A stretch of 64,000 nucleotides of DNA, from the NCBI RefSeq assembly GCF_000513295.1, contig NC_023065.1, forward strand, positions 1,922,001-1,986,000, written 5' to 3'. The DNA comes from Magnetospirillum gryphiswaldense MSR-1 v2. Its GTDB lineage: Bacteria > Pseudomonadota > Alphaproteobacteria > Rhodospirillales > Magnetospirillaceae. The stretch's first letter is position 1, and the number at the start of each line of letters is the position of its first letter. The notes beneath the pieces were generated by a model. That model did no database searches and had not been told where the DNA came from. It worked only from the letters and a program-made list of their open reading frames with translations. Of this stretch, positions 1 to 64,000 are shown one piece after another. Both the position numbers and the translations under genes were made by a program.

Positions 1-1
1 G

Positions 2-856
2 ATGGCCGCCGGCCTGACCCTGGTCTTCGGCATCATGGACGTGATTCATCTGTCCCACGGCTCGTTCTATATGCTCGGCGCCTATCTTACCGCCACGCTG
101 GGGGCTAGGTTCGACAGTTATCTGTTGGGTCTGGCCCTGGCCATCCCGCTGGTGGCGCTGATCGGCATGGTGGTGGAATGGATCGCCATCCGCCGCCTGT
201 ATGAACGCGACCACCTGGATCAGGTTCTGGCCACTTTCGGCCTGATCATGTTCTTCAACGAAGCGGTGCGGATGATCTGGGGGGCACAGCCCATCTTCCT
301 GTCACCGCCGGCATCGCTGGCGGGCACTGTCGAGCTGTTGCCCGGCCTGTTCTATCCGCAATTCCGTCTGGCCATCCTCGGCACCGGGCTGGCGGTGGCA
401 GCCCTGCTTGGGCTGATGATCCGCCGCACCCGCCTGGGCATGCGCCTGCGCGCCGGGGCCAGCGACCGCGCCATGGCCGGCGCCCTGGGCGTCAATATCG
501 ACGGCTTGTTCACCATCGTCTTCGGCCTGGGCACCGGTCTGGCCGCCCTGGCCGGCGGCATGGCCGGCACCGTGCTGTCGGTGCAGGTGGGCATGGGCGA
601 AAGCATCCTGATCCTGACTTTCGTCGTCGTGGTCATCGGCGGTATCGGCTCGATCAAGGGCGCCCTGGTCGGCGCCGTCCTGGTCGGCTTGGTCGACACC
701 CTGGCGCGGACCATGCTGCCGGTGGCCTTGCGCTCGACTTTGCCGGCATCGCAGGCCGACAGCGTCGCCGCCTCGTTGTCGTCCACCAGCGTCTATGTGC
801 TGATGATCCTGGTGCTGGCCTGGCGGCCGAAGGGGCTTTATGGCGCACGCACCTGA
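2..856 (+). CDS. livH: Branched-chain amino acid ABC transporter permease, LivH type (5' partial)
   Basis: Inner-membrane permease of the high-affinity branched-chain amino acid (or related substrate, e.g. urea/amide) importer. The frame is open from the window edge. The first visible Met lies in what is normally the first membrane helix of LivH (GLTLVFGIMDVIHLSHGSF), so about 20-25 N-terminal residues, including the true start, are missing. Several hydrophobic helices follow, ending with the LivH-type GGIGSIKGALVGA segment near residue 215. It overlaps the next permease gene by 17 nt, and livM, livG and livF follow at ATGA-type overlaps, so this is one operon. The substrate-binding protein is not in the window, so the exact substrate is unknown; some HAAT clusters transport urea or amides. 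Confidence 0.9.
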   Translation: MAAGLTLVFGIMDVIHLSHGSFYMLGAYLTATLGARFDSYLLGLALAIPLVALIGMVVEWIAIRRLYERDHLDQVLATFGLIMFFNEAVRMIWGAQPIFLSPPASLAGTVELLPGLFYPQFRLAILGTGLAVAALLGLMIRRTRLGMRLRAGASDRAMAGALGVNIDGLFTIVFGLGTGLAALAGGMAGTVLSVQVGMGESILILTFVVVVIGGIGSIKGALVGAVLVGLVDTLARTMLPVALRSTLPASQADSVAASLSSTSVYVLMILVLAWRPKGLYGART

Positions 857-1826
857 TTTCCGCCGACGGCTCGCCCTTGTGCTGCTGCTGATCCTGGCCC
901 TGGCCGTGCCGCCGGTGCTGTCGGCGTTGGGCCAAGGCTTTTATGTGGGTTTCGCCGCCCGCGTGCTGATCATGGCCCTGGCCGCGCTCAGCCTGGATCT
1001 GGTCATGGGCCTGGGCGGCATGGTCAGTTTCGGCCACGCCGCCTTCCTGGGCTTGGGCGCCTATGTGGTCGGCATCGGTTCGTGGCACGTCTTCGACGGC
1101 TCACCCCTGCCCTTCGGCTTGTCCGGCAGTGAAAATGCCCTGATCGTCTGGCCCCTGGCCATGCTGGTCTCGGGTCTGGCCGCCCTGGGCATCGGCGCCA
1201 TTTCCTTGCGCACCACCGGCGTGCATTTCATCATGATCACCCTGGCCTTCGCCCAGATGCTGTTCTTCCTGGCCGGCGGGCTCAAGACCTATGGCGGCGA
1301 TGACGGCATCACCCTTTACAGCCGCAGCGAACTGGCCGGGCTGAAACTGAGCGATCCCACCACCTTCTATTATCTGTGCCTGGGATTGCTGGTGACGGTG
1401 CTGGCCTTGCTGCTGCGGCTGTCGTCCAGCCGCTTCGGCATGGTGTTGAAAGGCGTGCGCGACAACGAGCGGCGCATGCGCGCCCTGGGCTTTCCCACCT
1501 ATCGCTACAAGCTGGCCGCCTTTGTCCTGTCGGGGATGATCTGCGGGCTGGCCGGGGCGCTGTTGGCCAATGCCAGCGAATTCGCCAGCCCGGCGATCAT
1601 GAGCTGGCAACGTTCGGGCGAGTTGCTGGTGATGGTGGTGTTGGGCGGCATGGGCTCTCTGGTCGGGCCGGTCCTCGGCGCGGTGGCGCTGATGGTACTG
1701 GAGGAATCCCTGGCCGAGTTGACCCAGCATTGGCAGGTGATCCTGGGGCCGCTGCTGGTGCTGCTGGCGCTGTCGGCGCGACGCGGCCTGTGGGGCTGGA
1801 TCAAAGGCCGGGACGGGGCGCCATGA
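840..1826 (+). CDS. livM: Branched-chain amino acid ABC transporter permease, LivM type
   Basis: Second membrane subunit of the LivHMGF importer, 328 aa. About 8-10 hydrophobic helices are visible. Around residues 45-65 there is the family segment SLDLVMGLGGMVSFGHAAF. The cytoplasmic coupling loop RDNERRMRALGFPTYRYK lies near residue 208, and the C-terminal GGMGSLVGPVLGA matches other LivM proteins. The ATG at 840 is preceded by a purine-rich AGGGG and overlaps livH by 17 nt; its stop overlaps the livG start (ATGA). Length is normal for the family. The family assignment is firm, but the transported substrate is inferred only. Confidence 0.92.
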   Translation: MAHAPDFRRRLALVLLLILALAVPPVLSALGQGFYVGFAARVLIMALAALSLDLVMGLGGMVSFGHAAFLGLGAYVVGIGSWHVFDGSPLPFGLSGSENALIVWPLAMLVSGLAALGIGAISLRTTGVHFIMITLAFAQMLFFLAGGLKTYGGDDGITLYSRSELAGLKLSDPTTFYYLCLGLLVTVLALLLRLSSSRFGMVLKGVRDNERRMRALGFPTYRYKLAAFVLSGMICGLAGALLANASEFASPAIMSWQRSGELLVMVVLGGMGSLVGPVLGAVALMVLEESLAELTQHWQVILGPLLVLLALSARRGLWGWIKGRDGAP

Positions 1827-2572
1827 CCGAGCCCTTGCTGCACACCTCGGGTCTGGTCAAACGCTATGGCGGCGTTATCGCCACCCATCAGGTGGCGCTG
1901 GCGGTGGAACGCGGCCACCTGCATGCCCTGATCGGCCCCAACGGCGCCGGCAAAAGCACGCTGATCGGCCTGCTGTCGGGGGAACTGGCCGCCGATGCCG
2001 GCCACATCCACTTCAACGGCCACGACGTCACCGGGCTGCATGTGCATCGCCGCGCCCGCCTGGGGCTGGCGCGGTCGTTCCAGATCACCAGCATCTTCAA
2101 AAGCTTCAGCGTGCTGGCCAATGTGGTGCTGGCGGTACAGGCCCATGCCGGACATTCCTTCCGCTTCTGGCGCCCCGCCGTGCGCGACCCGGCCTTGCTC
2201 GGCCCCGCCTTGGCGGCGCTGGAACGGGTGGGTCTGGCCGACCGCCGCCATGATGCCGCCGCCGCCCTGTCCCACGGCGAACGCCGGCAATTGGAACTGG
2301 CCATGGCCCTGGCCGGTGATCCGGCCATGCTGCTGCTGGACGAACCCATGGCCGGCATGGGGCCGGAAGATGGCCGCGCCATGGTCGACCTGCTGCAAAG
2401 CCTGAAGGGCGAACGCACTATCTTGCTGGTCGAGCACGACATGGACGCGGTGTTCCAACTGGCCGACCGCATCTCGGTGCTGGTCTATGGGGCAATCATC
2501 GCCAGCGGCACCCCCGACCACATCCGCGCCGATGCCGAGGTGCGCCGCGCCTATCTGGGCGAGGAGGCATGA
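1823..2572 (+). CDS. livG: ABC transporter ATP-binding protein, LivG type
   Basis: Cytoplasmic ATPase of the branched-chain amino acid importer, 249 aa. Walker A GPNGAGKST lies at residues 38-46. The signature LSHGERRQLE, Walker B MLLLDEP and the LVEHD switch histidine are all present, so it should hydrolyse ATP. The open frame runs further upstream inside livM, but the start at 1823 is chosen because it gives the conserved N-terminus (LLHTSGLVKRYGG) and a 4-nt ATGA overlap with livM. The livF start overlaps its stop in the same way, which indicates translational coupling through the whole operon. Confidence 0.93.
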   Translation: MTEPLLHTSGLVKRYGGVIATHQVALAVERGHLHALIGPNGAGKSTLIGLLSGELAADAGHIHFNGHDVTGLHVHRRARLGLARSFQITSIFKSFSVLANVVLAVQAHAGHSFRFWRPAVRDPALLGPALAALERVGLADRRHDAAAALSHGERRQLELAMALAGDPAMLLLDEPMAGMGPEDGRAMVDLLQSLKGERTILLVEHDMDAVFQLADRISVLVYGAIIASGTPDHIRADAEVRRAYLGEEA

Positions 2573-3270
2573 TGCTGGACCTCAACGAGGTGGAAAGCTT
2601 TTACGGCGACGCCCAGGCGCTGTTCGGCGTGTCCTTCAGCGTGGCCGAAGGCGAAGTGGTCGCCCTGTTGGGCCGCAACGGCATGGGCAAGACCAGCACG
2701 GTCGCCTCCATCACCGGTCTGCTGACGCCAAAGCGCGGCCTCATCCGCTTTCAAGGCCAAACGATTTCCGGTCAACCCGCCCACAAGATCGCGCGGGCCG
2801 GCATCGGTCTGGTGCCGGAAGGCCGCCGGGTTTTCCCCAATCTGACGGTGCGGGAAAATCTGGTCGCCACCGCCATCCCCCGCCCAGATGCCCAGGTGTC
2901 ATGGGATTTGGACGCGGTCTATGACCTGTTTCCGCCCTTGATCAAATTGCGCGGGCGCATGGCCGCCAACCTGTCGGGCGGCGAACAGCAGATGGTGGCC
3001 GTTGGGCGCGCCCTGATGACCAATCCGTCCTTGCTGATTTTGGATGAAGCGACGGAAGGATTGGCGCCCCTGGTGCGTGACCAAATCTGGGCCGCCATCC
3101 GCCGCCTTGCCGCCCTCAAGCTGTCCATCCTGGTCATCGACAAGAATATCGATGCCCTGCTGGCCCTGGCCCATCGTCATGTGGTGCTGGAAAAGGGGCG
3201 GGTGAGCTGGACCGGCACCTCCGACCAATTGGCCGACCAGGATTTCCGCCACCGCACCTTGGGTCTGTGA
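2569..3270 (+). CDS. livF: ABC transporter ATP-binding protein, LivF type
   Basis: Second ATPase of the importer, 233 aa, pairing with LivG under the LivH/LivM permeases. Walker A GRNGMGKTS is at residues 35-43, the signature LSGGEQQMV near 139, and Walker B LLILDEATEG follows it. In the switch region the usual LivF VEQN reads VIDKN, with Lys where Gln or His is normal. This is a small departure worth noting but not enough to call it inactive. It is the last gene of the operon; a strong hairpin follows directly. Confidence 0.92.
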   Translation: MMLDLNEVESFYGDAQALFGVSFSVAEGEVVALLGRNGMGKTSTVASITGLLTPKRGLIRFQGQTISGQPAHKIARAGIGLVPEGRRVFPNLTVRENLVATAIPRPDAQVSWDLDAVYDLFPPLIKLRGRMAANLSGGEQQMVAVGRALMTNPSLLILDEATEGLAPLVRDQIWAAIRRLAALKLSILVIDKNIDALLALAHRHVVLEKGRVSWTGTSDQLADQDFRHRTLGL

Positions 3271-3271
3271 C

Positions 3272-3315
3272 CGCCCGCGATGATGCCCCAAAGCCTGGGG
3301 GCACCATCGCGGGCG
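3272..3315. terminator. Convergent hairpin between livF and phnA
   Basis: An 11-bp arm (CGCCCGCGATG / CATCGCGGGCG), one mismatch and six more pairs close over an 8-nt loop, in the gap between two convergent genes. There is no T-tract on either strand, so it is a bidirectional structural terminator at best, or an RNA 3'-end stabiliser. Confidence 0.55.
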
Positions 3316-3320
3316 ACGGC

Positions 3321-3665
3321 TCAGACCTTCTTCACGAATTCCGACTTCAGGTTCATGGCGCCGATACCGTCGATCTTGCAGGCGATATTGTGGCCGTCGG
3401 TGGCGTCCACCAGCCGGATGCCCTTGACCTTGGTGCCGCCCTTGACCACCAGCGACGATCCCTTGACCTTGAGATCCTTGATCACGCTGACGGTGTCACC
3501 GTCGCTCAACACATTGCCGTTGGCGTCCTTGACCACGCCGCCCGCATCGCTTTCGGCGGCCTCGCCCTCGGCCCATTCATGGGCGCATTCGGGGCAAACC
3601 CAAAGGCTGGCATCCTGATAAACGTGTTCGGAACCGCATTTGGGGCACTTCATCTCGTTGTCCAT
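3321..3665 (-). CDS. PhnA/YjdM-family zinc-ribbon protein
   Basis: Small soluble protein of about 114 aa. The N-terminal zinc ribbon (CPKC near residue 6 and CPEC about 19 residues on) is followed by the PhnA domain ([21 protein letters not shown]), ending KSEFVKKV. Despite the old name, the family is not shown to cleave phosphonates in most bacteria; its role is unclear. Three ATGs in a row follow a GACGAGG ribosome-binding site. The third (3665) gives the best spacing and the usual MDNEMKCP-like start; an in-frame TTG at 3680 is less likely. It is convergent to livF. Confidence 0.8.
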
Positions 3666-3734
3666 CATCATCCTCGTCAATTGTGCGGTGATCCTACTGC
3701 ACCGAGGTATTGATAAGGAACCATTAGTAAGGGG

Positions 3735-4412
3735 TCAGGCTTTAAGCCGGTAACCGACCCCCGCTTCGGTGATGATCAGGGCGGGCTGGGTCGGATCGGT
3801 TTCCAGCTTCTGGCGCAATTGGTTGACGTAAACCCGCAAATAGGCGGTGTCGTCGGTATGAGCCGGCCCCCACACCTGTTTCAGGATTTCCCGATGGGTC
3901 AGCACATGGTCGGGGCTGCGCGCCAGATGCTCCAGCAAGTCCCATTCCTTCTTCGACAGATGCACTGGGGCGCCGTCGCGGCTCACCAGTCGCCGGGCCA
4001 GATCGATGCGAATGGCGCCGACCTCGACCACCTCGCCGGCATCGTCCTTGGCGCCATGCTGGCGCAGTACCGCCCGGACCCGAGCCATCAACTCGGCGAC
4101 GCCGAAGGGTTTGACCACATAATCGTTGGCGCCGCGGTCCAGGGCCTCGACCTTGTCCAATTCCCCCGCCCGCACCGACAGCACGATGATGGGCATGGCG
4201 GAAAAATCGCGGACGGCGCTGATCACCTCTTGCCCGTCCTGGTCGGGCAAGCCCAGGTCCAGGATCAGCAGATCGGGGTTTTGACCGCGCGCCGCCTCGA
4301 TGCCGGTTTGGGCGCAGTCCGCCTCCGACACCTCGTAGCCGTTGGCGGTGAGCGAGATGCGCATGAACTTGCGGATCTGCGGCTCATCGTCGATGACCAG
4401 GATACGGGGCAT
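3735..4412 (-). CDS. kdpE: KdpE response regulator (OmpR family)
   Basis: Transcriptional regulator of the potassium-uptake operon, about 225 aa. The receiver domain has the acidic pair D8-D9, phospho-acceptor D52 in LILDLGLPD, and the conserved Lys in VVKPFG. A C-terminal winged helix follows (KEWDLLEHLARSPDHVLTHR). It starts at ATG 4412, which overlaps the kdpD stop as TGATG and is preceded by AAGGAA; an in-frame GTG lies one codon upstream. It is the last gene of the kdp operon, so regulator synthesis is coupled to the pump genes, as in other bacteria with kdpFABCDE. Confidence 0.95.
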   Translation of the reverse strand: MPRILVIDDEPQIRKFMRISLTANGYEVSEADCAQTGIEAARGQNPDLLILDLGLPDQDGQEVISAVRDFSAMPIIVLSVRAGELDKVEALDRGANDYVVKPFGVAELMARVRAVLRQHGAKDDAGEVVEVGAIRIDLARRLVSRDGAPVHLSKKEWDLLEHLARSPDHVLTHREILKQVWGPAHTDDTAYLRVYVNQLRQKLETDPTQPALIITEAGVGYRLKA

Positions 4413-7117
4413 CACGGATTTCCTTTGCCATCAAGGTCAAGATCGGGCGGCGGCGGCAGATGGATGATGATGCAGGTTCCCGCCCCATGCAAACCCGGCT
4501 CGGCCTTGATGGTGCCGCCATGGGCCTCGACGATGCCGCGACAGATGGCCAAGCCAAGCCCGGTACCGGCCTCTTGCGTGTCGGCGGCCCTGACCCGATA
4601 GAACATGTCGAACACCTTTTCGCGGTCCTCGGGCGGGATGCCCGGTCCCTGATCGGCCACCTCGATGGCGATATGGTCGGCGGTACGCTTGGCCCACACC
4701 TTGACCGGCGATCCGGGCGGGGCGTATTTGCAGGCATTGTCCAGCAGATTGAAGATCACCTGCTCCATCAGCACCGCATCCAGGCACAGCAGCGGCGTAT
4801 CCGGGGCGATGTCGACCTTGATGGCGTGGCGCCGGGCCAGCCGCTCGGTGCGCTTGACCGCCGCCGTCACCACATCGCGCAAATCCACCCAATCCACCCT
4901 GGGCTTCAGCGCCCCCGATCCCAGCCGGGTCATGTCCAGCAGATTCTGGACGAAGCGGTTCAGCCGCTCGGCCTCGTCCTGGATGGTCTGGGCCAGATCG
5001 CGGCGCCCGTCGGCATCCAGTTTGTCGTCATAGGCGATCAGCGAACTGGCCGCCCCCATGATCGACACCAAGGGCGTGCGCAGATCGTGCGACAGCGACG
5101 ACAGCAAGGCGGCGCGCAGACGCTCGCGCTCGGTGGCGACACGGGCGGTTTCGATGTCGGCCACCATGGTGGTGCGCTCGATGGCCACCGCCGCCTGATC
5201 GGCCAGGGTTTCCAGCAGACGCATCTGCCCCGGCGACGGCAGATCGGCGTCTTCGGTCATCTGCACGCCCAGCACCCCGACCGGGCCGCGCCCGGTCTTC
5301 AACGGCAGGAACAGCCATTGGGCGGCGGGCAAGGTGGCCGAGCCGCGCCCGGCGATCTTGCCATGGCTCCAGGCCCAGTCGGCGGCACCGGCGGATTTGT
5401 CGTCGATCTGGTCCTCGGGCGGATAGCCGGCGGCGATGGACAATCCCGCCTCGCCCGGCAGCAGCACCAGGGACTTGCCGTGAATGGTCGCCGATACGTG
5501 ATGAACCACCGCCCACAGCACGTCGTCCTGGGTGGCCGCCGCCGATATCTTGCGGCCGAAATCATAGAGATTGCCGGTGCGTCGCGCGCTTTCCCGCGTG
5601 GCCCGGATCTGGTCGCGCAGCCGCGCCGCCATGTTGCTGATGATGAAGGCGGCGATCAGGAAGAACACCACGGTAACGATGTTCTGAGTGTCGGTGATGG
5701 CGAAGGTGAAACGCGGTTCGGTGAAGAAGAAATTGAAGGCGAGGAAACTGGCCGCCGAAGCCAGGATACCGGGACGCAGGCCGGATTTCATGGCGACGAT
5801 CATCACCGCCAGCAAATAGCCCACCGAGATATTGGCGATGGGCAGCCAAGGATGGATGACAAAGCCCAATCCGGTGGCCGCAGCCGTCGCCAATAAAGCG
5901 ACGGCATAGCCCAAGCCCAGGTGCAGCCAAGTGTCATCCGTCTTGTTGACGGCGGGACGGGCGGGTTTTGGTCTGGTCTCGTCCTCGCCGCCGACCAGCA
6001 CCACGGTAAAGTCTCCGGCGCGGCTGATCAGATCGTCGGTCACCGATCGCGACCACCGCCGCAGCCAACCGGCCTTGCGGGCGCGCCCCACCACGATCTG
6101 GGTGCAATTGTGCTCGCGCGCATAGGACAAGACGCACTCGCCCACGTCGTCGCCATGCAAGGTCACGGTATCGCCGCCCATCTGCGCCGCCAGCCGCAAG
6201 GCGGCGTCGATGCGGTCCTTGGCCGCTTCCGGCAAACCGTGCGCCGCCGGTGTTTCCACCGTCACCGCCACCCAGGCGGCACCGCGGCGTTCCGCCGAGC
6301 GCTTGGCGGTGCGGACCAGCCGCTCGGCATCGACCCGTTCGTCGATGCAGACCAAGATACGTTCGCGCGCCGGCCACGGACCGGGAATGGCATGGGCCCG
6401 CATGTAATCGACCATCTGGCGGTCGACCCGCTCGGCGGCGTGGCGCAAGGCCAATTCGCGCAAGGCGGTCAGGTTGCCGGGCGAGAAGAACGAGTGCACC
6501 GCCCGCCGCGCCTGTTCCGGCACATAGACCTTGCCCTCTTCCAGCCGCTTGATCAGGTCCTGGGGCGGCAGGTCGATCAGTTCGATCTCGTCGGCGGTGG
6601 CCAGAACGCTGTCGGGCAGGGTTTCGCGCACCTTGACGCCGGAAATCTGCTCGACGATGTCGTTGATGGATTCCAGATGCTGGATGTTCAGGGTCGAATA
6701 GACGTCGATGCCGGCGGCCAGCAATTCCTCCACATCCTGCCAGCGCTTGAGGTGGCGCGAACCGGGGATATTGCTGTGGGCCAGTTCGTCCACCAGGGCG
6801 ATGCGCGGGCGGCGGCGCAACAGGCCGTCCAAATCCATCTCGCGGAAACTTCGCCCGCGATATTCGGCCAGACGCGGCGGCAAGATGTCCAGATCGGCCA
6901 GCAACGCCTCGGTTTCGCGCCGGTCATGGGTCTCGATGATGCCGGCGACGACGTCAATCCCCTCGCGCCGGCGCTCATGGGCGGTTTCCAGCATGGCGTA
7001 GGTCTTGCCGACACCGGGCGCCGCCCCCAGGAAAATCTTGAGATGGCCGCGGCTCTCCTTTTGCGCCTCGGCCAGAAGCGCATCGGGGGACGGACGGTCG
7101 TGACGGTCGTCGTTCAT
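4412..7117 (-). CDS. kdpD: KdpD osmosensitive potassium sensor histidine kinase
   Basis: Membrane sensor kinase, 901 aa, full family length. The N-terminal KdpD domain carries Walker A GAAPGVGKT (about residues 31-39) and VDELAHSN. A UspA-like domain follows near residues 250-370, then four hydrophobic helices around 400-500 and a GAF-like region. The kinase core has the phospho-His box LSSLSHDLRTPLVS and an HATPase domain with FNLLDNACKYAPPG and GTGLGLAIC. In known systems KdpD phosphorylates KdpE when external potassium is low. It sits 10 bp after kdpC and overlaps kdpE. Confidence 0.95.
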   Translation of the reverse strand: MNDDRHDRPSPDALLAEAQKESRGHLKIFLGAAPGVGKTYAMLETAHERRREGIDVVAGIIETHDRRETEALLADLDILPPRLAEYRGRSFREMDLDGLLRRRPRIALVDELAHSNIPGSRHLKRWQDVEELLAAGIDVYSTLNIQHLESINDIVEQISGVKVRETLPDSVLATADEIELIDLPPQDLIKRLEEGKVYVPEQARRAVHSFFSPGNLTALRELALRHAAERVDRQMVDYMRAHAIPGPWPARERILVCIDERVDAERLVRTAKRSAERRGAAWVAVTVETPAAHGLPEAAKDRIDAALRLAAQMGGDTVTLHGDDVGECVLSYAREHNCTQIVVGRARKAGWLRRWSRSVTDDLISRAGDFTVVLVGGEDETRPKPARPAVNKTDDTWLHLGLGYAVALLATAAATGLGFVIHPWLPIANISVGYLLAVMIVAMKSGLRPGILASAASFLAFNFFFTEPRFTFAITDTQNIVTVVFFLIAAFIISNMAARLRDQIRATRESARRTGNLYDFGRKISAAATQDDVLWAVVHHVSATIHGKSLVLLPGEAGLSIAAGYPPEDQIDDKSAGAADWAWSHGKIAGRGSATLPAAQWLFLPLKTGRGPVGVLGVQMTEDADLPSPGQMRLLETLADQAAVAIERTTMVADIETARVATERERLRAALLSSLSHDLRTPLVSIMGAASSLIAYDDKLDADGRRDLAQTIQDEAERLNRFVQNLLDMTRLGSGALKPRVDWVDLRDVVTAAVKRTERLARRHAIKVDIAPDTPLLCLDAVLMEQVIFNLLDNACKYAPPGSPVKVWAKRTADHIAIEVADQGPGIPPEDREKVFDMFYRVRAADTQEAGTGLGLAICRGIVEAHGGTIKAEPGLHGAGTCIIIHLPPPPDLDLDGKGNP

Positions 7118-7127
7118 GGCTTATACT

Positions 7128-7709
7128 TCATCTGATCGGCCAGCGTTGGTCCAGCGCCAGATTGAGCATCAGCACATTGACCCGGGCCTCGCCCAGGATG
7201 GCCAATTCCCGCCCCTCGGTCAGGGCGGCCAGCACCGCCTCGATTTCGTCTTCCGTCACTTGGCGGGCCTTCGCCACCCGCTTGACCTGAAAACGGGCCG
7301 CCGCCGGGCTGATATGGGGGTCAAGACCGCTGGCCGAGGCGGTGACCAGATCCATGGGCACCGGCCCCTTGGTGCCGGGATTGCCGGCCCTGGCCGCCTG
7401 TACCGCCGCCGTCACCCCGTCGGCCAAGGCCCGCGCACTGGGGGCCAGATTGCTGCCCATGGAATTGGCGGCATTATAAGGCTGATCGGCAGTGGCCGAG
7501 GGACGGCCATGGAAATAGCCGGGACCGCTGAAGCTTTGCCCGATCAGGGCCGAACCGACCACATGGCCGTCTCGTTCGATCAGGCTGCCCTGGGCCTGCC
7601 AGGGAAAGACCAGTTGCGCCAGACCGGTGACCGCCAGCGGATAGGCCAGGCCGGTAAGCGCCGTCAACATCAGCAGCAACGACAAAGCGGGACGAAGTTC
7701 CTTGATCAT
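7128..7709 (-). CDS. kdpC: Potassium-transporting ATPase subunit C
   Basis: Small subunit of the Kdp P-type ATPase, 193 aa. It has one N-terminal membrane helix (about residues 7-30) and a periplasmic domain with the family segment GSALIGQSFSGPGYFHGRPS. The conserved DLVTASASGLDPHISP is followed by the C-terminal VNVLMLNLAL. The open frame extends 9 codons further, but ATG 7709 is preceded by GGAGAGAC and gives the usual MIKELRPAL start. It lies 13 bp after the kdpB stop. Length and motifs are normal. Confidence 0.95.
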   Translation of the reverse strand: MIKELRPALSLLLMLTALTGLAYPLAVTGLAQLVFPWQAQGSLIERDGHVVGSALIGQSFSGPGYFHGRPSATADQPYNAANSMGSNLAPSARALADGVTAAVQAARAGNPGTKGPVPMDLVTASASGLDPHISPAAARFQVKRVAKARQVTEDEIEAVLAALTEGRELAILGEARVNVLMLNLALDQRWPIR

Positions 7710-7722
7710 GATGTCTCTCCGA

Positions 7723-9765
7723 TCAGGCGAGGCCAAGGGCGGTGACGGCCATGTCGATCAGCTTGATGCCGACGAACGGGACCACCAGACCACCGAGGCC
7801 ATAGATCAACAGATTGCGTTTGAGCAGCGTGGCGGCGCTGGCCGGACGATAGGCCACCCCTTTCAGGGCCAGCGGGATCAAGGCGATGATGATCAGCGCG
7901 TTGAAGATGATGGCGGCCAGGATGGCGCTTTGCGGGCTGGATAGCCCCATGATGTTCAGGGCCTGCAATTGCGGATACGAGGCCAGGAACAGCGCCGGGA
8001 TGATGGCGAAATACTTGGCGACGTCGTTGGCGATGGAAAAGGTGGTCAAGGCGCCCCGGCTCATCAGCAATTGTTTGCCGATCATGACGATCTCGATCAG
8101 CTTGGTCGGGTCGCTTTCCAGATCGACCATGTTGCCGGCCTCGCGCGCCGCCTGGGTGCCGGTGTTCATGGCCACCCCCACATCGGCCTGGGCCAAGGCG
8201 GGGGCGTCGTTGGAGCCGTCGCCGCACATGGCCACCAGACGCCCGCCCTTCTGATAATCGCGGATCAATTCCAGCTTCTTTTCCGGAGTGGCTTCGGCCA
8301 GGAAGTCGTCGACGCCGGCTTCCGCCGCGATGGCCGCCGCCGTCAGCGGGTTGTCGCCGGTGACCATCACCGTCTTGATGCCCATGGCCCGCAAGGTGGC
8401 GAAACGGTCGCGGATACCGGGCTTGATGATGTCCTTCAGGTGAATGACGCCCAGCAGGCAGCCGTCGCGGGCCACCACCAGCGGCGTCCCGCCGGCCTTG
8501 GCCACCTTTTCCACGATCTGGGCCAGATCCTTGGGCGGAGTGCGGCCCGATTTTTCGACGGCGTAGGCGGTCAGCGCGTCGCTGGCGCCCTTGCGGATCT
8601 CGCTGCCGCCCAGATTGGCGCCGCTCATGCGGGTATGGGCGGAAAACGCCGTGAACACCATGTCCATGCCCACCGGCTCGGTCAGGCCGAAGCGGTTGCG
8701 CGCCAGCACGACGATGGATTTGCCTTCCGGCGTGTCGTCGGCCAGCGACGACAGGAAAGCGGCCTCGGCCAGATCGCGTTCCGACACGTTGGACAGCGGC
8801 AGGAATTCCGCCGCCTGACGCGCCCCCAAGGTGATGGTGCCGGTCTTGTCCAGCAGCAGGACGTCGATATCCCCCGCCGCCTCGACCGAACGGCCCGACT
8901 TGGCGATGACGTTGAATTTGACCAGCCGGTCCATGCCGGCGATGCCGATGGCCGACAGCAGGCCGCCGATGGTGGTGGGGATCAACGTCACGAACAAGGC
9001 CAGCAGGAACACCACCGGGATGGCGCTGGCCGACCACGAAGCGAAGGCCGGCAAGGTGGCGACGACGATCAGGAAGATCAGGCTGAGCCCCACCAGCAGG
9101 ATGGACAGAGCGATTTCATTGGGGGTCTTCTGCCGCTTGGCCCCTTCCACCAGGGCGATCATGCGGTCAAGGAAGGACTGGCCGGGATCGGCGCTGATGC
9201 GGACGACGATGCGATCCGACACCACGCGGGTGCCGCCGGTCACCGCCGAACGGTCACCGCCCGATTCGCGGATCACCGGGGCGGATTCGCCGGTGATGGC
9301 GCTTTCGTCCACGGTGGCGATGCCCGACACCACGTCGCCGTCACCGGGGATGGTGTCGCCGGCCTCGCACAGGACCAGATCATTGATGCGCAGGGTTTCA
9401 GCGGGCACCAATTGCGCCGTGTCACCGTTGGCCGAGGCCAGCTTGCGCGCCATGGTACCGCTGCGGGCGCCGCGCAGGGCCGAAGCCTGGGCCTTGCCGC
9501 GGCCCTCGGCCACCGCTTCGGCGAAATTGGCGAAAAGGACGGTGAACCACAGCCACAAGGAAATCTGCGCCATGACCGCCATATGGGCGCTGCCCCAATC
9601 GCGCAGGGTCAGGATGGTGGACAGCACCGCCACCACGACGGTGGCGAACATCACCGGGTTGCGGAACAGGTGGCGGGGGTTCAACTTGACCAGCGCCTCC
9701 CTGGCCGCCTGGCCCATCAGGGCGCGGTCGAACAGGGCTTGGGCTTGGCGACGATGGATGCTCAT
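7723..9765 (-). CDS. kdpB: Potassium-transporting P-type ATPase subunit B
   Basis: Catalytic ATP-hydrolysing subunit of KdpFABC, 680 aa. The phosphorylation motif DKTGTITLG lies near residue 306. The actuator TGES motif (AITGESAPV), the nucleotide-binding KGA segment and the hinge [12 protein letters not shown] are all intact, and membrane segments lie where expected. It starts at ATG 9765 with AGGGAAATCAC upstream. It lies 12 bp after kdpA. There is no sign of decay; a very long open frame on the opposite strand is a GC-bias shadow. Confidence 0.97.
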
Positions 9766-9777
9766 GATGTGATTTCC

Positions 9778-11478
9778 CTAGAACAGAGTGCCGGCGCCAA
9801 GCAGCAGGTGCTCGACGATGGGCCCCAGGGCCAGAACGGGGAAGAAGGTCAGGCCGCCGACCACGACGATGACACCGACCAGCAGGCCGACGAACAGGCC
9901 GCCCTGAGTGGGAAAGGTGCCGCTGGACGGCGGAACGGTCCGCTTCGCCGCCACCGACCCGGCGACGGCCAGCAGGGCCAGGATGACGACGAAACGGCCA
10001 AACCACATGGCCAAAGCCAACAACACGTTGTGCAACAAGGTGTTGGCGCCGAAGCCGCCGAAGGCCGAGCCGTTATTGGCGGTGGCCGAGGTATAGGCGT
10101 AGAGCACTTCCGACAATCCGTGCGGGCCGCCGGCGGGGATCGAGCCCGACCCGGCCAGCAACCCCACCGCCCCCAGCCCCAAGACGCCCAGGGGGAAGAC
10201 CAGCATGGCGATGATGGCCAGCTTGACCTCGCGCGCCTCGATCTTCTTGCCCAGGTATTCCGGCGTGCGTCCGACCATCAGACCGGCGATGAACACCGTC
10301 AGGATGACGAAGACCATCATCCCGTAGAAACCAGCGCCGACGCCGCCGACGACGATCTCGCCCAGCATCATGTTGACCAGCGGCACCATGCCGGCCAGCG
10401 GCATCAGGCTGTCATGCATGGCGTTGACGGCGCCGCAGCTGGCGGCGGTGGTGATCACCGCGAACAGGGCCGAAAGCGCGGTGCCGAAACGGACTTCCTT
10501 GCCTTCCAGACTGCCCACCGCTTCCGCCCCGGCCTGGACCAGGGCCGGATTGGCCTGAGCCTCGGCCCAATAGGCCATGGCCACGCCGATGACGAACAGC
10601 ACCCCCATGGCCCCCAGGATGGCCCAACCCTGGCGCTGGTCACCGACCATGCGGCCAAAGGTGTTGGTCAGGCCGGCACCGATGGCGAAAATGGCCACCA
10701 TGTGCAGCAGATTGACCAAGGCGGTGGGGTTTTCATAGGGATGGGCGGCATTGGCGTTGAAGAAACCGCCGCCATTGGTGCCCAGATGCTTGATCATCAT
10801 CTGCGACGCCACCGGCCCTTGGGCGATGACCTGGGCCCCGCCTTCCAGCGTGGTCGCCTCCACATAGGTCGACAGGTTCTGCGGCACGCCCTGCCACACC
10901 AGCACCAGGGCGCCGACGACGCACAAGGGCAGCAGCAGGTACAAGACCGCCCGGGTCAGATCCACGTAAAAATTGCCGATACTCTTGGCCCCATTGCGGG
11001 CGAAACCGCGGATCAATGCGACGGCGACGGCGATGCCGGTGGCGGCGGAAACGAAGTTCTGCACGGTGAAGCCGGCCATCTGCACCAGATAACTCATGGC
11101 GGTTTCGCCGCCATAGGCCTGCCAATTGGTGTTGGTGACGAAGCTGATGGCGGTGTTGAAGGCCAGATCGGGAGCAATCGCCGCCATGGCCGCCGGGTTG
11201 AACGGCAGATGCGCCTGCAAGCGCTGCAAGCCGTACAGGACCAAGACACCGGCCAGGTTGAACATCAGCAGCGACAGGGCATAGGCGGCCCAATGCTGCT
11301 CGCGCGCGGCATTGACGCCGCAGATTTTATAAAGGCTGCGTTCGATCGGTCCCAGGACCGGCGACAGCAAGACACGCTCACCGCCGAACAGACGGGCCAT
11401 GAAGCCGCCCAGCAGCGGCGTCACCGCCACGATCAGCAGGATATAGATCAGGATTTGCAGAATGCCGTTGGAGTCCAT
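9778..11478 (-). CDS. kdpA: Potassium-transporting ATPase subunit A
   Basis: Potassium-binding and translocating subunit, 566 aa, with ten or more hydrophobic helices and KdpA-type selectivity loops (for example [45 protein letters not shown]). These loops resemble those of the KtrB/TrkH superfamily. ATG 11478 follows GGAGG with 6-nt spacing, and the kdpF stop is 12 bp upstream. It works in the inner membrane with KdpB, KdpC and KdpF. Confidence 0.97.
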
Positions 11479-11490
11479 AGCCGGCCTCCG

Positions 11491-11580
11491 TCAAAAGCGT
11501 TCGGGGCGGATCAGGGCAAAGCCCAGATAGCCCAGCAGAATCAGCGCGACCAGCGCGCCCAGGATGAGGTCGTCGGTCAT
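11491..11580 (-). CDS. kdpF: KdpF, single-helix subunit of the Kdp ATPase
   Basis: A 29-residue ORF too short for most gene finders. It begins MTDDLILGAL, continues as one hydrophobic helix (VALILLGYLGFALI) and ends RPERF. The short charged C-terminus after one helix and the position directly before kdpA fit KdpF, which stabilises the complex in the membrane. The other kdpF-like feature is the P-E-[KR]-F ending seen in known KdpF proteins. The call is firm from context and sequence together. Confidence 0.88.
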   Translation of the reverse strand: MTDDLILGALVALILLGYLGFALIRPERF

Positions 11581-11589
11581 GGCGACGCC

Positions 11590-11673
11590 CTACAACCGTT
11601 CGATGGCGCGGACGAACAAGCCGCCCAGCGCGAACAGCCCAAGCATGGCTGCGAGAAAGACAAGGTCGAACAT
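11590..11673 (-). CDS. Single-helix micro-protein upstream of kdpF
   Basis: A 27-residue ORF (begins MFDLVFLAAM, ends VRAIERL), nearly all one membrane helix. Its ATG at 11673 has GGAG upstream at 8-nt spacing, and it ends 9 bp before kdpF in the same direction. It is not KdpF itself, which follows separately. From memory, small ORFs of this kind (helix followed by a short charged tail ending in E/D-R-L) sit before kdpF or kdpA in other genomes, but I cannot name a characterised one. The function is unknown; an accessory Kdp subunit or a leader peptide are both possible. Confidence 0.6.
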   Translation of the reverse strand: MFDLVFLAAMLGLFALGGLFVRAIERL

Positions 11674-11749
11674 GACCGTTGCTCCGATCAAGGTTTCACT
11701 ACCTCAATCGGTAGCCCTATCGGGCATCAGCGTTCCATGCGGATTGCCG

Positions 11750-11763
11750 TAAAGAAATCTTTA
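11750..11763. promoter_or_regulatory. Dyad upstream of the kdp operon, candidate KdpE site
   Basis: TAAAGA-AA-TCTTTA is a perfect dyad 76 bp upstream of the first kdp ORF, in an A/T-rich patch. KdpE sites in other bacteria are T-rich and lie just upstream of the kdp promoter, so this is a reasonable operator candidate. The rest of the 312-bp divergent gap to trxA (11674-11985) shows the trxA promoter and nothing else recognisable. Confidence 0.35.
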
Positions 11764-11892
11764 TGCCGTGAACGTGATCTCAGAGCTGTGCGCTAAAAAA
11801 TTCGTCTGATCCCTTAGGCGGAATCACCTGGACGAATGACGATCCTCACCCCATCTGGGGTAAGGACAGAAGACCCGAAGCGGGTGCGCCGC

Positions 11893-11921
11893 TTGACGCC
11901 CCGCTTGCACGTTTCTACAGT
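11893..11921 (+). promoter_or_regulatory. Predicted sigma-70-type promoter of trxA
   Basis: TTGACG (11893-11898), a 17-bp spacer and TACAGT (11916-11921) stand 64 bp before the trxA start codon. The -35 matches 5 of 6 and the -10 matches 4 of 6 consensus bases. Confidence 0.5.
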
Positions 11922-11985
11922 GATCGCAACACCCCTGGCGGCATCACAGCCCCGATACGACAAACAGAACGCAAGGAAGACGGTT

Positions 11986-12300
11986 ATGAAGAATGTGACT
12001 GACCAGACTTTCGAGGCCGAGGTTCTGAAGGCCGATGGCCCGGTCCTGGTGGATTTCTGGGCCGAATGGTGCGGCCCCTGCCGCCAGATCGCCCCGGCCC
12101 TGGAAGACCTGGCCAAGGATCTGGAAGGCAAGCTGACCGTCGCCAAGATCAACATCGACGAAAACCCCGGCACCCCGGGCAAGTACGGCGTGCGCGGCAT
12201 CCCCACCCTGATGATCTTCAAGGGCGGTCAGGTCGCCGCCACCAAGATCGGCGCCCTGCCGAAAAGCAAGCTGGTGGAATGGGTGAATTCCAGCCTGTAA
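11986..12300 (+). CDS. trxA: Thioredoxin
   Basis: Cytoplasmic disulfide reductase, 104 aa. The redox-active WCGPC is at residues 28-32, the cis-Pro segment is [11 protein letters not shown], and the N-terminus is a normal thioredoxin ([21 protein letters not shown]). The open frame extends upstream, but ATG 11986 has AAGGAAG at good spacing and gives the standard length. It is probably monocistronic: it has its own promoter, and a textbook terminator follows 25 bp after the stop. Confidence 0.96.
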
Positions 12301-12324
12301 GGCGGTACCCAGACCCGACCATGC

Positions 12325-12356
12325 AGACCCCATCCCAGCGGATGGGGTCTTTTTTT
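12325..12356 (+). terminator. Rho-independent terminator of trxA
   Basis: A perfect 11-bp stem (AGACCCCATCC / GGATGGGGTCT) with a 4-nt loop runs into seven consecutive T residues. It is a clear intrinsic terminator in the plus direction. Confidence 0.92.
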
Positions 12357-12431
12357 GCGCAAAAAAATGGGCGAGCCTGAAGGCCCGCCCGGAAGTCTAG
12401 AGGAGGAGATGCGCTCTTCGTTCGATCTCCC

Positions 12432-12453
12432 GCCGCCGTCTCGGGACGGCGGC
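12432..12453. other. GC-rich hairpin downstream of trxA
   Basis: GCCGCCGTC-tcgg-GACGGCGGC forms a perfect 9-bp stem with a tetraloop in the gap between trxA and the methyltransferase gene. No T-tract follows. It may be an RNA structure in the 5' region of the next gene; no function is assigned. Confidence 0.4.
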
Positions 12454-12520
12454 TGGCGGCACTATACTCACAATCACCTACCCTTTGGAATAGCCTTATA
12501 CGGAAGTGGATAATTTTCCC

Positions 12521-13117
12521 ATGAAGCGCCATTACCCTGCAACCAGCCGAAACCGTGGCCCCATCCTGGAAGTGCTACGCCGATGGCTACCACCCGAAGG
12601 GGTGGTATTGGAAATCGCCTCGGGTAGTGGTGAGCATGCCTGCTGGTTCACTTCGCACCTGCCGGGGTTAATCTGGCAGCCCAGCGACGGCGACGCCGAT
12701 TGCCTGTCCTCTATCGAGGCGTGGCGCCAGGATCAAGGCTTGAGCACCCGCATCCGTCCGCCCCTGCATCTGGACGTGGCCGCCCCCTGGCCGTTTTTGT
12801 CCGCCGATGCGGTGTTCTGCGCCAACATGGTCCATATCTCGCCCTGGGCCACCAGCCAAGGCCTGATGGCTGGGGCGGGCCACGTGCTGCCGCCCCACGG
12901 TATTCTGGCACTCTATGGCCCGTTCAAAGTGAACGGGACTCACACCGCCCCTTCCAATGCCGCATTCGACGCCGATCTGCGTGCCCGCAATCCCCAATGG
13001 GGTGTGCGCGACCTGGAAGCGGTCGACGCCCTGGCCCGTGAAGCCGGACTGGACCACCAGGAAACCATCGCCATGCCCGCCAACAATCTGAGCGTGGTCT
13101 GGCGCAAACGCCCTTGA
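12521..13117 (+). CDS. DUF938 / METTL26-type class I methyltransferase-like protein
   Basis: About 198 aa. The N-terminus (RNRGPILEVLRRWLP) is followed by the SAM-binding glycine loop VLEIASGSGEHACWF. Then come WQPSDGD, HLDVAAPWPF and FCANMVHISPW, and near the C-terminus YGPFKVNG and MPANNLSVVW. These match the DUF938 family, which includes human METTL26, along its whole length. The fold predicts a SAM-dependent methyltransferase, but no substrate is known for the family. An in-frame GTG at 12506 gives five more residues; ATG 12521 is used here. It is followed at 32 bp by the Rrf2 regulator. Confidence 0.85.
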   Translation: MKRHYPATSRNRGPILEVLRRWLPPEGVVLEIASGSGEHACWFTSHLPGLIWQPSDGDADCLSSIEAWRQDQGLSTRIRPPLHLDVAAPWPFLSADAVFCANMVHISPWATSQGLMAGAGHVLPPHGILALYGPFKVNGTHTAPSNAAFDADLRARNPQWGVRDLEAVDALAREAGLDHQETIAMPANNLSVVWRKRP

Positions 13118-13142
13118 CATAAGAAACAATTACAGTTACGAA
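13114..13142 (+). promoter_or_regulatory. Predicted promoter of the Rrf2 gene with operator in the spacer
   Basis: A perfect TTGACA at 13114-13119 and a weak -10 (TACGAA) 17 bp on lie just before the regulator start at 13150. The spacer and -10 hold ATTACAGTTAC (13129-13139), which recurs inverted before the flavodoxin gene. This suggests autorepression. Confidence 0.45.
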
Positions 13143-13149
13143 TAACGGC

Positions 13150-13572
13150 ATGAGCAAGAATTGCCGTTTCGCCGTTGCCGTTCACACCTGCACCCTTCTG
13201 GGCATGAGTGACGGGCAGCCTTTGACCTCGGATTGGATTGCCGGCAGCGTCAACACCAACCCGGTGGTCATCCGTCGGCTGCTGTCGTCCCTGGCCAAGG
13301 CCGGGTTGGTGACATCGATCAGGGGCAGCAATGGCGGCTCGGTGCTGGCGCGATTGCCCGAGGCCATCACCTTGCTGGATATCCAGCAGGCAGTGGATGA
13401 AGACACCGAACCGGCCCTGCACAATCAGCCGCCCAATCAGAAATGCCCAGTCGGGCGCGGCATTCAGCCGGTGTTGCGCCGGGTCATCGACCGGGCCGAG
13501 GCGGCACGGGAAGCGGTTTTGTCCACCACCTTGCTGGCGGAAGTGATCACCGGCATCAAAGCCTGTTCTTAA
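13150..13572 (+). CDS. Rrf2-family transcriptional regulator
   Basis: 140 aa. The N-terminal winged helix-turn-helix reads FAVAVHTCTLLGM, NTNPVVIRRLLSSLAKAGLV, SIRGSNGGSVLAR, the last being the Rrf2 wing. It lacks the three-cysteine cluster of the Fe-S members IscR and NsrR. Only KCPVG at about residue 98 is present, as in YwnA/CymR-like or redox-thiol members of the family. Cysteines also occur at residues 5 and 14 and near the C-terminus. It lies 50 bp upstream of a flavodoxin-type quinone reductase gene and shares an operator-like site with it, so it probably controls that gene and itself. The signal is unknown; a thiol or quinone signal is inference. Confidence 0.88.
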   Translation: MSKNCRFAVAVHTCTLLGMSDGQPLTSDWIAGSVNTNPVVIRRLLSSLAKAGLVTSIRGSNGGSVLARLPEAITLLDIQQAVDEDTEPALHNQPPNQKCPVGRGIQPVLRRVIDRAEAAREAVLSTTLLAEVITGIKACS

Positions 13573-13587
13573 TTTTTGCCTTTTAAT

Positions 13588-13598
13588 GTAACCGTAAT
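13588..13598 (-). promoter_or_regulatory. Second copy of the Rrf2-associated site, before the flavodoxin gene
   Basis: On the minus strand this reads ATTACGGTTAC, a 10/11 match to the site at 13129-13139 before the Rrf2 gene. It lies 25 bp before the flavodoxin start codon, where a bound repressor would block transcription. Confidence 0.45.
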
Positions 13599-13622
13599 CA
13601 TCACACTTACATGGAGTACGTC

Positions 13623-14189
13623 ATGAGCAGCATCGCCATCCTCTATCATTCCGGTTATGGCCATACCGCCGCGGTCGCCAAGGCGGTGGCCGAGGGCGCC
13701 GCCCAGGTCGCCGACACCCAGGTCCACCTTATCCCCATCGAGGAATTCGAGGCGCATCAACCGCAAATCGACGCTGCCCAAGCCATCATCTTCGGCTCGC
13801 CCACCTATATGGGGGCGGTGTCGGGGCCGTTCAAAACCTTCATGGATGCCACCGCCAAGATCTGGTACGGGCGCGGCTGGCAAGACAAGCTGGCCGCCGG
13901 CTTCACCGTTTCGGCCAGCCAAAGCGGCGACAAGCTGGCGACCTTGCAGCAATTGTCGGTTTTCGCCGCCCAGCACGGCATGGTCTGGGTCAGCCTGGGC
14001 CTGCTGCCGGGCAACAACAATTCCAAGGGCAGCGTCAATGATCTGAACCGCCTGGGCAGCTTCCTGGGCGCCATGGCCCAGGCCAATGCCGATGAAGGGG
14101 CCGAGGCGACACCGCCGCAATCCGACCGCGACACCGCCGCCCATCTGGGCCGCCGGGTGGCCGAAGCGGCCTTGCGCTGGAAGCAATAA
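13623..14189 (+). CDS. WrbA/flavodoxin-type NAD(P)H:quinone oxidoreductase
   Basis: FMN-binding oxidoreductase, 188 aa. The phosphate-binding loop is near the N-terminus (YHSGYGHTAAVAKAV). The family GSPTYMGAVSGPFKTFMD segment at about residues 60-77 and the GFTVSASQSGDK region are also clear. These enzymes reduce quinones by two electrons and protect against redox stress. ATG 13623 is preferred over 13611 because GGAG lies 6 nt before it. It follows the Rrf2 regulator by 50 bp, with a shared operator-like sequence, so the pair looks like a self-contained redox-response unit. Confidence 0.88.
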   Translation: MSSIAILYHSGYGHTAAVAKAVAEGAAQVADTQVHLIPIEEFEAHQPQIDAAQAIIFGSPTYMGAVSGPFKTFMDATAKIWYGRGWQDKLAAGFTVSASQSGDKLATLQQLSVFAAQHGMVWVSLGLLPGNNNSKGSVNDLNRLGSFLGAMAQANADEGAEATPPQSDRDTAAHLGRRVAEAALRWKQ

Positions 14190-14198
14190 CCAAAACAA

Positions 14199-14228
14199 AA
14201 CCCCCGCCCGGTCGCCCGGGCGGGGGTT
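14199..14228 (-). terminator. Rho-independent terminator of phaB
   Basis: A perfect 13-bp stem (AACCCCCGCCCGG / CCGGGCGGGGGTT) with a 4-nt loop. On the minus strand it is followed by TTTTGTTTT, so it terminates phaB. It also lies after the convergent flavodoxin gene and could act there as a weaker stop. Confidence 0.85.
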
Positions 14229-14249
14229 CAGGTCTAAGCCGAAATCGGC

Positions 14250-14972
14250 TTAGTACATGTGCTGGCCGCCATTGATGGAAATGGTCGAACCGGTAACGAA
14301 ATCGGCATTGTCGGCGATCAGGAACATCACACCGCGAGCGATATCGTCGGCGCGGCCCAGACGGCCCACCGGGATCTTGGCGATGATCTTTTCCAGCACC
14401 GCCGGCGGCACCGAACGGACCATGTCGGTATCGACATAGCCCGGGGCGATGGCGTTGACGGTGATGTTCTTGGCCGCGCCTTCCTGGGCCAGGGCCTTGG
14501 TGAAGCCATGGATGCCCGACTTGGCGGCGGCATAGTTGACCTGACCGTACTGGCCGGCCTGACCGTTGATGGAGCCGATATTGACGATACGGCCGAAACC
14601 GCGCTCGCGCATGGATTCGATCATCAGCCGGGCCAGGTTGAAGCAGCTGGTCAGGTTGGTGTGAATCACATCTTCCCACATCTGGTAGGTCATGCGGTGA
14701 AGGGTGGCGTCGCGGGTGATGCCGGCATTGTTCACCAGGATTTCGATCGGGCCCATATCCTGGGTGATCTTGGCGACGGCGGCTTCACATTCGGCATAAT
14801 TGGACACGTCCCAGCGATAGCTGGTGATGCCGGTTTCCTCGGTGAACTTCTGCGCCGCTTCGACGTTGCCGCAATAATTGGCGGCGACGCGATAGCCGTT
14901 GGCCTTCAGGGTTTCAGAGATGCAACGGCCAATACCGCGGGTACCACCGGTAACAAGTGCAACACGCCCCAT
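14250..14972 (-). CDS. phaB: Acetoacetyl-CoA reductase
   Basis: NADPH-dependent SDR enzyme, 240 aa, making (R)-3-hydroxybutyryl-CoA for PHA synthesis. The N-terminal TGGTRGIG cofactor loop, NNAGITRD, the catalytic Ser of NIGSINGQAGQYGQ and the YAAAKSG Tyr/Lys pair are all in place. The C-terminus ISINGGQHMY is typical of PhaB. ATG 14972 is preceded by AGGAGAT; an upstream extension in the same frame is low-complexity and unlike the family. It lies downstream of phaA on the same strand, with an intercistronic hairpin between them. Confidence 0.96.
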   Translation of the reverse strand: MGRVALVTGGTRGIGRCISETLKANGYRVAANYCGNVEAAQKFTEETGITSYRWDVSNYAECEAAVAKITQDMGPIEILVNNAGITRDATLHRMTYQMWEDVIHTNLTSCFNLARLMIESMRERGFGRIVNIGSINGQAGQYGQVNYAAAKSGIHGFTKALAQEGAAKNITVNAIAPGYVDTDMVRSVPPAVLEKIIAKIPVGRLGRADDIARGVMFLIADNADFVTGSTISINGGQHMY

Positions 14973-15045
14973 GGTTATCTCCTGTCTTTCTGCTTTGGCC
15001 GGCTGTTTTTTGTCCGGCTTTTTCGTTTCCACCCGGTAGTCGAAG

Positions 15046-15077
15046 GGGGAGCCGCCGGGCGGGTCTCGCGGCTCCCC
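15046..15077. other. Hairpin between phaA and phaB
   Basis: GGGGAGCCGC / GCGGCTCCCC forms a perfect 10-bp stem with a 12-nt loop in the phaA-phaB gap. There is no T-tract. It could set relative mRNA levels of the two genes by attenuation or end protection. Confidence 0.4.
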
Positions 15078-15092
15078 GATTGAGTGCGGTTC

Positions 15093-16265
15093 TTACCGCT
15101 CGATGCACATGGCGATGCCCATGCCGCCACCGATGCACAAGGTGGCCAGGCCCTTCTTGGCGTCGCGCTTGATCATTTCATGGATCAACGACACCAGGAC
15201 GCGGCAGCCCGAGGCGCCGATGGGGTGACCGATGGCGATGGCGCCGCCATTGACGTTGACCTTGCTGGTATCCCAGCCCATGCCCTTGTTGACGGCGATG
15301 GCCTGGGAGGCGAAGGCTTCGTTGGCTTCGATCAGGTCGAGCTGTTCATGGGTCCAGCCGGCCTTTTCCAGGGCCAGCTTGGACGCCGGCACCGGGCCGA
15401 TGCCCATGACCTTGGGGTCGACACCGGCGGTAGCCCAGCTCTTGATCGTGGCCAAGGGCTTGAGACCGCGCTTGGCCGCTTCTTCGGCGGTCATCAGCAG
15501 CACCGCCGCCGCGCCGTCATTGATGCCCGAGGCATTGCCGGCGGTGACGGTGCCGGCCTTGTCGAAGGCGGGCTTCAGCTTGGCCATGGCTTCGACGGTG
15601 GCGCCCGAACGGATGTATTCGTCGGTGTCGAACAGCTTTTCTTCCTTCTTCACCACGATCTTGACCGGGACGATTTCGTCCTTGAAACGGCCCGACTTGA
15701 CGGCGGCTTCGGCCTTGTTCTGGGAAGCGACGGCGAATTCGTCCTGCTCTTCGCGGGTGATACCGTATTCCTTGGCCACGTTCTCGGCGGTGACGCCCAT
15801 GTGATAGGCGTTGAACACGTCGGTCAGACCGTCATTGATCATGGTATCGACGAAGCCCATCGGCCCCATCTTGATGCCGCTGCGCAAGTATCCGGCGTGC
15901 TGCGAGTTGCTCATGCTTTCATGGCCGCCGGCCACCACCACCTTGGAATCGCCGGCCAGGATGGCCTGCATGCCCAAGGCGACGGCGCGCAGGCCGGAAC
16001 CGCAGACCTGATTGATGGTCATGGCGGTGGAACCGATGGGCAGGCCGGCCTTCAACGCCGCCTGACGGGCGGTGTTCATGCCGTTGCCGGCGGACAGGAT
16101 GTGTCCCATCAGCACTTCCGACACGTCGTCGGCGGCGACATTGGCGCGGGACAGGACTTCGCGGATGACGATCTCGCCCAGCTGCGCAGCCTGATAGCCG
16201 GAAAGGGAACCGCTGAACGAGCCCACGGGGGTACGGGCGGCGGAAACGATAACGATATCGGTCAT
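15093..16265 (-). CDS. phaA: Acetyl-CoA acetyltransferase (beta-ketothiolase)
   Basis: Condenses two acetyl-CoA to acetoacetyl-CoA, the first PHA step, 390 aa. The nucleophilic Cys lies in [10 protein letters not shown] near residue 89. The GHPIGASG histidine is near 348 and the second active Cys in LCIGGGMG near 378. Length and N-terminus ([16 protein letters not shown]) are standard. It is first in the phaA-phaB operon, and the roughly 100-bp AT-rich gap upstream (16266-16368) probably holds the promoter. Confidence 0.96.
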
Positions 16266-16368
16266 GACAGGCTGCTCCTTCAGATGGACATAATTGGTCG
16301 TTGTCAGGACTGTTTTTAAAATAATCTGTAAGTTTCATAGTACGGCGGCGCACCATCGCGCAACCGAT

Positions 16369-17637
16369 TCATTGCAACAGGGAACGTTTCAGCCAATTGG
16401 CCAACGGCGTGTAGACCTCGCTGCCGGCGCGGGCCGACAGCAGCATACCCACATGGCCGCCCTTGACCATCATGGTTTTCGCGCCTTGCACCGCCCTAGC
16501 CAATGGTAGAGCGGATTCGGGCGGAACAATACGGTCACGTTCAGGGATCAGCGCCAGCAGCGGCAGATTCAGCCGGGCCGGATCGACCACATGGCCGTCC
16601 ACCCGCCAGCGCCCCATCATGGTATCGTTGTCGCCATACCAGCCCGACAGACATTCCCGTGCCACCGGCCCGGCCAGATCGACGCCGTCATTGGCCCAAT
16701 CCTCCAGGGCGACGAAATCGCGCGCCCGGGCCGAGCGGCGCTTGAGCCGGGCGAAAGCGGCGAATTTGCGCGCCGTCAGCCCCGGATCGAGCGAGGCGAA
16801 CAGGGCTTGCAGGATATCCAGCGGCAAAGTCCCGGTGACCTTGATCAGGGCATCCAGTCCCGGCCCCAGGGCACGCAGCAGCTTGCCGTGCGCCTCGCGC
16901 CCGGCATGAAAGTTCCACGGCGTCGCCAGCAGGGCCAGGCCCTTGATGTCGGCGCTGCGCCGCAAAGCCAGGGCCAAAGCCAGATCGCCGCCCATGCAAT
17001 AGCCGGCCAAGGCCGGTTTTTGCCCGGTGACGGCGATGACATGGTCGAGCATCCGATCAAGCCGACCGGCGATGTAATCGGTCAGGGTGAAATCCCGTTC
17101 CGCTTCCCCCGGCGCGTCCCAATCCACCAGAAACGGCGCCAGACCGCGCGCCGCCAGGGCGCGGACCAGCGAGCGGCGACGGCTGAGGTCAAGGATGTAA
17201 CAGCGATTGATCAACGACGGCACCACCAGCACCGGCGGACCGGCGCTGTCGGGCAGGCGGTAATCCAGCAACCGGGTGCTGCCCTGGCGCCACAACACCG
17301 GCATGTCCGGCAGGTCACGGTGATGGCGGTGATGGCGGTAAAGGGCGACGCCATCCAGCACCGCTTCATGGCGCCTCAGGCTTTCGGCGGCGATGGCGTC
17401 TTCAAAACATTTCCACCCGTCGGGTCCGGCGGCGTCGAGGCTTGCCTTCAACTCCGCCGCCTTCGCCGCCAGCTTGGGATTCCAGGGCAGCGACCCGTTC
17501 TTCCAAAGCGGCAAGGCGGCGCGTGAGCCCATCAGGGTCGTGGCATGGGCCAGCAGATGCAGCGGCAGCGGGCGCGGCCCCTGGCGCGGATGATCCGGGG
17601 GGGACGTTTGGGGTTCGCGCGCTTGCCGATGGGGCAT
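16369..17637 (-). CDS. PhaC-like polyhydroxyalkanoate synthase (short alpha/beta-hydrolase form)
   Basis: About 422 aa from the proposed start. The lipase-like box GYCMGG carries the catalytic Cys. A later Asp in LIPERDRIVPP and a His in KGGHVGMLL complete the triad, and the PHA-synthase segment PVLVVPSLINRCYILDLS precedes the box. It is shorter than class I PhaC (about 590 aa) and closer in size to class III/IV enzymes, which need a partner (PhaE or PhaR subunit). The start is uncertain: ATG 17637 retains the N-terminal GPRPLPLHLLAHA, while ATG 17532 would drop it. Its 5' part overlaps the PhaE-like ORF in another frame by more than 200 nt. Lower wobble GC in the partner frame suggests phaC is the main coding frame after about 17610. 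Confidence 0.8.
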   Translation of the reverse strand: MPHRQAREPQTSPPDHPRQGPRPLPLHLLAHATTLMGSRAALPLWKNGSLPWNPKLAAKAAELKASLDAAGPDGWKCFEDAIAAESLRRHEAVLDGVALYRHHRHHRDLPDMPVLWRQGSTRLLDYRLPDSAGPPVLVVPSLINRCYILDLSRRRSLVRALAARGLAPFLVDWDAPGEAERDFTLTDYIAGRLDRMLDHVIAVTGQKPALAGYCMGGDLALALALRRSADIKGLALLATPWNFHAGREAHGKLLRALGPGLDALIKVTGTLPLDILQALFASLDPGLTARKFAAFARLKRRSARARDFVALEDWANDGVDLAGPVARECLSGWYGDNDTMMGRWRVDGHVVDPARLNLPLLALIPERDRIVPPESALPLARAVQGAKTMMVKGGHVGMLLSARAGSEVYTPLANWLKRSLLQ

Positions 17638-17845
17638 CCGGGACCTGGACCTCGCTGGCGGGGGCAGCACCGGCACTCGCCGCATGGACAAAAGCGTTCG
17701 CCCCTTCGGTCATGGCGGCGATGCCACGGGCGAGCGCCTCGGCCAGCGCCGGTTCATTGGCCATGGCCGCCACCTGTTCCTGCCACAGATCAAGGTAACG
17801 GCGCGCGAGCGAACTGAAATCCGGCGGCGCTTCAGACATGATCAC
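17402..17845 (-). CDS. PhaE-like small protein overlapping phaC
   Basis: 147 aa. The N-terminus MSEAPPDFSSLARRYL, DLWQEQVAAMANEPAL is an amphipathic helix like those in PHA-synthase partner subunits and phasins. The middle is Ala/Pro-rich. The C-terminus has a short coiled coil (LTRRLAALEERVAALES) and a basic tail (RRRRTRR). The start is GTG 17845 with GGGAG at 6 nt, or ATG 17839. It precedes phaC and overlaps it out of frame by about 236 nt. Codon use supports this frame at its 5' end. I infer, without similarity data, that it is a PhaE/PhaR-type activator of the short PhaC. The C-terminal third could instead be chance open frame. Confidence 0.55.
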   Translation of the reverse strand: MIMSEAPPDFSSLARRYLDLWQEQVAAMANEPALAEALARGIAAMTEGANAFVHAASAGAAPASEVQVPDAPSASARTPNVPPGSSAPGAAPAAAASAGPCHDPDGLTRRLAALEERVAALESQAGGEGGGVEGKPRRRRTRRVEMF

Positions 17846-17988
17846 ACCATACTCCCGGCGGGGGTTTTTGACCAGGGCCTCGACACCCCATCGTGTTGCA
17901 ACGCCATGAAAAATCTCTTGCCATTCGGCGCGATTGCGAAAACTCTGATAGCATAGAATGAAAATCCAACAGCGGAAGCGAAGCGACG

Positions 17989-18570
17989 ATGTCCGAGACC
18001 AAAAGCACGGCCCAAGCGCCTATCACCATCAAGAAATACGCCAACCGGCGCCTGTACAACACGGCGACGTCCAGCTATGTCACGCTGGACCACTTGGCGC
18101 AGATGGTCAAGGAAGGGACCGACTTTGTCGTCTACGATGCCAAGTCGGGCGAGGACATCACCCGCTCGGTGCTGACCCAGATCATCGTCGAGGAAGAATC
18201 CAAGGGCGGCCAGAACCTGCTGCCCATCGGCTTCCTGCGTCAGTTGATCGGCTTTTACGGCGATTCCCTGGGCGGGCTGGTGCCGCGCTACCTGGAACAT
18301 TCCATGCAGTCCTTCGCCACCAACGAACAGCAGATGCGCGCGGTGATGGAAAAGGCCCTGGACGGCCTGTTCCCGTTCAACCAGATCGAGGAAATGGGCA
18401 AGCAGAACATGGCCTTTTTCGAATCGGCCATGAAGATGTTCACCCCCAACTTCTTCCAGTTGGGCGAGGACGGCTTGCCCAGGATGCCCGCCGCGCCGGG
18501 GCTTGAGGAATTGCAGGCGCAAATGGTCGCCTTGCAGCAGCAGATCATCTCGCTGACCAAGAAGAAGTAA
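17989..18570 (+). CDS. phaR: PHA synthesis repressor PhaR
   Basis: 193 aa. The N-terminal PHB/PHA accumulation DNA-binding domain reads IKKYANRRLYNTATSSYVTLDHL (residues about 13-35). DFVVYDAKSGEDITRSVLTQII follows, then an accumulation domain repeat (GFLRQLIGFYG, GLVPRYLEHSM) and a C-terminal Gln-rich coiled coil (LEELQAQMVALQQQIISL). PhaR binds PHA granules and represses phasin and PHA genes when free. It is divergent from the phaE-like/phaC pair; a GTTGCAAC dyad lies at 17895-17902 in the shared gap and could be an operator. Confidence 0.95.
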   Translation: MSETKSTAQAPITIKKYANRRLYNTATSSYVTLDHLAQMVKEGTDFVVYDAKSGEDITRSVLTQIIVEEESKGGQNLLPIGFLRQLIGFYGDSLGGLVPRYLEHSMQSFATNEQQMRAVMEKALDGLFPFNQIEEMGKQNMAFFESAMKMFTPNFFQLGEDGLPRMPAAPGLEELQAQMVALQQQIISLTKKK

Positions 18571-18662
18571 ACCCTTCCGCCTGAATTTGATCCCATTGCC
18601 CAGCGTGAGCCTGCGGGCTTATGCTGGCCGATGGTTTTCGATCCGGTGGCAGGAGGTCGCCT

Positions 18663-19127
18663 TTGGGCGATTTGACCACATCTCCGCTTGATCCGCGCAA
18701 TGCCGCCTTGCAGATAAGGCCGACGGCAAGTGCCGCCTTGCGCCCCGCCGATCCGACCAGGGAACGCTTTCAGGTCGGCGACAACAAGGTCGCCAATCAG
18801 GATTCCGAGGCGGTCGAGGATCGGGGCGGCCAGTTTGCCATCGATGCCGATGAAACCGGCGGCCTTGGCGCCCAGGCGGTCCGGCAGAAAAGCGCCCGGG
18901 GTGGGCACGGCCTGCTGGGCGCCTTCACCAATTTCCTCGCCAAGATCTTCACCCAGGCCGATGGCACCGCCGACAGCGCCGCCTCGGTCCGATTGAACGG
19001 CATCGGCGCCTATGGCCGCGCCAATGCCCAGCAACCCCAATCCGCGGCCACCCAAGCCATGGACAATGTGCAAAATCCCGGCTTCCCCCGCCTGGCGTCA
19101 GGGCGGGTGCTGGATTTGATGGCCTGA
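18663..19127 (+). CDS. Uncharacterised small protein
   Basis: About 154 aa, not recognised. The start is TTG 18663, with a perfect AGGAGG 6 nt upstream (18651-18656); an upstream in-frame ATG at 18621 lacks such a site. The protein is polar and low in predicted order for the first 80 residues. It then has a short hydrophobic helix (GLLGAFTNFLAKIF) and an Asn/Gln/Ala-rich stretch, and ends RLASGRVLDLMA. There is no signal peptide. The good ribosome-binding site and codon bias support it as a real gene. It stands alone between phaR and an AT-rich gap. Confidence 0.6.
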   Translation: MGDLTTSPLDPRNAALQIRPTASAALRPADPTRERFQVGDNKVANQDSEAVEDRGGQFAIDADETGGLGAQAVRQKSARGGHGLLGAFTNFLAKIFTQADGTADSAASVRLNGIGAYGRANAQQPQSAATQAMDNVQNPGFPRLASGRVLDLMA

Positions 19128-19245
19128 CCCTCAAATCATACACCAGACATAAGCATGACCATCGGTATAGGCCGATGGATGAAATATTGCGCACAAAGCC
19201 CTCCGATCACATATCGGATAAGGGGCGTTTAATATCCATTTAATA

Positions 19246-19290
19246 TTTGAACTTACTGTTCAAACATCGGCCATTCGTCTAAAATTTAGA
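19246..19290. promoter_or_regulatory. AT-rich region with inverted repeats upstream of the EAL gene
   Basis: The 293-bp gap 19128-19420 is much richer in A/T than its surroundings. It contains TTTGAAC-ttact-GTTCAAA (19246-19264) and TCTAAA-a-TTTAGA (19278-19290). A smaller hairpin CCATCGG-tatagg-CCGATGG lies at 19159-19178. The dyads look like operators, with a TTGACG at 19307-19312 as a possible -35. The regulator is unknown. Confidence 0.35.
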
Positions 19291-19420
19291 TAAAATTGTC
19301 ATCAATTTGACGATAAATACTTGCGATTATTCCCTTGCATTACATCTATCCCAGCCCTATCAGCCTGTGCGGATAACACAAAAAGCGGCAACCGCAGGAT
19401 GTGTGGGGAGGGAGCAGATA

Positions 19421-19471
19421 ATGCACACGACAACCAGGATCACACCGCCCAGTCACCGAGGTCGGGCATGA
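19421..19471 (+). CDS. Leader ORF coupled to the EAL gene
   Basis: A 16-codon ORF (MHTTTRITPP and so on) with a strong GGGGAGGGAG ribosome-binding site about 7 nt before its ATG. Its TGA overlaps the ATG of the EAL-domain gene as ATGA. No similar ribosome-binding site serves the longer gene directly, so ribosomes probably reach it by termination-reinitiation. The ORF is too short to recognise and may act only in cis. Confidence 0.4.
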   Translation: MHTTTRITPPSHRGRA

Positions 19472-21192
19472 GCCGCCCGGCCCATGCCCGGCGACTGGAC
19501 ATCTATGTGGCTTTCGCCTTCGCCGCCGCCGATGTGTTGCTGGAAATCGACAAGGATGGACAAGTGCTCTTCGCCGTCGGTGCCGCCCGCGCCTTGCTGG
19601 GCTGGCCGGCGCGCGTGCTGTCCGGCATGCGCCTTGACGATTTGATCGCCCCCGCCGACCATGGCCGTGCCGCCGCCGCACTGGCGACCATGGCCCGGGG
19701 CGAGCGTGTGCGCAATTCGTCGGTTTCATTACGCAAACAGGACGGCAGCGTATCGCCCGGCCTGCTGTCTGGCTATCGTAGTCCCGATGATTCCACACAT
19801 CTTTTGGTGGTTCTGGGGCATTCTTCTTGCAGTTGCGCGCCCTTGGAACGAAGACTGGCGCAAAGCGGCCTCTTGGATCAGGACAGCTTTCAGGCCCGAA
19901 CCCGCCATCTGCTGGACCAGGACAGCAGCGACGCCCCCTATGTGCTGACCATGATCGATTTGCCGGAAATCCCCCGCCTGCGCCAGCAGGCGGGCACCGA
20001 ACAGACGGAAAGCATGGTCGCCGCCATCGGCGCCTACTTACGCGATCATTCCATCGGCGGCGACACCGCCGGTCAGTTCAACGACACCACCTATGGCTTG
20101 GTGCACGATTCTAATCTGGTGCGTGACGACATTTCCGCCGCCATCAATGACATCGCCCGCCAGACGGTGCCGGACGGCCCGCCCATGCTGGCCAAAACCC
20201 ATTCCATCACCCTGGACGTGGCCGACGCCTCGCCCGAGGAAGCCGCCGCCGCCCTGACCCACGCGGTCACCGGTTTTATCAACGATGGCGGTGGCGGCAC
20301 CCTGGCCGCCCTGTCCGCCGACCTGCAACCGCGCATGTCCGACGCCATGACCCGCATGCGCGCCTTGCGCCGGTTGATCGAGCGCGGTGACTTTCACATG
20401 GTGTTCCAGCCCATCGTCGATTTGTGGACCAACACCATCCAGCACATGGAATGTCTGGTGCGGCTGGGCGACAGCGACGCCACCCCGTTCGACACCGTCA
20501 CCTTCGCCGAAAGCATGGGCCTTGCCGGCCAGTTCGATCTGGCGGTGTGTGAGCGCATGTTCGCCATGATGCGCCAGGGACCGGCCTCGGACCCCGCCTT
20601 GAAATTCGCCATCAACCTGTCGGGCCGCACCCTGACCTCGCCCGACAGCACCAGCCGATTGCGTCGACTGCTGGACGGCGCCGCCGACCTGCGCGGCAGG
20701 GTATCGTTCGAGATCACCGAATCGGCGGCCATGGGCGAACTGGCCGCCGTCAATGCCCTGTTGCAGGAAATCCGGGCCAAGGGCTTTCCGGTCTGCCTCG
20801 ATGATTTCGGTGCCGGCGCCGCCGCTTTTCATTACCTGCGCGAACTCAAGGTCGATCACGTCAAGATCGACGGGCTTTACATCAAGAATGCCCTCAGGAG
20901 CGGCGAAAGCGTCTCGTTCATCAAGGCCATCGTCGGCCTGTGCGCGGAATTGGGCATCAGCACCACCGCCGAATGCGTGGAAGACCCGGAAACGGCAAAC
21001 CTGTTGAAGTTGCTTAAAGTAAAGCGCGGCCAAGGCTGGTATTTCGGCAAACCGTTCCGTCCGGCTCATATGGCCGCAGCCGACACCAAAACCCCCTGGG
21101 TTACCGCCCAAACATCCTGGCGCAATGGCTTGCTGTGCTTCGTCCCCCCCGATGGCAATCTGGGTCGCCTCGGTGCACCGTCGTCGCGGTGA
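19468..21192 (+). CDS. PAS / degenerate GGDEF / EAL signalling protein
   Basis: About 574 aa, cytoplasmic. An N-terminal PAS-like domain (residues about 15-110; VLLEIDKDGQVLFAVGAA) is followed by a region shaped like GGDEF but reading AGQFNDTTYGLV where RxGGDEF is expected, so no cyclase activity. The C-terminal EAL domain has ECLVRL in place of ExLxR, AINLSG, EITES, CLDDFGAG, VKIDG, AECVE and GQGWYFGKP. The metal and catalytic residues are thus mostly kept, and c-di-GMP hydrolysis is plausible. The start at 19468 overlaps a leader ORF; in-frame upstream starts (TTG 19321, ATG 19399) give a poorly conserved extension. The cysteine in place of Gly in AECVE is unusual. Confidence 0.82.
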   Translation: MSRPAHARRLDIYVAFAFAAADVLLEIDKDGQVLFAVGAARALLGWPARVLSGMRLDDLIAPADHGRAAAALATMARGERVRNSSVSLRKQDGSVSPGLLSGYRSPDDSTHLLVVLGHSSCSCAPLERRLAQSGLLDQDSFQARTRHLLDQDSSDAPYVLTMIDLPEIPRLRQQAGTEQTESMVAAIGAYLRDHSIGGDTAGQFNDTTYGLVHDSNLVRDDISAAINDIARQTVPDGPPMLAKTHSITLDVADASPEEAAAALTHAVTGFINDGGGGTLAALSADLQPRMSDAMTRMRALRRLIERGDFHMVFQPIVDLWTNTIQHMECLVRLGDSDATPFDTVTFAESMGLAGQFDLAVCERMFAMMRQGPASDPALKFAINLSGRTLTSPDSTSRLRRLLDGAADLRGRVSFEITESAAMGELAAVNALLQEIRAKGFPVCLDDFGAGAAAFHYLRELKVDHVKIDGLYIKNALRSGESVSFIKAIVGLCAELGISTTAECVEDPETANLLKLLKVKRGQGWYFGKPFRPAHMAAADTKTPWVTAQTSWRNGLLCFVPPDGNLGRLGAPSSR

Positions 21193-21547
21193 ATTCAGAC
21201 AAATCCGCACGGACCGCGTAGAATTTCGGATATCCACAGTGGTATCACCGCACCCAAAGGCGCATATACCCATAGCGACACCAACCTGGGCGCTGGTTCA
21301 CAGCTCGGGCAAAGCATTTCCTGGAACGCCCTCTTCACCCGAGGTTGTTTTGACGGCAAAAACAATTAAACAAAATATACAATTGGCAATTCTACATTCA
21401 CTCCAGACTTCATATCAATGAGGTCATAAGCAAGATATCCCGTATTGCCTGTTATCGGTTTTCAGACTATGGACTGCACAGTCAAAGAGCACCGTTACAA
21501 CAAGTATGACTTTCATTCAGCCACAGCAACGAAGCCAGTAACGCCCC
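21193..21547. other. Intergenic region, 355 bp, no gene seen
   Basis: The second half (about 21350-21540) is A/T-rich and most likely carries the promoter of the XRE regulator gene. No convincing ORF, terminator hairpin, RNA gene or repeat was found in it. Confidence 0.5.
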
Positions 21548-21943
21548 ATGACCGAAGAAAAAGCCCCCCCCATTTCACGCCCGGTCAATCGCGCCAATGA
21601 TACGGATCGCCACGTGGGCACCCGCATCCGCGAGCGCCGTATCATGCTGGGCCTGTCTCAGCAGCAGATGGCCGATCTGATCGGTGTAACCTATCAACAG
21701 GCGCACAAATACGAACGCGGCATCAACCGCATTTCCGCCGGACGTCTGTATGAAATCGCCCAGGTTCTGGGGGTTCCGGTCAGCTACTTCTTTGAAGGCC
21801 TGGACAACCAGCGGGCCACCGACCTGACCGCCCGCCAGCGCATGTGCCTGGAACTGGCCCGCAATTTCTCGAGCATCCAGAACGAAAAGCATCAGGAAGC
21901 CTTGTCGCAGATGGCCCGCGCATTGGCTGCCGCTGAAGACTGA
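21548..21943 (+). CDS. XRE-family regulator, PraR-like
   Basis: 131 aa. The helix-turn-helix domain spans residues about 22-78: HVGTRIRERRIMLGLSQQQ, MADLIGVTYQQAHKYERG, NRISAGRLYEIAQVLGVPVSYFFEG. The layout and wording match the alphaproteobacterial PraR family (rhizobial and Azorhizobium regulators of biofilm, PHB and symbiosis genes). The flanks, with a polar N-terminus and a C-terminal helix (ARQRMCLELARNF), are also typical. It lies alone after an AT-rich gap and convergent to queG. The exact targets here are unknown. Confidence 0.85.
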   Translation: MTEEKAPPISRPVNRANDTDRHVGTRIRERRIMLGLSQQQMADLIGVTYQQAHKYERGINRISAGRLYEIAQVLGVPVSYFFEGLDNQRATDLTARQRMCLELARNFSSIQNEKHQEALSQMARALAAAED

Positions 21944-21995
21944 TCCGCCTTCCCCATGATGTGGACGAAGGGCGACCACCGGTCGCCCTTCGTCG

Positions 21996-23021
21996 TTATG
22001 GAGACGACAACTTTTCGACAGCCCACGATGCGCTTTCCGCCACCGATGGATTTTGGTGTGTCAGCAAGGCCCGCGCCGCCGGCAACAATCGCCGATCACC
22101 ACTGTTGCCCATGGCCACCAGGACGTTGCGCAGCAACCGATCCAGGCCGATGCGCTTGACCGGTGAACCGGCGAACACCTGGCGGAAACCAGGATCATCC
22201 AAGCTCGCCAGATCGTCCAGACGCGGCGCCTGCATTTCCATGCGCGGCAAATAATCGGGATCGGTGGTGGCAGGGGCGAACTTGTTCCACGGACAGGCAG
22301 CCATGCAATCGTCGCAGCCATAGATGCGGTTGCCCAGGCGTGACCGCAATTCCGGGTCGATGGCGCCCTGATACTCGATGGTCAGATAGGAAATGCAGCG
22401 CCGGGGCTCGATCCGCCCCTGCCCGTCCAAGGCGCCGGTCGGACAGGCATCGACACAGGCCTGGCACGAGCCGCAATGATCGGCCTGCACCGGATCGGGC
22501 GGCAGGTCCAAGGTGGTGTAGATTTCCCCCAGGAACAGCCACGAGCCGAAATCGCGCGACACCACATTGGTGTGCCGCCCCTGCCAGCCCAGACCCGAAC
22601 GGGCGGCGATGGGCTTTTCCATCACCGGGGCGGTGTCGACGAAAACCTTGAGGTCGCCGCCCAGATTGTCGACCATCCAGCGGGCCAGCGCCTTCAGCCG
22701 CTTTTTCACCACGTCGTGGTAATCCTTACCGCGGGCATAGACGCTGATATTGCCGCGATCACCCTGCTCCAGCAGGGCCAGGGCATCGCCCGCCGGGGCG
22801 TAATTGCTGCCTAAAGTCACCACCGAGCGGACTTCGGCCCACAGGCCTTGCGGGCTGGCCCGCTGATCCATGCGCTCGGCCATCCAGCCCATGCCGCCGT
22901 GGCGGCCCTCGGCTACATACTGATCAAGCGCCGCCCGCCACGCCGGATCGGCGACAGCGGGGGCGAAGCCAACCGCGTCGAAGCCCAATTCCAAGGCCTT
23001 GGCGCGTATTTTGGCTTTCAT
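21996..23021 (-). CDS. queG: Epoxyqueuosine reductase
   Basis: Cobalamin- and Fe-S-dependent enzyme of the last step of queuosine tRNA modification, 341 aa. Two [4Fe-4S] clusters are visible: CGSCQACVDACPTGA (about residue 185) and CDDCMAACPWNK (about 235). The N-terminal reductase domain (DTAPVMEKPIAARSGLGWQG) and the C-terminal HEAT-like repeat (LDRLLRNVLVAMGNSGD) complete the family pattern. It starts 3 nt after the queF stop, so both queuosine enzymes are co-expressed with hldE. Confidence 0.95.
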   Translation of the reverse strand: MKAKIRAKALELGFDAVGFAPAVADPAWRAALDQYVAEGRHGGMGWMAERMDQRASPQGLWAEVRSVVTLGSNYAPAGDALALLEQGDRGNISVYARGKDYHDVVKKRLKALARWMVDNLGGDLKVFVDTAPVMEKPIAARSGLGWQGRHTNVVSRDFGSWLFLGEIYTTLDLPPDPVQADHCGSCQACVDACPTGALDGQGRIEPRRCISYLTIEYQGAIDPELRSRLGNRIYGCDDCMAACPWNKFAPATTDPDYLPRMEMQAPRLDDLASLDDPGFRQVFAGSPVKRIGLDRLLRNVLVAMGNSGDRRLLPAARALLTHQNPSVAESASWAVEKLSSP

Positions 23022-23024
23022 TCC

Positions 23025-23483
23025 CTAGCCACGGCCGCGATAGGGGGGGACGCCCTGATCCGGCAGCCACAGCCCAGCCGGCGGCGCCCCGGTCTGCCAG
23101 AACACGTCGATGGGAATACCACCGCGCGGATACCAATACCCACCGATGCGCAGCCATTTGGGTTTGGTTGCGTCGACCACCCGCTTGCCGATCATCACCG
23201 TGCAGGCCTCGTGAAAGGCGCCATGGTTGCGGAAACTGCCCAGGAACAGCTTCAGCGACTTGGATTCCACCAGATGGTTTTCGGGAACATAGTCGATGAC
23301 CAGATGGGCGAAATCGGGCTGACCGGTGATCGGACACAACGAGGTGAATTCCGGTGCGGTGAAACGCACCAGATAAGTATCGCCGGGATGGGGGTTGGGC
23401 ACCACTTCCAGCCGGGCCGCCTCGGGATCGTCGGGCAGCGCCGCGGACTGGCCCAATTGGGTCAGGTGAGGATAATCGGCCAT
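23025..23483 (-). CDS. queF: NADPH-dependent 7-cyano-7-deazaguanine reductase
   Basis: Reduces preQ0 to preQ1 in queuosine synthesis, 152 aa, the short unimodular form. The catalytic Cys is in [14 protein letters not shown], and the NADPH motif [20 protein letters not shown] follows. The C-terminal [19 protein letters not shown] is standard. The start is ATG 23483, with GGGAAA upstream; the longer open frame is inside hldE and not conserved. The hldE stop lies 2 nt upstream and queG follows by 3 nt. Confidence 0.95.
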
Positions 23484-23485
23484 GT

Positions 23486-24952
23486 CTATTTCCCGTTCAT
23501 CTTCTTGATGGTGTTGGTAGTGCTTTGGCCTTCCACCAGATTGGCCAGCACCACCCGTCCGCCCCAACCGATGACGTCATCGGCTCCCACCACGGTCGCC
23601 ACCGTGTAATCGGCGCCCTTGACCAGGACATCGGGGCGCAAATGGCGGATCAGCTCCAAAGGCGTGTCCTCGCCGAAGATCACCACCATATCGACCATGG
23701 ACAGCGACGCCAGCACGGTGGCCCTGGCCGCTTCCGACTGCACCGGACGGGTCGGACCCTTGAGGCGGGCGACCGAGGCGTCGGAGTTCAGCCCCACCAC
23801 CAGCCGGTCGCACGCCGCCCGCGCCTGGGTCAGCAACGAGATATGGCCGGGATGCAACAGGTCGAAGCAGCCATTGGTGAAGCCGACGCTTTCACCCTTG
23901 CGGCGCCAGATTTCCACCTGATCGCGAGCACCCTCCCACCCCAGAACCTTGGTCTCGCCCAGGCACAAATCGTCGTGATGAAGGGCGGCGACCACCTCGT
24001 CGGCATAGGCGACGGCGGTGCCGACCTTGGCGACGACGATACCGGCGGCGACATTGGCCAGACGCGCGCCGTCCAGCAGCGAACCGCCGGCGGCCAGCAC
24101 GGCGGCCAAGGTGGCGACCACGGTGTCGCCGGCGCCCGAGACGTCGAACACCTCGCGCGCCTGGGCCGGCAGGTGATGCACCTGACCGTCATCGGTCACC
24201 AGGGTCATACCGTCCTGCGACCGGGTGGCCAACACCGCGCCGACGCCGCAAGAGGTGATCAGGTGGCGACAGGCGGCGACGATGCCGGCATCGTCCGCCA
24301 CGTTCATGCCGGTGGCCTCGAACAATTCCTTGCGATTGGGGGTCAGCACGGTGGCGCCGCGATAGCGGCTGTAATCCGTGCCCTTGGGATCGACCACCAC
24401 CGGCACGCCGCATTCCTTGGCCACCTTGATCAGTTCCGCCGGAACCGGCACCGACAAGACGCCCTTGCCGTAATCGGACAACACGACCGCGCCCGAACGC
24501 CCGATCAGGGTACCGGCCCGGTCCAGCACCTGACGCACGCTGGTGGCCGCCAGTGCCTGACTGGTCTCGCGGTCGGCCCGCAGCAATTGCTGGGCCGAGG
24601 CGAAAAAGCGGGTCTTGATGGTGGTCTGGCGCTGGCTTTCCACCACCAGACAGGGGTCGATGCCGGCATGGTCGCCCAGCAGCCGCCCGACTTCGCGCCC
24701 GGCATCGTCGTCGCCGACCACGGCGACGAAGGTGGGCACCGCCCCCAAGGCCACCAGATTGCGCACCACGTTGCCGGCCCCGCCCAGCATGGCCGCCTCG
24801 CGCTCGATGCGCAGCACCGGAATGGGCGCCTCGGGTGAAATGCGCTCGACCGCGCCATAGATGAAGCGATCCAGCATGGCGTCGCCGACGCACAACACTG
24901 GCTTGTCCTTCAAACCGGCGACCCGATCGGCCAGCACAGAAAGTTCGGTCAT
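23486..24952 (-). CDS. hldE: Bifunctional heptose-7-phosphate kinase / adenylyltransferase
   Basis: Makes ADP-heptose for the LPS inner core, about 488 aa. The N-terminal PfkB-type kinase has [11 protein letters not shown] and the anion hole [15 protein letters not shown] (near residue 265). The C-terminal nucleotidyltransferase begins near residue 345 with [17 protein letters not shown] and has [11 protein letters not shown] and VKGADY. ATG 24952 gives the usual [11 protein letters not shown] start; an in-frame TTG at 24976 is an alternative. It is 69 bp downstream of a metallophosphatase gene and abuts queF. Confidence 0.95.
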
Positions 24953-25021
24953 GGATTGATCCCGCGTGATGTCCAACCGGTCAGCTAACCCAAGGACAGC
25001 AGGGTTGCAAGAAAAATGCCT

Positions 25022-25783
25022 TCAGGTGCGGAGGAAGTCCCGCGATGCGCCGTGCAGAACCAGGGCGGTCAGACGATTGCTGTCATAGGCGCGGGTGTCG
25101 ATGCCGATACGGTTGTGCCGCACCTCAGGCTCTGGCGTTGGGGTGTGACCATGCACCACCACCTTGCCATGCCAACGCCCATCATCGAGAAATTCATGGC
25201 GTATCCACAGCAAATCCGCCGGGTCCTGATGCTCGAGCGCGATGCCGGGCCGGATACCGGCATGGACGAACAGGTAATCCCCTTCCTGATGACAGACCGG
25301 CAGACCGGCGAGGAAGTCGCGATGCGCTTTCGGCAGGTTGCGCGCCAACACGGCCTGCACCGCCTTGAGATCACGTTCCCACCCCGACGCCGGCAGGGAT
25401 GCGGCGTAAGAGCGCACGGTATCCAGACCGCCATAGGCGCACCACCCCCTGCCCACCGCCACATTATCGAGAAAATCCAGCATCACTTCTTCATGGTTGC
25501 CCTTCAGGCAAATCCACTGCGCCGCCGCCAGCGGTCCCGGCGGCGGACCAGCCATCAGACACTCCACCACCTGGCGCGAGTGCGGACCGCGATCAATGAA
25601 ATCGCCCAGAAAAACCAGGGCCAGACGCGCCGGTGCACGGCGCTCGACATCGGCGGCAATCAGTTCCAACAGTCCCCGCAACAGATCGACGCGGCCATGA
25701 ATATCGCCAATGGCGTAAACGCAGGCCCCCACAGGAACGCAAGGATTGTTGGAAGGATCGACCTGAGCTTCAGGACTGTTCAT
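25022..25783 (-). CDS. Metallophosphoesterase (serine/threonine phosphatase or ApaH-like)
   Basis: 253 aa, calcineurin-like fold. Metal-binding motifs appear in order: AIGDIHGRVDLL (residues about 24-35), GDFIDRGPHSRQVV (about 60), LKGNHEEVM (about 94), HAGIRPG and VVHGHTP. This is the pattern of PrpA/PrpE-type protein phosphatases and symmetrical Ap4A hydrolases. The substrate cannot be told from sequence. It lies upstream of hldE on the same strand and could be in that operon, though without overlap. Confidence 0.88.
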   Translation of the reverse strand: MNSPEAQVDPSNNPCVPVGACVYAIGDIHGRVDLLRGLLELIAADVERRAPARLALVFLGDFIDRGPHSRQVVECLMAGPPPGPLAAAQWICLKGNHEEVMLDFLDNVAVGRGWCAYGGLDTVRSYAASLPASGWERDLKAVQAVLARNLPKAHRDFLAGLPVCHQEGDYLFVHAGIRPGIALEHQDPADLLWIRHEFLDDGRWHGKVVVHGHTPTPEPEVRHNRIGIDTRAYDSNRLTALVLHGASRDFLRT

Positions 25784-25904
25784 TTCGTTCTAGGCGCTCC
25801 AGCCGGGTCGTTGTATTTTGGACCCCAATGAACTTTGCCCGTTTACACGCGCAAGGACAACGCCGCCGGATCAGTCCCGGCGGTTTCGCCAGAATGGGGA
25901 ACAG

Positions 25905-27233
25905 ATGAACGCGACCGCGTTCGGGGACAAACCGCAGGAAATCGTAACGTCGGAGAACCTTCTCTACGACGCCGCCGAACGCGTGGGCCGCATCCGTGAA
26001 GGGCGCCAGGCGCTGCATCTGCATCTGTCGCGGCTGCTGCCGCCCAACCGCGAGGAAGCGAAGATCCGCATCGCCTTCCGCATGTTCGAGACCATGGTCG
26101 ACATGTTCCGCGGCCAGATGTTCCTGTTGACCAACAACGACATCATGCTGATCTGCAAGGATGCCCGGCTGGCCGATCTGGACGCCATCGTCTACAAGCT
26201 GCGCGCCTTGTTCTCGAAAGACCCGCTGACCTATGCCGAGGTGGATGGCGAAGATCGCTTCGTCACCTTCTACGACCTGGAAAGCGAGTACGATTCCTTC
26301 TTCGCCGTCTGCGCCCAGTTGTTGAACGAGGCGAAGAAGCGTGTGGTCCAGAACCGCAACGCGGCGCCGGTGCAGCCCCTGGACGCCCGCAACCTGACCA
26401 AGGTGCTCGAGCGCATCGGCGTCACCGATATCGCCGGCGTCGTCCGCCGCCAGCCCTGCGTGCGTTTTTCCGAAAAACAGACGGCGGAAGTGGCGTTTCA
26501 GGAATTCTACATGTCGATCATGGATCTGCAGAAGATCCTGGCCCCCGACGTCAATATCCTGGCCAATCGCTGGCTGTTCCAACATTTGTCGCAGGTGCTG
26601 GACCTGCGGGTGTTGTCGGTGCTGCAAGATGCCGGCTTCCGCAAGACGCCCACCGCGTTTTCCGTCAACCTCAATATGGCCACCATCGAAACCCAGATGT
26701 TCCGCCAGTTCGAGGCCGCCATTCGCGGCAAGGCCGGGCTGGTGGTGGAATTCCAACTGGTGGACATCTTCAACAATCTGGACGGCTTCTTCCGCGCCCG
26801 CGATTACCTGCGCGCGCGCGGTCACAAGACCGTGCTGGACGGCATGAGCCCGATCACCTTGCAGTTCATGGACGCCGAGCGTTACGACTGCGACTACGTC
26901 AAGATCAACTGGAGCCAGGACATGGCCGACGACGTGGTCACCGCCGAATTGCACCACGCCCTTGGTCCGTTGGGCTTCCATCGCGTCATCCTGGCCCGCT
27001 GCGACACCGAAACCTCGATCACCTGGGGGCTCAACCAGGGCATCCACTATTTCCAGGGCCGCTTCCTAGATTCCATGGTCGCCGCCGTGACCATGGCCCA
27101 ATGCGACAAGGCCAGCGCCTGCACCTTGGTCCAATGCAACCAGCGCCATGGGGTGATTTCGGGCCGGTTGCGGGTCGATTGCGGCAACAACGACATGCTG
27201 GACACGTTCCCGCCGCTCAAGGCCCTGAGGTAG
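25905..27233 (+). CDS. Degenerate EAL-domain protein, copy 1 of a tandem pair
   Basis: 442 aa, not previously named. The N-terminal half (residues about 20-130) has a helical region and FLLTNNDIMLICKDARLADL. From about residue 185 the spacing follows an EAL domain, but motifs are changed: EFY at the EAL position, VNLNMAT for INLS, EFQLVDI for EITE, VLDGMSP for LDDFGxG. Further on, DYVKINW stands for VKID and GIHYFQGRF for the QGY end. Most metal-binding acids are gone, so c-di-GMP hydrolysis is unlikely; binding or scaffolding is possible. ATG 25905 follows GGGGA. A clear paralogue starts 7 bp after its stop. Confidence 0.75.
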   Translation: MNATAFGDKPQEIVTSENLLYDAAERVGRIREGRQALHLHLSRLLPPNREEAKIRIAFRMFETMVDMFRGQMFLLTNNDIMLICKDARLADLDAIVYKLRALFSKDPLTYAEVDGEDRFVTFYDLESEYDSFFAVCAQLLNEAKKRVVQNRNAAPVQPLDARNLTKVLERIGVTDIAGVVRRQPCVRFSEKQTAEVAFQEFYMSIMDLQKILAPDVNILANRWLFQHLSQVLDLRVLSVLQDAGFRKTPTAFSVNLNMATIETQMFRQFEAAIRGKAGLVVEFQLVDIFNNLDGFFRARDYLRARGHKTVLDGMSPITLQFMDAERYDCDYVKINWSQDMADDVVTAELHHALGPLGFHRVILARCDTETSITWGLNQGIHYFQGRFLDSMVAAVTMAQCDKASACTLVQCNQRHGVISGRLRVDCGNNDMLDTFPPLKALR

Positions 27234-27240
27234 GTCGCCC

Positions 27241-28488
27241 ATGCTTGGAAGCCCGCCCATCGCCAAAGCCCGTGTCGCCAGCCAGGAACACCTGCTGCTG
27301 GATTATCTGAACCGTTTGGAACGCCACCGGTCCGACCGCCGCGCCGTGCACATCCACCTGTCGGGATTGTCCAAGCAGAACCAGCGCGAGCAGCATTTGC
27401 GCATCGCCGCCGCCACCTTCGACAATCTGGTCAAGATGCTGCAAGCCCAGGCCTTCACCCTGGGCAACGCCGACCTGATGGTGGTCTACAAGGCTCAGGC
27501 CCAGGACGAGGTCGAATCGTCCATCGTCAAGCTGCGCTTTTTGTTTTCCGACGACCAGTTGATCATCGACGACGCGCAGAAGGGCACGTTGTGCACCTGG
27601 TACGACCTGGAAAAGGAATACGACGTCCTGGTCGCCCTGGCCCAGCGCATGCTGGCCGAGGAACAGGCGCGGCGCCGGGCCGAGCAGGAACAGGCCGGGC
27701 TGGAAATGCGCGCCCTGGCCAAACCCAAGGGCGCGCCGTTCACGCCGGAATTGTTGGCCCGGGTCGAAGCCGGACTGGGACAGGCCGACCTGTCCAATCT
27801 GATGCGCCGCCAGGCGGTGTGCGCCATCGTCGGACAGTCGCCGCCGCAACCGGTCTTCCACGAATTGTTCATTTCCATCGCCGATCTGCGGCAAACGTTG
27901 ATGCCCAACGTCAACATGAATTCCAGCCCCTGGCTGTTCCAGCAATTGACGGAGACCCTGGACCGCCGGGTACTGTCCTTGCTCAACAAGCACGACGACC
28001 GCACCTTGGAAGGCGACATCAGCATCAATCTGAACGTGTCGACCATCCTGTCGCCGGAATTCATGGTGTTTGACGATAACGTCAAGGCCGGTATGCGCGG
28101 CACCATCGTGCTGGAACTGCAAAAGGTCGATATCTTCGCCGATCTGGGCGCCTATCTGTTCGCCCGCGACTTCGCCCACGACCGCGGCTATCGCATTTGC
28201 GTCGACGGTCTGGCCTATTCCATGCTGCCCTTCGTCGACCGCGAGCGGCTGGGCGCCGACCTGATCAAGCTGATCTGGGATCCGTCGCTGACCGACGAGA
28301 AGGACCAGAAGACCGACGCGTTGCGCCGGATCGGCGTCACCCGCATCATCCTGGCCCGCTGCGACACGCCGTCGGCCATCGAATACGGCCATTCGGTCGG
28401 CATCACCTTGTTCCAGGGCCGCCATGTGGAACAGACGCTGATGAATGATGTCAGGCGTCGCGGCATTGGCCGCGCCAGACCAAGATAA
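27241..28488 (+). CDS. Degenerate EAL-domain protein, copy 2 of a tandem pair
   Basis: 415 aa, paralogue of the gene just upstream. Shared features are the N-terminal RAVHIHLSGL, FTLGNADLMVVYKA and TWYDLEKEYDVL. The eroded EAL region reads HELFISIADL at the EAL position, INLNVST, VDIFADLGAY, VDGLAY, DLIKLIWD and GITLFQGRH. Catalytic acids are again missing. GAGGTAGG sits before ATG 27241. Both genes must be co-transcribed. The 3' end lies inside a 30-bp tandem duplication that includes the stop codon, so the final IGRARPR may be a recent alteration. Confidence 0.75.
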   Translation: MLGSPPIAKARVASQEHLLLDYLNRLERHRSDRRAVHIHLSGLSKQNQREQHLRIAAATFDNLVKMLQAQAFTLGNADLMVVYKAQAQDEVESSIVKLRFLFSDDQLIIDDAQKGTLCTWYDLEKEYDVLVALAQRMLAEEQARRRAEQEQAGLEMRALAKPKGAPFTPELLARVEAGLGQADLSNLMRRQAVCAIVGQSPPQPVFHELFISIADLRQTLMPNVNMNSSPWLFQQLTETLDRRVLSLLNKHDDRTLEGDISINLNVSTILSPEFMVFDDNVKAGMRGTIVLELQKVDIFADLGAYLFARDFAHDRGYRICVDGLAYSMLPFVDRERLGADLIKLIWDPSLTDEKDQKTDALRRIGVTRIILARCDTPSAIEYGHSVGITLFQGRHVEQTLMNDVRRRGIGRARPR

Positions 28489-28521
28489 TTGGGCATTGGC
28501 CGCGCCAGACCAAGATAATTG
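28462..28521. repeat. Perfect 2 x 30-bp tandem duplication across a stop codon
   Basis: Two identical 30-bp units, 28462-28491 and 28492-28521, each starting GGCATTGGCCGCGCC and ending GATAATTG. The first copy contains the TAA of the second degenerate EAL gene. Absence of any mismatch suggests a recent event. Confidence 0.95.
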
Positions 28522-28536
28522 ACGGCAAACACAACA

Positions 28537-28565
28537 AACCCGGCTTGGAATATCCCAGCCGGGTT
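28537..28565 (-). terminator. Hairpin terminator downstream of the flaF-like gene
   Basis: AACCCGGCT / AGCCGGGTT (9 bp, extended by two pairs after a mismatch). On the minus strand it is followed by a T-rich run (TTGTTGTGTTT). It lies about 57 bp past the FlaF-like stop and also after the convergent EAL gene, so it can serve both. Confidence 0.5.
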
Positions 28566-28621
28566 GGCGTTCGTGCCGAAGGGAAAGCCGGAACTCTCTC
28601 CGGCATCCCGTGGCAGCGAGA

Positions 28622-28954
28622 TTAGACCTTGTTGCCTTCCAACAGACCTTCGGAAATCTGCAGGTTGACGTTGATCAGCGCGTCGATGCTGGCATCGGTG
28701 GCGGCGGCGGCGCCAGCTATGGTCTTTTCAGCGACGAAATTGGCCAGACGGATCAGATTTTCCACCACCTGCGACGAGGCCGAGCAGCCGTCGCTGGTGA
28801 TCAGGGTGCGCAAAGCCACCCACACCGCCATGTTCAGCTCCAACGCTTCCTCCAGCTTGGAACGGTCGGCCTTGGCCTGATCCAGCATGATGGCGGCGCG
28901 GGACAATTGAAAGGCCTGTTCCTCGATGGCGGACAGAGTAGTCGTGTCGGACAT
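28622..28954 (-). CDS. FlaF-like flagellar regulator
   Basis: 110 aa, all helical. The middle ALELNMAVWVALRTLI, ENLIRLANFVAEKT and the C-terminal SIDALINVNLQISEGLL follow the pattern of the alphaproteobacterial FlaF family, which helps FlbT control flagellin translation or secretion. No flbT or flagellin gene is in the window, so the assignment rests on sequence pattern alone. The start codon is an ATG with AGGAGGAACC upstream. It is convergent to the degenerate EAL pair. Confidence 0.6.
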   Translation of the reverse strand: MSDTTTLSAIEEQAFQLSRAAIMLDQAKADRSKLEEALELNMAVWVALRTLITSDGCSASSQVVENLIRLANFVAEKTIAGAAAATDASIDALINVNLQISEGLLEGNKV

Positions 28955-29185
28955 GGTTCCTCCTGCTTGGATGCGGCGGCGGCTTTGATGCGCCTGCCGA
29001 AAGCATTAGTAAAATCAACCGGGGGAAACCTAATCGATCCATTGATAAGGACCGTTGCCGGAAGCCCTAAAAAACTTACTCCCTTTCCCCCCAAGGCGCA
29101 ACGGCCCACAAAATCAACGAATTGTGCATTTATTCATGGCAGCTTAGGGTTAAGTCTTTCTGAACTCAGCCGGAGCAAGCCTGAC

Positions 29186-30211
29186 ATGTCGATTTTGGTC
29201 ACCGGGGCGGCTGGCTTTATCGGGTCCGCCCTGTGTCGCCAGCTGACCGCGCGGGGGGACGAGACCGTCATTGCCCTTGACCGTCTGGGCTATGCCGCCT
29301 GCCTGCAGGCCCTGCCCGCCCAGGCCGTCTTCATCCAGGCCGATATCCGCGACGCCACCGCCCTGGATGCCGTCTTCGCCCAGCACGCCCCGCGTGCGGT
29401 GTTTCATCTGGCGGCGGAAACCCATGTGGATCGTTCCATCGACACTCCGCTCGAGTTCATTGAACACAACATGGTCGGCACCTTCCAATTGCTGGAAGCG
29501 ACGCGGCGGTTCTGGGGGGAGCGGGGGCGGCCCGACGACTTCCGCTTTGTCCACGTTTCCACTGACGAAGTGTTCGGCAGCCTGGAGGCGGACGAGCCGG
29601 CCTTCACCGCCAGCTCACCCTATCGCCCCAATTCGCCCTATTCAGCCAGTAAGGCGGCGGCGGACCACTTGGCGCGGGCATGGATGGCCACCTACGGGTT
29701 GCCGGTGATCGTCACCAATTGCAGCAATAATTATGGCCCCTGGCAGTTCCCGGAAAAGCTGATGCCGCTGGTGATCCAAAAGGCCTTGGCCGGTCACCCC
29801 CTGCCCCTTTATGGCGATGGCGGCAACCGGCGTGACTGGCTTTATGTGGACGACCACGCCGCCGGCCTGATGGCCGTCTTGGACCACGGCGAGCCGGGGG
29901 GCACCTATCTGTTTGGATCGGGGCGCGAACACAGCAATCTGGAGGTGGTCAAGGCCATCTGCGCCCAATTGGATCAATGGCGTCCCGATCCGGTCGGCCC
30001 TTATGCCCGCCTGATCCAGTTCGTCACCGACCGTCCGGGACATGACCGCCGCTACGGTATCGATCCCAGCCATGCCCGCCGCGCCCTGGACTGGCAGCCG
30101 CGCACCGATTTCGCCGACGGCATCGCCGCCACCATCCGCTGGTGCCTGGACCATCCGCACTGGGCCAACCGCGATTATCACGGCGCCCGCCTGGGCCTGA
30201 TACCAAGTTAA
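29186..30211 (+). CDS. dTDP-glucose 4,6-dehydratase-type epimerase/dehydratase
   Basis: 341 aa extended-SDR enzyme. It has the N-terminal GAAGFIGSALC NAD loop, HLAAETHVDRSI, the catalytic VSTDEVFGSL and the YSASKAAADHL Tyr/Lys. SNNYGPWQFPEKLMPLVI and DWLYVDDHA follow, all diagnostic of RmlB (RfbB). It makes dTDP-4-keto-6-deoxyglucose for surface polysaccharide. No other rml genes are nearby, so the sugar made is unknown. The open frame runs far upstream, but ATG 29186 with CGGAG about 10 nt before it gives the normal N-terminus. Its stop overlaps the convergent synthetase gene by 4 nt. Confidence 0.88.
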   Translation: MSILVTGAAGFIGSALCRQLTARGDETVIALDRLGYAACLQALPAQAVFIQADIRDATALDAVFAQHAPRAVFHLAAETHVDRSIDTPLEFIEHNMVGTFQLLEATRRFWGERGRPDDFRFVHVSTDEVFGSLEADEPAFTASSPYRPNSPYSASKAAADHLARAWMATYGLPVIVTNCSNNYGPWQFPEKLMPLVIQKALAGHPLPLYGDGGNRRDWLYVDDHAAGLMAVLDHGEPGGTYLFGSGREHSNLEVVKAICAQLDQWRPDPVGPYARLIQFVTDRPGHDRRYGIDPSHARRALDWQPRTDFADGIAATIRWCLDHPHWANRDYHGARLGLIPS

Positions 30212-31857
30212 ATCCGCTCGTCCGGATCGGGGGCATCCAGACGCACCGGGCGGGCCAGCAATTCCTCGACGTCGGTGCTGCCGTCGGCGCGCAAGGGGAT
30301 GGCGTCGACGAATTCGACCCGCCCCGGCACCTCGTGCAGACCGCGTCGTTGGGCCACCCAGGCTTGCAGATCGCGCGCCAGATAGACGTCTCCACCGCCC
30401 GCCGCCGCGACGATATAGGCCTTCAACCCACCATCAGCCTGCATCGCCATGCCGGCGGCGGTGACCCGGGGATGCCAGGTCAAGGCCGCCTCGGTTTCGG
30501 CCAAGGCCACCGGCTGGCCATCGACCATGACGATGCCGGGCAAGGGCGCCATGGCATCGGGCCAGATATAGCCGTCCAAATCCCGATGACCGGCCACCAG
30601 CGACGGCAGCCAACCATTGATCAGCTTGGCACCATGCCAGGAATCGCGCCCCCAGCGCCCCAGACAGGCCGCCGGAGCGTTGGGCGCCAGGGCCAAAAAG
30701 CCGGGATCGCCGGCCCGCAACACCCGCCCGGCGGGATCCACCGCCTCGACGGTGATGCCGGGCGCCGCCTTGCCGGGTGAGCCGGGGCGGATTTCCATGA
30801 TGGCGGCGTTATTGGCGACGGCGGCACCGATTTCCAGACTGCCCCAGATTTCGTGGGCGGCGATACCGAATACCTTGGCCACCTGATCGCGCAGGCCGGC
30901 GGCCAAGGGCTGCGGTCCACTGCCCAGCACGCGCGGCAACGGATGGGCCCGGGTGGCGGCAAGACCGGTCAGCCGCGCCAGATCGACCGGCGGCATCCAC
31001 GCCACCCGTACGCCGTGACGGGCCATCAGGCCCAGATGGGCCTCGGCATCCTGGCCATGAGGGCCGGCCACCACCGGCACCCCATGATGCCAGGACGGCA
31101 GCACCGCCCACATCAGGGCGGGAAAGCTCATCCAATCGGCCGAGGTCCACAGGATGTCGCCGAACTGGGGGAAGAAACCCAAGCCCAACTCCACCGCCGG
31201 CAGATTGCCGAGCAGGGCGCCATGGCCGTGCAGGATGCCGGTGGGCTTGCCCATGGCATGGTCGGGATAGACCAGCAAGGCCGGGCTGTCGAGGGCCGTC
31301 ACCAGCGGGGTGAAAGCATCGCTGGATTGCTGCAATACCGCCCACAGATCGTCAGCGCCTCCGGTTTCGCCCCCAGCCTCGCTATTGACCAAAACGGTCT
31401 CCAGCGCCAGGGCTCCCTGACGGGCCCCTTGCAGCCGGGGCAGCATGAAATCGGCGACGATCACCGCCCGCGCCCCCGAATCGGCCAGACGCCAAGCCAA
31501 GGGCTCCTCGCCCAGGGACAGGGGCAAGGGCACCAGCACCGCCCCCATCTTCAACACGCCGAGCACCACCGCCGCCGCCTCGACCGATTGCGGCAAGGCC
31601 ACCGCCACCCGGTCGCCCAGGCCGATGCCGCGCGCCGTCAGTGCATTGGCGACACGGTTGGACAACAGCCGCAGCATGTGGAAGGTATAGCGCTCGACCA
31701 CGCCGTCGGCGATTTCGACGATCAGGGCAGTGCGATGACCATCGGCGCCGGCCATGGTCTGACGGTCACAGACGTCGAAGGCCATGTTGTAACGATCGGG
31801 CAGCCGCCAGCGAAAGGTGCGGCAGGCTTCTTCGTAGGACCGGGCGGTTTTCAGCAT
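30208..31857 (-). CDS. Acyl-CoA synthetase-like protein with eroded active site
   Basis: 549 aa ANL-superfamily fold of the acetyl/medium-chain acyl-CoA synthetase type: N-terminal FDVCDRQTM, LSNRVANALTARGIGLGDRVAVALPQ, and EIWGSLEIGA at the adenine-binding position. Key sites are changed. The P-loop reads YPDHAMGKPTG instead of a Thr/Ser-rich TSGTTGxPKG. The GWYxTGD motif reads GWLPSLVAGH. The C-terminal catalytic Lys motif (SGKI) reads ADGSTDVEEL. Adenylation activity is therefore doubtful. It is last in an operon after the GH114-like gene (14 bp gap) and overlaps the convergent dehydratase by 4 nt. Confidence 0.8.
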   Translation of the reverse strand: MLKTARSYEEACRTFRWRLPDRYNMAFDVCDRQTMAGADGHRTALIVEIADGVVERYTFHMLRLLSNRVANALTARGIGLGDRVAVALPQSVEAAAVVLGVLKMGAVLVPLPLSLGEEPLAWRLADSGARAVIVADFMLPRLQGARQGALALETVLVNSEAGGETGGADDLWAVLQQSSDAFTPLVTALDSPALLVYPDHAMGKPTGILHGHGALLGNLPAVELGLGFFPQFGDILWTSADWMSFPALMWAVLPSWHHGVPVVAGPHGQDAEAHLGLMARHGVRVAWMPPVDLARLTGLAATRAHPLPRVLGSGPQPLAAGLRDQVAKVFGIAAHEIWGSLEIGAAVANNAAIMEIRPGSPGKAAPGITVEAVDPAGRVLRAGDPGFLALAPNAPAACLGRWGRDSWHGAKLINGWLPSLVAGHRDLDGYIWPDAMAPLPGIVMVDGQPVALAETEAALTWHPRVTAAGMAMQADGGLKAYIVAAAGGGDVYLARDLQAWVAQRRGLHEVPGRVEFVDAIPLRADGSTDVEELLARPVRLDAPDPDERI

Positions 31858-31870
31858 TTCATCATCCAGA

Positions 31871-33091
31871 TCACCGCAGCGGCATCAATTCTTCAAACCA
31901 CAGATAGGTGTCGGTATCGTCCAACACCACACCATCGAAGCCGGCCTTGATGATGCCCTCCAGGGTCTTGCCCAGCAATTCCTTCCACTTGGCGTCTTCC
32001 ATGCGGGTGACATAGGCGCCGGGATCGGCTTCATCGGGAGCGAACAGGAAGGGCGGGTTGCCGGTCTGCCAATCTTTTTGCCAATACCAGCGCCAGTCAT
32101 AGGCGCGGCCCAGCGACAACACGGCGAAAACCAGCCGCCGCGACCCCAGCTTCTTGTATTTCAGCCGAAGAGTGTCGGCGAAAGCCAGACCGTCGACGCC
32201 GCGATAGGCCACGTCCACCAGCAGCATGTCGTGATTGCTGCGTTCCAGCGCCGTCACCCATTCCGCCTTGCTGCCGAACTGGTCGGCACGCAGCACCGGC
32301 AGCCAGTTGCGGGCTTGGTTCAAGGTGGGGATGGGGGCCGGGTTCTCGCCCCAGGGATGGCCGGATGGGATCAGGTTTAGGGTGTCGTTGCCGCTATGAG
32401 CATAGGTCAGCACCTTGTCGCGGACGGCATCCGCATAGGCGGATTGGGACTCCTTGGCACCCTTGCAGCTTTCCAGCGACAATATCCGCCGCCCGGCCTG
32501 ACGCAGGGCGTCCACCGCATAGACCGTACGGCGCTGGCGTTCCAGCTTTTCCGCCTGCCGCTTGACCTCGGCGGCACGGCGCAGTTCCTCGACCGGATCG
32601 ATACTGAACGGCCCCAGCGGCTGCGGTGTTGCCGGGCGATGGATGCCCTTGGCCCGCTCGTCGGCCAGCACCCGATCCAGGTCGCGCTGTTCCTGAATAG
32701 CTTTGTCCAAAGGCTTGCCGAAGGCTTCCGGGCCGCAATAAAGGTTGTCCAGCACCAACCCGTCGATGGCGTTGACGTAAGGGCGGAACGGCTGCCCCAG
32801 CGGATGGCGCTTTTCAAAGAATCTGCCGTCGGGATCTTGGACTTCGTCCCATTCCGCCTCGCGTTCGCCCTTGACCACCAATTCGGTGCCGTTCCTGACC
32901 AGAACGACGAAATCGGGTTTGCGCGACTTGGCGTAACGGCCCAGTTCGATGATCACCGACCGCCACATCTCGCGGTGATTGGGCACCGATTCGATGGGCG
33001 GCGGCTGCCAGTCGCGGGGCTTTTCCAGGGCAAGGGCCCCCGGCGCGGCCAGTAGCAGCGAAAGCGCAATCAGGGTGGCAAGCCGGTTCAT
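31871..33091 (-). CDS. Secreted GH114 / TM1410-like glycoside hydrolase-family protein
   Basis: 406 aa. A signal peptide covers residues 1-21 (LATLIALSLLLAAPGALA). The mature protein has the TIM-barrel pattern of the TM1410/GH114 group (endo-alpha-1,4-polygalactosaminidase-like): VNAIDGLVLDNLYCG, ILSLESCKG, HDMLLVDVAYRG, VFAVLSLGRAYDWRWYW, and a closing GFDGVVLDDTDTYLWFEE with paired acids. A charged insertion near residues 125-200 is less conserved. The substrate is unknown; periplasmic or exported polysaccharide processing is inferred. Its start overlaps the upstream oxidoreductase stop by 4 nt. Confidence 0.7.
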   Translation of the reverse strand: MNRLATLIALSLLLAAPGALALEKPRDWQPPPIESVPNHREMWRSVIIELGRYAKSRKPDFVVLVRNGTELVVKGEREAEWDEVQDPDGRFFEKRHPLGQPFRPYVNAIDGLVLDNLYCGPEAFGKPLDKAIQEQRDLDRVLADERAKGIHRPATPQPLGPFSIDPVEELRRAAEVKRQAEKLERQRRTVYAVDALRQAGRRILSLESCKGAKESQSAYADAVRDKVLTYAHSGNDTLNLIPSGHPWGENPAPIPTLNQARNWLPVLRADQFGSKAEWVTALERSNHDMLLVDVAYRGVDGLAFADTLRLKYKKLGSRRLVFAVLSLGRAYDWRWYWQKDWQTGNPPFLFAPDEADPGAYVTRMEDAKWKELLGKTLEGIIKAGFDGVVLDDTDTYLWFEELMPLR

Positions 33092-34191
33092 GCTGCCATC
33101 TCCCGCACCAGTTCGGCCAGGGCCAGGGAGGCGGTCAGGCCGGGGGATTCGATACCGTACAGCGCCACCACCCCCGCCGCGCCATGATCGGCGGGACCGT
33201 GGACGGCGAAATCGGCGGCGGCTTCATGGGCGGCGTTGATCTTGGGGCGGATGCCGGCATAGGCCGGTTCCAACGCGCCATCGACCAGATCGGGCCAATA
33301 GCGGCGGATGGCGGCATAAAAAAGGTCGGCCCGGGCGGGATCGACCCGGTAATCCTCGGCCTCGATCCATTCCACATCGGGGCCAAAGCGGCCACGCCCG
33401 GCCATGTCCAGGGTGTAATGCACCCCCAGCCCGGCAGAAACCGGCACCGGATAGACCAGCCGCGAAAACGGCATCTTGCCGGTCAGAGTGAAGTAATTGC
33501 CCTTGCACAGATGCTCTTGCGGCACCTTGGCCAGCCCCAAGGACCGGGCCAGCGGGCACGACGACAGGCCGCCGGCGATGATCACGGTGCGGGCCAACAG
33601 CCGCATGGGCTCGGCCCCGCCCACCTGCAACAACACACCGTCCTCGCCAGCTTGCCCGCCGATGACCGGGGCATGCAGGGCCACCGAACCGCCCTTGCTT
33701 TCCACCACCCCTTGCAGGGCCAACATCAGCGCATGGGTATCGATGATGCCGGTATGGGCGGAAAACAGAGCGGCCGTGCAGGAAAGCTGCGGCTCCATCT
33801 CCATGGCCAAGCCAGCGGTGATGGCGGACAGCCCGGAGACGCCGTTGGCCCGCCCCTTTTCCAGGATATCGTCCAGCTTGGCCTGCTCCTCGGCGCTGGT
33901 GGCGACGATCAGTTTGCCGCACAGGGCATAGGGCACGCCGTGATCGTCGGCGAAACGGCGCAAAAGCGCGTTGCCAGCCACGCACAAGCGTGCCTTCAGG
34001 CTGCCGGCGGGATAGTACATACCGGCATGGATGACCTCGGAATTGCGCGACGAGATACCGCCGCCGATGGCGCCCGAGGCCTCCAGCACCAGCACCTCGC
34101 GCCCAGCCAAGGCCAGGGCACGGGCAGCGGCCAGACCGACGATGCCGGCGCCGATGACGGCGCAATCGATCCGCTCAATCCCCCCGTCCAT
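33088..34191 (-). CDS. FAD-dependent oxidoreductase, L-2-hydroxyglutarate oxidase (LhgO) type
   Basis: 367 aa. The N-terminal Rossmann motif CAVIGAGIVGLAAARALA and VLVLEASGAIGGGISSRNSEVIHAGMYYP are family-typical, as is LCKGNYFTLTGK near residue 235. The C-terminal LYGIESPGLTASLALAE closes the FAD site. Related enzymes oxidise L-2-hydroxyglutarate to 2-oxoglutarate. The open frame continues upstream, but ATG 34191 gives the conserved start. It is the first gene of a three-gene operon with a secreted hydrolase-like protein and an eroded acyl-CoA synthetase, a combination whose logic is unclear. It is divergent from the molybdopterin oxidoreductase. Confidence 0.87.
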   Translation of the reverse strand: MDGGIERIDCAVIGAGIVGLAAARALALAGREVLVLEASGAIGGGISSRNSEVIHAGMYYPAGSLKARLCVAGNALLRRFADDHGVPYALCGKLIVATSAEEQAKLDDILEKGRANGVSGLSAITAGLAMEMEPQLSCTAALFSAHTGIIDTHALMLALQGVVESKGGSVALHAPVIGGQAGEDGVLLQVGGAEPMRLLARTVIIAGGLSSCPLARSLGLAKVPQEHLCKGNYFTLTGKMPFSRLVYPVPVSAGLGVHYTLDMAGRGRFGPDVEWIEAEDYRVDPARADLFYAAIRRYWPDLVDGALEPAYAGIRPKINAAHEAAADFAVHGPADHGAAGVVALYGIESPGLTASLALAELVREMAA

Positions 34192-34338
34192 CAATGGCTG
34201 GTCCTTTTTTGCAAGCTTGGCCTCAACATGTCGCGCAACAATACCATCACCAAGCGGGGGCGCAAAGGCTCTGCAAAAGGCGTGGGCACGCGTGCCGGGG
34301 GCGTTGCCGCCCGCGCCCGGCTTGGCTATTGTGCGCCC

Positions 34339-36399
34339 ATGCTCAGTTTGCCGTCCGTCTGCCCGCATGATTGCCCGTCCGCCTGCCCCGTCGATGTCGA
34401 GGTGGGGCAAGATGGTCGCGTCGGTCGCCTGCATGGCGGCAAGATGCCCTATACCGAGGGCGTCATCTGCGCCAAGGTCGCCCGCTATGCCGAGCGCATC
34501 CACCACCCCGACCGCGTCACCCAGCCGCTGCGCCGGGTGGGCGACAAGGGATCGGGTCGCTTCGCCCCCATTTCCTGGGACGAGGCCGTGGACGAGATCG
34601 CCCATCGCTTCCGTCTGGCCGCCGATACCCATGGGCCGGAAGCGGTCTGGCCCTATGTCTATGGCGGCAGCATGGGCTTGCTGCAGATGGGCGCGGCCAA
34701 CCGCCTGCGCCGAGAAATGGGCTATTCACGCCAGGGGCTGACCATCTGTGCCTCCATCGCCAGCGCCGGCTGGATGGCCGGGGTCGGGGCCAAGCGCAGC
34801 GTCGATTCGCGCGAAATGGCCAAAAGCGAGCTGATCGTCATCTGGGGCGCCAACCCGGCGGCCACCCAGGTGCATCTGATGGGGCTGATGGCAAGGGCGC
34901 GCAAAAGCCACGGCGCCAAGGTGGTGGTGGTCGATCCCTATCGCACCCCCACCGCCGAAAAGGCCGATCTGCACCTGATGCTGCGCCCCGGTACCGACGC
35001 CGCCCTGGCCTGCGCCGTCATGCATGTGCTGTTCCGCGACGATCTGATCGACGCCGCCTATGTGGCCCGCATGGGCGACGGCACCGAGGCGTTGCGCGCC
35101 CATGTGGCGACGCGCGGCCCCGCTTGGGCGGCGGCGATCACCGGCCTGGAAGCGACGACCATCGAGGCCTTCGCCCGTCACTACGGCACCACCAAGCGCA
35201 GTCTGATCCGCCTGGGCTATGGCATGAGCCGGTCGCGCAACGGCGCCGTCAGCCTGCACGCGGTATCCTGCCTGCCGGTGCTGACCGGGGCGTGGCAATA
35301 TGAAGGCGGCGGCGCCACCCAAAGCCTGTCGGGCGGTTTCGTCCTCGACCGCACGCTGATGGACGGGCTGGACCTGCCCGCCTCCGACGCCCGCCAATTG
35401 GACATGAGCCGCATCGGCGCCATCCTGACCAACGAAGCCGATGCCCTGATGGGCGGGCCGCCGGTCACCGCCATGCTGGTGCAAAACAGCAATCCGGCCA
35501 ATGTCGCCCCCGATACCGCCAAGGTGTGGCGCGGTCTGGCCCGCGACGATCTGTTTCTGGCGGTGCACGAACAGATGATGACGCAGACGGCGCGCTTCGC
35601 CGATCTGGTGCTGCCGGCCACCACCTTTGTCGAACATGCCGATCTGTACACCGCCTATGGCCACACCTTCCTGCAGGTGGCCAAGCCGGTGATCGCGCCG
35701 GTGGGCGAGGCTAGGTCCAACCACTGGCTGATCAACCAACTGGCCCGACGGCTGGGGGCGACCCACGCCAGCTTCGCCCTGGACGAATGGCAATTGATCG
35801 ATGCCTGCCTGCACGCCTCAAATCTGCCCAGCGCCGAGGAGGCCCACAAGGCCCGCTGGCTCGATTGCGCGCTGCCTTTCGACAAGGCCCATTTTCTCGA
35901 CGGTTTCGGCCATGGCGGCAAGTTCCGCTTTGCCGCCGATTGGTCGGCCATCGGCCCGGATCACGCGGGCCTGCCGTCCCTGCCCGATCACCTGGACAAC
36001 ATCGAAACCACCGATGCCGAACACCCGTTCCGGCTGATCACGCCGCCGTCACGGCACTTCCTCAATTCCACCTTCGCCGAAACTCCGACCTCGCGCCGGC
36101 TGGCCGGGCGCCCGACGGCGCTGGTCCATGCCGAAGACGCAGGCCGTTTGGGGGTGACCGACGGCAATGTCATCCGCCTGGGCAACGCCCGTGGCTCGGT
36201 GCTGGTCCATGCCCAGGTCACCGACGGCATCGCCAAGGGCGTGGTGGCGGTGGAAGGCATCTGGCCGGATGAATGTTTCATCGAGGGAATGGGCATCAAC
36301 AGCCTGATCGGCGCCGATGCGGTGCCACCCAATGGCGGCGCCGCCTTTCATGACTGCGCTGTCTGGATCAGGCCCAACGCGTCAGGGGAAAACGCATGA
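34339..36399 (+). CDS. Molybdopterin-dependent oxidoreductase (DMSO reductase family)
   Basis: 686 aa, no twin-arginine signal, so cytoplasmic. The N-terminal [4Fe-4S] motif CPHDCPSACPVDV...GVICAKV is followed by RVGDKGSGRFAPISWDEA. Molybdopterin-guanine-dinucleotide binding segments include VIWGANPAATQVHLM, VVVDPYRTPTAEKAD and HEQMMTQTARFADLVLPATTFVEHAD. The C-terminal domain has LITPPSRHFLNSTF and DGNVIRLGNARG. The active-site region ICASIASAGWM suggests neither a selenocysteine nor a clear Cys ligand, and the substrate is unknown. The stop overlaps the mipZ start (ATGA), so the two are coupled. In-frame sequence upstream of ATG 34339 is non-coding-like. Confidence 0.88.
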   Translation: MLSLPSVCPHDCPSACPVDVEVGQDGRVGRLHGGKMPYTEGVICAKVARYAERIHHPDRVTQPLRRVGDKGSGRFAPISWDEAVDEIAHRFRLAADTHGPEAVWPYVYGGSMGLLQMGAANRLRREMGYSRQGLTICASIASAGWMAGVGAKRSVDSREMAKSELIVIWGANPAATQVHLMGLMARARKSHGAKVVVVDPYRTPTAEKADLHLMLRPGTDAALACAVMHVLFRDDLIDAAYVARMGDGTEALRAHVATRGPAWAAAITGLEATTIEAFARHYGTTKRSLIRLGYGMSRSRNGAVSLHAVSCLPVLTGAWQYEGGGATQSLSGGFVLDRTLMDGLDLPASDARQLDMSRIGAILTNEADALMGGPPVTAMLVQNSNPANVAPDTAKVWRGLARDDLFLAVHEQMMTQTARFADLVLPATTFVEHADLYTAYGHTFLQVAKPVIAPVGEARSNHWLINQLARRLGATHASFALDEWQLIDACLHASNLPSAEEAHKARWLDCALPFDKAHFLDGFGHGGKFRFAADWSAIGPDHAGLPSLPDHLDNIETTDAEHPFRLITPPSRHFLNSTFAETPTSRRLAGRPTALVHAEDAGRLGVTDGNVIRLGNARGSVLVHAQVTDGIAKGVVAVEGIWPDECFIEGMGINSLIGADAVPPNGGAAFHDCAVWIRPNASGENA

Positions 36400-37205
36400 C
36401 CAAACGGGCCCATGTCATCGTCGTCGGCAACGAAAAGGGCGGTACCGGCAAATCCACCGTGTCCATGCACCTGATCGTCAGCCTGCTCAACCGGGGATTA
36501 AGTGTCGGCTCCATCGACCTGGACGCCCGTCAGGCCACCCTGACCCGCTATGTGCAGAACCGTCAGAACCGCAAGGACGCGGCCCATTTGGGCCTGAAAG
36601 TGCCCAACCACGTAGCACTTCCGCCCACCGCCGACCGCGAGGCGGATGAACGCCGGCTGCTGGAAACCTTCACTCAACTGTCGGCGCTGCACGACGTGCT
36701 GGTCATCGATACCCCCGGCTCGGACCATTATCTGTCGCGGCTGGGCCATTCCTTCGCCCATACCCTGATCACGCCCCTGAACGATTCGCTGATCGACCTG
36801 GACGTGTTGGCGCGGGTCGAGCCGGAAACCCTGAAGATCACCCGGCCCAGCCATTACGCCGAAATGGTTTGGGACACCAAGAAAACCCGGGCCATGCGCG
36901 GCGAAAAGGCGGTGGTCGACTGGATCGTGCTGCGCAATCGTCTGGCCCATCTGGACGCCCGCAACAAGCAGACCATGGAAAAGCTGCTGGTCGATCTGGC
37001 CAAGCGCATCGGTTTCCGCATCGCGCCCGGTTTGGGTGAACGCGTGATCTATCGTTCGCTGTTCTTGGAAGGGTTGACGCTGTTGGATTTACGCCACGGC
37101 ATTCCCGGCTTCGACATGAATCTCAGCAACGTCGCCGCCCGTCAGGAATTGCGCGCCCTGGTCGATGCCATCGGCCTGGACAATCTGGGCCAGGACGAAG
37201 AATAG
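36396..37205 (+). CDS. mipZ: Division-plane positioning ATPase MipZ
   Basis: 269 aa ParA/MinD-type ATPase. The deviant Walker A GNEKGGTGKSTVSMHL is at residues about 11-26, switch I DLDARQATLTRY near 42-53, and switch II DVLVIDTPGSDHYLSRLGHS near 105. The C-terminal RNRLAHLDARNKQ and GFRIAPGLGERVIYRSLF are specific to MipZ. In Caulobacter it forms a polar gradient that blocks FtsZ near the poles. Here it is translationally coupled to a molybdopterin oxidoreductase, which is an odd partner. Confidence 0.93.
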   Translation: MTKRAHVIVVGNEKGGTGKSTVSMHLIVSLLNRGLSVGSIDLDARQATLTRYVQNRQNRKDAAHLGLKVPNHVALPPTADREADERRLLETFTQLSALHDVLVIDTPGSDHYLSRLGHSFAHTLITPLNDSLIDLDVLARVEPETLKITRPSHYAEMVWDTKKTRAMRGEKAVVDWIVLRNRLAHLDARNKQTMEKLLVDLAKRIGFRIAPGLGERVIYRSLFLEGLTLLDLRHGIPGFDMNLSNVAARQELRALVDAIGLDNLGQDEE

Positions 37206-37249
37206 CTGTTCGGGGAAAAGTACACCGGCAAAGCCGAGGGACTTTTGCC

Positions 37250-39751
37250 CTACAACAAATTGCGGTCGAACAGGCTGACCAGATCCTCGCCCGAGACCGG
37301 GCGGCTGACCAGGAAGCCCTGGATTTCGTCACAGCCACGTTCGCGCAGGAAATCGGCCTGTTCCTGGGTTTCCACCCCTTCCGCCACCGCCCGCAGCTTC
37401 AGATTATGGGCCAAGTTGATGATGGTGGAGACGATGGCGGCGCCGTCGCCGTCCTCGGTGATGTCGTTGACGAAGGAACGGTCGATCTTCAGGGCGTCGA
37501 TGGGCATGCGCTTCAAGTAAGACAGTGACGAATAGCCGGTGCCGAAATCGTCGATGGAAATGTGGATGCCCATGGCCCGCAATTCCTGCAACACCTGGGC
37601 GTTTTCCTCGACCCGCTGCATCAGCACCGATTCGGTGATTTCCAGTTCCAGGTATTGCGGCGGCAGACCGGATTCGTCCAGCGCCTGCTTGACCAGTTCA
37701 ACCACGTCGCCTTCACGGAATTGCAGGGTCGAGACGTTGACCGCCATGCGCACCCGCGGCAGCCCCAATTCATGCCATGACTGGCATTGGCGGCAGGCGG
37801 CCTTCAGCACCCAGGCGCCGATTTCCGAAATCAACCCCATGTTTTCCGCTAGCGGGATGAACTCGACCGGCGACACCAACCCCATTTCCGGGTGGCGCCA
37901 ACGGGCCAGCGCCTCGACCCCCGACATCCGTCCCGAATTGAGGTCGATCTTACCCTGATAAACCAAGGTGAATTCATGCCGCGACAAGGCGTGGCGCAGC
38001 GAGGCCTCCATGGACAGACGCTCGAATGAGCGGGCGTTCATGGCCGGGGTATAAAGCTGGTATGAATTGCGGCCCAGATCCTTGGCCCGATACATGGCGG
38101 TATCGGCGTTCTTGATCAGGGTTTCGTCGGTCAGGCCATCATCGGGATAGACAGCGATGCCCACCGAGGTGGTCACGTACAATTCGTGCTCATCGACCCG
38201 GAGCGGTTGCTTGACGTGGCTGATGACCCGGTCGGCCAGCTTGGCGGCGTCTTCCACGTGATCCAGTTCAGGCAGCAGGACGACGAATTCATCACCGCCC
38301 AGGCGCGCCACCGTGTCGCCCTCGCGCACGCAATGTTCCAGCCGCCCGGCCACCTCGCACAGCACCTGATCGCCGATGCCGTGGCCCAAGCTGTCGTTGA
38401 TGCGCTTGAACAGGTCCAGGTCCAAAAACATGATGGCCAGTTGCGAGCCGTGGCGATGGGCGTTGGCGATGGCCACCTGCAGGCGGTCGGTGAACAGCCG
38501 GCGGTTGGGCAGGCCGGTGAGCACGTCGAAATAGGCCAGATTCTTGATGCGCTCTTCGGTCTTCTTGCGCTCGCTGATGTCGGAGAATACCGCCGCGTAT
38601 TGGGTGATGGCGCCGTCCTCGTCACGGATGACATTGATGGTCAGCCACTCGGGATAGACCTCGCCGGTCTTGCGCCGGTTCCAGATTTCGCCCTGCCAGA
38701 TGCCCTGCACGTGCAGGGATTGCCACATGCGATCGTAAAACGCCTTTTCATGCAGGCCCGATTGCAGGATCGCCGGATTCTGCCCGACCACTTCGTCGAA
38801 CTGGTACCCGGTCAATTGGCTGAAGGCGGGGTTGACGAACTCGATCAGCCCCTTGGGATTGCAGATCATGATGCCGTCCAGGGACGCCTCGATGACCTTG
38901 CGGGCCAGATGCAGATCCTTGCGCGACTTCAACAACGCCTCGTCGCGTTCCCGCAGCGCCTCGTCCAGACGTTGGACGTATTCGTATTGCAGCGACGCCA
39001 GGATGTCGGAAAACGACAGCAAGCCCTTGAGCTCGCCGTCCTCGGTCGCCACCGCCAGATGACGGATGTGGCGTTCTTCCAGGATATTGCGGGCCGACAG
39101 CAAGCTGTCGGTCTCGCAGACGCTGATCAGCGGTCGGCTGGCGATGTCGCCCACCGACACCGGCAGGCCGTCGCCGCCGGCGATGATGCGGATGAGGTCG
39201 CGCTCGGTAATGATGCCCGGCGCCTCGCCATGATCGCCGACGACGATGGCGGCGTCGGCATGGCCGGCATTGATCTGGGCCACCGCCTCGGTCAAGGACG
39301 CCTGCGGATGAATTTTCACCATGGGCCGGTTGATGGCCGAGCCCACATTGCGCAGCACCAGATAATGCTCGACCCCGTGGCGCAGGATGACATCACTTTG
39401 ACTGATCACCCCCACCGCGCGGCCGGCATCGTTGACGACGACGAAGTGGCGCACCCCCTCCATCTGGAAACGCAAGCCGGCATCGCCCAAGGTGGTGGCG
39501 CCATGGATGGTCTTGATCGGCGCACTCATCACCGAGGCGATGGGCCGGTTGAAACTTTCGGGATCGGCGAAATCGATGTCGAGGGTGTCGCGTTCGGTCC
39601 AGATTCCCACCGGCAAGGTGTTTTCGGTGATGATGATGGACGAGCAGCGGGCCTGGGCCATGGCCCGCGCCGCTTCCAAAATGGTGGTATCAGGCGAGCA
39701 GCTTAGTATCTCGCGCTTGGCGATGCGTTCGATGGTGTTTTCCGAACCCAA
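37250..39751 (-). CDS. CBS(x4)-PAS-GGDEF-EAL c-di-GMP turnover protein
   Basis: 833 aa, no membrane helices. Four CBS repeats occupy residues about 10-265 (for example IIITENTLPVGIWTERD and AVGVISQSDVI), followed by a coiled linker. A PAS domain (LDGIMICNPKGLIEFVNPAF) runs about 295-410. The GGDEF domain has intact RLGGDEFVVLL and the EAL domain intact EALARWRHP, EITESV, IDDFGTGYSS, DALKIDRSFV and AEGVET. Both activities look possible. CBS modules suggest adenine-nucleotide control. The start is TTG 39751 with GGGGA upstream; the nearest ATG is out of frame. It is divergent from a phospho-site-less HPt-REC-like gene. Confidence 0.92.
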   Translation of the reverse strand: MGSENTIERIAKREILSCSPDTTILEAARAMAQARCSSIIITENTLPVGIWTERDTLDIDFADPESFNRPIASVMSAPIKTIHGATTLGDAGLRFQMEGVRHFVVVNDAGRAVGVISQSDVILRHGVEHYLVLRNVGSAINRPMVKIHPQASLTEAVAQINAGHADAAIVVGDHGEAPGIITERDLIRIIAGGDGLPVSVGDIASRPLISVCETDSLLSARNILEERHIRHLAVATEDGELKGLLSFSDILASLQYEYVQRLDEALRERDEALLKSRKDLHLARKVIEASLDGIMICNPKGLIEFVNPAFSQLTGYQFDEVVGQNPAILQSGLHEKAFYDRMWQSLHVQGIWQGEIWNRRKTGEVYPEWLTINVIRDEDGAITQYAAVFSDISERKKTEERIKNLAYFDVLTGLPNRRLFTDRLQVAIANAHRHGSQLAIMFLDLDLFKRINDSLGHGIGDQVLCEVAGRLEHCVREGDTVARLGGDEFVVLLPELDHVEDAAKLADRVISHVKQPLRVDEHELYVTTSVGIAVYPDDGLTDETLIKNADTAMYRAKDLGRNSYQLYTPAMNARSFERLSMEASLRHALSRHEFTLVYQGKIDLNSGRMSGVEALARWRHPEMGLVSPVEFIPLAENMGLISEIGAWVLKAACRQCQSWHELGLPRVRMAVNVSTLQFREGDVVELVKQALDESGLPPQYLELEITESVLMQRVEENAQVLQELRAMGIHISIDDFGTGYSSLSYLKRMPIDALKIDRSFVNDITEDGDGAAIVSTIINLAHNLKLRAVAEGVETQEQADFLRERGCDEIQGFLVSRPVSGEDLVSLFDRNLL

Positions 39752-39933
39752 GACATGATCCCCAATACGTGCCGTGTGCGTATAGCATCACCGCCTTTTC
39801 AATGGCTTGCAATATGCACTTTTGGCACCTCTCCAGTATCTGCCCGCATGGCCCCGCAAAGGATGGCCCACTGCACGGGCTTGGAGTAAGGTTGCGGTGG
39901 GTTCGACAACCGCCTTTGCCGTAAAGTGCCGCC

Positions 39934-40710
39934 ATGACCGAGAATGCCAATTACCACGACCTGTCGGATGAATTGCGCCGCGAATTCCTGGACGAAGCCT
40001 CGGAAACGGTGCAGGGACTGGACGTCTTGTTGGATAGCGCCCGGCACGGGCACAAGGCGGATGCCGAAGTCATCGCCGAGTTTCGGCGTACCGCGCTCAG
40101 ATTGCGCGGTCAGGCCAGTAATTTCGGCCTGCGCGCCCTGTCCACCATCGCCCGCCGCCTGGACGATTATCTGGCCCAGGCGCCCAAAGTGCTGCCGCCG
40201 CGCGTTTGGGACGACCTGCAAGCCTATATCGATCGCATGCAGGCTCTGGCCGATAATCCCGACCACACGGACACGGAAACCTCGACCCTGGTCCGCGCCC
40301 TGCCGCGCAAACTGGGATTTGATCTGGCCGACATCGCCATCCGCGAGGTCGAGGTCATGCTGGTGATGCCGCCCGGCGCCCAGACCCGCTATGTGGAACG
40401 CGAGCTGCAACAATGCGGTTATCGCACCTTGGTGGTGCCCGACACCATCGACGCCTTTTCCCTGGCGGTGCAAAGCAAGCCCGATCTGGTGATCATCTCG
40501 GCCCTGATGCCGCATCTGGACGGCATCGACCTGGCCATCGCCCTGGTATCCATGCCCAGCACCCGCAATATCCCCATCGCCGTCATTACCTCGCTCGACA
40601 GCCACAACGAATCGCTGGCGCTGCTGCCGCGCAAGGTGCCGGTGCTGCACAAGGGGCCGAGCTTCGGCGACGACCTGTTCAAGGCGCTGGACGATCTGTT
40701 CCTGATCTGA
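39934..40710 (+). CDS. HPt-REC-like protein lacking both phosphorylation residues
   Basis: 258 aa. The N-terminal helical region (residues about 5-110; FLDEASETVQGLDVLL, RTALRLRGQASNFGLRALSTIARRL) follows the HPt pattern, but the HxLKG histidine position reads Leu. The C-terminal receiver-like domain (about 130-258; VMLVMPPGAQTRYVERELQQCGY, PDLVIISALMPHLDGIDLA, IAVITSLDSHNESLALLPRKVPVL) has Ser where the phospho-accepting Asp should be. It keeps the T/S-x-K pattern only partly. It is divergent from the CBS-GGDEF-EAL gene across 182 bp. It is probably a protein-interaction or atypical regulator; its function is unknown. Confidence 0.7.
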   Translation: MTENANYHDLSDELRREFLDEASETVQGLDVLLDSARHGHKADAEVIAEFRRTALRLRGQASNFGLRALSTIARRLDDYLAQAPKVLPPRVWDDLQAYIDRMQALADNPDHTDTETSTLVRALPRKLGFDLADIAIREVEVMLVMPPGAQTRYVERELQQCGYRTLVVPDTIDAFSLAVQSKPDLVIISALMPHLDGIDLAIALVSMPSTRNIPIAVITSLDSHNESLALLPRKVPVLHKGPSFGDDLFKALDDLFLI

Positions 40711-40719
40711 GGGCGGGGC

Positions 40720-41514
40720 CTAACGCTGCTTGCGCGCGCTCAGCCGCCAGGCCAGACCGATGATCACCGCCACCACCACCACGATGATGGTGCCAAGGGC
40801 GTTGACCTGCGGGCTGACGCCCAGGCGGACCGAGGAAAACACCTCGATGGGCAAGGTGGTCGAGCCAGGGCCGGAGACGAATTGCGCCACCACCACGTCA
40901 TCCAGCGACAAGGTGAAGGCCAGCAGCCACCCCGCCGCCAAGGATGGCGCGATGACCGGCAGCGTGATCAGGAAGAACACCTTGACCGGGCGGGCGCCCA
41001 GGTCCATGGCGGCCTCTTCCAGGCTTTCATCCATCTGCGCCAGCCGCGAGCGGATGACCACCGTCGCATAGGCCATGCCGACGGTGGTATGAGCGATGGC
41101 GATGGTGGTGAAACCGCGCCCGTCGGGCCAACCGATCACATCTTCCAGCGCCACGAACAGCAGCAGCATGGCCAGACCCAGGATGATTTCCGGCATCACC
41201 AAAGGCGCGGTGATCAGGCCGTTGAACATCATGCGCCCGCGAAACCTGCCGAAACGCACCAGAACCAAGGCAGCCAGGGTGCCCAGCACCAGGGCGCCGG
41301 TGGCGCTGGTGGCGGCAATCTTCAACGACAGCCAAGCCGCGTCCAGATAGGCCTGGTTGTGCAGCAGCTCGCCATACCATTTGGTGGAAAATCCGCCCCA
41401 GACGCTGACCTCACGCGAGGCGTTGAAGGAATAGACCATCAACAGGGCGATGGGCGCATACAGGAAGGCATAGCCGAACAGCAGGGCCGACAACAGGGCG
41501 GGAGAGCGGCGCAT
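40720..41514 (-). CDS. potI: Polyamine ABC transporter permease, PotI/PotC type
   Basis: 264 aa inner-membrane permease. The N-terminal LLFGYAFLYAPIALLMVYSFN is the first helix of six. The coupling loop MDESLEEAAMDLGARPVKVFF (EAA motif) is near residue 165, and TLSLDDVVVAQFVSGPGSTTLPI is family-typical. The start ATG 41514 overlaps the potH stop by one base (TGATG). It is the last gene of the potFGHI operon, with no clear terminator after it. Confidence 0.93.
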   Translation of the reverse strand: MRRSPALLSALLFGYAFLYAPIALLMVYSFNASREVSVWGGFSTKWYGELLHNQAYLDAAWLSLKIAATSATGALVLGTLAALVLVRFGRFRGRMMFNGLITAPLVMPEIILGLAMLLLFVALEDVIGWPDGRGFTTIAIAHTTVGMAYATVVIRSRLAQMDESLEEAAMDLGARPVKVFFLITLPVIAPSLAAGWLLAFTLSLDDVVVAQFVSGPGSTTLPIEVFSSVRLGVSPQVNALGTIIVVVVAVIIGLAWRLSARKQR

Positions 41515-42422
41515 CAGCGGTTCTCCTGTTCTTCCAGCCGGGTTTGCAGGCGCTGGAACAAGGCGATGGGAATGACCAGGGCCACCAGCATGGCCACCGC
41601 CAGGGCGGCGGCGGAGGGCCAATCGCGGGTCTGGGCGAATACGTCCCACAGCGCCTTGCCCAACATCTGGGTATCGCCGCCACCCAACAGATTGGGGATG
41701 ACGTATTCCCCCACCGCCGGCACGAACACCAAAAGCGAGCCGGCGACGATCCCCGGCAGCGACAACGGCAGCGTCACCGCGATGAAGGCACGGATGGGCC
41801 GCGCCCCCAGATCGGCGGCGGCCTCCAACAGCGACGGGTCCAGCTTTTCCAAGGTGGCGTAAAGCGGCAGCACCATGAACGGCAGATAGGAATAGACGAT
41901 GCCCACATACACCGCCCAATCGGTGTTCAAGATGACCAGCGGCTCGTCGATCAGACCCAACCCCATCAGCGCATGGTTGAGGATGCCTTCGTCGCGCAGG
42001 ATGCTCATCCACGAATAAACGCGGATCAGGAACGAGGTCCAGAACGGCACGATCACCAGCAACAGCAACGGCCCGCGCGCTTTTTCCGGCGCCCGCGCGA
42101 TACCCAGAGCCATGGGATAGCCGATCAGCAGGCACAAGATGGTGGAAATGCCGGCGATGGTCAGCGACTGGATATAGGCCTGGACGTAAAGGTCGTCCTC
42201 GAACAGCAGGGCATAATTATTGAAGCTGGCCTTGACCATGGCCAGCCCGCTTTCCGCCCAGTCGATCAGCGGTTCATAGGGCGGAATGCCCAGGCGCGAT
42301 TCCGACAGGCTGATCTTGCCGACGATCAGCAAGGGCGCCAGGAAGAACACCAAAAGCCAGACATAAGGCACCGCCAGCACCAGGCGGCGGCCCAGGTCAC
42401 GGCGGGTGCTGGCCACTCTCAT
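41514..42422 (-). CDS. potH: Polyamine ABC transporter permease, PotH/PotB type
   Basis: 302 aa permease. The first helix is VLAVPYVWLLVFFLAPLLIV, with PFWTSFLIRVYSWMSILRDEGILN near the middle. The EAA loop LDPSLLEAAADLGARPIRAF and VGEYVIPNLLGGGDTQMLG are diagnostic. It partners PotI. The start ATG 42422 overlaps the potG stop (ATGA), indicating coupling; the frame extends 10 codons further upstream into potG but without family similarity. Confidence 0.93.
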   Translation of the reverse strand: MRVASTRRDLGRRLVLAVPYVWLLVFFLAPLLIVGKISLSESRLGIPPYEPLIDWAESGLAMVKASFNNYALLFEDDLYVQAYIQSLTIAGISTILCLLIGYPMALGIARAPEKARGPLLLLVIVPFWTSFLIRVYSWMSILRDEGILNHALMGLGLIDEPLVILNTDWAVYVGIVYSYLPFMVLPLYATLEKLDPSLLEAAADLGARPIRAFIAVTLPLSLPGIVAGSLLVFVPAVGEYVIPNLLGGGDTQMLGKALWDVFAQTRDWPSAAALAVAMLVALVIPIALFQRLQTRLEEQENR

Positions 42423-43531
42423 GGCAGAACGACCGCGTTGCCGGGGTGCCACGACAGATGCACCCGATCTTCCCAGGTCACCGCCGGTTCCGCCGCGTGG
42501 CGCAGATTGGCGTTGGTGACCAGCACCACCACGCCGGAATCCAGGCGCACGTGATAGATGGAGACGTCGCCCAGATAGGCGATTTCCTTGACCACGCCGG
42601 AAACCGAATTGGCGGCACCGGCGGCGGCCTCGCGCCCCATCTGGATTTTCTCCGGTCGGACCATGACGGCGGCGGCACTGCCCGGAGCCAGATCGCCGGC
42701 GACGGTCAAGGGCGCGTCGATGCCCTGGGCGCGGAAGGTGACCAGCCCCGAGGCCGCATTTTCCACCGTGCCGGTGAAGAAATTGGCGGTGCCGATGAAA
42801 TCGGCGACCATGCGGGTGGTGGGATATTCATAAATCTCGTGCGGGCGCCCCACTTGCAGGATACGCCCGGCATTCATCACCGCGATGCGGGTGGACATGG
42901 TCATGGCCTCTTCCTGGTCATGGGTGACCATGACGAAGGTGATGCCGACCTTTTCCTGGATGTTGACCAGTTCGAACTGGGTCTTTTCCCGCAATTTCTT
43001 GTCCAGCGCGGAGAGCGGCTCGTCCAGCAGCACCACCTTGGGGCGCTTGACCAGACAGCGGGCCAGGGCGACGCGCTGACGCTGGCCGCCGGACATCTGA
43101 TGCGGCTTGCGCTTGGCGAAATCGCCCATCTGCACCAGATCGAGCGCCTCGGCCACGCGCCCGGCGATCTCGGACTTGGCAACCCCATCCTGACGCAGGC
43201 CGAACGCCACGTTGTCGGCGACGTTCATGTGCGGGAACAGGGCGTAGGATTGGAACATCATGTTCACCGGCCGCTCATAGGGCGGCACGGCGGTCATGTC
43301 GGCACCGGCGATCAACACCTTGCCCGCCGTCGGCGTCTCGAACCCGGCCATCATGCGCAAAAGCGTGGTCTTGCCGCAGCCGGACGGCCCCAGGAGGGAG
43401 AAAAACTCTCCCTCCTGGATATCCAGATCGATGCCGGCGACGGCGGTGGCGTCACCAAAGCGTTTTTCCACCCCCCGGATTTGAATGGCCGGGGGGCGGG
43501 TTTCACGTTCGGGGCGAACGGCAAGGCTCAC
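42419..43531 (-). CDS. potG: Polyamine ABC transporter ATPase, PotG/PotA type
   Basis: 370 aa. Walker A GPSGCGKTT lies near residues 53-61. The signature MSGGQRQRVALARCL, Walker B VVLLDEPLSALDKKLR and the switch VTHDQEEAM are intact. A C-terminal TOBE domain (VMVRPEKIQMG and following) fits regulatory control of the importer. It drives uptake of spermidine or putrescine through PotH/PotI. The gene lies 11 bp after potF. Confidence 0.95.
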   Translation of the reverse strand: MSLAVRPERETRPPAIQIRGVEKRFGDATAVAGIDLDIQEGEFFSLLGPSGCGKTTLLRMMAGFETPTAGKVLIAGADMTAVPPYERPVNMMFQSYALFPHMNVADNVAFGLRQDGVAKSEIAGRVAEALDLVQMGDFAKRKPHQMSGGQRQRVALARCLVKRPKVVLLDEPLSALDKKLREKTQFELVNIQEKVGITFVMVTHDQEEAMTMSTRIAVMNAGRILQVGRPHEIYEYPTTRMVADFIGTANFFTGTVENAASGLVTFRAQGIDAPLTVAGDLAPGSAAAVMVRPEKIQMGREAAAGAANSVSGVVKEIAYLGDVSIYHVRLDSGVVVLVTNANLRHAAEPAVTWEDRVHLSWHPGNAVVLP

Positions 43532-43542
43532 CGGTATGGTCC

Positions 43543-44646
43543 TTACTTCTTGGCGGCGCGGAATTTCGACCAGGCGCGCGAACGGGCGCGGTCGTATTCC
43601 TTACCACCGGGCAGCGGCGGGGTGATCATCTTGGCCCGCACCGAATCTGGCGGGAAGATGACCGGGTCCTTGGCCATTTCCGGGTCGACCATGGGCAGCG
43701 ACGCCGGCACCGCGTTGGCATAGCCGGTTTCGTTGGTGATGGCGGCGACCACGTCGGGACGCAGGATGAAGTTGATGAAGGCGTGCGCGGCGTCGGCGTG
43801 CGGGGCATCGGCGGGGATGGCCATCACGTCGATATTGACCAGGGCGCCTTCCTTGGGGATGACCACCTGGATGTTCTGCTTCTTCTTGGCGGCGGCGGCG
43901 CGGGTGCGCGACTGCACCAGATCGCCGACATAGCCCAGCGCCAGACAGATATCGCCGTTGGCCAGATCGGACCGGTACTTTTCCGAATGGATGTAGCGGA
44001 AATTGGGACGCACGGCGCCCAAGCCTTCCATGGCCAGCTTCAGGTTTTCCTCGTTCTGGACATTGGGGTCCTTGCCCATGAACATCTGGATGGCCGGCAC
44101 GGCTTCAGACGGGGTGTCGAGCAAGGCGACGCCGCACGACTTCAGCTTCGACACCACCGCCGGATCGAACAGCATGGCCCACGAATCGGTCGGCGCATCG
44201 GGCGCCAACTTCTTGATGGCGTCGACGTTGAAGCCGAAACCGGTGGCCGCCATCATATAGGGGACGCCATAGGCATTGCCCGGATCGGACACGGTCAGGC
44301 TCTTCATCACCGACTTGTCCAGACCGCCAGCATTGGGGATCTTGGCCATATCCAACTTCTGGAACACACCGGCCTTGATCTGCTGGGCGAAGAACGGCGA
44401 GGCCGACGGGAACACCACGTCATAACCGGACTTACCGGTCATCAGCTTGTTGTCCAAGACCTCGTTGTCACCATAGGTGTCGTACTTCACCTTGATGCCG
44501 GTTTCCTTGGTGAACTTCTCCAAAGTGTCCTTGGCGATATAGTCGGACCAGTTGTAGACGTTCAAAACCTTGTCTTCGGCCTGGGCGGAAACAGCGGCCA
44601 GACCAACCACCGCGAAGGCGGCGAAACGAGACAGTCGAGCGAACAT
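43543..44646 (-). CDS. potF: Polyamine-binding periplasmic protein, PotF/PotD type
   Basis: 367 aa. A signal peptide ends at AAVSAQA (about residue 20). Mature features are VLNVYNWSDYIAKDTLEKF, TYGDNEVLDNKLMTGKSGYDVVFPS and YGVPYMMAATGFGFNVDAI, then a C-terminal RPDVVAAITNETGYANAV. These are typical of putrescine/spermidine binders (SBP family 1). ATG 44646 has GGGGG at good spacing; ATG 44652 is an alternative. It is the first gene of the operon, with a 235-bp region upstream that probably holds the promoter. Confidence 0.94.
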   Translation of the reverse strand: MFARLSRFAAFAVVGLAAVSAQAEDKVLNVYNWSDYIAKDTLEKFTKETGIKVKYDTYGDNEVLDNKLMTGKSGYDVVFPSASPFFAQQIKAGVFQKLDMAKIPNAGGLDKSVMKSLTVSDPGNAYGVPYMMAATGFGFNVDAIKKLAPDAPTDSWAMLFDPAVVSKLKSCGVALLDTPSEAVPAIQMFMGKDPNVQNEENLKLAMEGLGAVRPNFRYIHSEKYRSDLANGDICLALGYVGDLVQSRTRAAAAKKKQNIQVVIPKEGALVNIDVMAIPADAPHADAAHAFINFILRPDVVAAITNETGYANAVPASLPMVDPEMAKDPVIFPPDSVRAKMITPPLPGGKEYDRARSRAWSKFRAAKK

Positions 44647-44881
44647 GGGCATCCCCCGTGGGCATGTGGAATGGCGGATATTCAGATCATGGGGCCGGGG
44701 AGTCAACAGCCCATGCCGCGTTGCGATGAAATCTTCGCCAACCGACGCGCCACTGCCACTTGTTGCGACATCACAACAAACATCCCACCCCCGCCAACAG
44801 GTGTTGCATTGCAATCGGCGATGACCCACAGTGTCGAAACAGGCGCCACCCTTCACCACGGCTCACGGCCCGGCGGATTTC

Positions 44882-45499
44882 ATGAGTTTTTCCACCGTTC
44901 TCATCATCTCTTTGGCTGCCGGGGTGATCCTGATCATCGGCGGCGGGCTGATGATGTACATGGCCAACCTGGTCAAGTCGGCCTATGAGATCAAGGTTCA
45001 GATCAATTCGGAAGTGGAAGACCGCCTGACCAAGATGGGCGATGAATTGGACAAGAAGTCCAAGTGGATCAAGCGCGACCTGCTGGAAGAGATCGAGAAG
45101 ATCAAATCCAACATGCACACCGAGGCGCAGACCAAGGTGGGTGAGTTGACCCAGCCCTTCACCGCCCGCCTCGACGCCCTGGAAGCGGCCTTGAAGGCCG
45201 AGCGGGCGGAATGGGTCAAGGCGGTGGATTCGGATCGCGCCGCCATCACCAATATCGACAACCGCCTGAAGTCCTTGGGCAAGTCGGCGAAAAAGGCCGA
45301 GGACGCCGCCGCGACCGCAGCCCAGACCGCCGCTGGGGAACCGCAACCGGCCGCTGATGGCAGCCCGGCGCCGCCAAAGCCGCCGCCGCAGACCGCGGCA
45401 CAGATCGCCCAGGCCCAGGCCCGCGCCGGCATGCCGCCGCAAGGCTCGGGCACCGCCACTTGGCTGCCCGAACTGGGCAACGGCAACAACGGTCGCTGA
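44882..45499 (+). CDS. Membrane-anchored coiled-coil protein of unknown function
   Basis: 205 aa. One N-terminal membrane helix (residues about 5-27; VLIISLAAGVILIIGGGLMMYM) is followed by a long charged helical region with coiled-coil heptads (residues about 30-140; VEDRLTKMGDELDKKSKWIKRDLLEEIEKI). An Ala/Pro/Gln-rich tail ends GTATWLPELGNGNNGR. There are no catalytic motifs. ATG 44882 is preferred; an in-frame GTG at 44831 gives an unlikely extension. It ends exactly one base before the convergent small Cys-rich ORF. Confidence 0.7.
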   Translation: MSFSTVLIISLAAGVILIIGGGLMMYMANLVKSAYEIKVQINSEVEDRLTKMGDELDKKSKWIKRDLLEEIEKIKSNMHTEAQTKVGELTQPFTARLDALEAALKAERAEWVKAVDSDRAAITNIDNRLKSLGKSAKKAEDAAATAAQTAAGEPQPAADGSPAPPKPPPQTAAQIAQAQARAGMPPQGSGTATWLPELGNGNNGR

Positions 45500-45682
45500 T
45501 CAATCCTGATCGGTGTCGGGGGTGGGCGTCACCGTCGGCTTACGCGGCGGACGGTTCTTGTCGTCGTTGGAAAAGCGGAAACGTCCGGCCAGCACACAGC
45601 CCTTCATCCCCGGATCGCAGGGACGGCCCGCCACCCAGGTGCAGGTCTCGTTGACTTCGTGCACGCAGCCCCAACCGCTCAT
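45500..45682 (-). CDS. Small cysteine-containing protein, unknown
   Basis: 60 aa from ATG 45682, which has GAGG upstream; TTG 45709 is an alternative. The N-terminal part has four Cys in GCVHEVNETC and GRPCDPGMKGC, then a basic/Pro-rich tail (RPPRKPTVTPTPDTDQD). The Cys pattern suggests metal or disulfide use, but no known family was recognised. It is immediately convergent with the upstream coiled-coil gene, with no spacer. It may be a real small gene; the evidence is limited. Confidence 0.45.
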   Translation of the reverse strand: MSGWGCVHEVNETCTWVAGRPCDPGMKGCVLAGRFRFSNDDKNRPPRKPTVTPTPDTDQD

Positions 45683-45805
45683 CACCGCCTCGATCACGCC
45701 TTGCGACAAATTTCATATTAGCAAAACAGGGATGGTAAATCCCAGCTTGCCGTGATGCCAAGCAAGCCACACCATGGCCGCAGGTCAACCGACAAGGTCG
45801 CGTCC

Positions 45806-47776
45806 ATGATCCCCACCCGCATCATCCACCCCAGCAGCGAACCGGCCCAGGCGCCGCGGGAATGGCTGATCGCCAACGGCCTGGGCGGCTATGCCACCGG
45901 CACCATGACCGGCCCACCCATCCGCCGTTATCACGGTTGGTTGGTGGCGGCGCTGCCGCCGCCCCTGGGCCGCACCATGCTGGTCAACCGCGTCGAAGAC
46001 ATCGTCCATCTGGGCGATGGCCGGCACTTCAGCCTGGGGACCGGGGCCGACACCGACGGCACCTTGTTGGAATTTCGACTGGAATGGGGGCTGCCGGTCT
46101 GGCTGTTCCAATGCGGCGATTGCCTGATCGAACGCCGGTTGGTGATGGAATATGGCCGCAATATCACCCATGCCCGCTGGCGGGTGCTGGCCGGCCATTG
46201 CCGCAGCCTGTCCATCCGCCCGTGGATGCAGGCGCGCCCGCACGGCCTGCCGGTGAACGCCGCCCCGGCCTGGGGTGAAACCGCGATCTACGGGGCGGAA
46301 CTGGTGGCCTCCAGCCCCGATTACCCGCCGGTTCGGCTGATCCTCGACGGCCTGGACGGCGAAGCGGTGGCCGATACGCTGACCACCAGTCTGTTCTATG
46401 CCAATGAAGCCGAAGGCGGAGACCCCAGCCAGGGGCCGCTATGGTCGCCCGGCCATCTGCTGTGCGGCCTGGACCGCGACCACGGGGCGGAACTGACCTT
46501 GAGATGCGACGATACCGCCGCTGGGGGCTGCGACGATTCCCTCCCCGGCGACGCCTGGGCGACAGAGATCAGCCGTCGCCAAGCCCTGGTCACCCAAGCC
46601 CATCCCGCCTTGCACCACGGAGCGGCGGCGGAACTGGTGCTGGCCGCCGACAGCTTCGTCGTCACCCCCCGGCACCGTCTGGCCACTGCAGGCGCCCGCT
46701 CGATCATGGCCGGCTATCATTGGTTCGCCGATTGGGGCCGCGACACCATGATCGCCCTGGAAGGCCTGACCCTGCTGACCGGGCGCGCCGACGAAGCCAA
46801 GCTGATCCTGCAAGGCTTCGCCCAGCATGTGCGCGACGGCCTGATCCCCAACATGTTCCCCGATGGCCACGAAAGCGGCCTGTACAACACCGCCGACGCC
46901 ACCTTGTGGTTCTTCCACGCCGTCGGGCGGGTGGTGGCGGCCACCCATGACCTGGACTTTCTGCGGGCCCAATTGCCGGTATTGACCGACATCGTCGGCC
47001 ATCATCAGGCCGGCACCCGTTTCGGCATCGCCATGGACCCCGCCGATGGTCTGCTGCGCCAGGGCGAGGATGGGCTGCAACTGACCTGGATGGATGCCAA
47101 GGTGGAGGATTGGGTGGTGACGCCGCGCCGCGGCAAGGCGGTGGAAATCAACGCCCTGTGGTACAACGCCATCGCCCTGATGGCCGAGTGGCACGCGCTT
47201 CTGGGCCTTGACGCCAATCCATACCGCGCCCTCGCCGCCCGCATCCGTGCCGCCTTCAACCGTCGTTTCTGGGCCGAAAGCCTGGGCTATCTGTTCGATG
47301 TGGTCGACGGTCCCGCCGGCAACGATGGCAGCCTGCGGCCCAATCAGCTCTTTGCCATCTCATTGCCCCATGCGGTGCTCGACCCGGCCCGCTGGCCCAT
47401 GGTGATGGCCGCCTTGCGCAACCACTTGCTGACCCCAGTGGGCATGCGCTCGCTTTCTCCCGACCATCCGGCCTACAAGCCGCACTTTTTCGGCGATCGC
47501 TGGGCCCGCGACGGCAGCTATCACCAAGGCACGGTATGGGCTTGGCTGATCGGTCCCTTCGCCGAGGCCTGGCTGAAGACCCATCCCGGCGATGCCGATC
47601 AGGTCAAGGCCGACCTGCACGCCATGCTGCCGCATCTCGACCAGTTCGGTATCGGCAGTATCGGCGAAGTCTTCGACGCCGAACCGCCACATCTGCCGCG
47701 CGGCTGCATCTCGCAAGCGTGGAGCGTAGCGGAATGGCTGCGCGCCTGGGCGCTTTGCCATGACCATAAGTATTAA
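45806..47776 (+). CDS. Glycogen debranching enzyme / amylo-alpha-1,6-glucosidase family
   Basis: 656 aa. The N-terminal domain has EWLIANGLGGYATGT and PPIRRYHGWLVAALPPPLGR. The (alpha/alpha)6-barrel GH133-type C-terminal domain follows, with AGYHWFADWGRDTMIALEGL, NTADATLWFFHAVG, LTWMDAKVEDWVVTPRRGKAVEINALWYNA and DGSYHQGTVWAWL. Catalytic acids (Asp of GRDT, Asp/Glu in TWMDA and VEINA) are present. It probably trims alpha-1,6 branches of glycogen. ATG 45806 gives the family start; the open frame starts 18 codons earlier. No other glycogen genes lie nearby. Confidence 0.9.
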   Translation: MIPTRIIHPSSEPAQAPREWLIANGLGGYATGTMTGPPIRRYHGWLVAALPPPLGRTMLVNRVEDIVHLGDGRHFSLGTGADTDGTLLEFRLEWGLPVWLFQCGDCLIERRLVMEYGRNITHARWRVLAGHCRSLSIRPWMQARPHGLPVNAAPAWGETAIYGAELVASSPDYPPVRLILDGLDGEAVADTLTTSLFYANEAEGGDPSQGPLWSPGHLLCGLDRDHGAELTLRCDDTAAGGCDDSLPGDAWATEISRRQALVTQAHPALHHGAAAELVLAADSFVVTPRHRLATAGARSIMAGYHWFADWGRDTMIALEGLTLLTGRADEAKLILQGFAQHVRDGLIPNMFPDGHESGLYNTADATLWFFHAVGRVVAATHDLDFLRAQLPVLTDIVGHHQAGTRFGIAMDPADGLLRQGEDGLQLTWMDAKVEDWVVTPRRGKAVEINALWYNAIALMAEWHALLGLDANPYRALAARIRAAFNRRFWAESLGYLFDVVDGPAGNDGSLRPNQLFAISLPHAVLDPARWPMVMAALRNHLLTPVGMRSLSPDHPAYKPHFFGDRWARDGSYHQGTVWAWLIGPFAEAWLKTHPGDADQVKADLHAMLPHLDQFGIGSIGEVFDAEPPHLPRGCISQAWSVAEWLRAWALCHDHKY

Positions 47777-48002
47777 TAAAACCGTCTTTGGAAGCAATAT
47801 CGGTGCGCAACATCCAGATTGATTTTAAGGTTATGGATGCGGCAAAGGCTTTTACACGTCCATTAGGTTCATACTGGCGATGGATTGGGCGTAATCCTGT
47901 GTAACGATTGACCGGGAAGCCTGCGTTTGTTTAACTGGCGGTAACACCAGAACGGACACAAGTCCACGGGGTCCAATAAGAATGCCTCAAGGGAGGGCAC
48001 GG

Positions 48003-49421
48003 ATGAATGTGCATGTGGGCGAAGTCCGTCCGGAATCCGATAAAGCGGATCATTTCGCCTCGGAAGTCCTGGAGAAAATTGAAAATCTAAGCCTTGAAGT
48101 TGCCGATATCGCCGGCACCATCGACGGCTTGGCCAAATTCGTCAAACACCAGGAAGAATTGTTCGGCCATCTGAAGGGCATCGCCCATACCATGGCCGAA
48201 GCCATTCGCCGTATCGACAGCGCCGGGCGTGAAACCCGCGACGTCACCAGTCAGGCTGGACGCCAATCAAGCGAGTCGCTGGAAACCATCGGCGCCGCCC
48301 TGGGCGATATCAATCGTCTGGTCGGCTCGGTCCAGGGCATCGAGGAGCGGCTGGAGGAACTGGAAGGCGCCCTGGGCGAAGTCTCGACCATGTCGCGCGA
48401 TATCCAGAAGATCGCCCGCCAAACCAATCTGTTGGCTCTTAACGCCACGATCGAGGCGGCCCGCGCCGGCGAGGCCGGCAAGGGCTTTGCCGTGGTCGCC
48501 ACCGAGGTCAAGACCCTGGCCCGACAGACCGCCGACGTCACCGACGGCATTGACCAGACGGTGGGCAAGCTGTCGGGATCGGTCACCGACCTGATCTCGT
48601 CATCCACCGACACCTTGCGCATGGCCGATTCGGTCAATTCCGGCGTCGGCGTCATCAACGAGGCGGTGTCGGTGTTCGGTCGCGCCATCGACACGGTGGA
48701 ATCGAGAGTGGGCGACATTTCCGAAGCGGCCTCGACCTCGATGAGCCAGTGTTCCGACGTCATCACCGAGATCGACAAGTTCTTCGAGGGCATTTCCATG
48801 ACCTCGGAAAGCTTGCGGCGCGCCGACGAACGCATCACCTCGCTGCTCAGCAATTCCGAGGAGTTGATCGGCTTCATCGCCGATTCCGGCTTCCGCACCG
48901 GCGACACTCCGTTCATCACCCTGGTGCAAGAGGTGGCCGGCAAGGTCGCCGCCTTGTTCACCCAGGCGGTGGAAAGCGGTCAGATCACCCTGGAAGCCCT
49001 GTTCGACGAGAATTACCAGGAAATCGGCGGCAGCAATCCGATCCAGCACATGACCAAGTTCGTCACCCTGACCGACAAGCTGCTGCCCCCCTTGCAGGAA
49101 CCGGTATTGGATTTCGACCCGCGCGTCGCCTTTTGCGCCACCGTCGACCGCAACGGCTTTTTGCCCACCCACAACAACAAGTTCTCGCAAAAGCCCAGCC
49201 ATGATCCGGTGTGGAACAATGCCAATTGCCGCAACCGGCGCATCTTCAACGACCGCACCGGTCTGCGCGCCGGGCGCAACACCCAGACCTTCCTGTTGCA
49301 GACCTATCGCCGCGACATGGGCGGCGGCAAGTTCGTGATGATGAAGGATGTCTCGGCCCCGGTGACGGTCAAGGGCCGCCATTGGGGCGGCGTGCGCATC
49401 GGCTATCGCATCACCAGCTGA
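48003..49421 (+). CDS. Soluble methyl-accepting chemotaxis-type receptor with extra C-terminal domain
   Basis: 472 aa with no membrane helix, so cytoplasmic. A helical N-terminal part leads to the MCP signalling hairpin [44 protein letters not shown] at about residues 130-173. After it comes an unusual C-terminal domain (about residues 305-470): [94 protein letters not shown]. This looks like a small-molecule sensor (Cache-like) domain placed after the signalling domain. ATG 48003 follows GGGAGGG. The same domain ends the neighbouring receptor. Confidence 0.9.
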
Positions 49422-49439
49422 TACCAGTCGCCCACAGCC

Positions 49440-49476
49440 AAGGCGCGCAATGAAAGTTGCGCGCCTTTTTTGTTTT
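49440..49476 (+). terminator. Rho-independent terminator after the soluble receptor
   Basis: AAGGCGCGCAA / TTGCGCGCCTT, an 11-bp perfect stem with a 6-nt loop, followed by TTTTGTTTT. It separates the two receptor genes, which are therefore separate transcripts. The AT-rich gap 49477-49684 after it probably holds the next promoter. Confidence 0.92.
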
Positions 49477-49684
49477 AAAAAACAACGATTGGATACAATG
49501 AAAATACAAATGGAAACACTGTTAACAATTTAAACAAAATCTATACTTATGACCAATATTACCGCAACGCACAAACATTGACTCCAACACAACCGACTTG
49601 CTCTACTTCGCCACAATAATGACGTGGGCATACACGCACTCAGACAATTTGCCTGCACTCAACGTGCGGCTTCTGGGAGGCAAA

Positions 49685-52264
49685 ATGAGCAAGCGTTTTC
49701 TGTTGCGCCACACCATTCCGGCGGCGCTGGTGATGGCCTGCGCCGTCACCGCCCTGTGCCTGGGCAGCTTCGCCTATATCACCGCCGCCGACCGCCTGAC
49801 CATGGCGGCGCAGGAAAGATTGTCGGCGCTGGCACAATCCCGCGCTGATGCCGTCGATACCTTGCTGGATGGATTGGTGGGTGATCTGGCGCTGACCGCC
49901 AACACCCGATCGCTGCGCGACGCGGTGATCGCGCTCAACAACGGCTGGCGGGTCGAGGCCGGCAACGGCGACGTCACCCAAAGCCTGCGCCGGCGCTATG
50001 TCGAGCAAAATCCCCACGGCCCCGGCAATCGCCACAAGCTGGAAAAGCCCGACAGCAACAGCCTCTACGACATGGCCCACCAGCGTCTGCAAGCCTGGCT
50101 GGACGATCTGCGCCAGCGCCGTCATCTGGCCGACGTGCTGATCCTGAGCCCCCAGGGCGACGTCATCTACAGCGTCGCCAAGGATGAGGATTTCGCCCGC
50201 CCGCTGACCGCCTCTGCCTTGCAATCATTGGTCACAGCCATCGCCGCCGATCCTCGGGGCGGACAGGTGCGCGCCCTTGACCACGGCGCGCACCTGGGCC
50301 AGCACCCCACCTTTCTGGCCGCGCCGGTACTCTTGTCGGCGGAGTCTCCGGTGGTCTTGGCGGTGCTGGCCTTCCGCCTGCGCCCCGATGCCCTGGACCA
50401 CGTGGCCGGCAATCCGCAAGGTCTGGGGGAAACCGGCGATTCCTACGTCATCGGTGGCGATGGCACCGCCCGCAGCAAGCCACGTTTCGGCCACGCCAGC
50501 GATGACGACACGGTCATGCGGGCCAGCGCCGTCGCCGGCAGCGCCCTGGGGCTGAACTGGCGGCTGATGGCCGCCGCCAGCATGGCCGAGGTTCTGGCCC
50601 CGGTCCATGCCATGCGTAACCGCATGCTGGTGGCCGGCATCGGCGTCCTGACCCTGGTCAGCGCCATCGGCGTGCTGTTCGCCAAGGGCATCACCGGAGC
50701 CCTGGCAGCCATGAACGGCGCCATGCAACGCCTGGCCCGGGGGGATCGCCAATTGACCATCCCGGCCACCGAGCGCAGCGACGAGATCGGCACCATGGCC
50801 CAGGCGCTGGCGGTGTTCCGTCAGGCCTTGGCCCAAGCCGACGATCTGCGGCGCGAACAGGACCGCCAGAATCAATTGCGGGAATTGCGCAGCCGCGACA
50901 TGGACAAGGCCATGCGCGACTTCGAGACCCAGGTGGGCGGCATCGTCGGCGCGGTGACCGCGGCGGCGGAAAAGCTGCAAGCCGATGCCCGCGCCATGTC
51001 GGGCAATGCCGAACTGACCCGGCGGCAAACCGAAACCGGCGACGCCGAGGCCAGCCGCACCTCGGGCAGCGTCAACACGGTGGCGGCGGCGGCGACCCAA
51101 TTATCGGCCTCCATCGACGAGATCGACCGCCGCATGCGCGCCACCGGCCAGGTCACCGGCACCGCCATGGAACACGCCGCCCAGGCGGGCGAGGCCATGC
51201 GCAAGGTGGTCGCCAATTCCCGCGATATCGAAGGCGTGCTGCGCACCATCTCGATGATCGCCAACCAGACCAATCTGTTGGCGTTGAACGCCACCATCGA
51301 GGCGGCCCGCGCCGGTGAAGCCGGCAAGGGCTTCGCCGTGGTGGCGGAAGAGGTCAAGAACCTGGCCCACCAGACCGCCCAGGCGACCGAGGAAATCGCC
51401 GGTCAGATCACCGCCATGCGGATTGTCACCGACGGCGCCGCCCAAGCCATGGACGGCATTATCGGCGTGGTCGAGGATATCGGGCGGCTGTCGCGGGAAA
51501 TGACCAGCGCCATCGAGGAACAGGGCAACGCCACCCGCGAAATCGCCCATGGGGCGGAACTGGCCGCCCAAGCCACCCAGGCGGTCAGCTCGATCATCGG
51601 CAGCGTCGGCCAAGCCACCCTTTCCACCCAGGGCACGGCCCAATCGGTGCTGGATTCGTCGCATCATCTGGCCCGTCAGGCCGATACTTTACGTGGCGAG
51701 ATCGAATCCTTCCTCGCCCATGTGGCCGATACCGGTTTCAAATCCGACGACGAACCATTCATCACCAAGGCCCAGGCCACCGCCGCCGCCATCGCCCAAA
51801 CCCTGGAAAGTGCAGTCCGGCGGGGCGATATGACCACGGACGATCTGTTCGATGAAAATTACCAGCCCGTGGAGGGCAGCAATCCGCCCCAACACCTGAC
51901 CCGCTTCACCGCCCTGACCGACCGGCTGCTGCCGGAACTCCTGAACCCGGTCCTGGGTTTCGACCCGCGTGTGGTCTTTTGTGTCGCCGTCGACCGCAAC
52001 GGCTATCTGCCCACCCACAACCCCGACTTCGCCCACCCGCAAGGCCCGGATGCCGAGTGGAACAACGCGCATAGCCGCAACCGCCGCATCTTCGACGACC
52101 AGACCGGCCTGGATGCCGCCCGCAACACCGAACCCTTCCTGCTGCAATCCTATCGCCGCGCCATGGGCGGCGGCCAATACGTGATGATGAAGGATGCCTC
52201 TGCCCCGATCATGGTGGGCGGGCGTCATTGGGGCGCCTTGCGCATCGGCTATCGCATCGGCTGA
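49685..52264 (+). CDS. Transmembrane methyl-accepting chemotaxis protein with extra C-terminal domain
   Basis: 859 aa. TM1 is at residues about 11-32 and TM2 near 315-335 (VAGIGVLTLVSAIGVLFAKGI). A periplasmic sensor region of about 280 residues lies between them. A HAMP linker follows, then the signalling hairpin [41 protein letters not shown] near 525. The C-terminal domain (about 690-859) repeats that of the soluble neighbour: DENYQPVEGSNPPQHL, FDPRVVFCVAVDRNGYLPTHN, SRNRRIFDDQTGLDAARN, YRRAMGGGQYVMMKDASAPI. ATG 49685 has GGGAGG before it. The ligand is unknown. Confidence 0.92.
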   Translation: MSKRFLLRHTIPAALVMACAVTALCLGSFAYITAADRLTMAAQERLSALAQSRADAVDTLLDGLVGDLALTANTRSLRDAVIALNNGWRVEAGNGDVTQSLRRRYVEQNPHGPGNRHKLEKPDSNSLYDMAHQRLQAWLDDLRQRRHLADVLILSPQGDVIYSVAKDEDFARPLTASALQSLVTAIAADPRGGQVRALDHGAHLGQHPTFLAAPVLLSAESPVVLAVLAFRLRPDALDHVAGNPQGLGETGDSYVIGGDGTARSKPRFGHASDDDTVMRASAVAGSALGLNWRLMAAASMAEVLAPVHAMRNRMLVAGIGVLTLVSAIGVLFAKGITGALAAMNGAMQRLARGDRQLTIPATERSDEIGTMAQALAVFRQALAQADDLRREQDRQNQLRELRSRDMDKAMRDFETQVGGIVGAVTAAAEKLQADARAMSGNAELTRRQTETGDAEASRTSGSVNTVAAAATQLSASIDEIDRRMRATGQVTGTAMEHAAQAGEAMRKVVANSRDIEGVLRTISMIANQTNLLALNATIEAARAGEAGKGFAVVAEEVKNLAHQTAQATEEIAGQITAMRIVTDGAAQAMDGIIGVVEDIGRLSREMTSAIEEQGNATREIAHGAELAAQATQAVSSIIGSVGQATLSTQGTAQSVLDSSHHLARQADTLRGEIESFLAHVADTGFKSDDEPFITKAQATAAAIAQTLESAVRRGDMTTDDLFDENYQPVEGSNPPQHLTRFTALTDRLLPELLNPVLGFDPRVVFCVAVDRNGYLPTHNPDFAHPQGPDAEWNNAHSRNRRIFDDQTGLDAARNTEPFLLQSYRRAMGGGQYVMMKDASAPIMVGGRHWGALRIGYRIG

Positions 52265-52300
52265 TTCCGTCGGTCGGGGTGAAGTGCTAGGATGCGGGGC

Positions 52301-52822
52301 ATGATCATCCGCGCCTCGACCCCCGCCGACATCGCCGCCGCCCAGGCCATTTATGCCCATCATGTGCTGACCGGCACCGCCAGTTTCGAACTTGCGCCGC
52401 CCTCGCTCGAGGAAATGGCCCGGCGCCGCTCGGCCCTGACCGACAAGGGCCTGCCCTGGCTGGTGGCGGAACAAGATGGCCGAATGCTGGGCTATGCCTA
52501 TGCCGGTCCCTACCGCACCCGCCCGGCCTATGATTGGACGCTGGAGGATTCCATCTACATCCATCCCGATTCCCACGGCCAGGGCATCGGCAAGGCGCTG
52601 TTGACCAAGCTGATCGACGAGTGCACGGCCTTGGGCTATCGCCAGATGGTGGCGGTGATCGGCGATTCCGCCAATGCCGGCTCGGTCGGCCTGCACAGGA
52701 GTTGCGGCTTCCACCATGCCGGCATACTGAAGGCGGTGGGCTGGAAATTCGGGCGCTGGATCGACAGCGTGCTGATGCAACGATCCTTGGGCGACGGGGC
52801 CAGCCAGCCGATCACAGGCTGA
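52301..52822 (+). CDS. GNAT N-acetyltransferase, phosphinothricin acetyltransferase-like
   Basis: 173 aa. Features are IRASTPADIAAAQAIYAHHVLTGTASFE, the acetyl-CoA site IYIHPDSHGQGIGKALLTKLI near residue 85, AVIGDSANAGSVGLHRSCGFHHAG, and WKFGRWIDSVLMQR. These match the PAT/MddA group, which acetylates phosphinothricin-like compounds or methionine sulfone/sulfoximine. The real substrate is unknown. ATG 52301 gives MIIRAS; ATG 52292 would add three residues. The 3' end and stop lie in a short tandem duplication. Its RBS is not obvious. Confidence 0.85.
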   Translation: MIIRASTPADIAAAQAIYAHHVLTGTASFELAPPSLEEMARRRSALTDKGLPWLVAEQDGRMLGYAYAGPYRTRPAYDWTLEDSIYIHPDSHGQGIGKALLTKLIDECTALGYRQMVAVIGDSANAGSVGLHRSCGFHHAGILKAVGWKFGRWIDSVLMQRSLGDGASQPITG

Positions 52823-52852
52823 AGTTCAGCCAGCCGATCAAAGGCTGAAGCC
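52801..52852. repeat. Imperfect 2 x 26-bp tandem duplication across a stop codon
   Basis: Units 52801-52826 and 52827-52852 begin CAGCCAGCCGATCA and differ at three positions; the six-base start of a third copy (CAGCCA) follows. The first unit contains the stop codon of the acetyltransferase, as in the 30-bp duplication at 28462-28521. Confidence 0.9.
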
Positions 52853-52937
52853 CAGCCATGCGCACAAGGGCATGGCGAAAGCCGGTCCCACTGCCTAGAT
52901 TCATGGGTATCCATGGCAAATCCCATAGGAGGCCGCC

Positions 52938-53453
52938 ATGTTCACCCGCATGCTGATGCTGGCCGTGTCCCTGCTGGCCCTGTCCGCCGCCTTGCCGGCC
53001 CAGGCCGCCGATTACGGCCCCAAACCCAATGTCGCCGTGGCCGCCAAGGGCGGCTGGTGGGATGCCGATGTCACCGGCTTCTCCGGCGCCCCCGCCTATG
53101 GGCTGGAACTGTCCGCCGATCATGTCTGGGGCGAAGTCCCCGTCGGCAAGCTGCGCCATATGCTGTCGTGGAACCACGCCGATGGCGACGGATTGGAATT
53201 GAACACCGCCGAGTGGAACCTGCACTGGATGTTTGAAACCAATTCCGGTGTATGGATCGGTGCCGGCCCCGGCCTGGGCTATGTCTGGGCCGACGGCAAG
53301 AATCTGGATGACGGCATCGGCGCCCAGTTCGGTGTTTCCGCTCATTACATCGAAGGTCACGCCCTGTTCGGGATCGAAAGCCGTTATCAATGGACCGAAG
53401 CCGACAGCGCCGACAACTGGCTGACCATGATTAAGGTCGGCTACGTTTTCTAA
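52938..53453 (+). CDS. Outer-membrane beta-barrel-like protein
   Basis: 171 aa. A signal peptide (residues 1-23; LMLAVSLLALSAALPAQAA) is followed by alternating aromatic/glycine strands (GGWWDADVTGF, GLELSADHVWG, MLSWNHADGDGLE, WIGAGPGLGYVW, ALFGIESRYQWTEA). It ends in aromatic GYVF, the BAM signature of outer-membrane proteins. Size and pattern fit an 8-strand barrel, similar to the PagL/OmpW/acyloxyacyl-hydrolase type in general shape, but no catalytic site is assigned. ATG 52938 is 6 nt after AGGAGG. Confidence 0.7.
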   Translation: MFTRMLMLAVSLLALSAALPAQAADYGPKPNVAVAAKGGWWDADVTGFSGAPAYGLELSADHVWGEVPVGKLRHMLSWNHADGDGLELNTAEWNLHWMFETNSGVWIGAGPGLGYVWADGKNLDDGIGAQFGVSAHYIEGHALFGIESRYQWTEADSADNWLTMIKVGYVF

Positions 53454-53461
53454 GTCCGATC

Positions 53462-53499
53462 ATCAAGCTGCGGTATAAGGAAAAAAACCGCAGCTTGAT
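53462..53499. other. Hairpin downstream of the beta-barrel gene
   Basis: ATCAAGCTGCGG / CCGCAGCTTGAT forms a perfect 12-bp stem with a 14-nt A-rich loop, just after the stop. It has no T-tract and so is not a standard terminator; it may stabilise the mRNA end. Confidence 0.5.
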
Positions 53500-53568
53500 C
53501 GTCGTCAAATACCATATCATTTTGCTTGGTTATTAAGGACGCATTGCACTGCAAGAAGGAAACACGCC

Positions 53569-53988
53569 ATGCGCCCCACCGACACCTATCGCAAGCATCA
53601 CCAGGAATTGCGAGCCATCGCCGACCGTATCGAGGCGGTTCTGGACGCCGCCGCCATCGCCCGCGATCCCACCGCCGCCGCCCTGGCGGTGCGGGAATTG
53701 TTCGGCAAATTCTCCATCCACCTCGCGCTTGAGGACAACAGCCTGTATCCGCGCTGCCTGCGTCACGATGACGACGGCTTGCGCCGGGTGGCCCAGCGTT
53801 TTCAGACCGAGATGGGCGATCTGGGCCAACGCTTCGACACCTACAAGCGCAGCTGGCCCGGCCCCCTGGCCATCACCCGCGACCCACCCCGTTTCGTCGC
53901 CGACACCATCGCCATGCTGCAACAGCTGAAGGCGCGGGTCGGGCGCGAGGAGAGCGAATTCTATGATCTGGTCGACAAGGTGGCGTGA
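53569..53988 (+). CDS. Hemerythrin-like domain protein
   Basis: 139 aa, four-helix layout. Possible ligands are in YRKHHQELRAI (residues about 7-17), FSIHLALEDNSLYPR (about 44-58) and the C-terminal REESEFYDLVDK. The C-terminal helix, where typical hemerythrins have H-x-x-EE, reads ARVGREES, so one His ligand is missing and the di-iron centre may be changed. ATG 53569 has AAGAAGGAAAC before it. It lies 44 bp upstream of the carboxypeptidase gene. Confidence 0.75.
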   Translation: MRPTDTYRKHHQELRAIADRIEAVLDAAAIARDPTAAALAVRELFGKFSIHLALEDNSLYPRCLRHDDDGLRRVAQRFQTEMGDLGQRFDTYKRSWPGPLAITRDPPRFVADTIAMLQQLKARVGREESEFYDLVDKVA

Positions 53989-54031
53989 AATCCTTGCATC
54001 GCGGGCGGTAGGGTGGTGTGATCCGCCCGCC

Positions 54032-55240
54032 ATGCGCCACCTTGCCCTTGCCCTGCCCGTCCTGCTGCTGATTGCGGCCCCTGCCATCGCCGCAAGCCCG
54101 GGGCCGGCCAGCATCGTCGTCGATGCCGCCAGCGGCGCCGTGCTGGAGCAGGATCAGGCCGGCCAACCCCGCCACCCGGCCTCGCTGACCAAGATGATGA
54201 CCCTGTACGTGGCCTTCCAGGCCCTGTCCGAGGGCAAAACCAGCCTGAATACACCCCTCACCGTTTCCGAACGTGCCGCCGGCCAGGGCGGGTCGGTGCT
54301 GGGGCTGAAGACCGGCAAGACCATCGCCTTGGCCGACGCGCTGAAATCGCTGGTGGTGCGCTCGGCCAACGATGCCGCAGTGGCCATCGCCGAGCACGTG
54401 GCCGGTACCGAGGATTCCTTTGCCCAGCGCATGACCGAACAGGCCCGCCGCCTGGGCATGACCGCCACCAGTTTCCGGAACGCCACCGGCCTGACCGCGC
54501 CCGGTCATCTGACCACGGCTCGGGACATGGCGGTGCTGGCCATGGCACTGAAGCGCGATTTTCCCCAGCATTGGCCGCTGTTCGCCACCACCTCCATGCG
54601 CTGGGGTAGCAGCCAGCTCCCCACCGTCAACGGCTTCGTCACCTCGTATCCAGGGGCCGAGGGGCTGAAGACCGGCTTCACCTGCCCCGCCGGCTACAAT
54701 CTGGCCGCCGCCGCCAGCCGCAACGGTCGCAGCGCCATCGCCGTCATCATGGGTGCTGCCGCCAAGGAACAGCGTCTGGCCCTGACCACCAGCTTGCTCA
54801 ACAAGGCTTTCGCCGCCCCGGCCCAGGGCAACCTGACGCAACTGATCAATCTCGGTCAGATCGCCCCCGATCTGTCGGCCCAGGTCTGCGCCGGCGGCAT
54901 CATGCCCGGCGATGCCGCCGGGGCCACCCGCATGCCGCCCGGCTGGGCCATGGAAGTGGCTTTCGGACGCGATGAGAAGGACGTCCGCCGCAAATTGGCC
55001 CTGCGTCACAAAGAAGTGGCGCGTGCCTTGGGCGGCGGCAAGGCCGTGGTGGTGCTGAAGCCGTTCGACGGCGGCCTGCGCTATCGCGGCATCATCGCCG
55101 GCCTGAGCGAAGCCAAGGTGGTGCCGGTGTGCCTGAAATTGCGTCAGACCGATGAAAACAACTGCCTGGTTCTCCCCCCGGCGGCCGTGGAAGGGGCAGT
55201 GGAGGCGGAACGGCGCTGGCGTATGTTCTCGGCCCGCTGA
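54032..55240 (+). CDS. D-alanyl-D-alanine carboxypeptidase (PBP5/DacA family)
   Basis: 402 aa serine peptidase of peptidoglycan remodelling. The signal peptide covers residues 1-21 (LALALPVLLLIAAPAIA). All active-site boxes are present: SLTK near residue 50, SAN near 112, and KTG in GLKTGFTCPAGYNL near 212. A C-terminal domain includes FDGGLRYRGIIAGL. It trims the terminal D-Ala of pentapeptides in the periplasm. ATG 54032 starts just before the signal peptide; an upstream in-frame region has no support. Confidence 0.92.
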   Translation: MRHLALALPVLLLIAAPAIAASPGPASIVVDAASGAVLEQDQAGQPRHPASLTKMMTLYVAFQALSEGKTSLNTPLTVSERAAGQGGSVLGLKTGKTIALADALKSLVVRSANDAAVAIAEHVAGTEDSFAQRMTEQARRLGMTATSFRNATGLTAPGHLTTARDMAVLAMALKRDFPQHWPLFATTSMRWGSSQLPTVNGFVTSYPGAEGLKTGFTCPAGYNLAAAASRNGRSAIAVIMGAAAKEQRLALTTSLLNKAFAAPAQGNLTQLINLGQIAPDLSAQVCAGGIMPGDAAGATRMPPGWAMEVAFGRDEKDVRRKLALRHKEVARALGGGKAVVVLKPFDGGLRYRGIIAGLSEAKVVPVCLKLRQTDENNCLVLPPAAVEGAVEAERRWRMFSAR

Positions 55241-55280
55241 TCCACTTCACCATTGCCGTTTGGACGGCGGAAAGCGCATA

Positions 55281-55685
55281 ATGGACGCGTCAACAAACTC
55301 CACCCGTCGGCAGAAGGCTAGGCACGTGGACAGGCGTTATCACAACCCACTGGAAACACTCAGTCACCGCCTGCACGTCATGGGCAACGTGCTGGGTTTT
55401 TTGTGTTGCGCCTGGATCGCCGTGGTCGGCACCACCTTGATGTCCGAGATCAACGCCGACAGCGTCGGCAACCACCGCTCCCCCGCCATGGTCGAGCGGA
55501 TGAAGGAATGCGACGGCCCCTTCGCCCAGCGTTTCGCCTGCACCGACGACATCTTGCTGCGCGGCGAACGCGGCGGCGCCTCGGAAGTTTTCCTGCGCCT
55601 GCTGGCCACCTTGATGCTGCCCGCAACCGCCTGGTCCATGTGGCGCGCCGTGGTGGAAAAAACCGACCGCCTGTGCCGCCACTGA
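55281..55685 (+). CDS. Small membrane protein of unknown function
   Basis: 134 aa from ATG 55281 (GGAAAG upstream). Two membrane helices are visible: LHVMGNVLGFLCCAWIAVVGTTLM (about residues 30-53) and FLRLLATLMLPATAWSMWRAVV (near the C-terminus). The loop between them contains two Cys and many acids (MVERMKECDGPFAQRFACTDD), possibly periplasmic with a disulfide. No family is recognised. It lies between the carboxypeptidase and a solute-binding protein gene. Confidence 0.65.
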   Translation: MDASTNSTRRQKARHVDRRYHNPLETLSHRLHVMGNVLGFLCCAWIAVVGTTLMSEINADSVGNHRSPAMVERMKECDGPFAQRFACTDDILLRGERGGASEVFLRLLATLMLPATAWSMWRAVVEKTDRLCRH

Positions 55686-55770
55686 ACCAGGCCCGATTAT
55701 TCCATTGACCCGGTCGCCAAGCTGGTTTTCTCTGATCCAGCTTATGCAGCCGGCGGATTTTTACGTGACC

Positions 55771-56523
55771 ATGCGCGCCCTGATGCTTTTGTGTCTGATC
55801 CTGGGCCTTGCCGCATCGCCGGCACGGGCCCAGGATGTTGCCGTCGGCATCACCACCACCGCCCAGCCTTTCGTCATCACCGACCCCAGCGGTCGGCTGG
55901 ATGGCTTCAACGTCGAACTGGCCCGCCTGTTGTGCGCCCGCATGGGCCGCACCTGCTCGTTGGAGCCCACCACCTTTCCCCAATTGCTGAGCCGGATCGA
56001 GGAAGGCACCTTCCAGATGGGGTTCGGCAACACCCTGAAAACGCCGGAACGGGAAAAGAAGATGCTGTTTTCCGCCCCCATCTGGCGGTCAACCAGCAGC
56101 TTCGTCACCGCCACCACCCGGCCGGCCATCGATCCCACCCAGGCACGGGGGCAATTGCGGACCTGCGTGGTGCGCAAAAGCATGCAGGAAGCCTTTCTCG
56201 CCGCCCAGCCCGGCCCCGACGAAAACATCGTCGCCATCAGCACCTATCGCGAACTCTTCGACGGCCTGACCGGCGGCGCCTGTGACGCCGCCTTGCTGCC
56301 CACCGTCAATGTGCTGGACTTCCTCAACCGCGAGCAGGGGCGCGGTTATGACTATTCCGGCCCGCCGGTCGATGATTCCCGATTGTCGGGCAGTGTGCAC
56401 ATCGTCGTCAGCAAAAGCCGTCCCGACCTGTTGACCGCGCTTGATGCGGCCATCAGCGCCATCAAACTGGACGGCAGCTACCGCATCCTGATGGCCCGGC
56501 ACTTTCCCTTCGACATCAACTGA
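55771..56523 (+). CDS. Family-3 extracellular solute-binding protein
   Basis: 250 aa. The signal peptide is LMLLCLILGLAASPARAQ. The mature protein has VAVGITTTAQPFVITDPSGRLDGFNVELARLLCARMG and TFPQLLSRIEEGTFQMGFGNTL, then EKKMLFSAPIWRSTSSFV and a C-terminal ISAIKLDGSYRILMARHF. This is the amino-acid/PBPb fold. Its TGA overlaps the ATG of a histidine kinase gene by one base. It therefore probably acts as the detached periplasmic sensor or ligand-binding partner of that kinase rather than as part of a transporter. The ligand is unknown. Confidence 0.85.
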   Translation: MRALMLLCLILGLAASPARAQDVAVGITTTAQPFVITDPSGRLDGFNVELARLLCARMGRTCSLEPTTFPQLLSRIEEGTFQMGFGNTLKTPEREKKMLFSAPIWRSTSSFVTATTRPAIDPTQARGQLRTCVVRKSMQEAFLAAQPGPDENIVAISTYRELFDGLTGGACDAALLPTVNVLDFLNREQGRGYDYSGPPVDDSRLSGSVHIVVSKSRPDLLTALDAAISAIKLDGSYRILMARHFPFDIN

Positions 56524-58778
56524 TGCAGACCACCCCGTCCGATCGCCTACCGTCGCTGCGCCGCCGGCTTGCCGCCATCGGCATCGCCTTGGCCGTGGCC
56601 GTGCTGGCGGTTCTGGGGGCCATGCTGGTCTCGGGCTCGACCACCCATCGGGTGGTCGAGGACAGCCGCATCCACACCGTGCCGCGCATCCTGGAACGCC
56701 AGCGCGCCACCGCCAACCTGGAGCGCCTGATCCGCTTCGGCTGGATCACCGCCACCGCCACCTCCGCCCATGACTGGCGACAGGCTTCGGTGACCGCCCA
56801 GGCCTTGGCCTATCACCCGTCGCTTTCCTTCGACGACGAGGTCCGGCGCCAGGTGATGACCGTGCACGCAATCATCCGCCAAGTGGTGGGCAAGCGCGAA
56901 CGGGCCTTGACCTTACGCACGGCCACCCACGGCGGCGGCAGTGCCGAAGCGCAGGAGCAGGACCGCGAGGCGCGTGAATTATGGATGCCGCAGGAAGCCA
57001 TCCTGGTCAGCCTGCAAGGCAAACTGGCCGATGACGGCGTCAGGCTGATGGTGGAACGCTTCGACCGCGTCGCCGAGATCGCCGACCTGACCCGGCAATT
57101 GGCCATCGGCGCCGCCGTGCTGATCCTGCTGATCCTGGCGGCCGCGACCCTGATCGTCTGGCGCAATCTGTTGCTGCCGGTGTTGCAGGTGGCGCAAACC
57201 ATGCGCGGCACCTTGGACGGCGGCGCCCAGGAACGATCGCTGCCCAGCCCAGCCACCGCCGAAATGGCGGTGATGCAAAACGCCGCCGTGCAACTGCGCG
57301 AGGCGCTGCATCGGGCCGCCTTGCGAGAAACGGCGTTGAAGGCCAGCGAGCAGCGCCTGAGCTCGATCTTCGCCACCTCCGAGGCCGCCATCGTGTTGAG
57401 CGATGCCCAAGGCCAGGTGATGCAGGCCAACGATTCCTTTTTGCGCCTGATCGACCACGACAAGGCCTTGGACCTCAGCTTGGATCACCTGACCCACGGC
57501 GACGATGCCGCGCGCGAGGCGCCATTGTTGCGGGCCATGCTGAATGGTGAAACCGACCGTTATCGTCTGGACAAGCGCCTGCGCCGTCACGACGGCTCGT
57601 GCGTGTGGGTCGACGCCTCGGTCCGTGCCATCCGCGACGGCGACGCGCCGCCACACCAGTTCGTCACCGTCGCCATCGACATCTCCGAACGTATGCGGGC
57701 CGAGCAGGAACTGCATTTCATCCGCGCCCTGGTCGACCAAAGCGCCGACCCCATCTATTGCCTCGACCCCTTGGATGGCGGGCGCATGGTCTGGGCCAAT
57801 GCCGCCACCTGCCGCCATTTCGGCACCAGCCAAAAACACCTGCTGACCATGCGCATACCCGATTGGGATCCGAATATCGACGCCCCTGCGGTCGAAGCCA
57901 TGTGGCAGAACCCGGAACCGCTCAGCACCCGGGTGTTCGAAACCACCCACCGGGTGGCCGGCGGCGATATCATCCCGGTGGAAGTCTCCGCCACCTGGCT
58001 GGAACATGACGGCAGGCCCTATGTGGCAGGCTATATCCGAGACATCCGCGATCGCAACCGCATGCTGATGGCCGTGCGCCGATCGAACGAGGATTTGCAG
58101 CAATTCGCCTATGTGGCATCGCACGATTTGCAGGAACCGTTGCGCATGGTCGCCAGCTTCCTGCAATTGCTGGAGCGCCGCTATGCCGACCGCCTGGACA
58201 CGGCGGGACGCGAATACATCCAGTTCGCCGTCGATGGCGCCGTGCGCATGAAGCAACTGATCGAGGACTTGCTGGCCTATTCCCGCATCGATTCACGCGG
58301 GCTGCAGCCGCAGCCGGTGGACTTGGCCGTCATTGCCCAGGCCGCTTGCGACAATCTGGTTTCAGCCATCGCCGAAAACGGCGGACGGGTCAGTTTGTCG
58401 GACGGCTTGCCCATGGTCATGGGCGACCAGCCGCAATTGATCCGCCTGCTGCAAAACCTGATCGGCAATGCCCTGAAGTATCGCGCCCCCGACCGTTTCC
58501 CCGACATTACCGTGTCGGCACAACCTCACGGCGACACCTGGATCATCGCCGTCAGCGACAACGGCATCGGCATTGCGCCCCAATACCACGACCGCATCTT
58601 CATGATCTTCCAACGCCTGCACGGCATTGCCGCCTATGAAGGCACCGGCATCGGCCTGGCTATTTGCAAGCGAATTGTCGAGCGTCACGGTGGGGAAATA
58701 TGGGTCGAATCACAAGAAAACACCGGATCGACCTTCAAGTTTACCCTGCACGCTGCAGATACCGCCGCACATGAATAG
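56523..58778 (+). CDS. Membrane PAS-type sensor histidine kinase
   Basis: 751 aa. TM1 lies at residues about 15-40, a periplasmic loop of about 140 residues follows, and TM2 at about 193-212 (IGAAVLILLILAAATLIVW). After a HAMP-like linker come two PAS domains (about 280-395 and 400-515). The HisKA domain has FAYVASHDLQEPLRMVASF (His near 533) and the HATPase LQNLIGNALKYRAPDRFP, DNGIGIAPQYHDRIFMIFQRLH and GTGIGLAIC. All are intact. No response regulator lies next to it. It is coupled to a family-3 solute-binding protein (1-nt overlap). Confidence 0.92.
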   Translation: MQTTPSDRLPSLRRRLAAIGIALAVAVLAVLGAMLVSGSTTHRVVEDSRIHTVPRILERQRATANLERLIRFGWITATATSAHDWRQASVTAQALAYHPSLSFDDEVRRQVMTVHAIIRQVVGKRERALTLRTATHGGGSAEAQEQDREARELWMPQEAILVSLQGKLADDGVRLMVERFDRVAEIADLTRQLAIGAAVLILLILAAATLIVWRNLLLPVLQVAQTMRGTLDGGAQERSLPSPATAEMAVMQNAAVQLREALHRAALRETALKASEQRLSSIFATSEAAIVLSDAQGQVMQANDSFLRLIDHDKALDLSLDHLTHGDDAAREAPLLRAMLNGETDRYRLDKRLRRHDGSCVWVDASVRAIRDGDAPPHQFVTVAIDISERMRAEQELHFIRALVDQSADPIYCLDPLDGGRMVWANAATCRHFGTSQKHLLTMRIPDWDPNIDAPAVEAMWQNPEPLSTRVFETTHRVAGGDIIPVEVSATWLEHDGRPYVAGYIRDIRDRNRMLMAVRRSNEDLQQFAYVASHDLQEPLRMVASFLQLLERRYADRLDTAGREYIQFAVDGAVRMKQLIEDLLAYSRIDSRGLQPQPVDLAVIAQAACDNLVSAIAENGGRVSLSDGLPMVMGDQPQLIRLLQNLIGNALKYRAPDRFPDITVSAQPHGDTWIIAVSDNGIGIAPQYHDRIFMIFQRLHGIAAYEGTGIGLAICKRIVERHGGEIWVESQENTGSTFKFTLHAADTAAHE

Positions 58779-58783
58779 TTTAC

Positions 58784-58799
58784 GCTTGCATTTGCAAGC
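58784..58799. promoter_or_regulatory. Dyad between the kinase and the PAS-chemoreceptor pair
   Basis: GCTTGCA-tt-TGCAAGC is a perfect 7-bp dyad just after the kinase stop. The loop is too small for a stable RNA hairpin, so an operator is more likely. A TTTACA follows at 58802, possibly part of the promoter of the PAS gene. Confidence 0.35.
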
Positions 58800-58902
58800 T
58801 GTTTACAACATCGCATTCATTGTTATGGCGTAAGATGATGACAGCCCGATGCGGCGGCGGTATGTTTCGCCTCTGTCCGCCAAGACCTTCGGGGCATGAC
58901 CA

Positions 58903-59424
58903 ATGGATCGTACCGTTACCGGCATCGAGCGCACTTTCCAGACTGACGAGATCATCGTCAGCAAGACCGACACCACTGGTCGCATCACTTACGCGAATGA
59001 TGTGTTCATCGGCATCAGCGGCTACACCACGGCGGAGGTGCTGGGCCAGCCGCACAGCATGATCCGTCACCCCGACATGCCGCGTGCAGTGTTCAAGCTG
59101 CTGTGGGACCGCCTTGCCCTGGGTCACGAGGTGTTCGCCTATGTGGTCAACCGCTGCAAGAACGGCGACCATTATTGGGTTCTGGCCCACGTCACCCCCA
59201 ACCTGGATTCCGACGGCAAGACCATTGGCTACCACTCGTGCCGCCGTGTGCCCAAGCGCAGCGCGGTGGAAACCATGAGCGGGCTCTATGCCAGCCTGCG
59301 TCAGGTGGAGGCCGAGAACGAGCGCAAGGCCGGACTGGAAAAGTCGTCCGCCATGCTGATGGAAGCGGTCACCAGCCTGGGATTCACCAGCTATGACCGC
59401 TTTGTCCTGAGCCTGGGCCGATAG
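58903..59424 (+). CDS. Stand-alone Aer-like PAS protein
   Basis: 173 aa, cytoplasmic. The PAS core [52 protein letters not shown] and [20 protein letters not shown] matches the FAD-binding PAS of Aer-type aerotaxis receptors, including the conserved HPDMP region. A C-terminal helical tail (about 120-173) has no signalling domain. It lies 13 bp before a chemoreceptor gene on the same strand. I infer that the sensing and output halves of an Aer-like receptor are split; FAD binding is inferred from the family. Confidence 0.82.
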
Positions 59425-59437
59425 GGAGACACCCGCC

Positions 59438-61234
59438 ATGAGCGCCAAGAAGTCCATTCGCAAACAGGCCCAACTGGTCAGCGGCAGCTTTCTGGCCATC
59501 GTCGCCTTGCTGGCCGTGTTCAGCTTCGGCGGCGTCATCCAAAGCCTGAACCAGGCCAGTGCCCAGGAAGAGGCGCTGAACCGTTTTCATACCCAGGTGG
59601 CCCCCTTGGCCCTGAGCGCCCGTCAATTGCAGATGGAAGTGATCCAGGTTCAGCAATATTTCAGCGACGTCTCGGCCACACGCGGCGAAAATGGCCTGGA
59701 TGACGGCTTCAACAATGCCGCAAAACGCCGCGACATGTTCCTGAAGACCCAGCAGCAGACCCGCGCCCTGGCCGAGGGTCTGAACAGCGCCGAGGCCCTG
59801 AAGGATCTGGACAACGTCGCCGCCGCCTTTCCGCCCTATTACGATACCGGGCTTAAGATGGCCAAAGCCTATGTGAGTGAAGGCACCAGCGCCGGCAACC
59901 GTCATATGGAGGAATTCGACCAGAAGGCCGCCAACATGACCCAGTCGCTGGAAAACCTGATGGCGGTGTCCGAGCGGCTGATGGCCGCCGACCGCGCCGA
60001 CGCGGCGGCGGCGGCGGCGGCCAGCCGCTCCACCGCCTGGGTGGTCAGTGCCGTTTTGCTGGTCGTCGCCGCCCTCGGCTTGGCCTTGGCCCTGTTCATG
60101 GGCAGCCACATCAAAAAAGTGGCCCAAGTGCTGCAGGGCGCCGGTGAAGTGATGAACCGGGCCGCCCGTGGCGATCTGAACGCCCGAATCATCCGCATCG
60201 AACGCGACGACGAAATCGGCATGTTGCTGGTCTCGGTCAACCGGGTGCTCGACCTGACCGAAACCTTCGCCAAGGAAATCGGCGCCGCCATGGCCGCCGC
60301 CCAGCGCAAGGAATATTTCCGCTATATCCCCGAGGAGGGCCTGCGCGGCGACTTCCTGCGCTTCGTCCGCGCCATCAACACCATCTTGGCCTCCATGGAA
60401 AGCCGCGACGCCAAGACCATCGAATTCGAGACGACCGTCAAAGGCATGGTCGATGAAGTCGCCGCCTCGACCAAGGGTATCAGCGGCACCGCCAACATGA
60501 TGGCCCATCGCTCGGAAGCCACCGGCGGGCGCTCGCTCGACGTGGGTGAAGCCGCCCAGGCGACCACGGCACGAGCCGAAGTGGTGTCGGAAGCCACCCG
60601 CCAATTGGTCGCCTCCATCAACGAAATCGCCAGCCAGGCCACCCAATCCAGCTTGGTCGCCCGCCGCGCCACCGAACAGATCAGCGCCACCTCGGCCCGT
60701 ATGGACGCCCTGGCCCAGGCCATTTCCCAGATCGGCCAGGTGGTCGGACTGATCAACACCATCGCCGGACAAACCAATCTGCTGGCGCTGAACGCCACCA
60801 TCGAAGCGGCCCGAGCCGGCGAAGCCGGTCGCGGCTTCGCCGTGGTCGCCAACGAAGTGAAGAACCTGGCCAACCAGACCGCCACCGCCACCGGCACCAT
60901 TACCGGCCAGGTCGAAGCGGTACAATCGGCCGCGCGTGAAGCCATCGACGCCATCGCCGACATCGTCCACACCATCGAAAGCATCGAAGGCATTTCCGCC
61001 GCCATCGCCGGTGCCGTGCAGCAGCAGGAAGCCTCGACCCAGGAAATCTCCCGCAATATCGAAGGGGTGGTGCAGGAAGCCGATCACGTGTCGACCAGCG
61101 TGTCGCAATTGTCGCAATCCTCGGCCCATTCCTGCGCCGGCACCGTGCGCGTCATCTGGAGCGCCCGCAAACTGGCCAGCGTGGTCAATTCCATGCACGA
61201 TCAGGTGACCCGCTACATCCAGTCGGTGAGCTGA
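59438..61234 (+). CDS. Chemoreceptor paired with the Aer-like PAS protein
   Basis: 598 aa. TM1 is at about residues 15-35 ([17 protein letters not shown]) and TM2 near 200-222 ([20 protein letters not shown]). The region between is helical and resembles a four-helix-bundle sensor. A HAMP segment follows, then the signalling hairpin [47 protein letters not shown] near 445. The C-terminus ends [12 protein letters not shown]. It probably responds to energy or redox state together with the upstream PAS protein. ATG 59438 is preceded by GGGAG. Confidence 0.92.
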
Positions 61235-61239
61235 ACAAA

Positions 61240-61267
61240 AAGCCCCGCCGAACAAACGGCGGGGCTT
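61240..61267 (-). terminator. Bidirectional hairpin terminator between convergent genes
   Basis: AAGCCCCGCCG / CGGCGGGGCTT forms an 11-bp stem with a 6-nt loop. On the minus strand it runs into TTTGTT, terminating the STAS gene. It may also serve the chemoreceptor on the plus strand. Confidence 0.75.
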
Positions 61268-61312
61268 CAGGCCATTCAATCACGGGCTGCCTCTGGGCGG
61301 CCCGTCGGCATT

Positions 61313-61612
61313 TCAGCGTTCGATCTGGAACATCTTGGCGGCGTCGGTCAGGTCCAGCAGCCGGGCAACATAGCCCTGGGGATTACGCAAGACAACCGGA
61401 ACACCGGAAAGATCTTCGCTAGCGATATACAGCAACCCCAAACCGACAGAATCAATAGTGGAAAGACCAGTCAAATCGAACACCAACTTGGAAGGCGGAT
61501 TTGACTTCAGCGTATCCAGCAACTTTTCAAAGGTATCATTGGCGGAGAAATCCAGCTGGCCTTCCAAAGTGACCAAAGCGGTGCTTCCGTCATTCTGAAC
61601 CTTGTATTCCAT
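61313..61612 (-). CDS. STAS-domain anti-sigma-factor antagonist / partner-switch protein
   Basis: 99 aa, one STAS domain. It reads YKVQNDGSTALVTLEGQLDFSANDTFEKLL and KLVFDLTGLSTIDSVGLGLLYIA, with the phosphorylatable Ser in the IDSVGLG loop (canonical DSxGLG), and a C-terminal ARLLDLTDAAKMFQI. In partner-switching systems its phosphorylation by a kinase, and dephosphorylation by a PP2C phosphatase, decides binding. It is divergent (155 bp) from a REC-PP2C-ATPase gene. ATG 61612 follows AAGGGTG; an in-frame GTG at 61621 is less likely. Confidence 0.88.
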   Translation of the reverse strand: MEYKVQNDGSTALVTLEGQLDFSANDTFEKLLDTLKSNPPSKLVFDLTGLSTIDSVGLGLLYIASEDLSGVPVVLRNPQGYVARLLDLTDAAKMFQIER

Positions 61613-61767
61613 TACTATCACCCTTGTGAGCGCGACCTTGATGGCGACGCCATTCTGGCCTATGCTTTCGGACTATGGGCGGGGATGGTGACAGGACCGC
61701 CCGCCCCGAACAAGCATTTTTAGCGGTTGCCGCCAAACCGTCATCGCCGTCCCGCCGGAGCGCCGAA

Positions 61768-63702
61768 ATGGCCGATCCCCAAATTACGCGCCCCTCGACC
61801 ACCACCAGCCCCGATTGGTCCTGGGCGACGGTGATGGTTGTCGACGACGAAGAGATAAACCGTGCGCTGCTGGCCGGAATCGCCCGGCGAGACGGCATCG
61901 GCACCATCGTCCAGGCGGTCGACGGACTGGATTGCCTGCACAAGCTGGAAACGGTGCAGCCGGACCTGATCATCCTGGACATCGTCATGCCCAACCTGGA
62001 TGGCTTCGCCACCTGCGCCCGCATCCGCGCCATGCCCGAGTGGTCCGACATCCCCATCCTGGTGCAGACGGCGCTGACCACGCCGCAAGACGTGCTGGCC
62101 TGCTTCCAGGCCGGCGCCTCGGACGTGGTGGTCAAGCCGATCCGACCGGCGGAACTGACCGCACGCCTGCGCGTGCACCTGGAAAACCGCCGCATGCTCC
62201 GCACGCTGCGCGACGCCAATCAGCGCATCCACAAGGAGATGCTGGGGGCGCGTGAGATGCAGCGCACCTTGTTTCCCTCGGCGACGGCGCTGGACCAGTT
62301 GCGGGCCGAACACGGCCTGTGCATCGAAGGCAAGGTCGAGCCGTTGGACGGCGTCGGCGGCGACATTTGGGGATTGCATCCGCTCAGCGACACCTTGGTC
62401 GCGGTGATGGTGGCGGACTTCTCCGGCCACGGTCTGATGGCGGCGTTGAATACCTTTTGGCTGCATGCCTTCGTCAGCAAACAGGCGGCGGCCATGCGCC
62501 AGCCGGCGGAGTTTCTGAAGCTGCTCAACGGCGCCTTGCGGGCCAATCTGATGCGCGGCCATTTCGCCACCTTCTTTTTCGGCCTGATCGACCTGGAGCG
62601 TGACGAATTGCATTGGGCCGGTGCCGGCGCGCCCAAGCCGATCCTGGTGCTGAACGACGAATTCCATGAACTGGACACCACCGGCCTGCCCCTGGGCCTG
62701 ACCGATCGCGCCATTTACGGCAGTCATTCGGTGGCATTTCCGCCCGGGGCCTGCCTGCTGGTGTTCAGCGACGGCCTGACCGACATCGCCAGTCAAGACG
62801 GCACCCGCATCGAAGCCCATGGCCTGATGCAACGCTTGCGCCCACATCTGCTCGCCAACCCGGCCACAAACCTGGCCGGTATCCTGGAAGCGGTGGCCCC
62901 AGCCGGCCAAACCCGGCTGAGCGACGACACCACGGCGGTGTGGATCCGCCGCCGTCCACGGGAAGCAAACGACCTGATCGACCCGCGCCACCTGTGCCTG
63001 AGCGGCATCGAGTTGGAACAGGTCAAATGGTGGGTGACCTTGCTGGCCCTGCCCTACCGCGTCACCCCCATACCAGGGCAGCCCAGCCGTCCGATCCATC
63101 TGATCGCCAGCGGCGAGGACCAACTTCTGAACAATGCCTTCGACTGCAATTTCGCCGCCATCGTCGAGATCATCGCCGATCAATTGGGCGAGGAACCGCC
63201 GGAAGAGCTGGTGCTGCCGCCCAGCGACACCCATATGCTGGTTTCCCTGACCACCACCACCGCCTATCGCCTGCCCTTGGCCATGCTGGTGTGCGATAGC
63301 CTGCTGGCCCGCGGCATGATCAGCGAACCGGCCAAGGGCAGCATCCTGCTGGCCTTGCAGGAAGCCATCGCCAATGGCGTCGTCCATGGCAATCTGGAAC
63401 TGCATTCGCCACGCCGCGCCTTCGAAAACATGCGGGCCTATTGGGCGGAAATCCGCAACCGTCTGGCCGACCCGGCCAAGGCCCGACGCAGAATCACCAT
63501 CGACTGCCACCTGCGTGACGACCTGATCTGCATCACCGTTACCGACCAGGGACGCGGCTACAACCCCGAAACCGTACAGGACCGCGACCCGTCGCGCCCG
63601 CACGGCAAGGGATTGAAGCTGATCAGCCAATTGGCGGCGGGAATCGAGGTGGGGCTGGGCGGGCGCCAGCACGCCTTGACCTTCCCGCGCGAACTGAACT
63701 GA
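61768..63702 (+). CDS. REC-PP2C(SpoIIE)-HATPase response regulator
   Basis: 644 aa. The N-terminal receiver (residues about 20-135) has MVVDDEEINRALL, the phospho-Asp in LIILDIVMPNLDG and the Lys of VVKPIRP. The middle SpoIIE/RsbU-type PP2C (about 180-395) has LDGVGGDIWGLHPLSDTLVAVMVADFSGHGLMAA and FSDGLTDI. The C-terminal HATPase (about 500-644) reads LQEAIANGVVHGNLEL, VTDQGRGYNP, HGKGLKLI. Such proteins both phosphorylate and dephosphorylate STAS partners under receiver control. The STAS gene is divergent from it. ATG 61768 has GGAG upstream. Confidence 0.93.
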   Translation: MADPQITRPSTTTSPDWSWATVMVVDDEEINRALLAGIARRDGIGTIVQAVDGLDCLHKLETVQPDLIILDIVMPNLDGFATCARIRAMPEWSDIPILVQTALTTPQDVLACFQAGASDVVVKPIRPAELTARLRVHLENRRMLRTLRDANQRIHKEMLGAREMQRTLFPSATALDQLRAEHGLCIEGKVEPLDGVGGDIWGLHPLSDTLVAVMVADFSGHGLMAALNTFWLHAFVSKQAAAMRQPAEFLKLLNGALRANLMRGHFATFFFGLIDLERDELHWAGAGAPKPILVLNDEFHELDTTGLPLGLTDRAIYGSHSVAFPPGACLLVFSDGLTDIASQDGTRIEAHGLMQRLRPHLLANPATNLAGILEAVAPAGQTRLSDDTTAVWIRRRPREANDLIDPRHLCLSGIELEQVKWWVTLLALPYRVTPIPGQPSRPIHLIASGEDQLLNNAFDCNFAAIVEIIADQLGEEPPEELVLPPSDTHMLVSLTTTTAYRLPLAMLVCDSLLARGMISEPAKGSILLALQEAIANGVVHGNLELHSPRRAFENMRAYWAEIRNRLADPAKARRRITIDCHLRDDLICITVTDQGRGYNPETVQDRDPSRPHGKGLKLISQLAAGIEVGLGGRQHALTFPRELN

Positions 63703-63708
63703 GCCTCG

Positions 63709-63747
63709 TACCAAGTCTCGATGAGTTCGACTCAGCGAGACTTGGTA
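63709..63747. repeat. Long imperfect palindrome, REP-like or terminator
   Basis: TACCAAGTCTCG / CGAGACTTGGTA, 12 perfect pairs, with an inner TGAGT-tcg-ACTCA after one mismatch, giving an almost continuous 18-bp hairpin. It abuts the stop of the SDR gene between two convergent genes and has no T-tract. TGATACCAAGT from its edge recurs at 30197-30208. Confidence 0.8.
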
Positions 63748-64000
63748 TCAGCCCTTGTCGGGCATCCGGGCCCCGATCCAGCCCATCAGGCGGTCAGGCA
63801 AAGCGGCACTCAGCCAGGCACCGAAGGCCATGGGCCAGGGAAAGGCGATGCGTCCCCGATTGCGCGCTAATCCCTTGACCATGATGCGGGCGGCGCGGTC
63901 GGCATCCATCAGGAACGGCATCTTGAATGTGTTCACCGCCGTCATCCGCGTGGTGACGAAGCCGGGACAAATCACCGACACCCTGACGCCATCCCGCGCC
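63748..64000 (-). CDS. Short-chain dehydrogenase/reductase (5' partial, cut by the window edge)
   Basis: Only the C-terminal part of the gene lies in the window. The visible segment reads VSVICPGFVTTRMT, the SDR signature after the active-site Tyr-Lys. A C-terminal region follows (RAARIMVKGLARNRGRIAFPWPMAFGAWLSAALPDRLMGWI), as in envelope or fatty-acid SDRs of the DltE/YqjQ type. The frame is open to the last base and the start is outside. It is convergent to the REC-PP2C gene, with a long palindrome in between. Confidence 0.82.
   Translation of the reverse strand, partial: ARDGVRVSVICPGFVTTRMTAVNTFKMPFLMDADRAARIMVKGLARNRGRIAFPWPMAFGAWLSAALPDRLMGWIGARMPDKG

Follow-up and report, generated by a model that had tools for sequence, protein, structure and literature searches.

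Two adjacent genes, here called A and B, lie on the forward strand within the window, the 64,000-nucleotide stretch of the Magnetospirillum gryphiswaldense MSR-1 genome that was analysed. Gene A (25905..27233, +) encodes a protein of 442 aa in which a GGDEF-like domain that is probably degenerate is followed by a putatively non-catalytic EAL domain and a cysteine tail, and gene B (27241..28488, +) encodes a protein of 415 aa with the same two domains. Both are intact open reading frames with A upstream, separated by a gap of 7 bp, and their products are paralogues that share 35% identity over their full length. The original prediction had described two such neighbouring genes whose N-terminal domains resemble each other and whose motifs read EFY/ELF where EAL is expected and VKIN/LIKL where KID is expected, all of which we see as well. 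A membrane segment is predicted in neither protein, NCBIfam assigns neither to a family, and the Pfam EAL matches fall below the curated cut-off (E=0.014 for A and E=2.8e-4 for B). At Pfam E values up to 0.1, the EAL domain was matched by 46 of 48 B-type and single-copy members of the protein family and by 27 of 33 A-type members. The nearest named homologous loci are mostly from Magnetospirillum. A perfect 30-bp tandem duplication (GGCATTGGCCGCGCCAGACCAAGATAATTG, present twice) runs across the stop codon of B at 28462-28521, a partial second copy of this repeat also lies 3' of B in locus L004, and Rfam gave no match in 24500-29500.

Genome-wide (4.4 Mb), the Pfam cut-off is exceeded by 51 GGDEF and 26 EAL domains, and within the window a canonical-looking EAL protein (ECL, EITE, DDFG, KID and AECVE; 19321-21192, +) is encoded about 4.7 kb upstream of the pair. 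A third paralogue, with 25% identity to A, lies elsewhere in the genome (G000:C1:2618616-2619779, corresponding to L003 1492-2664 on the minus strand). This copy is more EAL-like, with a significant Pfam match (E=2.5e-11); it adjoins a bacteriohemerythrin gene, and its neighbours in the tree are L095-L097.

By profile and model, the EAL barrel fold is present in the C-terminal part of the pair. In A, a non-catalytic EAL domain at about residues 158-395 (26376..27089, +) is assigned from Pfam, alignment, hhalign and comparison of the protein-family profile with EAL domains in the PDB, and in B the barrel at residues 165-406 (27733..28458, +) is assigned from AF2, hhalign, Foldseek and VIA. Of the two proteins only B was modelled; AF2 predicts residues 165-406 as a barrel with pLDDT mostly 70-91, and residues 1-139 of the full-length model have pLDDT under 50. 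Foldseek with the B model placed the FimX EAL domain on top (E=4.3e-9), and VIA placed a LapD-c-di-GMP chain on top (6pwk_B, Z 17.6, rmsd 3.0, 214 aligned). The EAL domains of LapD and FimX reach Z of about 16-18 in VIA, other EAL chains reach 14-16, and rank 50 still has Z 14.4; since many EAL chains score nearly as high, the ranking of LapD and FimX expresses a nominal preference only. The protein-family profile aligns to canonical EAL proteins of the same genome in hhalign with E=7.8e-7, and when the profile of B-type and single-copy proteins is compared with solved EAL domains, the positions that coincide are N, EITE (first E), DDFG (first D), KID (K) and QG. A PDB sequence search with A alone as query returned nothing useful, and the search with the protein-family profile reached two EAL chains. 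Together, the predicted barrel of B, its Foldseek and VIA matches and the profile matches bear out the EAL-like fold that had been proposed for the pair.

The EAL site was read from an alignment of 160 protein-family rows (66 A, 66 B, 27 single-copy and one third paralogue), in which near neighbours are over-represented. Across the A, B and single-copy rows there is no variation at Q183, E200, N255, E282, D312, K333, Q384 and G385 (A numbering), which fall at YQP (Q), EAL (E), N, EITE (first E), DDFG (first D), KID (K) and QG. The E, N, E and D of this series we take to be the metal-1 ligand set, by the ligand roles established for RocR and TBD1265. Strand order and spacing are the basis for assigning the Q and the E, because the PDB alignment begins downstream of both; the distance between them is 17 in A and B and 14 in RocR. 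Other motif residues are lost. The second D of DDFG has become Gly in about 95% of rows (G313 in A), the Arg of ExLxR (EALxR) has become Ser in 56 of 66 A and 66 of 66 B sequences, and the first E of AEGVE is mostly Ala, Cys or Ser, with the motif near-fixed as [AC]-R-C-D (A364-R365-C366-D367 in A); EITE has also lost its second E and KID its D, and the DFG(T/A)G loop is gone. The Arg of [AC]-R-C-D was ruled out as a substitute for the first Glu of AEGVE by the profile alignment with a solved EAL domain and by the 20-residue spacing between the Glu position and the Gln, and it sits at the Gly position after that Glu. Every residue lost in A and B is present in 20 of 20 canonical EAL proteins encoded elsewhere in this genome, which were picked by their EAL and DDFG patterns, so that the conservation of those two motifs in these controls is partly due to the way they were selected.

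As aligned, the site of A and B retains the metal-1 ligands, and the second-metal, base and loop-6 residues are gone. The original prediction, that metal and catalytic residues had been lost, therefore holds for the second-metal and catalytic residues but not for the metal-1 set, which is invariant in about 160 homologues. In TBD1265, the E703A mutation of the first Glu of ExxE abolishes phosphodiesterase activity, while the second Glu does not matter (PMC12943098). Given this inactive first-Glu mutant and the losses of catalytic residues, A and B are in all likelihood catalytically dead. Because the pocket residues have been kept without exception over a very long time, the two proteins are probably sensors or adaptors rather than broken enzymes, though the invariant pocket residues could also be structural.

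The N-terminal domain, which the original prediction had left as unrecognised, is probably a shrunken, degenerate GGDEF domain. In A it spans residues 15-150 (25947..26354, +) by alignment and hhalign, with the fold modelled on the B copy only, and in B it spans residues 14-160 (27280..27720, +), where hhalign, AF2, Foldseek and VIA point to a ferredoxin-like or shrunken GGDEF fold. HxHLS on the first strand (A 38-42) and NxD at the turn (A 77-79) are strongly conserved, and in hhalign the domain aligns colinearly to GGDEF domains from this genome, which places the near-invariant D79 at the GGDEF turn. The hhalign GGDEF score of 25.4 carries a probability of only 16.5, and it lies above both 150 column shuffles (12.4+-2.2, maximum 20.9) and 60 block shuffles (15.4+-2.1, maximum 23.0). 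Pfam GGDEF had no match in A, in B or in the protein-family members scanned. Modelled alone, the B domain reached pLDDT 80.9 with the order a-b-a-b-b-a-b, in agreement with GGDEF topology, two of the five models being poor (47.9 and 47.5); Foldseek with this model placed a GGDEF domain weakly on top (E=0.05), and VIA returned generic ferredoxin-like folds with Z under 8 (top Z 7.8). As VIA gave generic folds only, the case for a GGDEF identity is made by profile similarity, topology and the order of the domains, and the assignment is statistically suggestive, short of decisive.

A four-cysteine motif follows the EAL domain of A (C400-x5-C406-x4-C411-x14-C426; 27102..27182, +) and looks like a structural metal site, a putative zinc knuckle. 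Within one A branch the consensus of this tail is C-x5-C-[ST]-x3-C-x2-[RK]...G...R-x2-C, and it occurs in the window's own taxonomic family, at L052, L054 and L057, and beyond the order at four loci. The other A branch and B do not have it, and the motif occurs in no other ORF of the compared loci or of the window.

Within the taxonomic family, 54 of 55 genomes have a match, and A lies directly upstream of B in 50 of 55, as read by eye. The exceptions, one genome each, have A and B on different contigs, a pair broken by contig ends, a damaged A-like copy alone, a distant paralogue alone or, in a genome of 0.9 Mb, no match at all. Matches were found in 218 of 248 genomes of the order, where 28 of the 29 loci read are tandem (these loci having been chosen for a B match), and in 112 of 385 genomes of a class sample, in which most of the matching genomes outside the order have a single copy; at four loci that belong to other families the genes are tandem as well. 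Every match in a phylum sample comes from Alphaproteobacteria, the number of sampled genomes beyond the class not being shown. A scan of viral contigs with the protein-family profile found no relative, and the copies found in a plasmid search were all distant ones from Azospirillum, whose annotation was uninformative. In a tree built by a quick method, with SH-aLRT supports only, the A sequences form one clade (support 99) and the B sequences another (support 99) save for two loci with a split pair, and the single copies lie outside both. As these sequences are read here, A and B come from one old duplication and have been side by side since. Against two relatives, A has a dN/dS of 0.10-0.15 and B one of 0.08-0.12 (dS 0.40-0.52), values that indicate purifying selection on both genes, which are therefore not decaying. 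These values and the wide co-retention agree with the earlier claim that both copies are conserved, and since an EAL-like barrel is found and the tandem persists in relatives across the family and the order, the proposal of a conserved EAL-type pair survives.

Three loci stand apart in these comparisons. A is frameshifted and B intact in relative G001 (L042). A MAG labelled Stygiobacter (L004 5001-7584) carries a pair 98-99% identical to that of the MSR-1 genome, and its scaffold is for that reason probably misbinned Magnetospirillum DNA. In L008 (6330-6460), A and B are separated by a palindromic stretch that contains NN and is probably a scaffolding artefact.

Nothing so far shows a new mechanism at this locus. 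A and B are probably a known kind of protein, the inactive GGDEF-EAL protein, in an unusual form, namely an ancient co-inherited tandem with an odd retention of residues. The canonical GGDEF-EAL phosphodiesterases of the same genome have the same domain order and barrel, but their catalytic set is complete, while that of A and B is incomplete. LapD and FimX combine a degenerate GGDEF with a following degenerate EAL domain, as A and B probably do, and in structural searches with the EAL part they are the nominal top matches. Both are described as binding c-di-GMP via ExLxR with the Arg kept (PMC12564702), and the c-di-GMP contacts of FimX include R481 and E653 (PMC7288161). In A and B, by contrast, the equivalents of the ExLxR Arg and of FimX E653 are gone and the metal-1 ligands are kept; A and B also lack membrane, HAMP, PAS and REC parts, and they are a paralogous tandem pair. 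Because the ExLxR Arg is replaced by Ser and the E653 equivalent by Ala, Cys or Ser, ordinary c-di-GMP binding by A and B is doubtful and, to judge from these residues, less secure than originally implied. TipF of Caulobacter is a degenerate EAL receptor for c-di-GMP that functions in flagellar placement and does not degrade c-di-GMP (PMC7987155). As described, TipF resembles A and B in being alphaproteobacterial and in its degenerate EAL domain, but the N-terminal domain of A and B is GGDEF-like, and neither protein is predicted to have a membrane segment. Stand-alone inactive EAL proteins of the YdiV/BvgR type are short and soluble with eroded EAL motifs, as are A and B; compared with what is generally known of that type, A and B differ in their additional N-terminal domain, their conserved pocket and the presence of a tandem second copy.

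The best reading overall, to which we would give about even weight, is that A and B are a non-catalytic receptor/adaptor pair. Building on the EAL fold, the residue pattern, the single duplication, the persistent tandem and purifying selection, we infer ligand binding, a heterodimer and a signal output. A single alphaproteobacterial ancestor, with a shrunken GGDEF-like domain and a non-catalytic EAL domain, would have been duplicated once, and the pair inherited in tandem. The EAL pocket (metal-1 E, N, E and D, together with K and Q) would bind a ligand, either alone or together with one divalent metal, and binding would be passed on as a conformational or binding signal, as in LapD and FimX. 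The ligand would most plausibly be c-di-GMP or a related nucleotide; for c-di-GMP itself, the chances fall a little short of even. A and B probably act together, perhaps as a heterodimer in place of the homodimer of the single-copy ancestor, although whether an A:B heterodimer forms is evenly balanced.

The strongest competitor is a pure protein-protein scaffold, in which both EAL domains bind a partner and no longer any nucleotide; YdiV, an inactive EAL adaptor, binds FlhD. In favour of such a scaffold, known c-di-GMP contacts disappear with the ExLxR Arg, loop 6 and the first Glu of AEGVE, but seven pocket residues that never vary are more than fold upkeep would be expected to need. We regard a pure scaffold as rather unlikely, and judge it somewhat more probable that A and B are ligand-binding receptors.

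The genomic neighbourhood bears on where a signal might go. A DrrA/NatA-like ABC ATPase gene and an ABC-2 permease gene lie directly 3' of B, often overlapping or within 30 bp, in most family loci and in about 12 order loci outside the family; order loci with this arrangement include L056, L058-L060, L062, L063, L066 and L075. In L078, the exporter lies about 2.2 kb downstream of a single-type copy. This operon partnership in many relatives would fit regulators of the ABC-2 exporter for which any ligand is secondary, but about half of the non-family order loci have no exporter beside the pair, and in the MSR-1 genome the orthologous permease, with the ATPase beside it, is at G000:C1:4267328, not adjacent to A and B, the exporter of the nearest relatives being likewise elsewhere; we consider this explanation unlikely. 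Upstream and divergent, metallophosphatase, nucleotide-sugar epimerase and hldE-type heptose genes each recur in about 20 loci, and together with the exporter they suggest an envelope setting; the neighbourhood pattern may also be passive synteny. Single-copy relatives (L078, L081, L085, L086 and L105) are often near a RegA/RegB-like redox two-component pair (clusters 18/19, named by eye).

For the receptor/adaptor pair, the signal output would probably be at the cell envelope, because the ancestral operon seems to include the ABC-2 exporter, with output through that exporter itself being improbable. Less probable still is a paired nucleotide/metal sensor, in which an obligate A:B unit would have arisen from a homodimer, metal-1-only pockets would take a ligand other than c-di-GMP, HxH...D at the converted GGDEF site and the four-Cys tail of A would form further metal sites, and the pair would gate an envelope exporter.

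An active phosphodiesterase whose catalytic residues have been rearranged (Arg365/Asp367 standing in for the Glu pair, for example) and whose substrate is c-di-GMP or some other phosphodiester would accommodate the intact metal-1 ligands, Lys and Gln and the new near-invariant Arg-Cys-Asp at the AEGVE site, but A and B retain neither a general base nor a ligand for the second metal, and TBD1265 E703A is inactive (PMC12943098), so we rate this as very improbable. A flagellar role like that of TipF is hinted at by a lone FlaF family gene directly downstream of B (28622-28954, -; PF07309, E=3.3e-11) and by the part that degenerate EAL proteins such as TipF play in flagellar placement (PMC7987155), but the FlaF cluster is absent from the 30 commonest neighbour families of 60 loci and neither A nor B has a predicted membrane segment, which makes it just as hard to credit.

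No published study of A or B was found in the open literature searched. The protein family is widespread in Alphaproteobacteria and common in the order, yet A and B have no NCBIfam family and fall below the Pfam EAL cut-off. With the metal-1 half of the site kept and contacts described for LapD and FimX lost, these proteins make it possible to test cleanly which functions an EAL pocket can have once catalysis is gone, and the tandem is a natural case of possible evolution from a homodimer to a heterodimer.
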